Assembly: GCF_018500155.2 (NCBI RefSeq)
Contig: NZ_JAHBAK020000028.1
Span: 1-64,000 of the forward strand
DNA from: Polynucleobacter sp.
GTDB lineage: Bacteria > Pseudomonadota > Gammaproteobacteria > Burkholderiales > Burkholderiaceae
Direction of reading: 5' to 3'
DNA: 64,000 nucleotides
Shown here: positions 1 to 64,000 of the stretch, piece after piece
Layout: the number at the start of each line of letters is the position of its first letter
How positions within the stretch are numbered: position 1 is the stretch's first letter
Translations under genes and position numbers: made by a program
The notes under the pieces: generated by a model
Seen by the model: the letters and a program-made list of their open reading frames with translations, nothing else
Database searches by the model: none
Told to the model about the DNA's origin: nothing

Positions 1-164
1 AGCTGGGCAGCGATATTGGGACTGACAGACCGTACGCTAGGAGGGTAAAAAACAAAGCCAACAGCATCTACCCCAGCAGAAACCGCGGAATCCACCGCCT
101 CCGAGGTCCTTAAACCGCAGATTTTGATCCGGGTTCGGCCCGGGGAATATGTCAATAAGCCCAT
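1..164 (-). CDS. trpF: Phosphoribosylanthranilate isomerase, N-terminal part (gene runs off the left edge)
   Basis: Minus-strand translation from ATG at 164: [53 protein letters not shown], matching the TrpF N-terminal KICGL motif; adjacent to truA. Confidence 0.85.
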
Positions 165-180
165 AACAGAATGATAAGGC

Positions 181-1011
181 CTATCTTCCCACCACCGCGG
201 CTGGTAACCAAGAGTTTTCCAGCCACGGGCTTGGAATAGCAAATTCTTCTGGGTAGGCAATTTTGCTCAAATATAGTCCATCAGGCATAAATGTCGGGGC
301 TGCTAATTGGCGATTTTTACCTTCCAATAATTGCCCCATCCATTCAGGTTTTTGTCTACCTCGTCCAATTTGCAAAAAACTCCCGACCAGGTTTCGGACC
401 ATGTGGTGCAAAAAGGCATTACCGCGAATTCGAAAATACAGCCACGGCTTCTCCGAAATAATTTCTATGGAGTACATCGTTTTCACTGGTGTATTGCTTT
501 GACATTCTGACGATCGAAAAGCGCTAAAGTCGTGCTCACCAATGAGATATTGAGCCGCTTCTCTCATTGCCTCAACATCGAACCAAATATTTGGTGGCAA
601 CATTACATACCCTGCTCGTTGATTCATCATTGGTGAACGGCAAGGACCTGCATGTAAGGCGTAAATATAAGTCCGCTCATATGCTGAAAAACGAGCGCTA
701 AATTCTTCCGGAACAACTTTGGCCCAATTCACCACAATGGAATTTGGCAAATAGGAATTGACACCTCGCACCCATGAAAATTCTTCGCGCTCTACATGAG
801 TATCAAAGTGAATGACCTGCCCCAATGCGTGCACCCCTGCATCTGTTCTACCAGCAGTAATCGTGTTTATGGAGCTAGCATGAGTTCCTTCTGCGCCTAC
901 AAAAGCAGCAAGCGCCTTTTCTAACTCACCTTGTACTGTAGTTTGGTTTGGCTGAAGCTGCCAGCCCGCATAAGGACTGCCGTCATACTGAAGTCCGAGT
1001 GCAATACGCAT
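181..1011 (-). CDS. truA: tRNA pseudouridine(38-40) synthase
   Basis: ORF 276 aa; [18 protein letters not shown]...[17 protein letters not shown] motif typical of TruA. Confidence 0.95.
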
Positions 1012-1027
1012 CGTCAGCTACCTCAGA

Positions 1028-2425
1028 TTAAGCTTGACGATGAGAGAGCTCTGACAATAGACCCTGCGCTTCAATAGTGATTGAAGGATCCACTGAATTA
1101 CTCATCACCAACACTTCCTCCAGCGATTTCTTGGCAGATGCAAAGTCTTCAATAGTGATATAGGCGCGCGCTAAGTTCAGTTTTACGCGCAGAGTATCTG
1201 CTAAAGGATTATTGGCTGGGGGATTTACAAAAGGTGCCACTTCTTTAGGCACCTCTTTTGCAGGCTTAGAAAGGTCAAGATCAATCCCAGCAAATAGCGC
1301 CTTAGCGCGTTCTGGCATTTCAAACGCTGCTCCCATGGTAGGAGGTACGAGTGGTTTATGAATCGCTGTGTTTTTTGCCTCAAACGAAGGTGTATCTGAA
1401 CGACGTGCATTGCGTGCCAACACCCACAAAAGCAAGCCAGTGAAAGCAATCAGCCCAATGCCTAAGACAGCCGGGCCAAATCCACCTAATCCAAAGTTGT
1501 TCTCGGCAGATTTATTGGCTTTGGATTTCTCTAACATACGCTGTAAGTCAGCAATGTTTTTTTCAAGCTCTGCAACGCGTGCTTTTGCTTGCTCCAACTC
1601 TTTCTCTTGTGCTACCAAGTTTTCTGTAAAGCGCCGCTCTTGTTCATTGCCTTGGGCACTGGAGCCAATCTTTAAACGATCCTTACCAGCAGGAACATCT
1701 TGAGATGGGCTGGCTTTTGTCTCACCACTATTGCCATCTTTAGAGCTTTGTTCTGCGCGCCATTGTTCATTTGCATCAGCCACAAACTGATAAGCCTCTG
1801 CTGGACTAATTGAGCGCACGAGTGCTTGACTGGGTTTGCTGAGCTCTGCGCCAGCTGCCAAGCGATTAATGCTACCACTAGCAAACGCATCTGGATTCGC
1901 TTTGTATAAAGCCATAATGGCTTGATCCAATGAGGCACCTTCTAATTGAGGGGCCATGAGTAACGCAATTTCAGATAAGGTTTGACCAGGCTTAACAACA
2001 ATTTTCTGGGTGTCGCCAACTAACAATGTAAATGTTTTAGTAATGCTGCCACTAGACCAGCTGAGGTTAACTACTACATCTAAAAATGGATCATCTGTGA
2101 CAGGAACTGGGTTGACGGTTTCCACCAGTACCATCAACGCTTCGGCGCGATTACGGTACACCATCGCCTGAGGATTGAGATCTAAAACCTTTTGTGAGAT
2201 ACCTAAACGTTCGTAAGATGATTTAGTGGGCAAAGCAACCTTGAGCGAATCTAATGTCCCCTTCTCATCCTCTGCAACCCGAATAGGAATTTCGACACGC
2301 AAAGGTTCGCCAGGACGAGACTGGAGTTGCGGAGATCCAAGGGTTACCGCCCAAGTTGTACAAGCCCAACTTAGCAAAACAAAGCATAGCGCTTTGAGCT
2401 TGCGAAGTTGGGGCGTAGGTAACAT
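1028..2425 (-). CDS. FimV-like protein (signal peptide, LysM-like region, coiled coil, TM segment, TPR-like C-terminus)
   Basis: ORF 465 aa; N-terminal ...LGSPQLQSRPGEPLRVEIPI and GQTLSEIA motifs, C-terminal FimV-type LARAYITIEDFASAKKSLEEVL. Confidence 0.8.
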   Translation of the reverse strand: MLPTPQLRKLKALCFVLLSWACTTWAVTLGSPQLQSRPGEPLRVEIPIRVAEDEKGTLDSLKVALPTKSSYERLGISQKVLDLNPQAMVYRNRAEALMVLVETVNPVPVTDDPFLDVVVNLSWSSGSITKTFTLLVGDTQKIVVKPGQTLSEIALLMAPQLEGASLDQAIMALYKANPDAFASGSINRLAAGAELSKPSQALVRSISPAEAYQFVADANEQWRAEQSSKDGNSGETKASPSQDVPAGKDRLKIGSSAQGNEQERRFTENLVAQEKELEQAKARVAELEKNIADLQRMLEKSKANKSAENNFGLGGFGPAVLGIGLIAFTGLLLWVLARNARRSDTPSFEAKNTAIHKPLVPPTMGAAFEMPERAKALFAGIDLDLSKPAKEVPKEVAPFVNPPANNPLADTLRVKLNLARAYITIEDFASAKKSLEEVLVMSNSVDPSITIEAQGLLSELSHRQA

Positions 2426-2443
2426 CAGAACAATAAAAGAGAA

Positions 2444-3601
2444 TTATTTCTCGAGCAGGATGCGAAGCATGCGACGTAATGGCTCAGCAGCTCCCCATAA
2501 CAATTGGTCGCCGACCGTGAACGCACCCAGATACTCAGGACCCATAGCTAATTTATGCAAGCGGCCAATAGGCACGGTCAAAGTACCACTAATAGCGGCT
2601 GGAGATAAATCTCGTTCAGTTGTTTCGCGATCATTAGGCACGACTTTTACCCACTGATTATCGTTAGCCAAAATCGTTTCGATCTCCTTGAGTGGAATAT
2701 CTTTTTTGAGTTTGACTGTCAAACCCTGTGAGTGACAGCGCATCGCACCAACACGAACACATAAACCATCAATCGGAATGCTACCTGGCGTACGGAATGC
2801 AGGACGTCCTAAGATCTTATTAAATTCAGCTCCGCCCTTCCACTCTTCTTTGGTCTGACCATTTTCGACAGGAACATCAATCCATGGAATCAAGCTACCT
2901 GCTAGAGCAGTATTACGGAAATTCTTTTTCGGAAAGTCAGCAGAGCGCAGCGTCTCTGTCACCTTGCGATCGATATCTAAAATCCAGGAGGATGGGTCGG
3001 CTAACTCAGCAGCAACGCTATCGCGCAACGCACCCATTTGCAAAAGGAGTTCACGCATATTTTGTGCGCCAGCTCCAGATGCAGCCTGGTAAGTCATGGC
3101 ACTGATCCACTCCACCAAATCAGCCTTTACCAATCCACCCATAGCCATCATCATCAAGCTCACTGTGCAGTTTGCGCCAATCCAGTTTTTGCCACCAGCT
3201 GCTAATGCCTTATCGATGACAGTGCGATTGACTGGATCCAGAATCAAAACTGCGTCATCTTTCATGCGTAATGCGCTTGCGGCATCAATCCAATGACCAT
3301 TCCAACCCGCAGCGCGTAATTTTGGGAAGATTTCATTGGTATAGTCGCCACCCTGGCAAGTCAAAATAATGTCGCAGCGTGACAATGCATTGATGTCATT
3401 AGCATCCTGAAGCTTGCTTTCACCTTTGCTGACTTTTTTGCCATTGAGCAAAGGCACTTCTCCGCCAGCTTGGCTCGTGCTAAAGAAAACTGGCTCAATT
3501 AGATCAAAATCTTTTTCAGCAAGCATGCGTTCCATCAAAACGCTACCGACCATACCGCGCCAGCCAACCAAACCTACTAATGGTGTATTTGAATTTGCCA
3601 T
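2444..3601 (-). CDS. asd: Aspartate-semialdehyde dehydrogenase
   Basis: ORF 385 aa; [18 protein letters not shown] and [16 protein letters not shown] motifs. Confidence 0.96.
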
Positions 3602-3657
3602 GATTTCACTATCTATAAAAAGTTTTATTACTATCGCTGTTATTAATCGCCCAATGC

Positions 3658-4728
3658 TTATGCGAGAGCTGCTACAACTGCATCACCCATTTGTACAGTG
3701 CTGACCTTTTGAGTGCCTTCTGTAAAAATATCCGCAGTACGTAACCCCTGCGCCAATACCTTTTGTACTGCTTTTTCAATACGCTCCGCTTCTGCTGGCA
3801 TTCCTAATGAATACCGCAACATCATGGCAGCAGACAAAATCGTTGCCAAAGGATTAGCAATTCCTTTGCCAGCAATGTCTGGTGCTGAACCATGGCTTGG
3901 CTCATACAAGCCCTTGTTGTTTTTATCGAGCGAAGCCGAAGGCAGCATACCAATGGAGCCCGTCAACATCGCCGCTTCATCAGACAGAATATCGCCAAAA
4001 AGATTCCCTGTCACCACCACGTCAAATGCCTTAGGAGCTTTCACCAACTGCATAGCGGCGTTATCCACATACATGTGAGATAACTCAACGTCTGGGTAGT
4101 CTTTTGCCACTCGAATCATGACTTCGCGCCAGAGTTGAGAAGTCTCAAGAACATTCGCCTTATCAACGCTACAAACCTTTTTGCCGCGCTTGCGAGCTGC
4201 CTCAAATGCGACGCGTCCAATACGTTCCACTTCAGGCTCGCTGTAATGCATAGTGTCAAAACCTTCACGCGCTCCTTTAAAAAGCGCCAGCTCTGAAGTA
4301 CGAATTCCGCGTGGTTGACCAAAATAGATATCTCCATTGAGTTCACGCACAATCAAAATATCTAGACCACCAATAATTTCTGGCTTTAGGCTAGAAGCTG
4401 CAGTGAGTTCTGGATAACAAATAGCAGGCCTAAAGTTCGCAAACAACTCCAAGTGTTTGCGTAATCCTAAAATTGCTTGCTCTGGGCGAAGTTCACGGGC
4501 CAGTGTGTCATATTTCCAGTCGCCAACTGCACCAAATAAAATGGCATCCGCTTTTTTTGCCAGCTCAAGAGTTGCTGGGGGTAAGGGATGACCAGCAACA
4601 TCATACGCAGCCCCACCAACAGGCGCCTCTTCTAAATCAAGATTGAGTCCGAGCGCCTTGAGCACACGAACAGCTTGAACAACGATTTCCGGGCCGATCC
4701 CATCGCCCGGGAGAACTGCAATTTTCAT
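3658..4728 (-). CDS. leuB: 3-isopropylmalate dehydrogenase
   Basis: ORF 356 aa; [35 protein letters not shown]. Confidence 0.97.
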
Positions 4729-4751
4729 GAAAAACCCTTAAATCTACAAAA

Positions 4752-5399
4752 TTACGGCAATTGAGTTGCAAGCCAAGGCATCTTGAGGATGCGCTCTGCT
4801 TCATAAGCCTTAATTTTATCTGCATGGCGGAGGGTTAAGCCAATATCGTCAAGGCCATTAAGGAGGCAATACTTCCTAAATGGGGTAATGTCGAAGCTAT
4901 AGGCTGTGCCATCAGGGGTGATAACTTGTTGCGCCTCAAGATCGATAGTCAATTGATAGCCATTAAACGCTTGGGTTTCGTTAAATAGGTGATCAACCTG
5001 GATTTCAGTTAAAACAATCGGCAAAAGGCCATTTTTATAGCAGTTATTGAAAAAGATGTCCGCAAAACTAGGGGCAATCACCGCTCTAAAGCCAAACTGA
5101 TCTAAGGCCCAGGGAGCATGTTCACGTGAGCTACCGCAACCAAAATTTTTGCGTGCCAACAAAATCCCTGCGCCTTTGTAGCGAGGCTGATTGAGAACAA
5201 AGTCGGGATTGATGGGTCGAGTGCTGCAATCTTGACCTGGCTCACCATGATCTAGATAACGCCATTCATCAAATAGGTTTTGACCAAATCCAGTTTTCTT
5301 AATCGACTTTAGAAACTGTTTTGGAATGATGGCATCGGTATCCACGTTCTCGCGATTAAGCGGGGCTACTACACCTTTGTATACCGTAAATTTTTCCAT
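4752..5399 (-). CDS. leuD: 3-isopropylmalate dehydratase small subunit
   Basis: ORF 215 aa; [31 protein letters not shown]. Confidence 0.97.
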
Positions 5400-5427
5400 G
5401 ATGCTGACTTTGTTTCTTGAGTTGTAT

Positions 5428-5628
5428 TTATTTCACAGGAGTAACGACAACATCCTTACCCTTGGTTTGAGATTGGTTCTGAGAGGACCCTGATCCACCC
5501 ATCGATGTACCCATCTTTTGCAAGTCTTTTCCAACGCCTTCCATCGTGCTGCTACAAGCAGAAATGACTACACCAGTAACTCCAACCAAAGCTAATCGAG
5601 TAATCAATGAGATTGATGAAAATTTCAT
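5428..5628 (-). CDS. Small entericidin-like lipoprotein between leuC and leuD
   Basis: Trimmed from ORF 5428..5745 to the internal start: [40 protein letters not shown]...; lipobox-like ISAC followed by an entericidin-like sequence. Confidence 0.75.
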
Positions 5629-5638
5629 GTTCTTTCCC

Positions 5639-7048
5639 TTATGAAATCTTACGAACATCAACAAAATGACCTTCAATAGCTGCTGCTGCAGCCATAGCAG
5701 GACTAACGAGATGAGTGCGACCGCCATTACCTTGGCGACCCTCAAAATTACGATTAGAAGTTGATGCGCAACGTTCGCCCGGCTCTAAACGATCGGCATT
5801 CATGGCTAAGCACATAGAGCAACCGGGCTCGCGCCACTCAAAACCTGCGGCCTTGAAAATACGATCCAAGCCTTCACGCTCTGCTTGCGCCTTCACCAAA
5901 CCAGATCCCGGAACCACCATCGCCAATTTGACATTTGGGGCAACCTTTTTACCAATACGATCAACCACTTTGGCGGCAGCGCGAATATCTTCAATACGAC
6001 TGTTAGTGCATGAACCGATAAATACTTTATCAACAGTAATACTGCTCAGTGGTGTATTGGGAACAAGATTCATGTACTCCAAAGCACGCTCAATGGCATT
6101 TCGCTTATTGGGATCGCGCTCTTTCTCTGGATCCGGTACTCGACCATCAATCGATAACACCATCTCAGGAGAAGTACCCCAAGTTACCTGTGGCGCAATT
6201 TCTTCTGCGCGCAATTCAACAACAGAATCAAATTTGGCATCAGGATCAGAGTGCAATGTTCTCCAATACTGCAGTGCCTGAAGAAGTGCTGGGCCCTTAG
6301 GGGCGTATGGGCGACCTTGAACATATTCGATAGTGGTTTCATCAACAGCAACCAAACCAGAGCGTGCACCCGCTTCAATTGCCATGTTACAAAGGGTCAT
6401 GCGACCCTCCATAGAGAGATTGCGAATCGCTTCGCCCGCAAACTCAATGGTGTAACCAGTACCACCTGCAGTGCCTATTTTGCCAATCACTGCCAACACA
6501 ATATCTTTGGCTGATGCACCTGGCTGTAAGCGACCATCTACACGCACCAACATATTTTTGCTTTTTTTCATGAGCAAAGTTTGTGTGGCCAATACATGCT
6601 CTACTTCAGAGGTACCTATTCCAAATGCCAATGCGCCAAACGCACCGTGTGTGCTGGTATGAGAATCGCCACACACCACAGTCATTCCAGGCAAAGTTGC
6701 GCCCTGCTCTGGCCCAATCACATGGACAATACCCTGGCGGGCATCGTTCATTTTGTATTGAGTAATCCCAAAGGCATCGCAATTTTGATCAAGAGTGTCG
6801 ACCTGCAATTTGGAAATGGGGTCGGCAATGCCTTGCGAGCGATCCGTCGTTGGAACATTGTGATCAGAAACCGCCAAATTGGCGGAAATACGCCAAACTG
6901 GACGGCCAGCCAGATTTAATCCTTCAAATGCTTGAGGGCTAGTTACCTCATGCAGCAATTGACGATCGATATAGATCGTGGCTGTGCCATCCTCTTCTGA
7001 GTAAACAACGTGGTCATCCCACAATTTGTCATAAAGCGTACGAGACAT
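5639..7048 (-). CDS. leuC: 3-isopropylmalate dehydratase large subunit
   Basis: ORF 469 aa; [51 protein letters not shown]. Confidence 0.97.
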
Positions 7049-7065
7049 GAGAGACCTTAAAACCT

Positions 7066-8379
7066 TTACTTACGAACAGAAATATTGGGAACCTTGCGCG
7101 AAGTTTCACCAACGTACAACTGACGTGGACGTCCAATCTTGTACTCTGGATCAGTAATCATTTCTTCCCACTGAGCAATCCAGCCAACTGTTCTAGCTAA
7201 TGCAAAGATACAGGTAAACATTTCTGTTGGGATGCCCAAAGCACGTTGGACGATGCCTGAATAGAAGTCAACGTTTGGATACAACTTACGGCTTACAAAG
7301 TAATCGTCTTCCAATGCAATCTTCTCGAGCGTCATGGCGAGCTTGAACAATGGATCATCTTGAAGACCAAGCTCATTCAACACTTCATAACATGTCTCAC
7401 GCATTAATTTAGCGCGTGGATCGAAGTTTTTATACACACGGTGACCGAAGCCCATCAAACGTACGCCAGAATTCTTATCTTTTACTTGCGCGATAAATTC
7501 ATGGATCTTCTCAACACCACCTTGTGCCTGGATTTCATTCAACATCTGCAGGCAAGCTTCGTTGGCGCCGCCGTGAGCAGGACCCCAGAGGCAAGCAATA
7601 CCAGCGGAAATGGCAGCAAACGGATTGGTGCCTGAAGAGCCGCACAAACGTACTGTTGATGTAGAGGCGTTTTGCTCATGATCAGCATGCAATGTAAAAA
7701 TACGATCCAATGCACGAACTAATACTGGATTGACTTTGTATTCTTCACATGGTGTTGCAAACATCATGCGCATGAAGTTTGCGGTGTATGACAAGGAATT
7801 ATCTGGATAGATAAATGGTTGTCCAACAGAATACTTATAAGCCATCGCAACCAATGTAGGCATCTTCGCAATCAAACGAATTTGCGCCACTTCGCGAGCA
7901 TAAGCGTCGCTGTAATCAATTTCGTCATGGTAGAACGCAGCCATAGCGCCTACCAAACCGGTCAACACAGACATAGGATGGGCATCGCGACGGAATCCAC
8001 GCAAGAAGAATTGCATCTGCTCATGAACCATGGTGTGGTGCATGACCATATTTTCAAAATCCTTCTTCTCTTTAGCATTTGGTAATTCGCCATTGATCAA
8101 GAGGTAGCAAACTTCCAAGAAGTCGCAATTACCAGCTAGATCCTCAATGGGATAACCGCGATAGAGCAACTCACCCTTATCGCCATCAATGTAAGTAATT
8201 TTGCTATTGCATGACGCAGTAGAAAGGAAGCCGGAATCGTAAGTGAACTTACCAGTCTGACCATAGAGCTTACGAATATCGATTACATCAGGACCGACAG
8301 TCCCTTTGTAAATTGGCAGATCAATATCTGGTGTGCCATCCGAAAACGAGAGTTTTGCTTTGATGTCCGATTCAATCAT
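7066..8379 (-). CDS. gltA: Type II citrate synthase
   Basis: ORF 437 aa; [31 protein letters not shown]. Confidence 0.97.
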
Positions 8380-8461
8380 TTCTAATCCTTAGTCATTCAA
8401 AATTATGATTAATACACTATTCGTTCACACGCCTACACTGCTAATGCACCAAAATGCTGAA

Positions 8462-8731
8462 TTACTTCTCTCTCAGCTTTTGTAATACCGCCTTGAAGGA
8501 ATCCGATTGCATTTCCTTTTCCAGCCCAACTATTGCGTCTTTTCGACCGATCAATAAATCCATGAGATCGTTATCGTCTAAAGCCAATAGTTGACTCAAT
8601 ACCTTTCCTTCTTCTACGCTTAGCTGAGCACCATAGCGCTCAAAGAAACGCTGCAGAATCAGATCGTTTTCCAGCAAGCCCCTGCGAGCATCACTCTTTA
8701 AACGATATAACTCTGCATTTCCGAGGGTCAT
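8462..8731 (-). CDS. sdhE: Succinate dehydrogenase assembly factor SdhE (DUF339)
   Basis: ORF 89 aa; RLKSDARRGLLENDLILQRFFERYG; overlaps the sdhB stop by 4 bp. Confidence 0.88.
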   Translation of the reverse strand: MTLGNAELYRLKSDARRGLLENDLILQRFFERYGAQLSVEEGKVLSQLLALDDNDLMDLLIGRKDAIVGLEKEMQSDSFKAVLQKLREK

Positions 8732-9432
8732 ACTGCCCTACGAACCATCAACTCCTTGATCTTGCCAATTGCCTTGGTTGGATTCAAATGCTTAGGACAT
8801 ACATCCACGCAATTCATAATCGTGTGGCAACGGAACAAGCGGTATGGATCTTCAAGGTTATCCAAGCGACGTGCAGTTTCTTCATCACGGCTATCTGCAA
8901 TAAAGCGATACGCTTGCAACAAGCCTGCAGGACCAACAAACTTATCTGGATTCCACCAGAATGATGGGCATGAAGTGGAGCAAGAAGCGCACAAGATGCA
9001 CTCGTACAAACCATTTAACTCTTCACGCTCTTCAGGGCTTTGTAAACGCTCTTTTTCTGGAGGTGGATTGTCATTGACCAAATATGGCTTGATAGACAAG
9101 TACTGCTTAAAGAACAATGTCATGTCAACGATCAAATCACGCACTACTGGCAAGCCAGGTAATGGGCGCAAGGTAATTACTTTTGGCAAAGTCAACATAT
9201 TGGTCAAACAGGCCAAACCATTTTTACCATTGATGTTCATCGCATCGGAACCACACACGCCTTCACGACAAGAGCGGCGATAAGAAATCGTTTCGTCTTG
9301 TTTCTTTAATGAGATCAGTGCGTCCAACAACATACGCTCACCTTTGAGCTCAAGCTCATAGCGCTGCATACGTGGTGCTGCATCGACATCTGGGTCGTAA
9401 CGATAAATTTCAAATATACGGATATCACTCAT
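8728..9432 (-). CDS. sdhB: Succinate dehydrogenase iron-sulfur subunit
   Basis: ORF 234 aa; SCREGVCGSDAMNINGKNGLAC, ECILCASCSTSCPS, CHTIMNCVDVCPKHLNPTKAIG. Confidence 0.97.
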   Translation of the reverse strand: MSDIRIFEIYRYDPDVDAAPRMQRYELELKGERMLLDALISLKKQDETISYRRSCREGVCGSDAMNINGKNGLACLTNMLTLPKVITLRPLPGLPVVRDLIVDMTLFFKQYLSIKPYLVNDNPPPEKERLQSPEEREELNGLYECILCASCSTSCPSFWWNPDKFVGPAGLLQAYRFIADSRDEETARRLDNLEDPYRLFRCHTIMNCVDVCPKHLNPTKAIGKIKELMVRRAV

Positions 9433-9448
9433 TCTCTATCTCTCTTGC

Positions 9449-11227
9449 TTAGAAAGTACGTTCTTTTGGAGGAACTGAATCAACAGTCAATGGTTTCAAT
9501 TGGACTGGCTTGTAGTCCAAACGATTGCCTTCGCTATACCAAAGCGTGTGTTTCATCCAGTTGTCATCATCACGATGAGGATGGTCATCATGTGAGTGAG
9601 CGCCACGACTTTCTTTACGAGCCGCTGCAGAAGTCATCGTTGCGTTAGCGGTCTCAACCAAGTTGGCCACTTCCAAAGCTTCGATACGTGCGGTATTGAA
9701 AATCTCTGACTTATCTTTAACCCACAAGTGCTTAGCACGTTCAGTCAGCTTGGCCATTTGGCGCACGCCTTCGTCCATCAACTCTTGGTTGCGGAACACA
9801 CCAGCGTATTTCTGCATGCACTTACGAATATCGTTCGCAACATCTTGTGCGTACTCACCAGAAGTGGAGTTATCCAACTTCGCAATGCGCTCTAAGGTTT
9901 GTTGACCAGCATTCTTTGGCAGTGGTTTGAATTCACGATTCTTCAAGTTCAAACCAACAATGTGGTTACCGGCTGCGCGACCAAACACTAGCAAGTCGAG
10001 CAAGGAGTTTGTACCCAAGCGATTTGCACCGTGCACAGATACGCAAGAGCACTCACCGATCGCATACAAGCCATTGATGATTTCATTGTGTTTACCGTTC
10101 GCTGGTACAACTACTTGACCATTGATATTGGTTGGAATGCCACCCATCTGGTAGTGAATCGTTGGCACCACTGGAATTGGCTCTTTGGTGACGTCTACGT
10201 TAGCAAAGTTAATACCAATCTCATATACAGAAGGCAAACGCTTCATGATGGTATCGGCACCAATGTGTGTCAGATCGAGCACTACATAGTCACCATTCGG
10301 GCCACAACCGCGCCCTTCTTTAATCTCTTGGTCCATTGAACGTGAAACGAAATCGCGTGGCGCCAAATCTTTCAATGTTGGTGCATAACGCTCCATAAAA
10401 CGTTCACCGTCTTTGTTGCGCAAAATACCGCCTTCACCGCGACAACCTTCCGTCAGCAACACGCCTGCACCAGCAACGCCAGTTGGGTGGAACTGCCAGA
10501 ATTCCATGTCTTCCAATGGAATGCCTGCACGAGCAGCTAAGCCCATGCCATCGCCTGTATTAATAAATGCATTAGTCGATGCATCCCAAATACGGCCTGC
10601 ACCACCAGTAGCCAAGAGCACTACTTTGGCTTCCAAAATATAGACTTGACCAGTTTCCATTTCGAGAGCGGTTACACCAACCACATCACCCTCGTCATCA
10701 CGAATCAAGTCCAGCGCTAACCATTCCACAAAGAAGTTGGTTTTTGCGCGTACGTTACGTTGATACAAGGTATGCAACATGGCATGACCAGTACGGTCAG
10801 CAGCAGCACAAGCACGTTGTACAGGCTTTTCACCATAGTTTGCTGTGTGACCACCAAATGGACGCTGATAAATCGTGCCGTCTGGGTTACGGTCAAATGG
10901 CATGCCGAAATGCTCTAGCTCATAAACCACTTTTGGAGCTTCACGACACATGAACTCAATCACGTCTTGGTCACCTAACCAGTCAGACCCTTTGATCGTG
11001 TCATAAAAGTGATAGTGCCAATTATCTTCGTTCATGTTGCCAAGTGATGCGCCAATACCACCTTGCGCCGCAACTGTATGTGAACGTGTTGGGAAAACTT
11101 TCGTTAATACAGCAACATTAAGACCGGCTTCTGCTAACTGCAATGAAGCACGCATACCTGAACCACCCGCACCAACAATCACCGCATCAAAACGGCGGCG
11201 TGGTAATGATTTTTGAATCGCAGTCAT
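9449..11227 (-). CDS. sdhA: Succinate dehydrogenase flavoprotein subunit
   Basis: Start trimmed to MTAIQKSLPRRRFDAVIVGAGGSG; FAD-binding and GGHTANYGEKPVQRAC, HPTGVAGAGVLLTEGCRGEGG motifs. Confidence 0.96.
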   Translation of the reverse strand: MTAIQKSLPRRRFDAVIVGAGGSGMRASLQLAEAGLNVAVLTKVFPTRSHTVAAQGGIGASLGNMNEDNWHYHFYDTIKGSDWLGDQDVIEFMCREAPKVVYELEHFGMPFDRNPDGTIYQRPFGGHTANYGEKPVQRACAAADRTGHAMLHTLYQRNVRAKTNFFVEWLALDLIRDDEGDVVGVTALEMETGQVYILEAKVVLLATGGAGRIWDASTNAFINTGDGMGLAARAGIPLEDMEFWQFHPTGVAGAGVLLTEGCRGEGGILRNKDGERFMERYAPTLKDLAPRDFVSRSMDQEIKEGRGCGPNGDYVVLDLTHIGADTIMKRLPSVYEIGINFANVDVTKEPIPVVPTIHYQMGGIPTNINGQVVVPANGKHNEIINGLYAIGECSCVSVHGANRLGTNSLLDLLVFGRAAGNHIVGLNLKNREFKPLPKNAGQQTLERIAKLDNSTSGEYAQDVANDIRKCMQKYAGVFRNQELMDEGVRQMAKLTERAKHLWVKDKSEIFNTARIEALEVANLVETANATMTSAAARKESRGAHSHDDHPHRDDDNWMKHTLWYSEGNRLDYKPVQLKPLTVDSVPPKERTF

Positions 11228-11231
11228 CGAA

Positions 11232-11597
11232 TTACACTTTCCACAAAATTTGTACGGCATAGGCCGCACAGGCTACGAGATACAAAACGGTCAACACTTG
11301 AAGTGTTAAACGAACGCTGACAGGTTTGATGTAATCCATCCAAATATCGCGCACACCAATCCATGCGTGATAGAACAAGCTAAACAAGGCCAAAAGGGTC
11401 AATAGCTTCATGAGCTGGTTGCTAAATAAGCCAGACCAGCCTTCGTATGTAGCGCTACCAGTAACGCAATAGTCCACTAACAACACAATCGTAAATACCA
11501 CCATCACAATCGCGGTAACGCGTTGAATGATCCATTCTTTAAGACCGTAATGAGCGCCTACTACTAAACGCTTTGGTCCAATTTGATAAATAGGCAT
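11232..11597 (-). CDS. sdhD: Succinate dehydrogenase membrane anchor subunit
   Basis: ORF 121 aa, three TM segments; located between sdhC and sdhA. Confidence 0.9.
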   Translation of the reverse strand: MPIYQIGPKRLVVGAHYGLKEWIIQRVTAIVMVVFTIVLLVDYCVTGSATYEGWSGLFSNQLMKLLTLLALFSLFYHAWIGVRDIWMDYIKPVSVRLTLQVLTVLYLVACAAYAVQILWKV

Positions 11598-11621
11598 GAA
11601 ATTTCCTTAATGAAGAAACGC

Positions 11622-12041
11622 TTAGTACAAGCCGAACATTTTGAGACCAACTACTGCAGTCAGAGCAATGCCAACAACCAAAACAATGATCGCGGAACGA
11701 TTGGACTCAGACTTCTCTACGCCGATTTCTAGATCGAGCAAGAGGTAGCGGATACCAGCACAGAAGTGGTGCAAGAAACACCAGATCAAACCGAGGCAAA
11801 TGAGTTTTACCAAGATGTTGCCAGTAATAGCTTGGAATTTTTGGTAGCTCAATTCAGAAGCTAAGCTCTGATCCAAGAGATACAAAATAAATGGCAGCAA
11901 GAGGAACAATACTGCTCCGCTGATGCGATGAAGAATGGAAACTTTACCGGCCCAAGGAAGGCGGTATTTAATCAACTGGGCAAGACCAATATTGCGATAT
12001 ACCGGTCTATCTTTTTTAACGCTTTGCTGTGCTTCAACCAT
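11622..12041 (-). CDS. sdhC: Succinate dehydrogenase cytochrome b556 subunit
   Basis: ORF 139 aa; RPVYRNIGLAQLIKYRLPWAGKVSILHRISG, HHFCAGIRYLLLD. Confidence 0.93.
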   Translation of the reverse strand: MVEAQQSVKKDRPVYRNIGLAQLIKYRLPWAGKVSILHRISGAVLFLLLPFILYLLDQSLASELSYQKFQAITGNILVKLICLGLIWCFLHHFCAGIRYLLLDLEIGVEKSESNRSAIIVLVVGIALTAVVGLKMFGLY

Positions 12042-12113
12042 GGGTAATCTCTATCTTTCGGTGGAGGTTCAGTATGACTTTGTTGTGACGCAACATATTC
12101 TATTAGAAACCTT

Positions 12114-12166
12114 GGGTGGTTAGTGGGTTTTTAAGGGTTTATAGGGGTTTAAAGGGGGTTATAGGG
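12114..12166 (+). repeat. G-tract tandem repeat, about four 10-bp units GGGTTTWWAR (12125..12164) with flanking G-tracts
   Basis: gggtttttaa/gggtttatag/gggtttaaag/ggggttatag read directly; sits between the gntR stop and the sdhC start. Confidence 0.85.
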
Positions 12167-12185
12167 CTCAATCTTGCTCAAAAAA

Positions 12186-12923
12186 CTAGTTCAGTTTGTT
12201 TTCATAATGCTGCTCAGAAGTGTCGTATCTTGCGTGTCGAATTTCTACTGGTTTATTCCCGTAGGTGAATGCTACCCGCTCGACCGACAACAATGGGGCT
12301 CCCACTGGCAACTGAAGATGCTGTGCCAAGGACTCATCAGCCAAAACCGCTTTGATTTTTTCCTCTGCCCTCACCATGTGGGTGGCGTACTGACTCTCAT
12401 AAAGAGCATAGACGGGACCATGCCACTCATTTAAGGTCTCTAGATCTAAGCCTTTAAATCGAGCCCCTGGTAGCCAAATCTCTTCAAAAACAACGGGTTG
12501 GCCGGCAAAGCTCTGCACACGATCAATGTAGATGACAGGGTCACCTGCCTTTAATTTAAGCAAATTTGCAACGTAAGGCGTAGCCTTTGTGTTTTGACAA
12601 ACCAAGAAGCGGTTCGTTAGATGAAATTTTTCACCAGAATCAGGCGCTAAACGAAGAAAACGATACTGCCAATCATCTTCAGTGTGGGTAGCCACAAAAG
12701 TGCCCTTACCCTGCCTGCGTACCAGAAGATTTTGGGCCGCCAGCTCATCAATTGCCTTACGAACCGTTCCTTGGCTCACGGCATAACGGCTAGCGAGCTC
12801 CATTTCGCTGGGGATAGCTTCGCCAGGAAGCCATTCAGAGGCTTGCAGGCTAGCCAAAATCATTGCCTTTATCTGCTCATACAGAGGGCTAAATGAGGCA
12901 ACAGGCAGATTGACTTCTGACAA
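12186..12923 (-). CDS. GntR-family transcriptional regulator (HutC type, UTRA domain)
   Basis: ORF 245 aa; wHTH GEAIPSEMELASRYAVSQGTVRKAIDELAAQNLLVRRQGKGTFV followed by a UTRA-like C-terminus; divergent from mdh. Confidence 0.93.
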   Translation of the reverse strand: MSEVNLPVASFSPLYEQIKAMILASLQASEWLPGEAIPSEMELASRYAVSQGTVRKAIDELAAQNLLVRRQGKGTFVATHTEDDWQYRFLRLAPDSGEKFHLTNRFLVCQNTKATPYVANLLKLKAGDPVIYIDRVQSFAGQPVVFEEIWLPGARFKGLDLETLNEWHGPVYALYESQYATHMVRAEEKIKAVLADESLAQHLQLPVGAPLLSVERVAFTYGNKPVEIRHARYDTSEQHYENKLN

Positions 12924-12969
12924 ATGAACTCCAGCGCAGTGCAGTTGGATAAAATTTAGTGCAATTCTA

Positions 12970-12983
12970 GTCTTATATAAGAC
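12970..12983. promoter_or_regulatory. Perfect palindrome GTCTTATATAAGAC, candidate operator for the adjacent GntR regulator
   Basis: 14-bp perfect dyad in the gntR/mdh divergent intergenic region, with the GT..TATA..AC character of HutC-type sites. Confidence 0.55.
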
Positions 12984-12987
12984 ATAA

Positions 12988-13017
12988 TTGACAGTGTAAA
13001 GCTAAAGTCCCTACACT
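12988..13017 (+). promoter_or_regulatory. Candidate sigma70 promoter for mdh (TTGACA-N18-TACACT)
   Basis: -35 at 12988..12993 and -10 at 13012..13017, 65 bp upstream of the mdh ATG. Confidence 0.55.
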
Positions 13018-13081
13018 TGAATGGATAATAGAAAAGTTTTTATTTTTTAACCCTCTTAACCTTCCTCTGGAGTTATTAGTA

Positions 13082-14071
13082 ATGGCAAAAGCCCCAATGC
13101 GTGTCGCCGTCACCGGTGCAGCCGGTCAAATCGGATATTCCCTTCTATTCCGCATCGCCAATGGCGACCTTTTGGGCAAGGATCAGCCCGTGATTCTTCA
13201 ATTACTTGAAATTCCAGATGAAAAAGCGCAAAAAGCACTTGCTGGCGTGATCATGGAGCTTGAGGACTGTGCTTTTCCATTATTGGCTGGTGTAACAGCG
13301 CACTCCGATCCATTAACCGCATTTAAGGACATCGACGTTGCTCTCTTAGTTGGCGCTCGTCCACGTGGTCCTGGCATGGAGCGTAAAGACTTGTTGTCTG
13401 CAAATGCTCAGATCTTCACAGCACAAGGCAAGGCATTAAATGCTGTTGCGAAAAAGACCGTCAAAGTTTTGGTCGTTGGCAACCCAGCAAACACCAATGC
13501 ATATATTGCAATGAAGTCTGCACCAGATATTCCTGCGAAAAACTTCACTGCAATGTTGCGTCTCGATCACAACCGCGCGCTCTCTCAATTGGCAACAAAA
13601 TTGAACAAGCCTGTTGCAGGTATTGAGAAATTGGTTGTTTGGGGTAACCATAGCCCAACAATGTACCCAGACTATCGCTTTGCAACGATCGACGGCAAAT
13701 CTGTAAAAGATGAAATCAATGATGCTGCTTGGAATAAAGATGTTTTCATTCCAACCGTTGGCAAACGTGGTGCGGCCATTATTGATGCACGCGGCCTTTC
13801 TTCTGCAGCTTCTGCTGCAAATGCTGCAATCGATCACATTCACGATTGGGTGCTTGGAACGAATGGCAAATGGGTCACCATGGGTATTCCATCCAAAGGC
13901 GAATACGGTATTCCTGCTGAAGTTATTTATGGCTTCCCAGTCACTTGTGAAAACGGTGAGTACAAAATGGTTGAAGGCTTAGAGATCGATGAGTTCTCAC
14001 GCGAGCGCATGACTCACACTTTGAATGAGTTGCTTGAAGAGCAAGCTGGCGTTAAGCACCTGTTGCCATAA
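13082..14071 (+). CDS. mdh: Malate dehydrogenase
   Basis: ORF 329 aa; [41 protein letters not shown]. Confidence 0.97.
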
Positions 14072-14091
14072 TTACCTCGGAGCATTATTTA

Positions 14092-14466
14092 ATGAACAAA
14101 ACTTTTTTATCTCTAAGTCTCGTTGCTGCAATCTTTGCTGGCGCTTCTAATGCAAGTGCTAATGAAGAAGTGACAACTTGGACTTGCAGTGAAAGTAAGC
14201 AATTCAGAACAACAGGCACGCTTGAGAAAATTCGCTTGACTTGGGAATCCAAGACCTACGACTTATCCAAGCAAACCTCTTTGCCCGGTAGTTTGCGCTA
14301 TAAAAATACTGACACAGGTCATGATTTAGTAGTGCTAGGCAATAAAGCAATGTTGTTCAACATCAAATCAGGCAATCGCCTTGCAGACTTCTGCCAAACG
14401 GCAGAAATGAAAGCGGGTAAGTTACCTCATTTATTTGCTAATGCTGAACCCTTTGTTCAAAACTAA
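14092..14466 (+). CDS. Small secreted/periplasmic protein of unknown function
   Basis: ORF 124 aa with signal peptide MNKTFLSLSLVAAIFAGASNASA; 20 bp after mdh, followed by a terminator. Confidence 0.75.
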   Translation: MNKTFLSLSLVAAIFAGASNASANEEVTTWTCSESKQFRTTGTLEKIRLTWESKTYDLSKQTSLPGSLRYKNTDTGHDLVVLGNKAMLFNIKSGNRLADFCQTAEMKAGKLPHLFANAEPFVQN

Positions 14467-14484
14467 GTAATCTATTTGATGAAA

Positions 14485-14514
14485 CAAAAAAGCCGAGGGT
14501 TCCTCGGCTTTTTT
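14485..14514. terminator. Intrinsic terminator AAAAAAGCCGAGG-GTT-CCTCGGCTTTTTT
   Basis: Perfect hairpin with flanking A/T runs (bidirectional) between convergent genes. Confidence 0.9.
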
Positions 14515-14519
14515 CTTTG

Positions 14520-15731
14520 CTAATGAAATAACGGTTGCTGTGTAGGCGTATCTTCTGGCATTTCTGCATGAACTGCCTCGCCTGACCGATCTGGAAATAA
14601 AGGTGCACCACAATCGTCACATAATTCTGGATCAAATAGCATGGCATGACGGAAAACATCCTCTACCCCAGCATCGTGCAGCGCATCACAAATCTTCTTG
14701 ATAGGACTTTCATCATCAGATAAGTCGTTCAATGCATCATTGGCAACACTTTCACGGTCGTATAACGGCCAAATCACACCGTACATAACCTCTGATGAGC
14801 CCTTTGCGCTAAATGAAATCCGGTATTCATCGGCCTGCTCTTCGCCAAATGCACCGACTACGCAAGATAGCCCGGCAGGCAGTATTCCCAAAGCGCTTTC
14901 GAGAAAATTCACCGCTGCACGAATACTCAATGGCCGAACATGTTTGTCGGCTAATCGACAGTTAGTGAAATACGCTTCGGGCAATAACAACTCGAATTCA
15001 CAACCAGGTAGCAAAGAGGCAACAGAATCTTGCATTGCATTTTGCCAGCCAATTAAACTCACACCGCGCTCTTGTCTTGCGGGCGACTCTTCTTGCCACT
15101 TAAAAATAGGAGAACCGCTTGATGCACTTAATACAGCAATAATGAAGCGGGGATCAGCTAGTACCGCGATTGTCTCTGACATATCGCGCAATTCCAATTT
15201 AACCTCTTTGCCTGAGATCGCAGCAGTGGCTAATGCCTCAGTAAGAACGCGTGTCTGGCAGTGAGAATGTGGCATCTGATCAATGCTGTAGAGCCAGGGC
15301 ACAATCGCTATACGCGTATCGGTTGCAGCTATAGCACTATGTAAAGCAGTCGCAGTTGCCTCTATTGCGCTAGCTGGCAATGGTCCCGAAGGAATTTGAT
15401 AGCGAGTATGTGCAACTATCGGCAAAGCCAATAACAATGCATCCCACTCTTGCCCTTCATGCTCCATTTTTAAAGACTCTGCCAAGGTTTCAGCAATATC
15501 TGCAAGTACCTCAAAAGCAACGGTATTAATACGAAAGGTTTGATCGAGCGCTGCATCAATGACATTTTGATTCTGACTTTTCAGCAAGCGCATGAGGCGC
15601 ACATTTAAACGCTCCTCCCAAAATCGATCTTCCACTTGGCTGCCTGAGGCGGCCAAAGAAATGGCATCTGCAACCAATTTTTCCACTTCAGGAGAGCTAC
15701 GTTGTGAGGGTTTCGTGCGATGTACCGCCAT
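14520..15731 (-). CDS. DUF2863-like hypothetical protein
   Basis: ORF 403 aa; betaproteobacterial protein next to yaaA; family assigned from recollection of its N-terminal pattern (KLVADAISLAASGSQVEDRFWE). Confidence 0.65.
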   Translation of the reverse strand: MAVHRTKPSQRSSPEVEKLVADAISLAASGSQVEDRFWEERLNVRLMRLLKSQNQNVIDAALDQTFRINTVAFEVLADIAETLAESLKMEHEGQEWDALLLALPIVAHTRYQIPSGPLPASAIEATATALHSAIAATDTRIAIVPWLYSIDQMPHSHCQTRVLTEALATAAISGKEVKLELRDMSETIAVLADPRFIIAVLSASSGSPIFKWQEESPARQERGVSLIGWQNAMQDSVASLLPGCEFELLLPEAYFTNCRLADKHVRPLSIRAAVNFLESALGILPAGLSCVVGAFGEEQADEYRISFSAKGSSEVMYGVIWPLYDRESVANDALNDLSDDESPIKKICDALHDAGVEDVFRHAMLFDPELCDDCGAPLFPDRSGEAVHAEMPEDTPTQQPLFH

Positions 15732-16507
15732 TATTTCTTCTCCGCTCTTCTAAAAACGGGTTTATCTACCTTCGATTCGGCCGCGTAATATTTATACCCA
15801 TCCAAATTAAATCCCTTTAAGTCGGCAGGATCAGAAATGCGATTCTCAACAACATATCTTGCCATGAGACCACGGGCGCGCTTTGCGTAAAAAGAGATGA
15901 TCTTATATTTACCATCTTTGGCGTCTTGAAATACAGGAGAAATCACGGGACAACCTAATTCTTTAGGTTGCAATACCTTGAAATATTCTTCGGAAGCCAA
16001 GTTCAGTAGCACGGGCTTCTTTTGCGCATCTAATACTTTTTTTAGTGATTCGGTGACCCTGCTCCCCCAAAATGCGTAAAGATCTTTGCCTCGCGCATTT
16101 TTCATTGCAGTACCCATCTCTAGTCGATACGGTTGCATTAAATCGAGCGGCCTTAACGCACCATATAGCCCTGACAAAATCCGCACGTGATTCTGAGCAA
16201 ACTCAATTGCCTTGGCGTTTAAGGTTTTTACATCAAAACCATCATAAACATCGCCATCAAAAGCATAAATGGCAGGCTTGCTGTTTTCATCTGTGAATTT
16301 TTTGGACCAATCGCGATAGCGCCCCACATTCAATACCGCCAACTGATCCGACAAACCCATCAACTTCGCCACATCTTGAGGGGCCATTTTCTTAAGATCA
16401 GCGATCAACTTGGCAGACTCAGAGACAAACTCAGGCAAAGTGGGCGACTCCACCTTTACTGGGGTCTTGTAGTCCAGAGATTTAGCGGGAGAAAGTACGA
16501 TCAACAT
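15731..16507 (-). CDS. yaaA: YaaA/DUF328 peroxide stress protein
   Basis: ORF 258 aa; [45 protein letters not shown]. Confidence 0.95.
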
Positions 16508-16586
16508 GGCACAATTTGAAAAGAGGTCTTTATATGAGTTTTTACCATTCTAGCGACTACTGAATTTATCCGCCGATTTAGGTTTT

Positions 16587-17789
16587 ATGACCAGCCAATA
16601 CACCCCTTCGTTCCCGAGTCGACTTCCCCATGTCGGCACAACTATCTTTACCGTAATGTCTGCATTGGCTGCCAAACACCAAGCGATTAATTTAGGGCAA
16701 GGTTTTCCAGACTTCCCATGTGATCGCGCTTTAATTGCCAAAGTGAATGAGGCGATGCTGGCTGATCACAATCAATACCCCCCGATGATTGGCATTCCAA
16801 GCCTAAGAAATGGTATTGCCAAAAAAATACAGGATTTATACAACCATCAATACGATCCTGACTCTGAAATCACTATTACTGCCGGCGGCACACAAGGAAT
16901 ACTGACTGCCATTTTGGCGTGTGTCAGCCCAGGTGATGAAGTTGTCATCATTGAACCTGCCTATGACAGCTACAGACCTGCTATTGAATTGGCTGGTGGT
17001 AAAACGATTGCTGTTTCTCTGCAAGTACTGCGTGATCCAAGTGGGCATGCAGCCTCATATGCCATTCCTTGGGATGATTTAGAAAAGGCGATTCATGCTA
17101 AGACACGCCTAGTCATCATCAATACTCCACATAACCCCACCGGAATGGTATGGCAAAAAACGGATCTCGACCGTTTAGCCACTTTGGTTGAGGGCACATC
17201 CGCACTTATCTTAAGTGATGAAGTGTATGAGCACATGGTCTATGATGGCGCTCAACATCACAGCGTTGCTTCACACCCCCAATTGGCTGCGCGAAGTTTT
17301 TTAATTTCGAGCTTTGGTAAAACATATCACGTCACCGGCTGGAAGGTAGGCTATGTTGCCGCGCCTGCAGCAATGACTGCTGAGTTTCGTAAGATTCATC
17401 AATTTAATGTATTTACAGTGAATACTCCGATGCAGTTTGGCTTAGCCGCTTATCTTGCTGACCCGTCTCATTATGAAAACCTTCCGGCTTTTTACCAAGC
17501 AAAGCGAGACTTTTTTAAAGCAGGTTTGGAGCACACTCCATTTAAACTGCTTCCCACACCTGGGACTTATTTTCAGTGTGTTGACTATTCTGGATTAGAC
17601 ATTCCCGAAGCTAAATTGAGTGAAGCCGATTTTTGTCAATGGCTTACTACCAATGTGGGGGTAGCCGCTATTCCAGTATCTGCGTTTTACGATAAACCAA
17701 CAGAGTCTGGGGTCATACGATTTTGTTTTGCAAAACAAGAGCAGACGCTCTCAGCGGCCCTGCAACGCTTACAAACATTAACACGCTAG
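16587..17789 (+). CDS. Pyridoxal-phosphate aminotransferase, methionine/KAT-like (YbdL type)
   Basis: ORF 400 aa; INLGQGFPDFPCD, NTPHNPTG, ISSFGKTYHVTGWKVGY. Confidence 0.88.
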   Translation: MTSQYTPSFPSRLPHVGTTIFTVMSALAAKHQAINLGQGFPDFPCDRALIAKVNEAMLADHNQYPPMIGIPSLRNGIAKKIQDLYNHQYDPDSEITITAGGTQGILTAILACVSPGDEVVIIEPAYDSYRPAIELAGGKTIAVSLQVLRDPSGHAASYAIPWDDLEKAIHAKTRLVIINTPHNPTGMVWQKTDLDRLATLVEGTSALILSDEVYEHMVYDGAQHHSVASHPQLAARSFLISSFGKTYHVTGWKVGYVAAPAAMTAEFRKIHQFNVFTVNTPMQFGLAAYLADPSHYENLPAFYQAKRDFFKAGLEHTPFKLLPTPGTYFQCVDYSGLDIPEAKLSEADFCQWLTTNVGVAAIPVSAFYDKPTESGVIRFCFAKQEQTLSAALQRLQTLTR

Positions 17790-17815
17790 ACTCAAAGTAC
17801 AGGAGGCCCATATAT

Positions 17816-18550
17816 ATGAAGCAAAACAAAGATAACAAAAAGGTGATTGATGTCTACAGCTGGCCAACACCGAACGGTCATAAAGTCCACATCATGCTCG
17901 AAGAATGTGGTTATCAGCTAGGCAAAGACTGGATCGCGCATCCAATTGATATTGGCGCAGGCGATCAGTTTAAAAAAGCTTTCTTAAAAATTAGCCCAAA
18001 CAATAAAATTCCTGCCCTGGTGGACCCCAATGGACCTGATGGCAAACCCATCAGCATCTTTGAGTCGGGTGCGATATTGCTTTACCTGGCCGCCAAAACT
18101 GGCAAATTTTTACCCAAATCCACGCGGGGTAAATATGAAGTGTTGCAATGGTTAATGTTTCAAATGGGTGGCTTAGGCCCCATGCTTGGGCAAAACCATC
18201 ACTTTCGGATATATGCGCCCGAGAAAATTGAATACGCGATCAATCGCTACACAAATGAGGCCAAGCGCCTTTACGGGGTGCTAGATACTCAATTGAAAGA
18301 TAATCCTTATATCAGCGGCAAGGAATACACCATCGCCGATATAGCGATTTATCCATGGACACGAAATTGGAAAAACCAGGGAATTGATATCAATGAGTTT
18401 CCCAATTTCAAACGCTGGTTTGAAAAGATTGGTAAGCGTCCTGCAGTGATTCGAGGATGTGAAGTATTAACGGCATTACGTAAGCCTTTGCATGATGACA
18501 AGGCCAGAGAACAATTATTTGGAACAAAGCAGTATCAACGAAGGAAATAG
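17816..18550 (+). CDS. Glutathione S-transferase-like protein (YfcG/YghU type)
   Basis: Start trimmed to MKQNKDNKKVIDVYSWPTPNGHKVHIMLEE; ISPNNKIPALVDPNGPDGKPISIFESGAIL. Confidence 0.85.
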   Translation: MKQNKDNKKVIDVYSWPTPNGHKVHIMLEECGYQLGKDWIAHPIDIGAGDQFKKAFLKISPNNKIPALVDPNGPDGKPISIFESGAILLYLAAKTGKFLPKSTRGKYEVLQWLMFQMGGLGPMLGQNHHFRIYAPEKIEYAINRYTNEAKRLYGVLDTQLKDNPYISGKEYTIADIAIYPWTRNWKNQGIDINEFPNFKRWFEKIGKRPAVIRGCEVLTALRKPLHDDKAREQLFGTKQYQRRK

Positions 18551-18551
18551 G

Positions 18552-19406
18552 ATGATGATTCAGTCAGTTGGTGTAATTGGTGCAGGCACCATGGGCAATG
18601 GCATTGCACAAGTTTGTGCAGTTGCGGGATTAAATGTTGTGATGGTGGATATTAATGATGCTGCCGTTCAAAGAGGTCTTGATCAAATCAGTAAAAGCCT
18701 TGATCGACTCGTAAAAAAAGAAACGTTGACTCCAGAAGCGAAAGCCGCTGCACTTGGGCGCATTAAAGGCAGCACTGCTTATGCCGACTTCAAAGGCCTT
18801 GATGTTGTCATCGAAGCAGCTACTGAAAATCAAGCCCTTAAAGAAAAAATTCTGAAACAAGTCGATGAGATTGTTAGCAAAGACACCATTATTGCTACCA
18901 ATACATCTTCCCTCTCTATTACCAAGCTTGCCGCTCTGGACTCCAATCCCAGTCGATTTATTGGTATGCACTTTTTCAACCCGCCTCCCTTGATGGCTTT
19001 GGTAGAGGTCATTCGCGGCTTGCAAACTAGCGATGCAACTCACGCAGCCATTATTGAGATGGCAAAACGGGTTGGCAAAGAACCTATTACGGTAAAAAAT
19101 TCACCAGGCTTTGTAGTCAATCGCATCTTGTTGCCCATGATTAATGAAGCATTTTTCGTATTGTCGGAAGGTTTAGCTAGTCCAGAAGATATCGATGCAG
19201 GCATGAAACTCGGTTGCAATCAACCGATTGGTCCACTCGCGTTAGCAGATCTCATTGGCTTAGATACATGCTTAGCGGTGATGGAAGTCTATTTTGAAAA
19301 CTTTAGTGATTCGAAATATCGCCCATGCCCTCTTCTGCGTGAAATGGTGGCAGCAGGTTACTTAGGTCGAAAAACTGGACGCGGTGTTTATACCTACGAT
19401 CAATAA
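18552..19406 (+). CDS. hbd: 3-hydroxybutyryl-CoA dehydrogenase
   Basis: Start trimmed to MMIQSVGVIGAGTMGNGIAQVCA; GMHFFNPPPLMALVEVIRG. Confidence 0.92.
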   Translation: MMIQSVGVIGAGTMGNGIAQVCAVAGLNVVMVDINDAAVQRGLDQISKSLDRLVKKETLTPEAKAAALGRIKGSTAYADFKGLDVVIEAATENQALKEKILKQVDEIVSKDTIIATNTSSLSITKLAALDSNPSRFIGMHFFNPPPLMALVEVIRGLQTSDATHAAIIEMAKRVGKEPITVKNSPGFVVNRILLPMINEAFFVLSEGLASPEDIDAGMKLGCNQPIGPLALADLIGLDTCLAVMEVYFENFSDSKYRPCPLLREMVAAGYLGRKTGRGVYTYDQ

Positions 19407-19448
19407 AATTCCCATTGAAATATTTAAATCATTAATGCATACAACATC

Positions 19449-19940
19449 GTGAACACGAGCACTCACCCCATTCCAAATCTTGTATTGAAACTTGGCTATG
19501 CAGGCCTCATTCCATTTGTGGGTCTTGCCTTGTTAGTTCAGCTAGCGCCAACCCCATTAAATTACCTGAGCGCAGAGTCATTGGCTGGATATGGAGCGGT
19601 TATCACTTCATTCATGGGTGCATTACATTGGGGTGCAAGCCTGCACACCTTAGGCAATGCGCCCAGTGGAGATCGTTGGGTGGATCGAAATGCCTGGATT
19701 TGGGGCGTGATACCCGCATTAGTCGCTTGGGTTGCGCTGCATATTTACATACCAGTGGGTTTGCTCATCATGGCATCGACCTTAATTATTCAACGCAATT
19801 TAGATCAAAACACCTATCGCTATTATTTTTCAAATGATGATGCACGTGAGGCCTTTATGGTGATGCGTAATCGTTTGACATATATTGCTGCTGCATGCTT
19901 AACCTGGGCAGCAGTGGTGATTCTTTTTATCCAAGTTTGA
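19449..19940 (+). CDS. DUF3429-like integral membrane protein
   Basis: ORF 163 aa starting at GTG, multiple TM segments, GALHWGASLH motif. Confidence 0.7.
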   Translation: MNTSTHPIPNLVLKLGYAGLIPFVGLALLVQLAPTPLNYLSAESLAGYGAVITSFMGALHWGASLHTLGNAPSGDRWVDRNAWIWGVIPALVAWVALHIYIPVGLLIMASTLIIQRNLDQNTYRYYFSNDDAREAFMVMRNRLTYIAAACLTWAAVVILFIQV

Positions 19941-19943
19941 TAC

Positions 19944-21263
19944 ATGAGCGGTCTTTTTGATAGCACCCCTCCGCCTCCATTAGCGGAGGCGCTGCGCCCA
20001 AATGTCATTGAGGATGTTATTGGGCAGACCCATCTTCTAGCGCCTGGCAAACCCCTCCAACTTGCTTTTGCGTCCGGTAAACCGCATTCCATGATTTTAT
20101 GGGGGCCACCTGGGGTTGGTAAAACCACCTTAGCGCGCCTTTCTGCCAAAGCATTTGACCGAGAATTCATCGCCATCTCAGCAGTGCTTGCTGGAGTCAA
20201 GGAAATTCGTGAAGCTATTGAATTAGCCCAGCAGAATATGGCGCAATACAGCAAACAAACAATTTTATTTGTTGATGAGATTCATCGTTTTAATAAGAGT
20301 CAACAAGATGCCCTTCTGCCGCATGTAGAGTCAGGTCTATTTACTTTTATTGGCGCCACTACAGAAAACCCTTCGTTTGAGGTGAACTCGGCATTACTCT
20401 CACGCGCACAAGTCTATGTTCTGAAATCATTCACCCCAGCAGAGCTAAAGACCTTATTTGAGCGTGCTCATCAATATGCCATGCCTGAGATTGAGTTTGA
20501 AAGTAGCGCAATAGAGGCATTAATTGGTCATGCCGATGGGGACGCACGACGACTACTCAACCTTCTTGAGCAAGTACGCAATGCAGTTCAAACACCGAAC
20601 TCTCATGTCAAAAAGGTTGATCAAACCTTTATCAATAATGCCCTCACCGTTCAAGCGCGTCGTTTTGATAAGGGTGGCGACCAGTTTTACGATCAAATTT
20701 CTGCACTACATAAATCTGTCAGAGGCTCCGATCCTGATGCAGCGCTATATTGGTTCTGTCGCATGCTTGATGGCGGCGCTGACCCACGTTACTTAGCGCG
20801 TCGCATTATTCGCATGGCATGGGAAGATGTGGGATTGGCAGACCCCCGGGCAATGCAATTAGCTAATGATGCAGCACTGACTTACGAAAGGCTTGGCTCA
20901 CCAGAGGGTGAGTTGGCTTTGGGTCAAGCAGTGGTGTATTTGGCTGTTGCTTCCAAAAGTAATGCTAGCTACAAAGCATTTAATGCTGCGCGCGCTTATG
21001 TTGCTCAGGATCAATCTCAGCCTGTACCACAGCACCTGCGCAACGCACCCACAAAACTGATGAAAGAGCTTGGCCATGGTAAAGAGTATCGTTATGCGCA
21101 TGATGAACCGCATGGCTATGCTGCTGGCGAAAACTACCTGCCTGAGGGTATGGCAAAGCCCCATTGGTATGAACCCGTTGAGCGGGGTTTAGAAACTCAG
21201 ATTAAAGAGAAAATGGCATTTCTTCGTCAGTTAGATGCCCAGTATAAAAAGAAGGTGGACTAA
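19944..21263 (+). CDS. rarA: Replication-associated recombination protein A (AAA+ ATPase)
   Basis: ORF 439 aa; [48 protein letters not shown]. Confidence 0.95.
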
Positions 21264-21267
21264 AACG

Positions 21268-21897
21268 ATGACTCACAAAATACCCGCCACCTTTTACTAC
21301 GATATTGTTTCTCCATTTGCGTATTTGTATATCAAACAACGGCAGCGTTTGGAAGCCTTATTGGATATCACTCCTGTGCCCATCTTATTGGGTGGTTTAT
21401 TAAGGGCAGCAGAAAATAAGGGGCCTGGAGAAATTGCGGCAAAACGCCCTCACACCTATCAGTTCTGTGTTTGGCAAGCTGAAAAGTTGGGTATTCCATT
21501 TCGCTTTCCTGCACACCATCCTTTTATGACCATAGCGCCGCAACGTTTACTCGTTGGACAAAATGCGAACTGGGCTATGGTTGATCGGGCATTTGATTAT
21601 GTCTGGGTGGAAGGCAAAGATCCCAATCAATCTTGGTCAGATTTTTGTGTTTATATCGGCCTACCAGCGAATACTGCCAAACCCGATCAACCAGATGTAA
21701 AAGCAAAACTCATCAATAACACCAACCAAGCAAAAGATGCTGGTGCATTTGGTGTTCCCGCACTGGTTGTTCATGGCCATTGCTTTTGGGGGGTGGATAC
21801 AATCGATTGGGTTCTCGATTATCTTGCAAGACCAAGCATGTTTGAAGAAGAGCAATATGCTTATGCCGCAAATGTTCCCAATGGTTTAACACCCTAA
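21268..21897 (+). CDS. 2-hydroxychromene-2-carboxylate isomerase / DSBA-like thioredoxin-fold protein
   Basis: Start trimmed to MTHKIPATFYYDIVSPFAYLY; GAFGVPALVVHGHCFWGVD. Confidence 0.85.
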   Translation: MTHKIPATFYYDIVSPFAYLYIKQRQRLEALLDITPVPILLGGLLRAAENKGPGEIAAKRPHTYQFCVWQAEKLGIPFRFPAHHPFMTIAPQRLLVGQNANWAMVDRAFDYVWVEGKDPNQSWSDFCVYIGLPANTAKPDQPDVKAKLINNTNQAKDAGAFGVPALVVHGHCFWGVDTIDWVLDYLARPSMFEEEQYAYAANVPNGLTP

Positions 21898-21964
21898 ATA
21901 AAGCCCTGCTCCAATGTCAGATTGGGCAATACAATGGGCAATACAGATCAATACAGGAGTCATC

Positions 21965-22540
21965 ATGCGTTATTTTGTTGCAAGCCTAGTTTTCGTTATC
22001 AGCGCTGTTTTTACCCAAGCCGCTATTGCAGGGCCTAAGGTTGAGTTCAAAACAACAATGGGCAATTTTGTCGTAGAACTGGATGACGCTAAAGCACCTA
22101 AAACATCGGCCAATTTTTTGAACTATGTAAAAAGTGGTTTTTATAATGGCACAATTTTTCATCGAGTCATTGACGGCTTCATGATTCAAGGTGGTGGCTT
22201 TACACCGGATCTAGTACAAAAACCAACGGATGCGCCCGTCGTTTCCGAGGCCAATAATGGCCTCAAAAACAATACTTACACCATTGCTATGGCTCGCACA
22301 TCCGATCCAGATTCAGCCACCTCTCAGTTTTTTATCAACGTTAAAGATAATGAAAGCCTAAACTACCCCAATGCCATGGGTAATGGTTACACCGTCTTTG
22401 GGAAAGTCATTTCTGGTACACAAACAATCGACGCTATCCGTAAGGTGCCTACCATGATCGCGTCTGCTCCCCGTATGGGCAGAATGGCAGATGTTCCAAG
22501 CAAAACAGTCACGATTGAATCTGCAACGATTCTCAAGTAA
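21965..22540 (+). CDS. Secreted cyclophilin-type peptidyl-prolyl isomerase
   Basis: Start trimmed to MRYFVASLVFVISAVF signal peptide; FHRVIDGFMIQGG, SATSQFFINVKDN. Confidence 0.92.
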   Translation: MRYFVASLVFVISAVFTQAAIAGPKVEFKTTMGNFVVELDDAKAPKTSANFLNYVKSGFYNGTIFHRVIDGFMIQGGGFTPDLVQKPTDAPVVSEANNGLKNNTYTIAMARTSDPDSATSQFFINVKDNESLNYPNAMGNGYTVFGKVISGTQTIDAIRKVPTMIASAPRMGRMADVPSKTVTIESATILK

Positions 22541-22564
22541 CCCTATTTAACTTGGTAAGCCGCC

Positions 22565-24388
22565 ATGATTTTGCTTGATGATGCGCAAAGTACGGCGGCC
22601 AATCCCACTAGCAGGCTATATACAAACCCTTCTAGGTATTGGCAAATTCTGCCAAGCGGTGATGATGCCGCTGATGTTGCCGCTATCCAATCCTGCCTTC
22701 GTGAAATTTCCGAAATATTAAGTAAAGGCAAGTATGTAGTTGCTGCTTTTGCCTATGAAATGGGAAGGATCATTCACCAGATTCCCGCAATAAGAAAAAA
22801 TAATACTGCTCACCCCTTAATTGAGGCATGGTCATTTGATGGCTTTGAAAAACACTCAAAGGAGTCTCTTGATCGGCATATTCAAGCGCAGATCAATACA
22901 CTATCTGCACCCGAACAAATTGCGGGAGTACTGAATGTAAAAAAATCAATCGGTGAGACGCAATTTGTTGAAGATCTTATGAAGATCCAGGAATACATCC
23001 GCAGTGGTGATACCTATCAGATTAATCACACGTATCGTATTGATGGGCAGGCTTATGGTGCCCCTCTTGCGCTCTATAAAAGATTACGAGAACGTCAGCC
23101 TGGAAGATATGGCGCTTACATTCAACACCAATCACGCTACCTACTATCGCAATCACCCGAACTCTTTATTGAACGCAAGGGAGAAACCTTTAAGGCAATG
23201 CCTATGAAAGGCACTGCTAGCGCACTATCAGATTCATCTTCAGCACTATCGGAGGATCCAAAAAATCAGGCAGAGAATGTCATGATTGTAGATTTATTGC
23301 GCAACGATCTGAGTCGCATCTCTTTGCCAAACACAGTTACTGTTCCTCACTTATTTTCTGTTGCAAGACATGGAGATGTTTTGCAAATGACCTCTACCGT
23401 GCAAGGACAGGCTAGACCTCATACCACTTTGATGGATATCTTTACTGCAGTCTTTCCTTGTGGCTCGGTCACTGGCGCCCCCAAAAAACGCAGTATGGAA
23501 ATTATTCAAGAGATAGAGTCTAGTAGTCGTGGCTATTATTGTGGCGCCTTAGGATGGCTGGACCCCAATGGAGATTTTGCCTTTAGCGTTCCCATCAGAA
23601 CCATAGAACTTCAAAAAGAGGAGTCATCCCACGCTGCTGTATTTACCATGGGTGTTGGAGCAGGTATTACGATTGACTCTGATGCCAAACAAGAATGGCA
23701 AGAATGCCAAATTAAGTCCGATTTTTTACTCAATTTACCAAGCGCAACTGGGCTATTCGAGACAATCGCCATTATTCAAAAAAACCCACAACGATTAAAG
23801 CATCATTTAGATCGCATACAGGCATCCGCCTCTGCCTTACGAATTCCCTTTGATCGATTGACGGCAAAAACCTTAGTGATGAATACATGCTCAAAGCTGA
23901 GTTCTGAACTCCCCTATCGGTTGCGTCTCGATCTTTCTGTCAATGGAGAGCTCAACGTTTCCACTGGAGTACTCGACCCACTACCTGAAGTGGTCAAAAT
24001 TTTCTGGGCAAGCGATCTTCTTTCAGAAGACTGCACGATATATTCTGGCGATCCTTTGCTTACCCATAAAGTTAGTCAGCGCGCCTTATACGATGCCGCC
24101 TGGCAAACAGCAGTGCAACAAGGGGGTTTTGATGCATTGTTTGTGAATGAACAAGGCTATGTGACTGAAGGTGGTAGAACTAGCATTTTTATTAAATCTA
24201 AGACAGATTCTCAGTGGCTTACCCCGCCTATCACCGCAGGTTTACTGCCCGGCGTCATGCGTGCTGAACTACTAAAGAGCCCCCAATGGAATGCCCGTGA
24301 AGCTAACCTGACTATTGAGGATGTTTCAATGGCGGATGAGATTATTCTATGTAATGCCTTACGAGGCACTATTAAAGCCCATTTCTAG
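22565..24388 (+). CDS. pabBC: Fused aminodeoxychorismate synthase component I / 4-amino-4-deoxychorismate lyase
   Basis: ORF 607 aa; chorismate-binding motifs (GDTYQINHTYRI, MKGTA, FPCGSVTGAPKKRSMEII) followed by a PabC-like aminotransferase IV region (VNEQGYVTEGGRTSIFIK). Confidence 0.9.
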   Translation: MILLDDAQSTAANPTSRLYTNPSRYWQILPSGDDAADVAAIQSCLREISEILSKGKYVVAAFAYEMGRIIHQIPAIRKNNTAHPLIEAWSFDGFEKHSKESLDRHIQAQINTLSAPEQIAGVLNVKKSIGETQFVEDLMKIQEYIRSGDTYQINHTYRIDGQAYGAPLALYKRLRERQPGRYGAYIQHQSRYLLSQSPELFIERKGETFKAMPMKGTASALSDSSSALSEDPKNQAENVMIVDLLRNDLSRISLPNTVTVPHLFSVARHGDVLQMTSTVQGQARPHTTLMDIFTAVFPCGSVTGAPKKRSMEIIQEIESSSRGYYCGALGWLDPNGDFAFSVPIRTIELQKEESSHAAVFTMGVGAGITIDSDAKQEWQECQIKSDFLLNLPSATGLFETIAIIQKNPQRLKHHLDRIQASASALRIPFDRLTAKTLVMNTCSKLSSELPYRLRLDLSVNGELNVSTGVLDPLPEVVKIFWASDLLSEDCTIYSGDPLLTHKVSQRALYDAAWQTAVQQGGFDALFVNEQGYVTEGGRTSIFIKSKTDSQWLTPPITAGLLPGVMRAELLKSPQWNAREANLTIEDVSMADEIILCNALRGTIKAHF

Positions 24389-24397
24389 AAAGCTTAC

Positions 24398-24952
24398 ATG
24401 AAGTATTGCTCCCATTGCGCTGCCACCTTAGTGATGAAGATTCCTGCTGACGATTCTCGTGAACGTTATGTATGTGAATCGTGTGGAAGCATTCATTATC
24501 AAAACCCTCGTAATGTAGTAGGCAGCATTCCGGTCTACAAAGAGCAAGTTTTATTGTGCCGTCGTGCGATTGAACCACGTTATGGTTATTGGACGCTACC
24601 CGCAGGCTTTATGGAATTAGGTGAAAGCACCGCCCATGGTGCCGCCAGAGAAACACTGGAAGAGGCCGGCGCGATAGTAGACATCGGGCCGCTGTACTCA
24701 TTACTCAATGTGCCTCATGCTGAGCAAGTACATCTGTTTTATCTTGCGACAATGCATGCCCCAACCTTCTCTGCTGGGGAGGAAAGTCTGGAAGTTGCAC
24801 TATTTCATGAAAATGAAATCCCATGGGCAGAATTGGCTTTCCCTACTGTTAAACAAACCCTTGAGTGGTTCTTTGCCGATCGTGCAAATGGCACACTGGA
24901 CGGTCAGTTTCATGTGCGAAGTCGCGATATATTGCCCTCTGAACGAATTTAA
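24398..24952 (+). CDS. NUDIX hydrolase with N-terminal zinc ribbon
   Basis: ORF 184 aa; CSHCAATL...CESCGSIHYQNP and Nudix box GFMELGESTAHGAARETLEEAGA. Confidence 0.93.
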   Translation: MKYCSHCAATLVMKIPADDSRERYVCESCGSIHYQNPRNVVGSIPVYKEQVLLCRRAIEPRYGYWTLPAGFMELGESTAHGAARETLEEAGAIVDIGPLYSLLNVPHAEQVHLFYLATMHAPTFSAGEESLEVALFHENEIPWAELAFPTVKQTLEWFFADRANGTLDGQFHVRSRDILPSERI

Positions 24953-24961
24953 TGGTTGTAA

Positions 24962-25699
24962 ATGAGTCAAATTACTTGGCTAGGACCCCAAGACCCCTTT
25001 CCAACACCTTCGCACAATACAGACCCAGACGCCAATGTCCCTGGATTAATTGCTGTTAGCGATCGCATATATCCTGGCCAATTACTGCAAGCCTATCAAA
25101 AGGGGATTTTTCCTTGGTACTCCGATAATCAACCGGTGTTGTGGTGGTCTCCTGACCCACGCATGGTGTTAGTTCCCAAGAACTTTAAATGTAGCGAATC
25201 CCTGCGCAAAAAGATTCGACAATTTTGCCAAGACCCTCAATGTGAAATTTCCGTAGATGATGATTTTGGTGCTGTGATTCGGGCCTGCGCGACGAGCTCG
25301 CGCAAAGATCAAGATGGCACTTGGATTACCCATGAAATCATGGATGCCTACACTACGTTTCATGAACAAGGTCATGCACATAGCATTGCCCTTAAAGAAC
25401 ATGGTGAACTCATTGGCGGTCTATATTGTGTCGCCTTGGGGAGAATGGTTTTCGGTGAATCCATGTTTAGCTATAAACCAAACGCTTCCAAAATCGCATT
25501 GGCTGCTTTAAGTGCATGGTGTATTCAAAATCAGGTGGCTATGATTGATTGCCAACAGGAGACTGCTCACCTACGCTCCCTCGGTGCCGCACCTATCTCA
25601 AGAGAAGAATTTTTACGGCAACTGCAAATCTCCTTAAATCCCTCTAATATTGAGTTACCTTGGACTTTTGATAAAAATATCCTGACTTACTGGCTATGA
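24962..25699 (+). CDS. aat: Leucyl/phenylalanyl-tRNA-protein transferase
   Basis: ORF 245 aa; [33 protein letters not shown]. Confidence 0.96.
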
Positions 25700-26442
25700 C
25701 TCGGCTCAAAGAACTTCCTTTAACCGCCCTTCAGTTCTATGCAACTGCCCCTTATCCATGTAGTTATTTACCCCATCAAACGGCACGCTCACAAGTTGCA
25801 ACACCTTCACATCTCATTCACGCCGATGTCTATAACGAATTACTCAATGCTGGCTTTCGTCGCAGTGGTCTTTATACCTATCGCCCTTATTGCGATCACT
25901 GTAAAGCGTGCATTGCTACACGCATACTCGTTGATCAATTCACTCCTACACGCAGCCAACGTCGCGCCTGGAAAAAACATCAGGGTCTTGAAGCATTTGT
26001 TTTGAATTTGGGCTATCAAGAAGAGCACTATCAACTGTATCAACGCTATCAAAACCAGCGACATGCAGGCGGCGATATGGATAACGATGACCAAGACCAA
26101 TACATGCAGTTTTTATTGCAAAGCCGAGTAAATTCGCGCATTGTGGAGTTTAGAGATGGCGCCCACGACCCACATCCTGGCCGTTTGCGGATGGTGAGCA
26201 TGATTGATATTCTTGATCAGGGCATTTCTTCGGTGTATACCTTCTACGATACTTCTGATCCCTCTGCCAGCTTTGGTAGCTACAGTATTTTGTGGCAAAT
26301 CGAGCAAGCGCGAGTACTCAAACTCCCCTATCTGTATCTTGGTTATTACATTAAAGAGAGCGAGAAAATGGCATACAAGGTCAAGTACCAACCTATGGAA
26401 GGATTGATTGACGACCATTGGCAATCGCTGACTGGTTCATAA
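25696..26442 (+). CDS. Arginyl-tRNA-protein transferase (Bpt/Ate1-type)
   Basis: ORF 248 aa; [29 protein letters not shown]; overlaps the aat stop by 4 bp. Confidence 0.94.
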
Positions 26443-26451
26443 TATCCATCC

Positions 26452-27486
26452 ATGATCGATCGTTACTCACTTTTACGTCCCTGGCTCTTTTGTCTTGATC
26501 CTGAACAAGCCCACAATCTCACGCTGAGTAATCTAGACCGCGCGCAGCGCTGGGGCTTACTCGACAAATTGATTACCAAGCCTATTGCCGATCCCCAGAC
26601 ACTCTGCGGCATTACTTTTCAAAATCCTGTTGGCTTGGCTGCTGGTTTAGATAAAGACGGCAAACATATTGACTCACTTGCCGCCCTTGGTTTTGGTTTT
26701 TTAGAGATTGGTACCGTAACGCCACGCCCACAACCTGGCAATGCTAAGCCCCGAATGTTTCGCCTGCCACAAGCACAGGCCATCATCAATCGCATGGGCT
26801 TTAACAACGATGGCGTTGATGCTTGTGTCGCTCGAGTGCGGCGCTCTACTTTTTGGCAAAACGGTGGCGTCCTAGGTCTGAATATTGGTAAAAATGCCAG
26901 TACACCCATAGAAGATGCAGCCAGCGATTATGTACTTGCAATGGATGCAGTGTATGAAATCGCTACTTATATAACCGTCAATATCTCTTCCCCGAATACA
27001 CAAAATCTTCGCGCTCTACAAGGCGAAGAAATGCTGCGCGGATTACTTCGCAAGCTTGATGATGCTCGCAAGCGTTTAAGCGATCGCCATGGCGTGCTCA
27101 AACCACTCTTCTTAAAGATTGCGCCTGACTTAGATCAAGAAGTTATCCATTTGATAGCTGATTTGCTCATCGAATATGGCATCGATGCCGTCATTGCCAC
27201 CAACACTACCGTTGCTCGTGAGAGTGTTCAGGGCATGGAACACGGCAATGAAACTGGCGGCTTATCTGGCGCACCAGTCCGCGCCGCTTCCAACAAAGTC
27301 ATAAGATCACTCAAAGCAAGATTGCAAGATCAATTGCCCATCATCGGGGTAGGCGGCATTATAAGTGGCGCAGATGCCAGAGAAAAAATCATGGCGGGCG
27401 CAAGCTTAGTCCAACTCTACAGCGGACTGATTTACCGAGGCCCTGATTTGGTGAATGAGTGTGCAAAAGCCCTGAGGCAACCCTAA
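26452..27486 (+). CDS. pyrD: Dihydroorotate dehydrogenase (quinone)
   Basis: ORF 344 aa; [49 protein letters not shown]. Confidence 0.97.
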
Positions 27487-27549
27487 AGCTGTCGTAATGC
27501 CTCGAGATTGAAGCCGCTCTTTTCAGCGCGCCCTGATTTGGTGAATAAG
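27440..27549 (+). repeat. 20-bp direct repeat (one mismatch) spaced exactly 90 bp: pyrD 3' end (27440..27459) and downstream intergenic copy (27530..27549)
   Basis: gccctgatttggtgaatgag versus gccctgatttggtgaataag. Confidence 0.9.
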
Positions 27550-27566
27550 CCAAATAGGTCCATAAA

Positions 27567-27600
27567 ATTGCATTTCATAATATGCAATATGTCATGAAAT
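27567..27600. promoter_or_regulatory. Overlapping dyads ATTGCAT-N8-ATGCAAT and ATTTCAT-N15-ATGAAAT upstream of the IclR gene (candidate autoregulatory operator)
   Basis: Both inverted repeats have perfect 7-bp arms; 17 bp upstream of the IclR ATG. Confidence 0.5.
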
Positions 27601-27616
27601 CGCTACAATAGAACCT

Positions 27617-28426
27617 ATGAGCACCACTAAAACCTCAAAAAACACCGGGGAAGTCGCAAAAACCGCGATCCAAGTAGTCGATCGCATGATGAACTTATTA
27701 GACGCCCTTGCCTTGCATGAGGAAAGTTGTAGCCTGAAGGCCCTTGCCGAGGAGACAGGGTTACACCCCTCGACCGCGCATCGCATATTAAACGACATGG
27801 TTGCCTGTCGATTAGTTGAACGTGGTGATGGTGGAACGTATCGATTAGGCCTAAAACTCTTGGAGTTGGGCAATTTGGTAAAAGCTCGCCTCTCGGTACG
27901 AGAGGCTGCTCAAGCGCCAATGCGCACCCTACATAAATTAACCGGTGAGACCGTCAACCTTTCAGTGCGTCAAGGCGATGAAATTGTCTATATTGATCGA
28001 GCATATAGCGAACGATCCGGCATGCAAGTCGTCCGTGCGATTGGTGGTCGAGCACCTCTGCACCTGACATCGGTAGGCAAACTCTTTTTGGCAAGTGACG
28101 ATGCAAATCAAGTTCGTGCTTATGTCACCCGCACCGGCCTATCTGGTCATACTCGCAATAGCATTACCGATTTAGCAAAGCTAGAAACTGAACTCAACCG
28201 CGTTCGCAAAGTAGGCAGCGCAAGGGATGATGAAGAATTAGAGCTGGGGGTAAGCTGTCTTGCGGCCGCCATTCTGGATGACACTGGCAAATTAGTAGCA
28301 GGTTTATCGCTCAGCGCTCCAACTGACCGCATTCAAGCAGACTGGTTGCGCTCCCTACAAGACACTGCCTTGCAAATTTCTAAAGGGATGGGCTATAAGC
28401 CCAAATCTAGCGAGCCCGGCGCTTAA
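27617..28426 (+). CDS. IclR-family transcriptional regulator
   Basis: ORF 269 aa; HTH SLKALAEETGLHPSTAHRILNDMVACRLVER and IclR effector domain. Confidence 0.94.
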   Translation: MSTTKTSKNTGEVAKTAIQVVDRMMNLLDALALHEESCSLKALAEETGLHPSTAHRILNDMVACRLVERGDGGTYRLGLKLLELGNLVKARLSVREAAQAPMRTLHKLTGETVNLSVRQGDEIVYIDRAYSERSGMQVVRAIGGRAPLHLTSVGKLFLASDDANQVRAYVTRTGLSGHTRNSITDLAKLETELNRVRKVGSARDDEELELGVSCLAAAILDDTGKLVAGLSLSAPTDRIQADWLRSLQDTALQISKGMGYKPKSSEPGA

Positions 28427-28446
28427 GCCTAGCGCTCTATCACCTT

Positions 28447-29481
28447 TTACATTAAGCGGCGTATGGGCTGTGCGCCAGAAGGCATACGCTCATACCAATC
28501 GCGCACCCGTACAGCATCTGCAAAACGGGATTGTGTGCCGACGGAGTCTAAGAACACAAGTAATAGCGGTGTATTGTTGACACGGGCTTGCATTACTAAG
28601 CACTTACCTGCTGCATTAATGAAGCCAGTTTTTTGCAGACCGATATCCATATCACCAGATCGTACCAATCGATTGGTATTCAAAAATTTTTGTGGGCGCT
28701 TTGCAATCACCATCGTCAGATCCGGCCAGGTGGAATACTCACGAATCAATTTATATTGGTAAGCCGCATTAAGCATACGAGCTAAATCTTCTGCTGTCGC
28801 TACATTCTCGCTAAGCAAACCAGTAGGATCTGCAAAATGCGAGTGATCCATGCCAAGCTCTTTCGCCTTACGATTCATGGCATCAATAAAGGCTGGTATA
28901 CCGCCTGGGTAATTTCTGCCAAGGGTATAAGCTGCACGGTTTTCAGAGGACATTAAAGCTAACAATAACGCCTCCTGGCGAGTCAACTCGGTTCCGCCGG
29001 CTAGACGTGAGCTACGGTAAATTCGAACGTCTTCCGCATTAATCGTTAAGACATCATCAAGCGGTAATTTTGAATCTAGCACCACCATCGCTGTCATCAA
29101 CTTAGTAATGGAAGCAATGGGCAAACTGACGCCGGGATTTTTCTCGAAATAGACCTCTTTCGTGTCTTGATTGACAACCATCGCCACGCTGGACTTCAAA
29201 TTGAGATCATCATGTTGGCCACGCAATCCCAATGCAGTAGCTAATGATGGAGGTGCTGCTACAACCGGTGCCGCCGAACGAGTCACGGTTACTCGAACTG
29301 TTTTAGGTTTTTTTGGAGCCTTAACAACTACCTTAGTAGTTTTAGTTTGTTTATCTTTGTCTTTGCCAGCCGCTTGGACAGGCACATGAAAAAGAGCGCC
29401 GCAAGCAAAAATCCCAGCCAAAACGAGCAGACTATACCGATTCAAACGCATCCCCAACTTACCTTCCAAAACTTTCAACAT
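28447..29481 (-). CDS. D-alanyl-D-alanine endopeptidase (PbpG/PBP7-like, S11 family)
   Basis: ORF 344 aa; SITKLMTAMV (SxxK), SSENRAAYTLG (SxN), QKTGF (KTG); start may be the internal MRLNRYS. Confidence 0.92.
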   Translation of the reverse strand: MLKVLEGKLGMRLNRYSLLVLAGIFACGALFHVPVQAAGKDKDKQTKTTKVVVKAPKKPKTVRVTVTRSAAPVVAAPPSLATALGLRGQHDDLNLKSSVAMVVNQDTKEVYFEKNPGVSLPIASITKLMTAMVVLDSKLPLDDVLTINAEDVRIYRSSRLAGGTELTRQEALLLALMSSENRAAYTLGRNYPGGIPAFIDAMNRKAKELGMDHSHFADPTGLLSENVATAEDLARMLNAAYQYKLIREYSTWPDLTMVIAKRPQKFLNTNRLVRSGDMDIGLQKTGFINAAGKCLVMQARVNNTPLLLVFLDSVGTQSRFADAVRVRDWYERMPSGAQPIRRLM

Positions 29482-29546
29482 ACGAGATGATAATTAATTT
29501 CTAGGCCAAAAACCGATTTCTATGCCCCACCTTGGATTGGCGCCCT

Positions 29547-30434
29547 TTACTCGGCTATCGTGGCAACCGTATTAGTCTGTCGAGCATTGACCAGCACCAC
29601 CCCAGTCATCGTTAAACAAAGGCCTAAAGCCATCATGAGGGTAAAAGGCTCATCAAATAGTAGCCATGCCATTATTGCTGTTGTTGGGGGTGTTAAATAC
29701 AGCAAACTGGTGACTTTCGTGGCGGCGCCCTTACGAATCATCATGAACAACAAGCTAATCGAACCAATCGAAAGTGGAAATATGGCCCAAAGCAACGCAC
29801 CAATTACTGAAGCATTCCAAACCATGACACCGCTTTCGAAAAAATACATGCAGAAAAAGCACAGCACAGCAGAAACGCCAAACTGAATCGAAGATCCAGC
29901 GCGCAAATCAAATACAGGACAGAATTTCTTCTGATAAAGCGTGCCAAAAGTGATCGAGAGTAGCGCAATGAATGCCAATAAATAGCTAGCAATAGGAATA
30001 TGTGCAAAGCCAATTTTTTCAGCCACCACTAAAGCGACTCCGGCAAAACCAAAACATAATCCAATCCATTGCCGTGGCGTTACCTTTTCAGAAATCCAGG
30101 CAGCAAACCATGCGGTCAAAATTGGTTGCAGACCTACAATAATCGCGACCAAGCCAGCAGTCATGCCTAGGCGCACAGCAAACCAAACGCCTAAGAGATA
30201 GCCAAATTGCAGCAACATGCCTGCCACGGCAATATGTTTTATTTGAGACCAACTTGGCCATGTCATCCGCCAAACCAAACTCAACGCTGCCATTGCTGCA
30301 ATAACGCCTGCAAATCGCCAAAATAGAAAGGTTGCTGGCTCTACATAAGGCATCGCCAAACGCGCAATCACAAACCCTGTACTCCAAATTAATACGAATA
30401 TGGGTGCAATTGCGCTCTCAAGGCCAAACTTCAT
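29547..30434 (-). CDS. EamA/DMT-family transporter
   Basis: ORF 295 aa; about 10 TM segments, two EamA-like repeats. Confidence 0.88.
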   Translation of the reverse strand: MKFGLESAIAPIFVLIWSTGFVIARLAMPYVEPATFLFWRFAGVIAAMAALSLVWRMTWPSWSQIKHIAVAGMLLQFGYLLGVWFAVRLGMTAGLVAIIVGLQPILTAWFAAWISEKVTPRQWIGLCFGFAGVALVVAEKIGFAHIPIASYLLAFIALLSITFGTLYQKKFCPVFDLRAGSSIQFGVSAVLCFFCMYFFESGVMVWNASVIGALLWAIFPLSIGSISLLFMMIRKGAATKVTSLLYLTPPTTAIMAWLLFDEPFTLMMALGLCLTMTGVVLVNARQTNTVATIAE

Positions 30435-30534
30435 AAATAGGTGATGAAAATTGAGGGGATTAGTGAACTGTAGATTTTAGGCTTTTTGATGGGGTATCAC
30501 TTAGGAATCCCCTGCTGGAAGGGGTGTGCAGTTA

Positions 30535-30564
30535 TTGTGCAATGCAATATTTGAGCAATATAAT
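30535..30564 (+). promoter_or_regulatory. Candidate sigma70 promoter for the phasin gene (TTGTGC-N18-TATAAT)
   Basis: -10 TATAAT at 30559..30564, about 70 bp upstream of the phasin ATG. Confidence 0.5.
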
Positions 30565-30635
30565 GAAGGTATTAGTTGACCCGCAGAATCAGCGGAGTCA
30601 TAGTAAATACGGCAGACCCAAAGAAAGGGATTGAA

Positions 30636-31190
30636 ATGAACTTAACGCCAGAACAAATCGCAGCAGCGCAAAAAGCCAATTTAGAAACCTTGAGTGGCTT
30701 GACTAGCCAAGCTTTGCAAAGCATTGAAAAACTCGTTGAACTGAATCTTGCTATAGCCAAACAAAGTTTGAGCGATAGTGTTAATAACGCAAAGAAAGCC
30801 TTGGAAGTAAAAGATATCCAGCAACTTCTCGCGCATCAAGCAGAAACAGTGCAACCGATTGCAGAAAAAATTATTTCCTATAGTCGTCATTTGTATGAGT
30901 TAGCCCATGAAACTCAAGATAGCTTTACCAAGTCCGCAGAAAAAGAATTTGCTGAGGGACAAAAGAAGATGAATGCCCTTGTAGAAGAGTGGACTAAGCA
31001 TGCACCCCCAGGCTCTGATGCTGCAGTACAAGCCCTCAAACAAGCTATTGCCTCAGCCAACAATGTTTATGAAACAAGCCAAAAAGCGGTCAAGCATGCA
31101 GTAGAGGTTGCTCAAACCAACATCAATACCGCAGCTGATGCCGTAGCCAAAGGTGCTAGCGCGACAAATAAAGCGGCGAAGAAAAAATAA
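30636..31190 (+). CDS. Phasin family protein (PHA granule-associated)
   Basis: Start trimmed to MNLTPEQIAAAQKANLETLSGLTSQALQSIEKLVELNLAIAKQSL; Ala/Lys-rich C-terminus. Confidence 0.92.
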   Translation: MNLTPEQIAAAQKANLETLSGLTSQALQSIEKLVELNLAIAKQSLSDSVNNAKKALEVKDIQQLLAHQAETVQPIAEKIISYSRHLYELAHETQDSFTKSAEKEFAEGQKKMNALVEEWTKHAPPGSDAAVQALKQAIASANNVYETSQKAVKHAVEVAQTNINTAADAVAKGASATNKAAKKK

Positions 31191-31236
31191 AACATTTAGC
31201 GTACGCTCTTTACAAAGAGTGCTGCTACTGTAATGC

Positions 31237-31262
31237 AAAAGCCCCGATCTCTCGGGGCTTTT
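31237..31262. terminator. Intrinsic terminator AAAAGCCCCGA-TC-TCTCGGGGCTTTT
   Basis: GC-rich hairpin flanked by A and T runs between the convergent phasin and lpdA genes. Confidence 0.85.
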
Positions 31263-31282
31263 CTTCTACTTAAACATCAACG

Positions 31283-33070
31283 TTAAGACTTCTTTTTGAC
31301 TGGTGGCAAATCTGTGCAATGACCATGGGCCGCTTCTGCAGCAAGACCAACAGACTCACCTAATGTTGGATGAGGATGAATTGTCTTACCAATATCTACC
31401 GCATCCGCCCCCATTTCAATGGCCAAGCATACTTCACCAATTAAGTCGCCAGCATGCGTACCTACGATACCGCCTCCAATAATACGATGTGATTTTGCAT
31501 CAAAAATAAGCTTGGTGAAGCCCTCATCACGACCATTGGCGATTGCACGCCCACTTGCAGCCCAAGGAAATAAACCTTTTTCATAGGCAATGCCTTGCGC
31601 CTTACATTGCTCCTCAGTCAATCCAGCCCATGCAACTTCTGGATCAGTGTAAGCAACGGATGGAATTTGCTTCGCATCAAAGTAAGACTTTTCTCCATGG
31701 GCAGCTTCTGCCGCTACATGCCCTTCGTGTACCGCTTTATGCGCTAACATGGGTTGACCCACAATATCGCCAATCGCAAATATATGCGGAACATTAGTGC
31801 GCATTTGTTTATCAACTGCAATAAAGCCACGCTCATCGACTTGTACACCGGCTTTGTCAGCATCGATTTTTTTACCATTCGGTGTACGTCCTACTGCAAC
31901 CAATACCAAGTCATAGGTCTGTGGCTGCGCAGGCGCATTCTCACCTTCAAATGTCACCTCAATACCATCGGACTTCACTTCTGCCTTGGCTGCTCGCGTC
32001 TTGAGCATGATATTTTCAAAACGTCCGGCATTGAACTTCTCCCAGACCCTTTCCAAATCTCGATCTGCGCCAGCCATCAGACCATCCATCATCTCAGCGA
32101 TATCAATACGAGAGCCCAGAGTGCTATAGACGGTAGCCATTTCCAATCCAATGATGCCACCGCCAATTACTAGCATGCGCTTTGGGATACTCTTGAGTAG
32201 TAAAGCGCCTGTACTATCAACAATACGCGGATCTTCCGGCAGGAATGGCAATTTCACCGGTTGACTTCCGGCAGCAATAATCGCCTTCTGAAAACGAATG
32301 ACTTCTTTCTGGTCAGTAACATCTTGACCCGTGCCACTCGTAAGATTGACTTCAACATGATTGGCATCCAGAAAGCGCCCGATACCGCGGACCACTTTTA
32401 CTTTGCGTGCCTTAGCCATTCCAGCTAAGCCACCTGTCAATTTTGCAATGACAGATTCCTTATAGCCACGCAACTGATCAATTTCGATCTTCGGCGCGCC
32501 AAAGGTGATGCCATGTTTGGCCATCGTTTTCACCTCATCCATGACTGCAGTGGTGTGCAACAACGCTTTTGATGGAATACAGCCAACATTCAAGCACACG
32601 CCACCCAAAGTAGCGTATCGCTCAACCAAGATCGTGTTCATTCCTAAGTCGGCACTACGAAAAGCAGCGCTATAGCCACCAGGTCCAGCACCGAGGACCA
32701 ATATTTCGCATTCGTGATCAACCTTACCGTTGTATTGACCTGCTTTTGGAGCGATGGCCTGAGTCGGAGGGTTAGCAGCAGGCGCAGGGGCTGGGGCTGG
32801 GGCCACCACTGGCTTTGCTGCAGGGGTTGCTTCGCTAGTATCAATTTCTGCAATGGCAGAACCCTTGCTCATTTTATCGCCTAATTTAACAGAGATGCTG
32901 GTAATCGTCCCAGCAACGTCAGCCGGAACTTCCATAGTTGCCTTGTCCGATTCAAGCACTAATAGTGGCTGCTCTTTTTCAACTACATCACCTACTTTAA
33001 CGAGTACCTCAATCACAGGCACATCTGCATAATCACCAATATCTGGTACGAGGATAGTTTGCCTAGCCAT
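31283..33070 (-). CDS. lpdA: Dihydrolipoyl dehydrogenase with N-terminal lipoyl domain (E3 of PDH)
   Basis: ORF 595 aa; N-terminal lipoyl VLESDKATMEVPAD, then GGVCLNVGCIPSKALLH. Confidence 0.96.
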   Translation of the reverse strand: MARQTILVPDIGDYADVPVIEVLVKVGDVVEKEQPLLVLESDKATMEVPADVAGTITSISVKLGDKMSKGSAIAEIDTSEATPAAKPVVAPAPAPAPAANPPTQAIAPKAGQYNGKVDHECEILVLGAGPGGYSAAFRSADLGMNTILVERYATLGGVCLNVGCIPSKALLHTTAVMDEVKTMAKHGITFGAPKIEIDQLRGYKESVIAKLTGGLAGMAKARKVKVVRGIGRFLDANHVEVNLTSGTGQDVTDQKEVIRFQKAIIAAGSQPVKLPFLPEDPRIVDSTGALLLKSIPKRMLVIGGGIIGLEMATVYSTLGSRIDIAEMMDGLMAGADRDLERVWEKFNAGRFENIMLKTRAAKAEVKSDGIEVTFEGENAPAQPQTYDLVLVAVGRTPNGKKIDADKAGVQVDERGFIAVDKQMRTNVPHIFAIGDIVGQPMLAHKAVHEGHVAAEAAHGEKSYFDAKQIPSVAYTDPEVAWAGLTEEQCKAQGIAYEKGLFPWAASGRAIANGRDEGFTKLIFDAKSHRIIGGGIVGTHAGDLIGEVCLAIEMGADAVDIGKTIHPHPTLGESVGLAAEAAHGHCTDLPPVKKKS

Positions 33071-33079
33071 GAATCTTCC

Positions 33080-34672
33080 TTACAGAGTGGCGCGACGGAA
33101 GTCGGCTAAGAGTTGAGCGATGTAAAGATTAAAGCGAGTCGCTAATGCACCATCAATGACACGATGGTCTGCAGACAGCGATAAAGGACAGATTAAGCGT
33201 GGGACAAATTGCTTACCATCCCATACAGGCTTCATGGCCGCCTTGCTCACACCCAAAATAGCCACTTCTGGAGCATTCACAATTGGTGAGAAATAGGTTC
33301 CACCGATGCCGCCCAGTGAAGAGATGGTAAAGCTGGCTCCCTGCATTTGATCGGGCTTTAATTTACCTTCACGTGCAAGCCCTGCAAGTTCCGATGTTTC
33401 TTGCGCAATCTCAAAAATCCCTTTCTTATCGGCATTTTTAATGACTGGTACCACTAAACCGGTTGGAGTGTCAGCGGCAAAACCGATGTTGAAGTACTTC
33501 TTCAAAATCAAATCATCGCCATCTAATGAGCTATTGAACTCAGGATATTTTTTCAACGCAGCTACAGCTGCCTTCATCAAGAAGGCAAGCATCGTAATTT
33601 TGACGCCCTTCTTCTCATTTTCTTTGTTCGTCAGCACACGGAAAGCTTCAAGATCAGTGATATCAGCATCCTCGTGATACGTTACCGCCGGAATCATTAC
33701 CCAATTACGGCCTAGGTTGGCTGCTGTCAATTTTTTAATGCGATTGAGCGGTTGACGATCGATTTCACCAAACTTAGTAAAGTCAACTTTTGGCCAAGGA
33801 ATTAAATTGAGGCCGCCTAAACTACCTCCAGCAGAAGCAGCTGCAGGACTGCCTGCACCACCGCTCATCGCCGCCTTCACAAATGCTTGAACGTCTTCTT
33901 GTGTAATGCGCCCTTTTGGACCAGACCCTTTGACTTGAGCAATCGTCACACCAAGCTCTCTTGCAAACTTGCGCACAGAAGGACTTGCATGACTATATGC
34001 AACATCAACCTGCGGTGCTGGATTGCTCAATGGTGGCGGTGCTGGTGCCCTAGGTATTGGCGGTTCCACAACTTTTGCAGCTGGTGCTGGCGATGAAGCT
34101 GGAATAGCAACAGGAGTTGTAGCAGAGCCTGCACCACTTTCTAAAATAATAACTACCGATCCTTCAGAAAGATTGTCGCCAACCTTTACCTTGACCTCTT
34201 TAACAATCCCGGCATGAGTAGAGGGAACATCCATTGTGGCTTTGTCTGACTCGAGCACCACAATAGACTGCTCTTTCTCAACCTTGTCACCAGCTTTCAC
34301 AAGCACTTCAATTACTGGTACATCTTTATAGTCACCAATGTCTGGGACCTTAACTTCTATCAGAGCGCCGCCTGAATTCGTTGGCGAGGCTGGAGGCACA
34401 GCAGCTTGGGTTGGAGATGCTGGGGCCGCGGCACCCTCTTCAAGCGTAATCACTACCGAGCCCTCAGATAGGGTGTCACCCACTTTTACTTTGACATCTT
34501 TTACTACGCCCGCATGAGATGAAGGAACATCCATGGTTGCTTTGTCAGACTCCAGAACAACAATAGATTGCTCGATTTCGATGTTGTCGCCCGCCTTTAG
34601 CAATACCTCTATAACGGGAACATCCTTATAGTCGCCAATATCCGGGACTTTAATTTCAATAATTTGGCTCAT
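33080..34672 (-). CDS. aceF: Pyruvate dehydrogenase E2, dihydrolipoamide acetyltransferase with two lipoyl domains
   Basis: ORF 530 aa; two lipoyl domains each with VLESDKATMDVPS, a peripheral-subunit-binding region, C-terminal LSLSADHRVIDGA. Confidence 0.96.
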   Translation of the reverse strand: MSQIIEIKVPDIGDYKDVPVIEVLLKAGDNIEIEQSIVVLESDKATMDVPSSHAGVVKDVKVKVGDTLSEGSVVITLEEGAAAPASPTQAAVPPASPTNSGGALIEVKVPDIGDYKDVPVIEVLVKAGDKVEKEQSIVVLESDKATMDVPSTHAGIVKEVKVKVGDNLSEGSVVIILESGAGSATTPVAIPASSPAPAAKVVEPPIPRAPAPPPLSNPAPQVDVAYSHASPSVRKFARELGVTIAQVKGSGPKGRITQEDVQAFVKAAMSGGAGSPAAASAGGSLGGLNLIPWPKVDFTKFGEIDRQPLNRIKKLTAANLGRNWVMIPAVTYHEDADITDLEAFRVLTNKENEKKGVKITMLAFLMKAAVAALKKYPEFNSSLDGDDLILKKYFNIGFAADTPTGLVVPVIKNADKKGIFEIAQETSELAGLAREGKLKPDQMQGASFTISSLGGIGGTYFSPIVNAPEVAILGVSKAAMKPVWDGKQFVPRLICPLSLSADHRVIDGALATRFNLYIAQLLADFRRATL

Positions 34673-34686
34673 GAATTGATCTCGCG

Positions 34687-37383
34687 TTAAACGGTCATTG
34701 GATTAGGTTTAGAAATATCGATGCCGTATTTCTGAATAGCATCGGCGAGTTTTTGGCGATCTAACTGACCCGCATCAACTAATGAACGCAAAGCGGTCAC
34801 CACAACCCAACGACGATCCACTTCAAAGAAGTCTCGCAATTTTTCCCGGGTATCCGATCTTCCAAAGCCATCCGTTCCTAATACCTCGTAACGACGACCC
34901 ATATGCTGAAGTGCAGGACGAATTTGCTCTGCAAATAAACGCACATAATCCGTAGCTGCAACTATAGGACCGGCAGTATCTTTTAAGCACTGCTCTACAT
35001 GTGAAAGTTTTGGTGCAGCTGTTGGGTTTAATAAATTTGCCCGGTGAACTGCATTCCAATCACGACCAAGCTCAGTAAAACTTGGGCATCCCCACAAATC
35101 AGAGGCAACACCCCAGTCTTTATGCAGCATCTCTGCTGCTTCAATCACCTCTCGGAAGATGGTGCCTGAACCTAAAAGTTGTACGCGCAACTTAGCATTG
35201 TTATCGCCCACAGACTTTAATTTATACATCCCCTTAATGATGTCTTGTTCTGCACCTTTTGGCATTGCTGGATGCGCGTAGTTTTCATTCATTAATGTGA
35301 CGTAGTAATACACGTCTTCTTGTACCTCTAACATGCGACGCATGCCATCCTGAATGACTACTGCTAATTCGAAGGCAAAAGTGGGGTCATAACTAATGCA
35401 ATTGGGTACGGCAGCACTCCACAAGTGACTATGACCGTCCTCATGCTGCAACCCTTCTCCATTGAGTGTTGTTCTTCCTGCAGTTCCGCCAAGCAGGAAG
35501 CCGCGGCTTCGCATATCGCCTGCTGCCCATGCAAGATCCCCAATGCGTTGGAAACCAAACATGGAATAGAAAATATAGAACGGTAACATCGGCACACCAT
35601 GGGTGGAGTACGAAGTAGCAGCCGCTATCCAATCGCACATCCCGCCTGCCTCATTAATACCCTCTTGCAGAATTTGGCCAGTTTTATCTTCTTTGTAGAA
35701 CATCAACTGATCATGATCTTCAGGCGTATACAGTTGGCCTAATTGATTCCAAATACCTAATTGTCGGAACATGCCTTCCATACCAAAGGTGCGAGACTCA
35801 TCGGGCACGATCGGAACGACCCGCTTGCCGATGGTTTTATCGCGCACAATGGTGTTCAGCATGCGAACAAATGCCATCGTTGTGGAGATCTCACGCCCTT
35901 CGGTTGTTGCCTCAAGCAATGGTGCAAATGCATCCAAGGAGGGCACAGGCAAGCTCTCTGCTTTAGTGCGACGTTGCGGTAAGTAACCACCCAATTCTTG
36001 ACGTCGCGCTTTCATATACTCAAGCTCTGGACTGCCCTCCGCAAATTTCACCAATGGCATCTCTGCTAACTGCTCGTCTTTTACTGGAATCTCAAAGCGA
36101 TCTCTAAAGCGACGAACATCATCGTCGTTCATTTTCTTGGCTTGGTGCGCAATATTCATTGCTTCACCAGAGCCACCCATACCGTAGCCCTTAATAGTGT
36201 GAGCCAATATCACTGTCGGCTGATCTTTATGGTTTACAGCCGCATGAAATGCTGCATACACCTTGTGAGGATCATGACCGCCACGATTTAATTGCCAAAT
36301 CTCATCATCGCTCCAATCCGCCACCAACGCTTTGAGCTCAGGAGTATTGAAGACGGTTTCACGCACATAAGCGCCATTCTTGGCCTTCATGGTTTGGTAT
36401 TGACCATCCACAATCTCACCAAGGCGTTGCATCAAGATGCCCTTTTTATCACGAGCAAATAAAGCGTCCCAATGGCCACCCCAAACCACCTTGATGACAT
36501 TCCAGCCAGAACCACGGAACTCACTTTCTAGCTCTTGAATAATTTTGCCGTTACCCCTTACTGGTCCGTCAAGGCGTTGCAAATTGCAATTAATAACAAA
36601 AATCAGGTTGTCTAATTTTTCGCGACCAGCCATTCCAATTGCACCAAGAGATTCTGGCTCATCGGTTTCTCCATCACCCAAAAACGCCCAAACCTTACGG
36701 CCTTGTTCCTGAATGAAGCCACGATCTCTTAAGTACTTCATAAAGCGCGCTTGATAAATGGCCATGATTGGACCAAGACCCATCGATACTGTTGGGAACT
36801 GCCAGAAATCTGGCATTAGCCATGGGTGTGGATAGCTTGAAATGCCCTTGCCACCAACCTCTTGGCGGAAATTATTAAGCTGATCATCAGTCAAGCGACC
36901 CAACATATATGCGCGTGCATAAACACCAGGCGCAGAATGTCCCTGAACAAAGATAAGATCACCACCATGCTCTGCCGAAGGAGCATGCCAAAAATGGTTG
37001 TAACCTACATCGTACAAAGTGGCAGCAGATTGAAATGAAGAAATATGGCCGCCCACATTGGTATCTTTATTGGCTCGCAATACCATTGCCATTGCATTCC
37101 AACGAGTGTACGAACGAATGCGATGTTCAATATTTTGATCGCCAGGTAAACGAGCCTGATTTTCTACAGGTATCGTATTGATGTACGGCGTCTCCGCATG
37201 AAATGGTTGCACTACGCCATTGACTCGCGCATGAGAAATCTGCTGATCAATTAAGTAGGCAGCGCGCTGAGGTCCTTCGTTATGAATGACGCCATCTAAG
37301 GCTTGCAACCACTCTTGTGTTTCAACAGGATCGGCATCCTGTTGATTCTGTTTACCTAGAAATTGTTCTGGAACCGCTGCCAT
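34687..37383 (-). CDS. aceE: Pyruvate dehydrogenase E1 component (homodimeric)
   Basis: ORF 898 aa; GDGETDEPESLGAIGMAGREKLDNLIFVINCNLQRLDGPVRGNGKIIQELE. Confidence 0.97.
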   Translation of the reverse strand: MAAVPEQFLGKQNQQDADPVETQEWLQALDGVIHNEGPQRAAYLIDQQISHARVNGVVQPFHAETPYINTIPVENQARLPGDQNIEHRIRSYTRWNAMAMVLRANKDTNVGGHISSFQSAATLYDVGYNHFWHAPSAEHGGDLIFVQGHSAPGVYARAYMLGRLTDDQLNNFRQEVGGKGISSYPHPWLMPDFWQFPTVSMGLGPIMAIYQARFMKYLRDRGFIQEQGRKVWAFLGDGETDEPESLGAIGMAGREKLDNLIFVINCNLQRLDGPVRGNGKIIQELESEFRGSGWNVIKVVWGGHWDALFARDKKGILMQRLGEIVDGQYQTMKAKNGAYVRETVFNTPELKALVADWSDDEIWQLNRGGHDPHKVYAAFHAAVNHKDQPTVILAHTIKGYGMGGSGEAMNIAHQAKKMNDDDVRRFRDRFEIPVKDEQLAEMPLVKFAEGSPELEYMKARRQELGGYLPQRRTKAESLPVPSLDAFAPLLEATTEGREISTTMAFVRMLNTIVRDKTIGKRVVPIVPDESRTFGMEGMFRQLGIWNQLGQLYTPEDHDQLMFYKEDKTGQILQEGINEAGGMCDWIAAATSYSTHGVPMLPFYIFYSMFGFQRIGDLAWAAGDMRSRGFLLGGTAGRTTLNGEGLQHEDGHSHLWSAAVPNCISYDPTFAFELAVVIQDGMRRMLEVQEDVYYYVTLMNENYAHPAMPKGAEQDIIKGMYKLKSVGDNNAKLRVQLLGSGTIFREVIEAAEMLHKDWGVASDLWGCPSFTELGRDWNAVHRANLLNPTAAPKLSHVEQCLKDTAGPIVAATDYVRLFAEQIRPALQHMGRRYEVLGTDGFGRSDTREKLRDFFEVDRRWVVVTALRSLVDAGQLDRQKLADAIQKYGIDISKPNPMTV

Positions 37384-37502
37384 AACTTGTCTCCAATAGT
37401 TATTTCAATTGTTGGCCTTATGCCCGTACGACATTCACTCTATAGACAACATTCTAGGAAGGTAAATCGGTGTATACAAGAAATTTTCCACATAATGGGA
37501 AT

Positions 37503-37521
37503 ATTTCTCACTATATGAAAT
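37503..37521. promoter_or_regulatory. Imperfect dyad ATTTCTCACTATATGAAAT in the aceE / sensor-kinase divergent region
   Basis: 5-bp arms ATTTC/GAAAT, 19 bp overall. Confidence 0.35.
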
Positions 37522-37602
37522 TATATTGCACTGCAAATCAAAGGATCAAGAAGTTAAAAAGGGATTAGATGGTTATCCATAAGGCAAAATCATCTTAATC
37601 GT

Positions 37603-40137
37603 ATGAAATCTTCTGTTTTAACCAATCTAGTTTTAAAGCCCTTTAACTGGCTCCGAAAAATTCGGGGGCTAAAGCTCGTATACACCCCATTACTTGCCAT
37701 CGTTCTATTCACTTTGGTGATGGGCATTATTTTGGGGACATTGCAACTACAGGACAAAGGACAACAAGAGGCTGCGCTATTTAGAGAGCTTTCCTTTGCT
37801 AAGCAGAGAATTCAACTGCGCTTTTCAAACAATACCGAATCACTCAACACGATTAATCGCGAAATCGCTGCTAGTAGCGATGATATGAAGCTTAAGCAAC
37901 TAGTGCGAGAGCAGTCCAATGATTTAGTACAAAACAACCAGGAAATAGTCAAAATTATCTGGCTTGATGCGGATAGTTCACGAGTCTGGTCCGTACCTAT
38001 AAGCAATCCAAAGTCAGACTGGATTGGGAAACATCAAAATGATCAAGCCATCAACGAAGCACTTTCTAGTGCAATTGAACTTAGTCGCGTCACTAACAGA
38101 ACTTCATTTAGTCAATTCATTTCGCTCGATTTTGCAGGATCACAGCCTGTTGCAAAAGATCGTAGAACCGTCTTTTGGCAAGTAGCGCCAAATATTGTCG
38201 GGGGTCAGGCCATCGGCTTTCTGGCTGCTTTGTATACCACCCAAGGCATCTTAGATGTCATTCCAGCGGAACTCAAAGCGCACTATCGATTCACCCTTCT
38301 CTCGGATAACGACAGAGTTCTAGCCATCTCCTCGGATCGCAACACGCCCAAACGGGCCTTTAGCAATCAGACCAGTTTAGACATTGGAGTACTAAGCCCA
38401 AATATTGTTTTACGAATTGATACTTATCCACCACCGACGGATTTAACTTTTAGAATGCTGATTGGTGTTGTATTGGGTCTCTCTGTTTTTGTGATCTGGA
38501 GCCTTTGGTCTGTTTTAAAACAGATGCAAGTTCGTCAAGAGGCTGAAGCTAATTTGCGTACTGAAACCAGCTTTCGTAACGCCATGGAAAACTCTACTCC
38601 CGTGGGCATCCGCGCCCATGATATGCAAAAACGCATTACCTATGTCAATCGCGCCTTCTGCGAAATGACTGGCTGGACCGCTAAAGAGCTGATTGGCTTA
38701 ACCCCACCCTTCCCCTTTTGGCCAGATTCTAAGCGTGACGAGCTGGTGGAAAAGATGAATCGTGTCCTAAGGTCTGAAATTGATTTAAAAAACGGTATTG
38801 AGGGCTCTATCATGCGACGCGATGGCACCATGATTCAGACGCGAACGTTTATCGCCCCTTTGATTAATGAAAAAGGCAAGCAAACAGGTTGGGTTACCTC
38901 TTTGATTGATATTTCTGAGCCTAAAAAGATTCGAGAAGAGTTAGCAGCCTCACAAGAACGCTTTATTACCGTTCTTGAAGGTCTTGATGCAGCTGTTTCA
39001 GTAGTGGATCTTGAAAATGACAAACTTTTATTTGCCAATCGCTTTTATCGAGAAAATTTTGGCGACGACTCAAAAGGTCACTTTATGCTGGCAGGCAATG
39101 CCGATGATCTGCAAACGCTACATGATGTGGCAGAGGACCTGCAAGATTCTCCACCTGGCATTCCAACTTCCTTTTTATATCAAGAGTCAGAATCTGAAGA
39201 AATTCAATTGAGCGATGGCAGCAATAAATGGTATGAAGTGCGCCATCGTTTTATCCCTTGGGTTGATGGACGCCTTGCCCAGCTATTGATTGCAACAGAT
39301 ATTAGCGTTCGCAAGGAGGCTGAAGAGTTGTCTCGTCAGCAAGAAGAGCGCATGCAATTTACCAGTCGTTTAACGACCATGGGTGAAATGGCTTCATCAC
39401 TTGCCCACGAATTAAATCAACCTCTATCAGCCATTTCCAACTACTGCATGGGTGTTGCAAAACGTTTAGAGGGAAATTCAGATCCCGCCGTTACAAAAGA
39501 GATCTTGCCAGCGCTTGAGAAAGCTTCTGAACAGGCGCATCGTGCTGGCACCATCATTCAACGCATTCGGGGCTTTGTCAAACGTAGCGAACCGCAACGC
39601 AAATCCACGACGATTGCGGAAATCATTAATGATGCGGTTGGGCTCGTGGAAATCGAAGCGCACCGGCATCGCCTCGCCATCACAAGCAATATTGCCGATA
39701 ACCTACCCACTGTAGATATTGATCCCGTCCTCATTCTGCAAGTATTGGTCAATCTTTTAAAAAATGGGCTCGATAGCACGCGGGAAGCTTACCCTCTTTC
39801 CTCTCGCTGGTCCGCCCCTCCAGTAGCCATTAGCGCCGATCTGGACACCAGTATTTTTCCTGCAATGTTAAGAATTCAGGTCAGTGATGGGGGTGCTGGC
39901 ATCCCCGAATCCGTCTCAGAACGCATGTTTGAGCCCTTTTTTAGCACTAAATCCGATGGTATGGGTATGGGGCTCAATATTTGCCGGTCTATTATCGAAT
40001 CCCACCACGGCAGGCTTTGGGCAGTCAATCGCATGGATCAAGAACAGACGAAGCTGTCTGGCTGCACCTTTACAATACTCCTACCCCTAGTTTCCCCTGA
40101 AGCCACAGAAGCCATGGGGGCGAAGGAAAATATTTAA
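37603..40137 (+). CDS. Membrane-bound PAS-domain sensor histidine kinase (FixL/DctS-like organisation)
   Basis: ORF 844 aa; N-terminal TM and extracytoplasmic region, second TM, two PAS-like domains, LAHELNQPLSAISNYC H-box, FFSTKSDGMGMGLNIC ATPase motif. Confidence 0.9.
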   Translation: MKSSVLTNLVLKPFNWLRKIRGLKLVYTPLLAIVLFTLVMGIILGTLQLQDKGQQEAALFRELSFAKQRIQLRFSNNTESLNTINREIAASSDDMKLKQLVREQSNDLVQNNQEIVKIIWLDADSSRVWSVPISNPKSDWIGKHQNDQAINEALSSAIELSRVTNRTSFSQFISLDFAGSQPVAKDRRTVFWQVAPNIVGGQAIGFLAALYTTQGILDVIPAELKAHYRFTLLSDNDRVLAISSDRNTPKRAFSNQTSLDIGVLSPNIVLRIDTYPPPTDLTFRMLIGVVLGLSVFVIWSLWSVLKQMQVRQEAEANLRTETSFRNAMENSTPVGIRAHDMQKRITYVNRAFCEMTGWTAKELIGLTPPFPFWPDSKRDELVEKMNRVLRSEIDLKNGIEGSIMRRDGTMIQTRTFIAPLINEKGKQTGWVTSLIDISEPKKIREELAASQERFITVLEGLDAAVSVVDLENDKLLFANRFYRENFGDDSKGHFMLAGNADDLQTLHDVAEDLQDSPPGIPTSFLYQESESEEIQLSDGSNKWYEVRHRFIPWVDGRLAQLLIATDISVRKEAEELSRQQEERMQFTSRLTTMGEMASSLAHELNQPLSAISNYCMGVAKRLEGNSDPAVTKEILPALEKASEQAHRAGTIIQRIRGFVKRSEPQRKSTTIAEIINDAVGLVEIEAHRHRLAITSNIADNLPTVDIDPVLILQVLVNLLKNGLDSTREAYPLSSRWSAPPVAISADLDTSIFPAMLRIQVSDGGAGIPESVSERMFEPFFSTKSDGMGMGLNICRSIIESHHGRLWAVNRMDQEQTKLSGCTFTILLPLVSPEATEAMGAKENI

Positions 40138-40172
40138 TTGCTTCATTATTTGAAATATCTTGCGAGATCTAA

Positions 40173-40820
40173 ATGAATTTAAGCGTGAATACCAAACCGA
40201 ACCAGGCTGAAGTGGTTTATGTAGTAGATGACGATGAAGCGGTTCGCGATTCCCTAACGTGGTTGCTCGAGAGCAATGGATATGTTGTTCGCTGTCATGC
40301 GAGCGCAGAACGATTTTTACAATCACTACAAAGCACCGATAAATCCACTATCTCGTGCGCCATCTTGGATGTCCGCATGCCAGGAATGTCTGGCCTAGAA
40401 TTGCAAGAGCGTTTAATTAGTGAAAATTTACCGATGCCTGTTGCCTTTATTACAGGTCACGGTGACGTCTCAATGGCAGTTTCTACTATGAAGCGTGGCG
40501 CAGTAGACTTCATCGAAAAACCATTTAAAGAAAATGACTTGTGTGGTTTGGTAGATCGCATGCTTGCTAAAGCACGTGTAGATTACTCACAAGCAAGTCA
40601 ACGTAAGATTACCCAAAGCCTCTTAAGCAAACTTACTGGCCGAGAGCGTCAAGTACTGGAGCGAATTGTTGCAGGTCGCCTTAACAAGCAAATTGCGGAT
40701 GATCTAGGCATTTCCATTAAGACTGTTGAAGCGCACCGCGCCAATATTATGGAAAAGTTGAACGTCAATACCGTCGCAGACCTTCTGCGCCTCGCCCTAT
40801 CCGACCCTCAACCAAACTAA
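40173..40820 (+). CDS. FixJ-type response regulator (receiver + LuxR HTH)
   Basis: ORF 215 aa; YVVDDDEAVRDSLTWLLES, LDVRMPGMSGLEL, LTGRERQVLERIVAGRLNKQIADDLGISIKTVEAHRANIMEKL. Confidence 0.93.
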   Translation: MNLSVNTKPNQAEVVYVVDDDEAVRDSLTWLLESNGYVVRCHASAERFLQSLQSTDKSTISCAILDVRMPGMSGLELQERLISENLPMPVAFITGHGDVSMAVSTMKRGAVDFIEKPFKENDLCGLVDRMLAKARVDYSQASQRKITQSLLSKLTGRERQVLERIVAGRLNKQIADDLGISIKTVEAHRANIMEKLNVNTVADLLRLALSDPQPN

Positions 40821-40838
40821 TAGGATTATTAGTTACTG

Positions 40839-41693
40839 ATGCCTGCTCAACTTCTTGACGGAAACGCCCTCTCTAAAAAGCTTCGCACAGAAATTGCTGC
40901 TCGAGGAGCAATTGTTACCGCTAAAGGAGTCCGCCCCGGACTGGCCGTCATCGTCGTAGGCGACAACCCTGCTAGTCAGGTCTATGTTCGCAATAAGGTA
41001 AAGGCTTGCGAGGATGTTGGCTTTCATTCAGTACTAGAGCGTTATTCGGCAGAGCTTGGTGAAGAAGAGCTACTCGCCCGTATAGCCACTCTCAATGCTG
41101 ATCCGGCTATTCATGGCATCCTTGTCCAACTTCCTCTTCCCGAGCATATTGCGTCTGAAAGAGTGTTAGAAGCTATTGCTCCAGAAAAAGATGTGGATGG
41201 CTTTCATGTTGCTAATGCTGGCGCTCTGATGGTTGGTCAACCTGAATTTAAACCCTGCACACCCTATGGCTGCATGAAGATACTAGAGAGTATTGACTAC
41301 CCCATTCGCGGCGCTCGCGCTGTCGTTGTTGGCGCCTCTAACATTGTAGGTAAGCCCATGGCAATGCTGTTACTTCAAGCGGGCGCCACCGTGACTATAT
41401 GCAATAGCAAAACTCGAGATTTAGCTCACCATACAAAAGATGCCGATATTTTGGTGGTTGCCACCGGTAAACCAAAAATGATCGCAGGAGACATGGTGAA
41501 AAATGGTGCGGTTGTCATTGATGTAGGCATCAACCGACTGCCCGATGGAAAACTCTGTGGCGACGTCGATTTTGATACAGCAAAATATGTGGCCGGCTGG
41601 ATTACACCAGTACCAGGTGGCGTTGGTCCAATGACCATCACTATGCTATTAATGAATACTTTAGAAGCCGCAGAAAAAGCAGCCAAACTCTAG
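40839..41693 (+). CDS. folD: Bifunctional methylenetetrahydrofolate dehydrogenase / cyclohydrolase
   Basis: ORF 284 aa; [39 protein letters not shown]. Confidence 0.97.
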
Positions 41694-41711
41694 ATCCATT
41701 AAGCTAGAGGG

Positions 41712-43838
41712 ATGAATACATCCCATTTAGACGCCCTCCCCTCAGAATTACAAAACAATCCTTTGCTCACTTTTGGCAGAGGTATTGCCACGTATTCGGA
41801 TGTCAAACCTGAGCATATACATCCTGCCATTGAATTTTTACTCAAAAAGGCTCAATTAGCGGTAGATACTGCAACCAATCCACAAACACCGCCCACTTGG
41901 GACGATTTGGTGGAGCCCCTGGAAGATGCTACTGAGGCGCTAGGTAGATCATGGAGCGTCATTTCTCATTTAAATAGCGTAGCTGACACCCCCCAGCTAA
42001 GAGCGGCTTATGGTGAAATGCTGCCGCAGGTCACTGCATTTTTTTCAAGTCTTGGTCAAAACTTAGCCCTCTATCAAAGATTTAAGGAGCTTAGCAAGAG
42101 CCCGGACTTTGCAAATCTTCATCCTGCCCAGAAAAAAGTGATAGAAAACTCTATGCGAGATTTTCGTTTGGGTGGCGCAGAGCTCAGTGATGCTGATAAA
42201 CCTCGCTTTACCCAAATTCAAGATGAACAAGCGATTTTAGGCAAAGCATTTTCAGACCATGTCTTGGATGCTACCGATGCATTTGTTCATCTCATTACAG
42301 ATGAGGCAGATTTAGCAGGCCTACCAGAAGATGTTCGGGCTGCGGCAGCTGACACTGCTCGTCAAAAAAATCTACAAGGCTGGGCATTCACACTGCACTT
42401 TCCATCCTACTACCCAGTCATGCAATACGCAGAGAATCGTACATTCCGGCGCTTGATGTATGAAGCCTATGTCACAAGAGCCTCCGAACTGGGGCCAAAG
42501 TACGCACAAGGTAACGCTTCCTGGGATAACTCCCAAAACATGCTTGATCAGCTAAAACTGAGAGACGAAGAAGCAAGAATGCTTGGCTTTGCTAATTTTG
42601 CCGCCTTGAGCCTGGCCCCAAAAATGGCTAATACCGTAGACGAAGTGGATCTTTTTTTAACCAACTTTGCACATAAAGCCAAGCCTTACGCACAAAGAGA
42701 CTGGGATGAACTTACTCAATTTGCGCGAGAGGAGTTGGGCATTACCGATGGAGTTTTACCATGGGATAGTGCTTTTGTTGCCGAACGTCTCAAGCAACAA
42801 CGTTATGCTTTTTCAGAAAATGAATTAAAGCAATACTTTCCACTACCGAAAGTTTTAGATGGCTTGTTTGGCGTTATTCAATCGCTATTTGGCGTCACCA
42901 TTGAATCAGCAAACTTACCAACATGGCATCCTGATGTGCAGTCCTTTGCAGTAAAGGATTTAACCGGTGAGACCCGCGCCTACTTTTACCTTGACCCTTA
43001 TGCGCGTCCGGGTAAGCGTGGTGGGGCCTGGATGGATGATGCACGCGGGCGCAGAGAGCTTCCGAATGGAGAAATTCAAGCTCCAGTCGCGTATTTAGTG
43101 TGCAATTTCGCACCACCAGTAAAGGTAGATGGCGTATTGCGTCAGCCAACAATTACCCATGATGATGTCATCACCTTATTCCATGAGAGCGGTCACGGCC
43201 TTCATCATTTACTCACCCAAGTGAGCGCACTAGGAGTTTCTGGCATAAATGGTGTCGAGTGGGATGCTGTAGAGCTACCAAGTCAATTTATGGAAAATTT
43301 TTGTTGGGAATGGGAAGTTCTAGAAAAAATGACTGCTCATGTAGAAACTGGCAAACCGTTACCACGAGAGTTATTTGAAAAAATCTTGGCGGCTAAAAAT
43401 TTTCAGAATGGCTTAATGACTTTACGTCAAATCGTCATGTCTTTAACTGACTGGAGATTGCACTCTCGCTTTGGTGCATCGAGCGCGCAAGGTCAAGCAG
43501 TTTTAGAGCTCTCTAGAAAGATTGCTGCTGAATTTAACGTCATTCCCCAGCCCGAGATCTCGCGCTGGATCAATACTTTTAGCCATATCTTTGCGGGCGG
43601 TTATGCCGCCGGTTACTACAGCTATAAGTGGGCAGAGGTTCTGTCAGCTGATGTGTACTCAGCTTTTGAAGAAGCTGCAAAGCTCACTGGTTCCGTCCTT
43701 GATCCAAAAACGGGTGCCCGCTATCGTAAGGAAATCTTAGAAGTTGGCGGCAGTCGCCCTGCAGCTGAGTCTTTTAAAGCGTTTAGAGGCCGAGAGCCCA
43801 GTATCGACGCCCTACTCAGACATGGTGGCCTGGCTTAG
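41712..43838 (+). CDS. prlC: Oligopeptidase A (M3 metallopeptidase)
   Basis: ORF 708 aa; zinc motif LFHESGHGLHHLL. Confidence 0.94.
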   Translation: MNTSHLDALPSELQNNPLLTFGRGIATYSDVKPEHIHPAIEFLLKKAQLAVDTATNPQTPPTWDDLVEPLEDATEALGRSWSVISHLNSVADTPQLRAAYGEMLPQVTAFFSSLGQNLALYQRFKELSKSPDFANLHPAQKKVIENSMRDFRLGGAELSDADKPRFTQIQDEQAILGKAFSDHVLDATDAFVHLITDEADLAGLPEDVRAAAADTARQKNLQGWAFTLHFPSYYPVMQYAENRTFRRLMYEAYVTRASELGPKYAQGNASWDNSQNMLDQLKLRDEEARMLGFANFAALSLAPKMANTVDEVDLFLTNFAHKAKPYAQRDWDELTQFAREELGITDGVLPWDSAFVAERLKQQRYAFSENELKQYFPLPKVLDGLFGVIQSLFGVTIESANLPTWHPDVQSFAVKDLTGETRAYFYLDPYARPGKRGGAWMDDARGRRELPNGEIQAPVAYLVCNFAPPVKVDGVLRQPTITHDDVITLFHESGHGLHHLLTQVSALGVSGINGVEWDAVELPSQFMENFCWEWEVLEKMTAHVETGKPLPRELFEKILAAKNFQNGLMTLRQIVMSLTDWRLHSRFGASSAQGQAVLELSRKIAAEFNVIPQPEISRWINTFSHIFAGGYAAGYYSYKWAEVLSADVYSAFEEAAKLTGSVLDPKTGARYRKEILEVGGSRPAAESFKAFRGREPSIDALLRHGGLA

Positions 43839-43855
43839 GGCATCAATACTATTCA

Positions 43856-45169
43856 TTAGCTGGGTAGTGTTGATCCCTGCTGACAATTATTCAATGCAGG
43901 CTTGCCTTCTAGACGCTCTTTAATCCAAGTGCGATAGAGTGGCGCAGAAGATCCTGGCGTGGTGAAGTGCGATTGATCTCCTGGCAATTGCACACGATTC
44001 ACATTGCCACCCATTTGACACATTTGATCCTGATAAAGCTTACCCATAATAGGAGGATTCGTAGTGTCTTTATTGCCCCAATAAATCACTACGGGAGCAA
44101 CGGGCTTGACTGGGTTCACACTACCCTTAACCATTGCCTTAGTCCAATTTAAAGGGTTGGTAATTTGATCTTTTAAAAGCGCTTTGTACTGATTGCTGAA
44201 ATTAAAATTTAACGTATCAGCTACAGCATGCATGCACTTGTTGCGAATCACTTCATCAAGTACTTTTGCCCCATCGTTCGTGAAAATATCCGTCAAATTC
44301 AGACGAGGATCACTGGCCCTAACACCCCACATACTCATTGCCATATGAGAAAAATCAAACACATTTCCAGTGAACATTTTGATAAGACCATCTAACGATT
44401 TTTTGGCATTGTCTTCATTAGTAGTAGCATTAGGCAACATGATGGCAATATCATGCGGGGCCAGAGCTACCACACCAACTAGCTCAAGATGATCGGCAAC
44501 AGTGCCTTTTTTATTGAGATACTCAGGCATGCTCGCTGCCGCTAGAACGGCACCACCACCCTGGGACCAGCCATAGACAATTGTTTTATTTCCTGCGCCC
44601 GTCTCTTTCATTGAGCTAGCAGCTCTTGCAGAATCAATCATATCCATCGCATTGCTTGCTGCAAGGGCATACTGATGATCGCCCCCTCCGCCTAAGCCTT
44701 GATAGTCTGTAGCAACGACAACGTAACCCTCTTTAATAAATTCCTCAATACTGGGAATTCCGTAATCCGTCCATGAGTTACCGCCAATCAGAAAATATTC
44801 ATTTAATGGCACTGCGGGGTTTAAAACTTGAGAAGGTCCACAATTTTGCGCGGCACCTGTTGTGCCATGCCCCCAAGCCATAATTGGCCTACCCTCTTTT
44901 GGAGCGACACCTAATGGCGCAACCACCAAACCCGTTACCAGATGTTTTCGCCCCGCAACGTCAGAGGAAACATATGCAATCTTCCAAGCCTGCGCACCTT
45001 TGATGGAGGTGCCAATCTTTTCCTTTTTCATTACCTGCCCAAGCTTACCGCTTGGACTCATTTTGATCACGTCTTCATAAAACGGTGCCACCGGGGGATC
45101 TGCTTGTACAGCACTAGCAAATAATCCCAAAACAAGTGTGCAAGCAAGGTATACAAAATTTCTTTTCAT
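43856..45169 (-). CDS. Secreted alpha/beta hydrolase, secretory-lipase family
   Basis: ORF 437 aa; signal peptide MKRNFVYLACTLVLGLFASAVQA; nucleophile elbow YGWSQGGGAVLAA. Confidence 0.85.
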   Translation of the reverse strand: MKRNFVYLACTLVLGLFASAVQADPPVAPFYEDVIKMSPSGKLGQVMKKEKIGTSIKGAQAWKIAYVSSDVAGRKHLVTGLVVAPLGVAPKEGRPIMAWGHGTTGAAQNCGPSQVLNPAVPLNEYFLIGGNSWTDYGIPSIEEFIKEGYVVVATDYQGLGGGGDHQYALAASNAMDMIDSARAASSMKETGAGNKTIVYGWSQGGGAVLAAASMPEYLNKKGTVADHLELVGVVALAPHDIAIMLPNATTNEDNAKKSLDGLIKMFTGNVFDFSHMAMSMWGVRASDPRLNLTDIFTNDGAKVLDEVIRNKCMHAVADTLNFNFSNQYKALLKDQITNPLNWTKAMVKGSVNPVKPVAPVVIYWGNKDTTNPPIMGKLYQDQMCQMGGNVNRVQLPGDQSHFTTPGSSAPLYRTWIKERLEGKPALNNCQQGSTLPS

Positions 45170-45229
45170 AAATTCCAGTGAATGATGAGGATGCGTATAG
45201 CTATTACTATACTAAAAAGGCAACCGCTT

Positions 45230-45862
45230 TTATTTAATGCTATCCGTCCAAGTTGGATACTTCACCATAACCGCCTGAAATAATTTGGATTCTAGTTGCT
45301 CCGTTAACCAAGCCTGAGTAGCGGGCAGTGGTAATGCAGAAAATTGCTCGATATTGACCATGGAAAATTGCCTAATAAATGGAAATATAGCAATATCCAC
45401 CCATGTGGTTTTGCTGCCCATGATGTAAGAATGATTTTGTAATACTGCCTCAAGGGGATCTAACATGACCACGCGAGCCTGATGAAGCACTTCCCGCTGA
45501 TCGAGCTCAGGAAAGCGATTGGGATATTTATATTGGTCCAGTATTTTTTTGAATGGACCATCATTTTTTTCCATCCATCCCCGAGCAAACATGGGATCGG
45601 CCTGCATCCAATCATATGGATCATTCTGCTGTAATGCCCAGTGAATAATATCGATACTTTGATCAATGATGCGATCATGCAAGCAAAGAACGGGTACAGT
45701 TCCTTTGGGAGAAACCTTTAACATGGACTGCGGTTTTTCGCGAAGAGAAATCTCACGGTGCTCCACAACAATGCCTGCGTAATGCAGAGCCATGCGTGCT
45801 CTCATGGCATAAGGACATCTACGATACGAATACAAAATGGGCATCATAGATTGCGCTACCAA
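45230..45862 (-). CDS. Glutathione S-transferase-like protein
   Basis: ORF 210 aa; ILYSYRRCPYAMRARMALHYAG, KVSPKGTVPVLCL; start may be MMPILYS or MPILYS. Confidence 0.87.
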   Translation of the reverse strand: MVAQSMMPILYSYRRCPYAMRARMALHYAGIVVEHREISLREKPQSMLKVSPKGTVPVLCLHDRIIDQSIDIIHWALQQNDPYDWMQADPMFARGWMEKNDGPFKKILDQYKYPNRFPELDQREVLHQARVVMLDPLEAVLQNHSYIMGSKTTWVDIAIFPFIRQFSMVNIEQFSALPLPATQAWLTEQLESKLFQAVMVKYPTWTDSIK

Positions 45863-45873
45863 CCGCTGTATGT

Positions 45874-46722
45874 CTACGATTTTGCAATCGTAGCAATCAC
45901 AGGAGCATGATCGGACGGCTGCTCCCAGGTTCTTGGTTCTTTGTCTATTACACTCGCTTCACATTTTTCTTGCAGGGCATTGCTCAGCAAGATGTGATCA
46001 ATTCGTAACCCCGCATTTCTGCGAAAACCCATCATACGATAGTCCCACCAACTATAGAGTTTGGGGGCTTGCTCAAACATACGAAATGAATCACGTAGAC
46101 CCAGATCGGTCAACGCTTGAAATGCCGCCCTCTCTTGAGGAGAAACGAGATTTTGACCTTCCCAGGCCTTGGGATCATGAACATCATCATCTGCCGGCGC
46201 AATATTGAAATCCCCCAATAATGCTAAGCGTGGATTCTGCTCAAGTTCTTCTATTAACCAAGACTGCAAAGATTTGAGCCAGTTGAGTTTGTAAGCAAAT
46301 TTCTCACTATCGGGCGATTGACCATTGGGAAAATAAGCTGAGATCAAGCGAATCGGTTGCATACCAGCAAAGGGAATTGTGGCGGCCAGAATGCGCTGCT
46401 GCTCATCTTCAAAATGAGGCATATTGCGAGTAGGCTTGAGAAATGTTGTTGCTGCATCACTTGCAATTGCCGCTAAAGCAGCCTTACGTGCAATGATAGC
46501 TACTCCATTGTAGGTTTTTTGGCCTGCAGCAAGACTTAAATAGCCAGCCGCCTCCAGTTCAGCATGCGGATATTTATCATCGGTCAGCTTCAGTTCTTGC
46601 AAGCAAAGGCCGTCAATTGCTTGACCTTTACTTTCCTGATCTTTTAACCAGCGCAGAACATGTGGAAGACGAACCTTTAAAGAGTTCACATTCCATGCCG
46701 CAATGCGAATGGAATCAGTCAT
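45874..46722 (-). CDS. xthA: Exodeoxyribonuclease III
   Basis: ORF 282 aa; AAWNVNSLKVRLPHVLRWL, LCLQELKL, GDFNIAP, SDHAPV. Confidence 0.94.
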   Translation of the reverse strand: MTDSIRIAAWNVNSLKVRLPHVLRWLKDQESKGQAIDGLCLQELKLTDDKYPHAELEAAGYLSLAAGQKTYNGVAIIARKAALAAIASDAATTFLKPTRNMPHFEDEQQRILAATIPFAGMQPIRLISAYFPNGQSPDSEKFAYKLNWLKSLQSWLIEELEQNPRLALLGDFNIAPADDDVHDPKAWEGQNLVSPQERAAFQALTDLGLRDSFRMFEQAPKLYSWWDYRMMGFRRNAGLRIDHILLSNALQEKCEASVIDKEPRTWEQPSDHAPVIATIAKS

Positions 46723-48166
46723 CTATGCCCAATTCCTGCAGTTTTCTAGTAATCGTGTTGCGCCCTATACCCAAACGCTGAGCTGCCTCAACACGGCGAC
46801 CACGAGTGACCTCTAGAGCTGCTTGCAATACGGCTTTCTCAAAACGAGAACATAGTGCATCGTAGACTTCTTTGTCACCGTCTTGCAGCATCTTGACTGC
46901 CAAGCGCCCTAACCCACTTTCCCAATCACTTGCAGTGGACTTTGCTAGAACAGGGTTTGTTGGAGAAGATTCGCCATGCAGCACCACAGGTTGCTCACTA
47001 GCTTGCGCGACAATATCTGCGGGCAGATCACCGACACCAATCACGCTTGCAGGCGTCATAACAGTTAACCAATGACATAGATTTTCTAACTGACGAACGT
47101 TTCCAGGAAATGGCATAGCACTGATTTCTTTGAGCACCTCATCTGAGAGTTTTTTAGGCTCAACACCAAGAGATTTAGCGCAAGAGAGCATGAAATGTCT
47201 TGCCAGGATTGGAATATCTTCACTTCTTTCGCGCAATGATGGCATGCGTAAACGAATGACATTAAGTCGATGCATTAAATCTTCTCTAAACGTACCCGCT
47301 GCAACCCGTTGTTCAAGATTTTGATGGGTTGAGGCGATGATGCGCACGTTTGCCTTAATGGGATCTTGACCACCCATTCGATAAAAATGTCCATCGGTTA
47401 AGACGCGCAGTAAGCGGGTTTGTAAATCAAAAGGCAAATCGCCTATCTCACCCAAAAATAAGGTACCGCCATCAGCTTGCTCAAAACGCCCCCGTCGCAA
47501 TGTTTGCGCACCAGGGAAAGCCCCGCGTTCATGCCCAAATAACTCGGATTCCAACAAATCTTTTGGCACAGCCGAAGTACTGAGTGATACAAAAGGACCT
47601 TTTGCCCTGGGGCTATGTTTGTGTAAGGCATGCGCCACCAACTCTTTTCCTGCACCAGATTCTCCAGTAATGAGAACGGTGGCATGGGATTGCGCAAGGC
47701 GTCCAATGGCTCGAAAAATTTCTTGCATGGCAGGCGCCTGCCCAATAATCTCAGTCGATTCTTGTCTCCAAGCCGCCGCTTCCTTATTGCCAGACTCACT
47801 ACGAATACCCTGCTCTACTGCACGATGAATCAGTTCAACTGCTTTTTCAACATCAAAAGGTTTGGTTAGATACTCAAATGCACCCCCCTGAAATGAGGAG
47901 ACCGCTGAATCTAGATCTGAAAAAGCAGTCATGATGATGACGGGTAGATGCGGATGACTTACTTTGACATGCTGCAATAAATCTAAGCCGTTGCCACGGG
48001 GCATGCGAATATCTGAAATCAATACTTGCGGAGTCTCTTTTTCCAGTGCATTCAACACATCATTTGGATTAGAAAAGCTCTTGTGCGGGATGTTCTCTCG
48101 CGCTAAGGCTTTCTCTAAAACCCAACGTATAGATTGATCATCGTCAACGATCCAGATTGGTTTCAT
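46715..48166 (-). CDS. ntrC: NtrC-type response regulator with non-consensus AAA+ catalytic and sigma54-contact motifs
   Basis: ORF 483 aa; receiver (VDDDQSIRWVLEKAL, LISDIRMP), AAA+ domain, Fis-type HTH (AAQRLGIGRNTITRKLQELGI); follows ntrB with a 4-bp overlap. Confidence 0.93.
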   Translation of the reverse strand: MKPIWIVDDDQSIRWVLEKALARENIPHKSFSNPNDVLNALEKETPQVLISDIRMPRGNGLDLLQHVKVSHPHLPVIIMTAFSDLDSAVSSFQGGAFEYLTKPFDVEKAVELIHRAVEQGIRSESGNKEAAAWRQESTEIIGQAPAMQEIFRAIGRLAQSHATVLITGESGAGKELVAHALHKHSPRAKGPFVSLSTSAVPKDLLESELFGHERGAFPGAQTLRRGRFEQADGGTLFLGEIGDLPFDLQTRLLRVLTDGHFYRMGGQDPIKANVRIIASTHQNLEQRVAAGTFREDLMHRLNVIRLRMPSLRERSEDIPILARHFMLSCAKSLGVEPKKLSDEVLKEISAMPFPGNVRQLENLCHWLTVMTPASVIGVGDLPADIVAQASEQPVVLHGESSPTNPVLAKSTASDWESGLGRLAVKMLQDGDKEVYDALCSRFEKAVLQAALEVTRGRRVEAAQRLGIGRNTITRKLQELGIDD

Positions 48167-49296
48167 GATGCTTTCTCCTGACTACGATATGGTATTTGTA
48201 TATGAAAATCTGTGCGTCCAGGACGACTATCACAAGCAATAAAGCCGCGATGCTGCTGAACAAAAGTTTGAGCCAAAGTCAGACCCAAACCACTACCTCC
48301 CTCGCGCCCTGAGACCAAAGGGAAAAAGATGCGGTCTATCATCTCCTCTGGAATGCCAGGGCCATTGTCAATGACATGCAAATCCATTGCCAACTTATAA
48401 CGCTTCTTGGCTATCGTGACTGATCTCGCAACGCGGGTTTTTAATTCAATTTGAGCGCTACCCTGACTAATTTCTTCAGATAGCGCTTGGGCAGCGTTAT
48501 GGACAATATTGAGCACTGCCTGAATCAATTGCTCGCGATCACCCATGATCTCGGGTAAGCTCGTGTCGTAATTGCGGATAATGCGTAATCCTTTGGGGAA
48601 CTCGGCCAACACTAAACTGCGCACGCGCTCGAGCGCTTCATGTACATTAAAGGATTCTATGACATGCGCCTTGCGATGTGGCGCTAACAGTCGATCCACG
48701 AGGGTCTGCAATCGATCAGACTCTTTGATGATGACTTGCGTATATTCACGCAAGCCTTTTTCAGATAACTCAAACTCCAACAACTGCGCTGCTCCACGAA
48801 TACCGCCTAAGGGATTTTTGATTTCATGGGCCAAGTTACGCATCAGTTGCTTATTTGCTTCGACTTGCTGAGTAACACGTTCGTCACGTTCACTGCGCAA
48901 TTGCTGATCAATGGGAAACCACTCCATCATGATGAGTGTCGGGTCTTCAAGGCTCGCTACGACCACATGAGCCGGAATGGATTCATGATGAATGCTCCCA
49001 GGTAATGAATCCAATACCATCTCTTGACGCTGAGCCAAGACATGGCCGCCTTTTACCTCGGCAATCATGGCACTTAACGCAGCGTTATCACCAAATAAAT
49101 CCTGCACAGATTGACCCTCAAGTGCTTTACGTGAAAGATCTAAAGCTGACTCGGCAGCCGGGTTCACATAAACCAAATGTTGGTTCTCAGCCTCAAATAC
49201 CACGATGGCATTCGGCATCTGATCGAGCAATGTCGGAAAAAAAGGAGCAGCCGAAGCTGCTCCCTTGAACGAATTGCGCAACAAATCTGCGCTCAA
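48163..49296 (-). CDS. ntrB: Nitrogen regulation sensor kinase NtrB (GlnL)
   Basis: ORF 377 aa; PAS domain, NLAHEIKNPLGGIRGAAQLLE, GREGGSGLGLTLAQTFVQQHRG. Confidence 0.94.
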   Translation of the reverse strand: MSADLLRNSFKGAASAAPFFPTLLDQMPNAIVVFEAENQHLVYVNPAAESALDLSRKALEGQSVQDLFGDNAALSAMIAEVKGGHVLAQRQEMVLDSLPGSIHHESIPAHVVVASLEDPTLIMMEWFPIDQQLRSERDERVTQQVEANKQLMRNLAHEIKNPLGGIRGAAQLLEFELSEKGLREYTQVIIKESDRLQTLVDRLLAPHRKAHVIESFNVHEALERVRSLVLAEFPKGLRIIRNYDTSLPEIMGDREQLIQAVLNIVHNAAQALSEEISQGSAQIELKTRVARSVTIAKKRYKLAMDLHVIDNGPGIPEEMIDRIFFPLVSGREGGSGLGLTLAQTFVQQHRGFIACDSRPGRTDFHIQIPYRSQEKAS

Positions 49297-49310
49297 GTTC
49301 TCTCCTTCGC

Positions 49311-50726
49311 TTACAGGGAGTAGTACATATCAAATTCAACTGGATGAGTTGTCATGCGGAAACGTGTGACATCCTCATTCTTCAGTGCGATATACGCATC
49401 GAGCATTGAATTTGTAAATACACCGCCACGAGTCAAGAACTCACGATCTTTGTCCAAGGCTTCCAAAGCTTGATCCAAGCTATGGCAAACGGTTGGGATC
49501 TTTGCATCCTCTTCTGGTGGCAAGTCATACAAGTTCTTATCCGCTGCTTCACCTGGATGAATCTTGTTCTGCACACCATCCAAACCTGCCATTAACAAGG
49601 CAGAGAATGCCAAGTATGGGTTAGCCAATGGATCTGGGAAGCGAGTTTCGATACGACGACCCTTTGGATTAGAAACGTGTGGAATACGAATAGAAGCAGA
49701 ACGGTTACGTGCAGAGTATGCCAACTTCACTGGCGCCTCAAAGCCTGGAACCAAACGCTTGTATGAGTTTGTACCTGGATTAGTAATTGCATTCAATGCA
49801 CGTGCATGCTTGATGATGCCGCCGATGTAGTAGAGCGCGAACTCTGACAAACCAGCGTAACCATTGCCTGCAAATAGGTTCTCACCATTCTTCCAAACAG
49901 ATTGGTGAACGTGCATACCAGAACCGTTATCACCAACTACTGGCTTAGGCATAAAGGTTGCTGTTTTGCCATAGGCATGAGCAACGTTTTGAATCACATA
50001 CTTTTGCCAGATAGTCCAGTCAGCACGCTGTACTAATGTGCTGAACTTAGTACCCAATTCGTTTTGACCTTGGCCAGCAACTTCATGGTGATGCACTTCA
50101 ACAGGAATGCCCAATGACTCGAGAATCAAGCACATTTCTGAACGCATATCTTGGAAGGTATCTACTGGAGCAACTGGGAAATAACCACCCTTTTTACCTG
50201 GACGGTGACCAGTGTTACCGCCTTCAATTTCTGCACCTGATGACCATGGAGCCTCTTCGGAATCAATCTTCACGAAGCAGCCCTGCATATCGGCACCCCA
50301 ACGAACGCCGTCAAAAATAAAGAATTCTGGTTCTGGGCCAAAGTAAGCTGTGTCGCCAAGACCTGAGCTCTTCAAATACGCTTCAGCACGTTTTGCAATA
50401 GAGCGTGGATCGCGGTCATAGCCTTTGCCATCAGATGGCTCGATCACATCACAGGTCAGAACCAATGTTGGCTCTTCATAAAATGGGTCAATGTATGCAG
50501 CGGTTGGATCTGGCATCAACAACATGTCAGAAGCTTCAATGCCCTTCCAACCAGCAATAGAAGAACCGTCAAATGCATGACCGCTCTCAAATTTGTCTTC
50601 GTCAAAAGCAGAGATTGGAACTGTCGTGTGTTGCTCTTTACCCTTTGTATCAACAAATCGGAAATCAACGAAAGTACATTCTTTCTCTTTAACTAACTTC
50701 ATCACATCAGCGACGGTCTTCGTCAT
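49311..50726 (-). CDS. glnA: Glutamine synthetase type I
   Basis: ORF 471 aa; [37 protein letters not shown]-type motif, [16 protein letters not shown]. Confidence 0.98.
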
Positions 50727-50857
50727 GCATCTCTCCTCTATAAACTAAAACTCGGAATTCAAACGTAAGGCATACACCCTTGTTTATTCCAGGCATTCAA
50801 CATGCCTAACGGATGTATGTAATTTACTGAAGCAAACAACGGGGAACACTCATTATT

Positions 50858-50872
50858 GCACTAATTAAGTGC
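50858..50872. promoter_or_regulatory. Dyad GCACT-AATTA-AGTGC, NtrC-box-like, upstream of glnA
   Basis: Perfect 5-bp arms; about 130 bp upstream of the glnA ATG on the minus strand. Confidence 0.55.
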
Positions 50873-50908
50873 CCAATATGAGGGCATTTTGGCTCAAATT
50901 CCTTAATA

Positions 50909-50925
50909 TGCACCTATTTAGTGCA
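50909..50925. promoter_or_regulatory. NtrC-box-like dyad TGCAC-CTATTTA-GTGCA upstream of glnA
   Basis: Perfect TGCAC/GTGCA arms in 17 bp, closely resembling the known enterobacterial NtrC enhancer TGCACCA..TGGTGCA. Confidence 0.7.
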
Positions 50926-50932
50926 TTTAGAA

Positions 50933-51802
50933 CTAGCTAATGTCGACAATCTCATACCCCAGCTCTTGGGTACCAGTTCTGAGGGCAATCCAAGCACTTT
51001 CGAGCAAATTCGCATTGCCTTTGATGCCTAGCTCAATGTGACGCTGGGCATACACCCCACCCTTGCTGGCATCACCTACGGACGGCAAGCTAAAGACCTT
51101 TACGCCGGGAAAATTAGCCTCAATTCGCTCCATGAGCGGGGTTAAGGTCGATTCAATCCCCTTGGGCACAATAAAGCTTTGCTCCGCCCAATTCTCTTGA
51201 TGAAAGAGATCTTTGTAATGAGTATCTAAGCACCACGCCATCATCGGCGCTGCCATTACTGGGAAGCCAGGCAAAAAATGATGTTCTTGAATACGAAAAC
51301 CTGGAATCTGGTTGTATGGGTTAGGAATGATTTCACTGCCAATCGGAAACTCACCCATCTTGAAACGTTGCTGGTTCTCTGGAGAGTTAAGGTCTGACTT
51401 AATGGGATCACCTTCAGCCATTGACTGAATACGCCCTGCAATTAACTCGCGAGCTGTTGGATGCAATTCTAATTTTGTACCCAAGGATAAAGCAGCACAT
51501 TGTCGTGTGTGATCGTCTGGAGTTGCGCCAATACCACCAGTACTAAAAACAACGTCACCACTAGCAAAACTCTGTTTAAGAGTTGCAGTGATTTGCTCGG
51601 GATCGTCTGCGACATATCTTGCCCAAGATAGACCTAAACCACGTTCATTGAGAAGCTCAATCAATTTACTTAGATGCTTGTCTTGACGACGGCCCGACAA
51701 AATTTCATCACCAATCACGATCAAGCCAAAACGCCTAGACGCCGGAGCATCAACCTCTACTTTTTTCATTGCGTCAACCATGGTTCGGCAACTCCAAGTC
51801 AA
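50933..51802 (-). CDS. Molybdopterin-binding (MoCF/CinA N-terminal-like) domain protein
   Basis: ORF 289 aa; FGLIVIGDEILSGRRQDKHLSKLIELLNERGL, FSTGGIGATPDDHTRQCAALSLG; start probably downstream at 51781 or 51769. Confidence 0.88.
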   Translation of the reverse strand: MTWSCRTMVDAMKKVEVDAPASRRFGLIVIGDEILSGRRQDKHLSKLIELLNERGLGLSWARYVADDPEQITATLKQSFASGDVVFSTGGIGATPDDHTRQCAALSLGTKLELHPTARELIAGRIQSMAEGDPIKSDLNSPENQQRFKMGEFPIGSEIIPNPYNQIPGFRIQEHHFLPGFPVMAAPMMAWCLDTHYKDLFHQENWAEQSFIVPKGIESTLTPLMERIEANFPGVKVFSLPSVGDASKGGVYAQRHIELGIKGNANLLESAWIALRTGTQELGYEIVDIS

Positions 51803-52643
51803 TCACACGCGCAGGCACTGTGAGCGCTTTATCTAATTCTTCTTGCCGCATTTTTTGCAATGCATCTATTAAGAAATAAGAGAACCAAAGAGCAGCGAAT
51901 ACAAAAATAATGGAATACACCCACAAGGCCACAAAACTCACTATCGGAAATAGCACCAAGGCTAAGGCCGATGTTGCCCAGAAAAATGTGGGGACAGCGC
52001 CCAACATACCAGAAACAATTCCCATCAGCAGTAATGGCCAACGGTACTTTTCCAAAAGCGCATCACGCTCTTGTGTGCTCGCATGTTTTGCTAAAACATC
52101 GTAAGACATCAATCGCATCGTTAGCCACCCCCACAGCAATGGCGGCAAAATGGCAACCAGTGGTGGCACCCACCACACTGGCAAAGTCAACATTACCAAC
52201 ACCAAACATAAAAATGCTGACCACAGGGTGTAAATCAAACTACCAAATACACCGCCTCCCCGCCTGCACTCTAATCCCTGATATGCCGGTTGACGCGTTA
52301 CTGTATTCACAATCGCAGGCACAGTTGAAAATGCGATAAACACCAATAAACTAATCGTGATTAAGGGAATAATGAGCATCACAAAAAAGAGCGGCGCAAT
52401 CCATGCCCTTGCATTTTCAAATCCCGCCCAAACCAGCCCATCCTGAATCCAACTAGTAAATGCAGATGTCGTTAAAAAAATACTCAACGCCTCAAGAGCG
52501 GGAGTCCAAGTGAGCCAAATCAGTAAGCCCCACAAAACAGAAACAATCAAAAAGGGACGCAAGCTGAGCCATAGCATACGGGGATGCATCGTGCCCACAA
52601 GCGCCATTCCGAACGACTTCACTACCTGTTGCAAGCCAACCAT
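51774..52643 (-). CDS. EI24-domain (CysZ-like) membrane protein
   Basis: ORF 289 aa; multiple TM segments with EI24-like pattern. Confidence 0.75.
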   Translation of the reverse strand: MVGLQQVVKSFGMALVGTMHPRMLWLSLRPFLIVSVLWGLLIWLTWTPALEALSIFLTTSAFTSWIQDGLVWAGFENARAWIAPLFFVMLIIPLITISLLVFIAFSTVPAIVNTVTRQPAYQGLECRRGGGVFGSLIYTLWSAFLCLVLVMLTLPVWWVPPLVAILPPLLWGWLTMRLMSYDVLAKHASTQERDALLEKYRWPLLLMGIVSGMLGAVPTFFWATSALALVLFPIVSFVALWVYSIIFVFAALWFSYFLIDALQKMRQEELDKALTVPARVIDLELPNHG

Positions 52644-52673
52644 ATAAGCTCCTGTGTTACGACTTGGTTAGGT

Positions 52674-53645
52674 TTACTTTGGCATCAACTCTTTGCATGC
52701 GTGCACTAAACCTTGCCATTGCTGCGTAATGATATTTTGTGAAACAGTGAAGTTTCGCACGCCAGTGGGATATACCGCCTTGGGAAATATTGCTGTTTTA
52801 AAAATCATATCCCACCACGGAAATAAAACCCCAAAGTTGCACCCTCCAAGCACGCCTGGCTTGCCGATAGCCTCGTGCCCATAGCCCACTGCATGATGCA
52901 TACGGTGATACATGGGTGAGATTAAAAGAAATCGTGCTGGCCCTAAATCCACCTTAATGTTGGCATGTTGCCAGCTTTGAATAAATTGGCTTAGCGCTAC
53001 AAGCGCAATAAATTGACCAGGAGAGACTCCGAATAGAAGCGCAAAAAATGACATCACTACTGCACGCATAATGTCATCTAACATATGATTGCGATTGTCA
53101 GACCATGCAGTCATGACGGTTTGACTATGATGCAATGCATGTAACTGCCACCACCAATTAAATGCATGGGAGGCGCGGTGATATAGATAGTCTACAAAAT
53201 CCAAAAGGACCAAATACACCAAAAAGCTGACGGCTGGTATCGAGGTAACACCAGGCCACCAAGACTCAACATTGAAGCGATCAAAACGAAAATCGTGCAA
53301 GATCGAATCTATTTCAAAAAAGAAGCCCGACAGCGCAATAAATATCAGGCCATGAAATATGCCAAGACGATGAAAAAGGGTATAGAACACATCTGCTTTG
53401 GTTGATGGCGCAAAGCGCTCTTGCTTTTCTGCTGGGTTAAACCGCTCCCAGGTGCGCAGCACAGTCAAGATGAGCAAAATTTGAATGCAACCAAACAAAA
53501 ACCAATCTACCCCATCAAACGCATCTTCAGCCCAAGACATCAAATCAAATTGATACAGTAATGGCGCCCCAATGGTTGAAAAAATCCATTCCTGGAGGCT
53601 GCCATAAGCACCCGATAGCGCAGTGATGATTGAACTTAAATCCAT
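52674..53645 (-). CDS. Sterol desaturase / fatty acid hydroxylase superfamily membrane protein
   Basis: ORF 323 aa; His-box motifs HRASH, HALHH, HRMHHAVGYGHE. Confidence 0.92.
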   Translation of the reverse strand: MDLSSIITALSGAYGSLQEWIFSTIGAPLLYQFDLMSWAEDAFDGVDWFLFGCIQILLILTVLRTWERFNPAEKQERFAPSTKADVFYTLFHRLGIFHGLIFIALSGFFFEIDSILHDFRFDRFNVESWWPGVTSIPAVSFLVYLVLLDFVDYLYHRASHAFNWWWQLHALHHSQTVMTAWSDNRNHMLDDIMRAVVMSFFALLFGVSPGQFIALVALSQFIQSWQHANIKVDLGPARFLLISPMYHRMHHAVGYGHEAIGKPGVLGGCNFGVLFPWWDMIFKTAIFPKAVYPTGVRNFTVSQNIITQQWQGLVHACKELMPK

Positions 53646-53648
53646 GCT

Positions 53649-54449
53649 TTATTTTGACTGATCTGCCAAATTTTTGTGTGCAGTGGGTAATAAACCAAAA
53701 CAGAAACCCCGCTGCTTTAAATTCACAATCAAAGGCTCTAATACAGCGGGTGCCCAGGGATCCTTTCTGGACCAGATTCCCAGATGCGCCATCGTAATGT
53801 CACCATTCTGGATTTGACGGCTGGCCTTTTCCAATAGAATTTGATTGGGATACTTATCAGAGCTAAGCTCGTCTCCCAAAAAACCCGCAGGCGCCCAGCC
53901 AATATGCTGATATCCACACATATCACCCATCCGAATGAGTGTCGGTGAAGTCTTCCCGCCAGGGGCTCGCCAAATACGTTGCAATGATTGTCCTGTTAAC
54001 TCCTGAAAGCGTACATCGACTCTCCGAATTTCTTTACACATTAACGCTTCGTTGTACAGAATCGTCATACCAGCCTTGGGACCAAATTGGGGCTTTTCAA
54101 AAACCTCGCCCTTAGGTCCGTCTTTGACAAAATAAGTATGGTCATAAGTGTGACTACCAAAGTGGTGCCCGTCTTTCACCAGCTCTTGCCAATACGGCTT
54201 CCAAGAATCTTCCAATGAAAAATCGCCCCGGAAGGTTTTCTCGTTAGCTAAAAAGAATGTGGCTTTGACATTTTGACGCTTGAGTATGTCAGCAACAGTT
54301 TGCGCAACTGACATGTTGCCAGTATCAAAAGTGAGATATACCGTTTTATTACAGTTTGGCGCCTGCGCATACGCATTGACAGTCGTTCCCAATGAAAAAC
54401 AGCCGAGCAAGAGCGCGGCTGCAATTGAAATGAGGCGTTGATGCTTCAT
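53649..54449 (-). CDS. Secreted NodB-family polysaccharide deacetylase (variant motif 1)
   Basis: Start trimmed to MKHQRLISIAAALLLGCFSLGTTVNAYA signal peptide; YLTFDTG, GSHTYDH, WRAPGG. Confidence 0.88.
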   Translation of the reverse strand: MKHQRLISIAAALLLGCFSLGTTVNAYAQAPNCNKTVYLTFDTGNMSVAQTVADILKRQNVKATFFLANEKTFRGDFSLEDSWKPYWQELVKDGHHFGSHTYDHTYFVKDGPKGEVFEKPQFGPKAGMTILYNEALMCKEIRRVDVRFQELTGQSLQRIWRAPGGKTSPTLIRMGDMCGYQHIGWAPAGFLGDELSSDKYPNQILLEKASRQIQNGDITMAHLGIWSRKDPWAPAVLEPLIVNLKQRGFCFGLLPTAHKNLADQSK

Positions 54450-54462
54450 CACAGAATCCTTT

Positions 54463-55494
54463 TTACTCCCAAGAGGCCCGCGGATAAAAGAAAACGCCAT
54501 GCGGAGATTTGCCTACAGGAATGACTGTTGCCAGTTTCATTGTTGGGATGTCAATAACACCCGCTTTTTTTGCAAATCGAAATGTGACCCACATCGTTTT
54601 GCCATCAGGTGTAATTTCCATATCATCTGGACCCGATGGGAGACCAGTAATATCGCCCACCTTTTCCAAGGTCTGCATATTTAACAGACTAATAGTCGAG
54701 GCGATTCGATTGCTGACAAAGACATGTTTCTTGTCGCCAAGGGGACGGAAATTATGCGCACCCTTACCGGTATATATCCGTTTTACTTCTTTGCGATTTT
54801 TCCAATCAATGACCTGTACGTTATCCTCTCCAGTAAGACCGACCAATAGGTACTGGTCTCCAGGAGTCATCCATAAACCAGCGGGAACATTTCCTGTTGG
54901 CATTACCCAAAGCACATTTTGGGTATCTAGATCAATCGCGGCAAGCTGATTGGAGTCTTGTAAGGTAATAAAAGCAATTTTGCTATCAGAGGTAAAGGCA
55001 ATATGGCTTGGCGTTTTCGCTAATTTAATTGTTTTAGCCAACTTGAGATCTGCACCATTAGCCGCATAGATATCCACTCGATCCAAACGATTGCCGTTGG
55101 CAACAAACCATTTGTAATTTGGAGAGTAACCAATTTGATAAGGATCAATAATATTGGGGATCTTACCGGTCAATTCACCAGTAGTAGGATTCATCAACAC
55201 AACATCATTACCCGCTGCATTGGCAATTAATAAAGTCTTTTGATCCGGCGTCATCATTAAGTGATGCGGCTCTTTTCCAACAGGAACTGTTTTGATCACC
55301 TTTCTGGTTGGCATGTCAATCAAACTCACTGATGCCTCTCCAGAATTGAGCACTACCGCTAATTTGGGCTGAGCAGCAGTTGGTGTGACAACTCCTGTAG
55401 CAGGTGCTTGTGCGATTGCTTGTGTACCGATCAAAGCAAAAGCAACAAAACTGACAAGATTGGGAATAGTTTTAATTTTGATAGAAATATGCAT
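54463..55494 (-). CDS. YVTN-family beta-propeller secreted protein
   Basis: ORF 343 aa; signal peptide then repeats such as VPVGKEPHHLMMTPDQKTLLIAN, MPTGNVPAGLWMTPGDQYLLVG, IPVGKSPHGVFF. Confidence 0.9.
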   Translation of the reverse strand: MHISIKIKTIPNLVSFVAFALIGTQAIAQAPATGVVTPTAAQPKLAVVLNSGEASVSLIDMPTRKVIKTVPVGKEPHHLMMTPDQKTLLIANAAGNDVVLMNPTTGELTGKIPNIIDPYQIGYSPNYKWFVANGNRLDRVDIYAANGADLKLAKTIKLAKTPSHIAFTSDSKIAFITLQDSNQLAAIDLDTQNVLWVMPTGNVPAGLWMTPGDQYLLVGLTGEDNVQVIDWKNRKEVKRIYTGKGAHNFRPLGDKKHVFVSNRIASTISLLNMQTLEKVGDITGLPSGPDDMEITPDGKTMWVTFRFAKKAGVIDIPTMKLATVIPVGKSPHGVFFYPRASWE

Positions 55495-55552
55495 AGATCA
55501 ATTGTAAGCAATACAACAGAACCTATACCCACTTAATGACGGTGGATTTGAC

Positions 55553-58500
55553 TTAGCGCAAAGTAGCCAAAACTTTTTCCAGGCGCTTGAGCGACATTGG
55601 CGTTGGGGTTTTAAGCTCTTGAGCATATAAAGCCACCCTTAATTCCTCCAATTGCCAGCGAAAATCGACTAAAGCCTGGTCTTGGTTCGCTGCATACTCG
55701 GCGCTTCTTGAGCCTTGAAATAGCTTTTGCCATGGCCTTGCAACGGATTCCCAATCTTTTTGGCACTGCATATCGCGCGTAGGATTAGAGCGCATCTTGT
55801 CAATTCGCAGAGCAATCGCTTTCAGGTACCTGGGGATATGCACCAATTGCTCATACGGAATCTGCGCAACAAATTTTGGGGAAATTAAGCCTTGCACCTG
55901 TGTTTGAATATCAGCATAGGCCGATGGAGAGGCTGCTTTTGCTTGGGCCATCTTCTTCTGTAGATCAGCATACATTTGCAAAGCAGTTAAAGCGTGGCGT
56001 GCCACTTCTTGTGCAATTAATGCCAATCGAGGCTTACCCGCTTGCAAGCGTTCGGCAAACTGTGGAGCATTGTTCGGCAATGGCTCTGCCATGAATGCAC
56101 GCTCGATGGCTACATTGAGAATTTGCTCGATTAATCCTTCAACTGAGCCAATATTGATAAACAGCAAGCCTAACTCACGAATACCTGGCAATTGTTTCTG
56201 CAATGCCTTTAGCGTATCTTTATTGCTCAGTGCAAATAAGCGACGCAGCCCCATTAAATGCTGTTGGCGAGCCTCCAATACATCATCAAATACCTCTAAA
56301 TCACAGTAATCGCCACGATCAATTAATGCTGGGTAACCAAACAAGGTTTTGCCACCCTTCTGAATTTCTAATGTCTCAGGAAGTTCACCAAACTCCCACG
56401 TACGATAGCCGCCCTGTTCTACCTTGCGAGCAGCATTTGCTACTTCGGTTTGATTTCCTTTTACTGTGCGACCTACTTCGACCCCCAACTCTGTTTGCGC
56501 CACCTCTTGGGCTACCGCCTGGAAAGCATCTCGCGCTGTTTGGCCGTACTCAGCACGCAAGCGCGATAAATTACGCTCGAGTTCTAGTTGACGACCATGC
56601 TCATCAATCAAACGAAAATTCATTGAAGAATGCGGTGGTAGTGCTTCAAACCGAAAATCCGTACGCTTAATTTCAAGGCCGCGCTCCTTGCGGATGTCTT
56701 CAATCAAACTGTCCAGAAAGTCACCTACGCCAAATTGATTGGCATTGATCTTTCGCTCCAAGTAAGACTTGGCATAGTCAGGCAGTGGAACGCAATGGCG
56801 TCTTAACTTCTGTGGCAATGTTTTTAGTAAGAGCAAAATCTTTTCTTCACACATCCCCGGTACTAACCATTCACAGCGACGCCCATCCACTTGATTTAAC
56901 TGAGCAAGCGGCACTACCAAGGTCACGCCATCCTTTGGACTGCCAGGCTCAAAATGGTAAGTCAGGTTCAGCTCAGCTCCGCCGACCTTAATGGTCTTTG
57001 GATATCGATCCACAGTAATGCCTGCCGCCTCGTGACGCATGAGGTCTGACTTTTGCAAACCGAGCTGTGAATCTAGTTCAGGATTCTTTTTTAGCAAAGA
57101 CAGCAGGTCTTCTCGATTGCAAACATTATCAGGAATGCGTGAATCATAAAAAGCAAATAACAATTCATCATCTACCAATACATCTGGCCGTCGTGAACGG
57201 TGCTCTAAGGCCTCTATCTCTTTTATAAGGCGGTGATTATTCCAAAAGAATTTAGCTAGCCCTGGGTATTTTCTCTTCGCATCCGCCTCAGTTTCTCTCT
57301 GCAATGCTGGCGTATCCATGCGACCAAACAACTCTTCTTGAACGAGTGCTTGTCGAATAAATAATTCCCGTGCTTCTGCGGGGTTGTGGGGCTCATAACG
57401 TACTCGTCGTCCGTGATAGATTGGTAGCCCATATAGAGTGCCGCGCTCAAAAGCCATCACTTCACCTTGCCGAGCATCCCAGAATGGGTCACTCAGTGAC
57501 TTTATTAGGCGATGTGCAGCAACTTTCTCAACCCATTGCGGCTCAATTTTGGCAATCGTACGGGCATACATACGATTGGTCTCTTGAAGTTCGCCCGCCA
57601 AAATCCATGCACCAGCTTTTTTACCAATGGTCGATCCTGGCCATATGAAGGGACGAATACCTCGAGCACCAAGGTAACCCCCTATTTTGCTATTGCGGTC
57701 TTGTGACTTGTCATCTTCCTCTTTTTTAGCAACGTAGCCCAATAACCCCGTGAGCAATGCCAAATGAATTTGCTCATAAGTGGCCGGGGTGGCATTCTCC
57801 TTCCAACCCTTCTCACCTAACATCGTATGCAATTGCCCATGAACATCACGCCACTCTCGCAGACGACGCGGAGATAAAAATTTGCTACGACATAAGTTTT
57901 CTAGTTGGCGATTGCTATGTTTGTGCTGCAAGGCATCCTGATACCAATTCCACAGTTTCACAAAACTTAAAAATTCAGAGCGCTCATCAGCAAACTGGAG
58001 ATGTGCCTGATCTGCTGCAGCACCCTGGTCCATAGGACGCTCCCGCGGATCTTGCGTAGCAAGCGCAGAGGCTATGATGGTGACTTCTTTAAGTGCATTT
58101 TGCTCTTTTGCAGCAAGTAACATTCTGCCGATCCGAGGATCTAATGGCAAATCCGCAAGTTGTTTACCTATCTGCGTCAGCTTAAAGTGATGCTGCGGAT
58201 CTTTATCCACAGTAGATGGGTTTTCCTCAAATTCAATTGCGCCCAATTCGTCGAGCAATTGAACGCCATCGGCAATCGCTCTCCCCAGGGGCTTATCGAT
58301 AAAAGGAAAGTGCTGAATTTTGGACAAACGCAATGCACTCATTCGTAGCAAAACTGCTGCTAGAGAACTGCGCAAAATTTCTGGGTCGGTAAATTTCGGG
58401 CGACTTTGGAAATCTTGTTCACTGTATAAGCGCACACAGATACCATCGGCAACACGACCACAACGTCCCGCCCTTTGATTTGCAGCTGCTTGCGAAATGG

Positions 58501-59605
58501 GCTCAATCTGTAATTGCTCAACTTTATTGCGATAGGAGTAGCGCTTGACTCTAGCTAAACCACTATCAATGACATACCGAATATTGGGGACAGTCAGTGA
58601 CGTTTCGGCGACATTGGTCGTCAAGATGATGCGTCTTCCATTACCCGGCGCAAATACTCTCTCCTGCTCTCCTACTGACTGACGTGCAAATAGACTAAGC
58701 ACCTCGGGATGAAAGCGTTGCTGCAATACATGATCCTTGCGTAGCGCCTCCGCGCAATCTCGAATCTCGCGCTCACCAGGCAAAAACACCAAAACATCTC
58801 CCGCGCCAGCAGCCCCTTCTTGCCAAACCTTGGCAATTTCCTCGGCAACCGCCTCTGGCAGTTCTCTAGCGGCTTTCGATTCATTCTTTGAATTAGGTTT
58901 AGCGCCTGGCTTTGCATCTCCCTCCAAGGGTGCGTAACGCTGCTCGACCGGAAATAATCTGCCGCTGACTTCGATGACTGGAGCAACTTTGCCATTGATC
59001 GTGAAATGCTCAGCAAAACGCGCAGCATCAATCGTTGCCGAGGTAATAATGAGCTTAAGATCGGGCCTCTTTGGCAGCAACTGTCGTAGATAACCCAAAA
59101 GAAAATCAATGTTCAGGCTACGCTCATGCGCCTCGTCAATAATGATCGTGTCATATGCCTTTAGTTGCGGATCGCGCTGCGTCTCTGCTAACAAAATGCC
59201 ATCCGTCATTAACTTGATGGATGCGCTTGGACTGGTTTTATCCGCAAACCGAACTTGGTAACCCACATCTTGACCGATGGGTGTGCCGAGTTCTTGGGCT
59301 ATGCGTTTTGCCGTTGCGGTAGCAGCAATGCGCCTAGGTTGGGTATGTCCAATGAGTCTGCCACCATTCATTACGCCTCGACCAAGATCTAAACAGATCT
59401 TAGGTAACTGAGTAGTCTTACCTGAACCCGTTTCACCACACACAATCACAACTTGATGGCTCTGCAAGGCCTCCTTAATCGTTTGTCGCTGGCCCGAGAC
59501 CGGCAATTGCTCCGGAAAGTCGATATTAGGACGCCTTCCCGTGTTGGAAGAAGGCACAGCTTGCGACATTGACTTGGGTTTTTGTTGGTTTATAGGCTCT
59601 TGCAC
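55553..59605 (-). CDS. hrpA: ATP-dependent RNA helicase HrpA
   Basis: ORF 1350 aa; VCGETGSGKTTQLPKICL, DEAHERSLNIDFLLGYL, QRAGRCGR; start may be the internal MSQAVPSS at 59569. Confidence 0.96.
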   Translation of the reverse strand: MQEPINQQKPKSMSQAVPSSNTGRRPNIDFPEQLPVSGQRQTIKEALQSHQVVIVCGETGSGKTTQLPKICLDLGRGVMNGGRLIGHTQPRRIAATATAKRIAQELGTPIGQDVGYQVRFADKTSPSASIKLMTDGILLAETQRDPQLKAYDTIIIDEAHERSLNIDFLLGYLRQLLPKRPDLKLIITSATIDAARFAEHFTINGKVAPVIEVSGRLFPVEQRYAPLEGDAKPGAKPNSKNESKAARELPEAVAEEIAKVWQEGAAGAGDVLVFLPGEREIRDCAEALRKDHVLQQRFHPEVLSLFARQSVGEQERVFAPGNGRRIILTTNVAETSLTVPNIRYVIDSGLARVKRYSYRNKVEQLQIEPISQAAANQRAGRCGRVADGICVRLYSEQDFQSRPKFTDPEILRSSLAAVLLRMSALRLSKIQHFPFIDKPLGRAIADGVQLLDELGAIEFEENPSTVDKDPQHHFKLTQIGKQLADLPLDPRIGRMLLAAKEQNALKEVTIIASALATQDPRERPMDQGAAADQAHLQFADERSEFLSFVKLWNWYQDALQHKHSNRQLENLCRSKFLSPRRLREWRDVHGQLHTMLGEKGWKENATPATYEQIHLALLTGLLGYVAKKEEDDKSQDRNSKIGGYLGARGIRPFIWPGSTIGKKAGAWILAGELQETNRMYARTIAKIEPQWVEKVAAHRLIKSLSDPFWDARQGEVMAFERGTLYGLPIYHGRRVRYEPHNPAEARELFIRQALVQEELFGRMDTPALQRETEADAKRKYPGLAKFFWNNHRLIKEIEALEHRSRRPDVLVDDELLFAFYDSRIPDNVCNREDLLSLLKKNPELDSQLGLQKSDLMRHEAAGITVDRYPKTIKVGGAELNLTYHFEPGSPKDGVTLVVPLAQLNQVDGRRCEWLVPGMCEEKILLLLKTLPQKLRRHCVPLPDYAKSYLERKINANQFGVGDFLDSLIEDIRKERGLEIKRTDFRFEALPPHSSMNFRLIDEHGRQLELERNLSRLRAEYGQTARDAFQAVAQEVAQTELGVEVGRTVKGNQTEVANAARKVEQGGYRTWEFGELPETLEIQKGGKTLFGYPALIDRGDYCDLEVFDDVLEARQQHLMGLRRLFALSNKDTLKALQKQLPGIRELGLLFINIGSVEGLIEQILNVAIERAFMAEPLPNNAPQFAERLQAGKPRLALIAQEVARHALTALQMYADLQKKMAQAKAASPSAYADIQTQVQGLISPKFVAQIPYEQLVHIPRYLKAIALRIDKMRSNPTRDMQCQKDWESVARPWQKLFQGSRSAEYAANQDQALVDFRWQLEELRVALYAQELKTPTPMSLKRLEKVLATLR

Positions 59606-59613
59606 CCTATAAT
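59585..59613 (+). promoter_or_regulatory. Candidate sigma70 promoter for argA (TTGGTT-N17-TATAAT) ending 9 bp before the ATG
   Basis: -35 at 59585..59590, consensus -10 at 59608..59613. Confidence 0.65.
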
Positions 59614-59622
59614 TTTCTCACT

Positions 59623-60987
59623 ATGCCAACAAATGCACCAAACCCGGCCCAAAGCGCTGAAGAATCTACCTCCAACTTCCCCTTCGTAGGCTGGTTGCGC
59701 GATGTCGCACCTTACATTCATAGCTTTCGCGAAAAGACCTTTGTCATCGCTTTTGCTGGCGAACTTGTTCAGGAAATCGGCCTTGAAAATCTGATTGAAG
59801 ATATTGCGATGTTGCATGCCATGGGCATGCGTATCGTGCTAGTACATGGTATCCGGCCGCAGATTGAAGAGCAACTGATGCTGCGCAAGATTAAAAGTAA
59901 ATTCGGTAAAAGCGCTATGCATAGTTATCGGATTACTGACGCTGCCGCACTGGAGTGCGTCAAAGAAGCTGCGGGAGAATTACGTTTAGATATTGAAGCG
60001 GCATTTAGTCGCGGCCTTCCTAATACACCAATGGCTGGCTCACGTATTTCTGTTATTTCAGGAAACTTCATTACTGCTATGCCAGTTGGCGTAGTAGAAG
60101 GCGTCGATTATGTCCATACGGGTCTGGTACGCAAAGTGGATTCCACATCCATTAAATTGTCGCTCGATAGCAATAAGATCGTCTTGCTTTCCCCTCTAGG
60201 TTTCTCGCCAACCGGTCAAGCATTCAATCTTGCGTATGAAGATGTTGCTGCCTCTACAGCGGCTGCCCTGAAAGCAGATAAACTCATTTTCTTAAGCCCA
60301 TTTTCTGGGCTAAAAGATAGTGAAGGTGATTTCATTACTGAACTATCGATGCCGCAGTTACAAGATTATGTTGCCCAAAATAAAGATCTCGATTTGGGCA
60401 TGAAGAGCATGCTCAATACTGCAGGTAGGGCAATACGCGCCGGCGTAAGCCGGGTGCACTTCTTGCCATGCAATCAAGATGGCGCTCTATTAGAAGAGCT
60501 CTTTACCCATGATGGCATCGGCATGATGTTAGCTTCATCTGATATTGAAAATTTACGTGAAGCCAATCAAGATGATGTTGGTGGTATTTTGCAATTAACG
60601 ATGCCCCTTGAAGAAGAAGGCATCTTGGCTGCTCGCGGACAAGATGTCATTGAACGTGACATTCAACGTTTCTCTGTGATTGAGCATGACCGCGTGCTCT
60701 TTGGTTGTGCCGCCCTCTTTCCATTCCCTAATGGCGTTGGAGAATTAGCGTGCCTTGCCGTTGATCCTGATGCGCAAGGCTCTGGTGATGGCGAGCGCCT
60801 TCTTAAGCGTATAGAAATGCGAGCTAAACAAGAAGGCATCAAAAAATTATTTGTACTCACCACGAGAACTGAACACTGGTTTCTCAAGCGTGGCTTCAAG
60901 CGAGCAACCGTTGACGACCTCCCAGAAGAAAGAAAGCAAATCTACAACTGGGATCGTAAGTCGATGGTATTGACTAAAGATCTCTAA
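59623..60987 (+). CDS. argA: Amino-acid N-acetyltransferase (N-acetylglutamate synthase)
   Basis: ORF 454 aa; FVGWLRDVAPYIHSFREKTFVIAFAGE, AAK-like domain plus C-terminal GNAT domain. Confidence 0.95.
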   Translation: MPTNAPNPAQSAEESTSNFPFVGWLRDVAPYIHSFREKTFVIAFAGELVQEIGLENLIEDIAMLHAMGMRIVLVHGIRPQIEEQLMLRKIKSKFGKSAMHSYRITDAAALECVKEAAGELRLDIEAAFSRGLPNTPMAGSRISVISGNFITAMPVGVVEGVDYVHTGLVRKVDSTSIKLSLDSNKIVLLSPLGFSPTGQAFNLAYEDVAASTAAALKADKLIFLSPFSGLKDSEGDFITELSMPQLQDYVAQNKDLDLGMKSMLNTAGRAIRAGVSRVHFLPCNQDGALLEELFTHDGIGMMLASSDIENLREANQDDVGGILQLTMPLEEEGILAARGQDVIERDIQRFSVIEHDRVLFGCAALFPFPNGVGELACLAVDPDAQGSGDGERLLKRIEMRAKQEGIKKLFVLTTRTEHWFLKRGFKRATVDDLPEERKQIYNWDRKSMVLTKDL

Positions 60988-61017
60988 AAGAAAAGTATTT
61001 GAAGAAAGGCATTACAG

Positions 61018-61290
61018 ATGGCAAGAATGATTCAATGCATCAAACTCAACAAAGAAGCAGAGGGATTAGATTTTGCCCCGCTTCCTGGTGAGCTTGGCAA
61101 AAAAATCTGGAATCAAGTATCGAAAGAGGCGTGGGCAGGCTGGTTAAAGCAACAAACCATGCTGATTAATGAAAATCGCCTCAATATGGCCGATCCCCGC
61201 GCTCGCCAATACCTTTTAAAGCAAGTTGAAAAATACTTTTTCGAGGGTGGTGCCGATACAGCACAGGGATACGTACCCCCAGCGGAATAA
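61018..61290 (+). CDS. yggX: Fe(2+)-trafficking / oxidative damage protection protein YggX
   Basis: ORF 90 aa; [31 protein letters not shown]...[25 protein letters not shown]. Confidence 0.95.
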
Positions 61291-61294
61291 TCCA

Positions 61295-61316
61295 TTTAGG
61301 GTATTGACACCCTAAA
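61295..61316. promoter_or_regulatory. Perfect 8-bp inverted repeat TTTAGGGT-ATTGAC-ACCCTAAA overlapping the -35 of the RNA candidate
   Basis: Read directly; begins 5 bp after the yggX stop. Confidence 0.7.
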
Positions 61317-61332
61317 AACTCAGGCATAGGAT
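61304..61332 (+). promoter_or_regulatory. Sigma70-type promoter TTGACA-N17-TAGGAT
   Basis: -35 at 61304..61309, -10 at 61327..61332; predicted start near 61337..61339. Confidence 0.75.
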
Positions 61333-61336
61333 GTAA

Positions 61337-61496
61337 GCGTGGTGAGGCAGTCATCGTGCTCCGCCACATTGGCGAAAGCCATTACCCAATAGGCGCATCT
61401 CTGTGCCTATAGGCTAAGGAACGATACATCTTCCGAGTGCCTGCGCCATGCATATCATGGCAAATAACCCGATGGGCATACCCCGTCGGGTTTTTT
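61337..61496 (+). ncRNA. Structured small RNA candidate (~160 nt) between yggX and rpiA, family unassigned
   Basis: Own promoter; 13-bp closing stem GCGUGGUGAGGCA/UGCCU(G)CGCCAUGC; hairpins UGGC-GAAA-GCCA and AUAGGCGCA-UCUC-UGUGCCUAU; perfect 11-bp terminator plus U6; no plausible coding ORF. Confidence 0.75.
61466..61496 (+). terminator. Intrinsic terminator AACCCGATGGG-CATAC-CCCGTCGGGTT-TTTT
   Basis: 11-bp stem with one GU pair; 3' arm runs into a T tract. Confidence 0.92.
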
Positions 61497-61520
61497 ATTA
61501 TCGATTCTGATGTTTACTGA

Positions 61521-62234
61521 TTATGAAAAAGTCAGTCGACTCACGCCGGTTGCATTACTTACCAGCAAAACATCGGCCTTTTCTTTCGCAAATAAGCCCA
61601 CAGTGATGACGCCTGCAATTTGATTAATCTGTGACTCCAGCTTGACTGGATCAGTTATGGATAGTCCGGCAATATCCAAAATCCATCCGCCATTGTCAGT
61701 CACAAACGGTTCACTAGGAGTTTGATTCAAATCCGCACGAGTACTTTTAGCTAGGCGCAAAGTCACTTTTCCACCTAATCTCTCTAGCTCTTTGGTGACT
61801 ACACCTTTTGCTAACGGAATAATTTCTACTGGCAGCGCAAAGTTCCCCAAAACTGCCACTTGCTTAGAGGAATCGCAAATACAGATAAATTGTTTAGCCA
61901 TAGAAGCGATAATTTTTTCGCGGGTCAGCGCTCCACCACCTCCTTTAATCATATTGCCGGCAGGGTCTATCTCATCTGCCCCATCAACATAAGCCGGAAG
62001 ACTCTGCACAAGATTTGGGTCCAGCACTTTAAAGCCATGCTTTAATAAACGTTCTGTTGTGGCATTCGAGCTAGACACGGTACCAACAAAATGATCTTTG
62101 TGGGGCGCTAAAGCATCAATAAAGCAATTTGCTGTAGAGCCGGTTCCAATACCCAAAATTTGTCCGGCAGGAAGTTTTAAAACTTCATCTTTTGCAGCCT
62201 CTCCCACCATTTGCTTCAGTTGATCCTGATTCAT
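61521..62234 (-). CDS. rpiA: Ribose-5-phosphate isomerase A
   Basis: ORF 237 aa; GIGTGSTANCFIDAL, VDGADEIDPAGNMIKGGGGALTREKI. Confidence 0.96.
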   Translation of the reverse strand: MNQDQLKQMVGEAAKDEVLKLPAGQILGIGTGSTANCFIDALAPHKDHFVGTVSSSNATTERLLKHGFKVLDPNLVQSLPAYVDGADEIDPAGNMIKGGGGALTREKIIASMAKQFICICDSSKQVAVLGNFALPVEIIPLAKGVVTKELERLGGKVTLRLAKSTRADLNQTPSEPFVTDNGGWILDIAGLSITDPVKLESQINQIAGVITVGLFAKEKADVLLVSNATGVSRLTFS

Positions 62235-62343
62235 ATATCTACAAATTGCCTTTACTAGAACCCGTTAATTAATACGTCTATCATATGATATTGGGCAGAA
62301 ACTTACTAAAGAACCGTTTTTTTAGCCATTTACAGATCAAACC

Positions 62344-63321
62344 ATGAATAGTGCCACCGCAGGAACCACTCAACTAGAGCAGCTAAAAAGATTCACTACT
62401 GTTGTGGCTGATACAGGTGATTTTGAGCGTATGCAGGCATTTACGCCGCAAGATGCAACTACCAATCCCTCCCTTATCCTCAAAGCTGCCCAACAGAGCA
62501 ACTATCAATCCCTGGTACGTTCTGTAAAAGCGGCTCATCCCAATTTAAGTGCTACTGAATTAGTCGACTACATCTTGGTTGCTTTTGGATTGGAGATTCT
62601 AAAAATTGTTCCTGGACGAGTCTCTACAGAAGTGGATGCCCGCCTTTCATTTGATACTAAGGCGACGGTTACTAAGGCCAAACACATCATTGCCTTATAT
62701 GAATCTCACGGTATTGATCGTAAGCGAATTTTGATCAAGCTAGCAGGGACTTGGGAAGGAATTGCAGCCGCAAAACAATTAGAGACAGAAGGCATTCATT
62801 GCAATATGACCCTGCTCTTCTCTTTAGTACAAGCTGCTGCCTGCGGAGCAGCGAATGCGCAATTGATTTCACCATTTGTGGGTCGCATTACGGATTGGTA
62901 CAAAGCAAAATTGGGAAGCGCATGGAACGATGTCAGCAATGGCGGCCCTAATGATCCCGGGGTGACATCTGTCAAACGTATCTTTCACTATTACAAGCAT
63001 TTTGGCATCCCTACCGAGATCATGGGTGCGAGCTTTCGTAATACCAGCCAGATTTTGGAGTTAGCAGGGTGCGACCTACTGACTATCAGCCCAGAATTAT
63101 TAACCCAGTTAAGCGCTAGCAACGATCTTGTAAGTAAAAAATTAGATGCGGCGAATGCCCAAAAGGCTTTGAGCGAAGAAAATATTGTGCCATTGAAGCT
63201 TGATGAATCTGCCTTTCGACTGCAGCTAAACAATGATGCTATGGCAACCGAAAAATTGGCCGAAGGTATTCGTAATTTCTGTATCGATACAGAAAAATTG
63301 GAGGAATTGCTAGCAAACTAA
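62344..63321 (+). CDS. tal: Transaldolase
   Basis: ORF 325 aa; [43 protein letters not shown]. Confidence 0.96.
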
Positions 63322-63343
63322 ATTGCTAGCAATACGCATTGGC

Positions 63344-63529
63344 CTACTTCTTGGCAGTATTAATACCAAGCAAAGAATAGGCTGGGCAATTACCCATCAT
63401 TCCTGTTAGCAAGGGAATAATCCCAATCCAAGCCCATGGTCCAGTAATACCAAAGCCTGCCAAACCCATCAAAGTAACGCCAACGGTCATGCGCAAAACA
63501 CGATCTGTGTGACCCATATTGCATTTCAT
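63344..63529 (-). CDS. DUF2892-like small inner-membrane protein
   Basis: ORF 61 aa; CNMGHTDRVLRMTVGVTLMGLAGF...GNCPAYSLLGINT. Confidence 0.85.
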   Translation of the reverse strand: MKCNMGHTDRVLRMTVGVTLMGLAGFGITGPWAWIGIIPLLTGMMGNCPAYSLLGINTAKK

Positions 63530-63539
63530 AGCAACCTCT

Positions 63540-63998
63540 CTAGTGATTTTTTACTAAACGTTGTCTTAATACTTCATATAAGCATACGCCACTTGCAACA
63601 GAAACATTCAAACTAGATACCACACCCTGCATCGGTATCCTCACAAGCTCATCGCAGGTTTCACGGGTAAGCCGGCGCATACCTTCTCCTTCAGCGCCCA
63701 TCACAATCGCAATAGGACCTGTGAGATCTATGTCGTAAATCGATTTTGTGGCCTCATCATCAGTGCCAATGAGCCATACACCTGCATCCTGCATTTCTTT
63801 CATACTGCGCACAAGATTGGTTACCGTGATAACTGGCATAACTTCTGAAGCGCCACTGGAAACTTTACTCACCGTGGCATTAATCGAGGCAGAACGATCC
63901 TTCGGGGTCACGACTGCATCAACGCCCGCCCCATCGGCAACCCGTAGACATGCTCCAAAATTATGGGGGTCGGTTATGCCATCCAATATCAAGAACAA
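63540..63998 (-). CDS. rlmB: 23S rRNA (guanosine-2'-O-)-methyltransferase (SpoU family), 5' part beyond right edge
   Basis: [67 protein letters not shown]; frame open at the window end. Confidence 0.93.
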
Positions 63999-64000
63999 AG

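Follow-up and report, generated by a model that had tools for sequence, protein, structure and literature searches.

The closest described relative of the RNA analyzed here is HRC-28-1, an orphan motif from a 2021 survey of 26 genomes (RNA Biol 18:2417, PMC8632094). That report gives 33 examples, mostly from Polynucleobacter, with a gene for an oxidative damage protection protein (PRK05408) upstream and rpiA downstream in the opposite orientation. According to the same text (PMC8632094), the motif has six stems, the last of which is an intrinsic terminator, and the authors offered it as a possible 3′-UTR element. Our literature search found HRC-28-1 named in no further paper. Small RNAs of mRNA 3′ ends provide a second parallel, and some of them carry an internal promoter of their own. 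The RNA described here likewise has a promoter just past a coding gene and a terminator in common with the mRNA of that gene; in contrast to them, however, it also occurs at loci without a co-directional upstream gene. On sequence comparison, it further resembles Hfq-dependent trans-acting small RNAs in having its own promoter and an intrinsic terminator, in a genome that encodes Hfq.

The RNA lies in the window, the whole 64-kb stretch of DNA that we analyzed, which comes from a Polynucleobacter genome (Burkholderiaceae; 1.67 Mb in 78 contigs). A gap of 230 bases separates yggX from rpiA, and the structured RNA sits inside it. The features of the locus are as follows.

61018 to 61290, plus strand: yggX (PF04362 Iron_traffic, 143 bits), upstream of the RNA and at the end of argA-yggX.
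61304 to 61332, plus strand: sigma-70-like promoter TTGACA-N17-TAGGAT, with TTGACA at 61304-61309, TAGGAT at 61327-61332, and a 17-nt spacer.
61339 to 61367, plus strand: hairpin P1, with arms 61339-61349 and 61357-61367 (11 positions, one A-C mismatch in the window) and a G-N5-G loop in which both G are invariant.
61370 to 61381, plus strand: hairpin P2, UGGC-GAAA-GCCA, with a GNRA-type tetraloop in most homologues.
61389 to 61410, plus strand: hairpin P3, 9 bp, with a UCUC loop that is mostly UCUA or UCUG in relatives.
61411 to 61442, plus strand: hairpin P4, with an AGGC..GCCU outer helix, an internal loop, GGAA/UUCC, and a near-invariant C and C flanking the loop.
61445 to 61461, plus strand: hairpin P5, GCCAUG-CAUAU-CAUGGC, constitutive in homologues.
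61466 to 61497, plus strand: intrinsic terminator with a U-tract, shared with the yggX mRNA and kept alone where the RNA is deleted.
61521 to 62234, minus strand: rpiA (PF06026), convergent and downstream of the RNA.

The structured RNA is real, and it is already published as HRC-28-1. It agrees with the description of that motif in its occurrence in Polynucleobacter, yggX upstream, convergent rpiA, six stems, and a terminal terminator. The basis of this identification is the genus, both neighbors with their orientation, and the stem count, so that the two are matched by description and not base by base; PRK05408 is presumably YggX, in line with the wording of the HRC-28-1 paper. As compared to the motif as presented in the survey (33 examples, possible 3′-UTR element), the RNA here is found in about 128 genomes, with a conserved promoter of its own, copies at other loci, and losses. 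Thus, what is new is the autonomy, the multiple loci, the natural losses, and a corrected fold. The initial annotation had been unable to match the RNA by eye to tmRNA, RNase P RNA, or 4.5S RNA and had proposed a search of Rfam. At the gathering cut-off, Rfam 15 gave no match in the 64 kb, and relaxed thresholds assigned the RNA to no family either; the RNA is therefore unmatched as far as Rfam is concerned but not in the literature. The anti-hemB RNA of Burkholderia (RF02837) gave a weak match (20 bits, where the cut-off is 49.5) that spans the terminator and a single hairpin but not P1 to P4; this match likely reflects a generic hairpin plus terminator.

We evaluated the fold on a MAFFT alignment of 43 diverse homologues, with shuffled and slid alignments as controls. 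The RNA region folds with an energy of -72.4 kcal/mol, as compared to -47.9 +/- 3.9 kcal/mol for shuffles (z -6.3). P1 to P5 together with the terminator had 93.4% of cells paired, and the compensatory changes that the initial annotation had suggested looking for were found in 33 of the 52 pairs; none of 500 shuffles scored as high, and the slid controls came nowhere near. For P1 (61339-61349/61357-61367), 90% of cells were paired and 9 of 11 pairs compensated, and RNAalifold recovered the identical six-stem fold unaided. A wider set including the copies at divergent loci reached 94.0% paired cells and 46/52 compensated pairs, in an alignment that was fitted to the model and thus leans toward it. 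In other clades, the internal loop of P4 is replaced by a continuous helix. We saw no conserved ORF within the RNA, the longest per copy being 9-42 amino acids. The primary elements reported in the initial annotation, namely the promoter, P2, P3, the hairpin now called P5, and the terminator (given there as 61466-61496), were all present at the positions it assigned, with the fold conserved in the 43 homologues and the promoter spacing conserved as well.

The promoter motif TTGACA-N17-TAGGAT is the sole match with at most one mismatch in the 64 kb, where 0.29 would be expected by chance. Among 96 distinct profile-aligned sequences, TTGAC opens every copy displayed, and an A/T-rich tract lies upstream of the -35 element in homologues. 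In all 105 copies that could be scored with a pattern of promoter plus P1, the spacer measured 16-17 nt and exactly 6 nt separated the -10 element from P1; this pattern itself demands TTGAC and TA..AT, so that the letters are no evidence and only the spacing and the flanking context are informative. The distance from the yggX stop to the -35 element, in contrast, varied between 13 and 81 nt in the 78 copies with a readable yggX stop. Because its distance to the -10 element is fixed, P1 begins where transcription should begin, which would put the transcription start on 61339, where P1 opens, or on an adjacent base. The -10 region (61324-61332 in the window, and its counterpart in homologues) is conserved as GCATAGGAT, in which TAGGAT differs from TATAAT at two positions. 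Conservation of a -10 element that departs from TATAAT perhaps indicates a tuned or regulated promoter.

We surveyed the distribution of the RNA by blastn and by two covariance models, one (R1) built from the 43 diverse copies and the other (R2) with divergent copies added. With blastn, 117 of the 186 Polynucleobacter genomes proved to carry the RNA, and a sample of 150 family genomes gave hits in no other genus; the covariance models raised the carriers to about 128 of these 186 Polynucleobacter genomes. Across 399 family and 399 order genomes, they returned nothing credible beyond the genus, the matches reaching at most about 30 bits and some covering the terminator only. An origin from phages or plasmids was considered and rejected, as collections of both gave no blastn match.

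In 14 genomes, divergent copies occur elsewhere than between yggX and rpiA, with two copies each in G196 and G270. In eight of these cases (L210, L211, L213, L214, L217-L220), the copy has a PIN-domain gene (PF13470) on one side and, on the other, a convergent polyketide-cyclase-like gene; the alternative sites are after a hemW-like gene, at a TctC-type receptor gene, at a ChrR-cupin gene, beside a LysR gene, and at one further locus. At three loci (L207, L208, and L209), the RNA is preceded by a divergently oriented gene, which rules out an mRNA from upstream as its source there. The RNA was absent from the yggX locus in all 11 of these 14 genomes in which that locus was readable. Moreover, in G227 (L229) and G296 (L240), yggX is directly followed by the terminator, while the promoter and P1 to P4 are gone; G227 also keeps the 3′ arm of P5. 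Judging from the copies at other loci and these losses, the RNA is a dispensable element with no fixed link to yggX.

These observations make it quite probable that HRC-28-1 is an autonomous Polynucleobacter gene for a small regulatory RNA; this confidence applies to the autonomy of the RNA and is far lower for the way in which it acts. RNA polymerase would use the conserved sigma-70-like promoter that closely follows yggX and would start on the first base of P1 or on a neighboring one. The predicted product is an RNA of 156-169 nt (roughly 160) with five local hairpins, closed by the terminator that also serves yggX. What sequence comparison provides is the promoter architecture, the six-stem fold, the spread through the genus, the copies at other loci, and the natural losses; that the RNA is transcribed and acts in trans is what we infer. 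For Polynucleobacter asymbioticus, rRNA-depleted RNA-seq data exist (PMC6629928), although their TruSeq v2 library may have missed RNAs as short as this one. The initial annotation had likewise proposed a stand-alone RNA and not a leader riboswitch, and both views are supported, the former by the homologues, the fixed spacing between promoter and P1, and the copies at unrelated loci, and the latter by the convergent orientation of rpiA.

Hfq-assisted regulation of mRNAs is the most likely mode of action, with roughly an even chance of being correct, because Hfq is encoded in the genome (PF17209, 104 bits), ProQ had no match in the genome, and a terminator carrying a U-tract forms the 3′ end of the RNA. 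Ranked next is the tentative idea that the RNA binds or sequesters a protein in the way of 6S or CsrB, its small invariant loop motifs presenting a surface for one protein; this would compete with Hfq-assisted pairing as a mode, not with the autonomy of the RNA. It agrees with the nature of the conserved unpaired bases, which are isolated loop positions (G..G in P1, U in P3, C..C in P4) next to the GNRA-type loop of P2. The remainder of the P1 loop varies freely, and we saw no long conserved unpaired seed, the invariant loop bases being single positions only. However, the position of GGA in the stem of P4, outside the loops, is evidence against CsrA titration, and the dispensability of the RNA in some genomes also speaks against such a role. 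A more far-reaching reading, which we consider rather unlikely, is that of a genus-wide RNA gene family at differing loci per lineage with a mode unlike that of seed-pairing small RNAs, for example a protein-binding chain of hairpins.

Autonomy of the RNA has to be weighed against a 3′-UTR element of the yggX mRNA, whose hairpins would exist solely as part of the argA-yggX transcript, protecting or regulating it. The survey puts this forward (PMC8632094), and in most genomes the RNA indeed follows yggX immediately in the same orientation, the two using one terminator and having no other between them. Nevertheless, we find it improbable, since the conserved promoter keeps a constant distance from P1 and a variable one from yggX, copies exist at other loci, three of them with a divergent upstream gene, and yggX is retained without the RNA in G227 and G296. 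Together, these results favor an autonomous, dispensable RNA over the 3′-UTR reading. Because yggX and the RNA have no terminator between them at the main locus, read-through or processed 3′-UTR forms of yggX likely exist there too.

The initial annotation had also described a 13-bp closing stem (61337-61349/61438-61451), with inner AUCGU/ACGAU and UCC/GGA helices, and had proposed that this stem and the GCCAUG-CAUAU-CAUGGC hairpin exclude each other, giving a switching 3′ end. The complementarity of the closing stem exists, and the stem is part of the minimum free energy fold of the window's copy; the fold with P1 forced is within 0.3 kcal/mol of it (-72.1 vs -72.4 kcal/mol). An RNA switch between the closing stem on the one side and P1 with P5 on the other is nonetheless very improbable. 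In the 43 homologues, the closing stem had 74% of cells paired as compared to 72% in shuffles, and the inner helices, with 67% and 65%, were not conserved either. In single-sequence folding, the pair probability exceeded 0.5 for P1 in 41 of 43 copies and for the closing stem in one of 43, the window's own, the mean for this stem being 0.02; P1 and P5 co-occurred in nearly all homologues. Thus, the closing stem is particular to the window's copy, the hairpin stands as the constitutive P5 and not as an alternative to that stem, and the switching idea falls. A divergent 6S RNA (RF00013), which the initial annotation had left open and which is likewise small, structured, and autonomous, with a roughly comparable size, is practically negligible as an explanation, since the RNA is a chain of hairpins with a different architecture, its locus gave no 6S match even at an E value of 10, and the true 6S RNA of this genome lies on another contig (G000:C5:23996-24214, 63.8 bits, above the cut-off).

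With these results, an orphan motif without an Rfam entry is now identified, and its published 3′-UTR reading is probably incomplete. An RNA gene carried by the majority of a widespread genus of freshwater bacteria, occupying several loci and naturally lost from some strains, is a tractable starting point for studying RNA regulation in plankton bacteria with small genomes; without a function, the RNA remains of specialist interest.

Individual copies deviate from the common form. In L210, L211, L213, L214, and L217-L220, P2 is an extended CUGGUA-GNAA-UACCAG hairpin, whereas one copy (L224, G288) entirely lacks P2, and in another (L225, G094) the terminator is missing its 3′ arm. A weak match of 48-50 bits beside a groEL-like gene (L221:2586-2778, G201) has a promoter-like start, a P3-like AUCUGU loop, and a terminator, without P2, and is possibly a remote relative or a chance match. 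A further remote relative (L255, G281:C59:8751-8959) was found by R2 only, with 70.6 bits, and has a GUAA-capped P2 and a terminator together with a poor -35 element.
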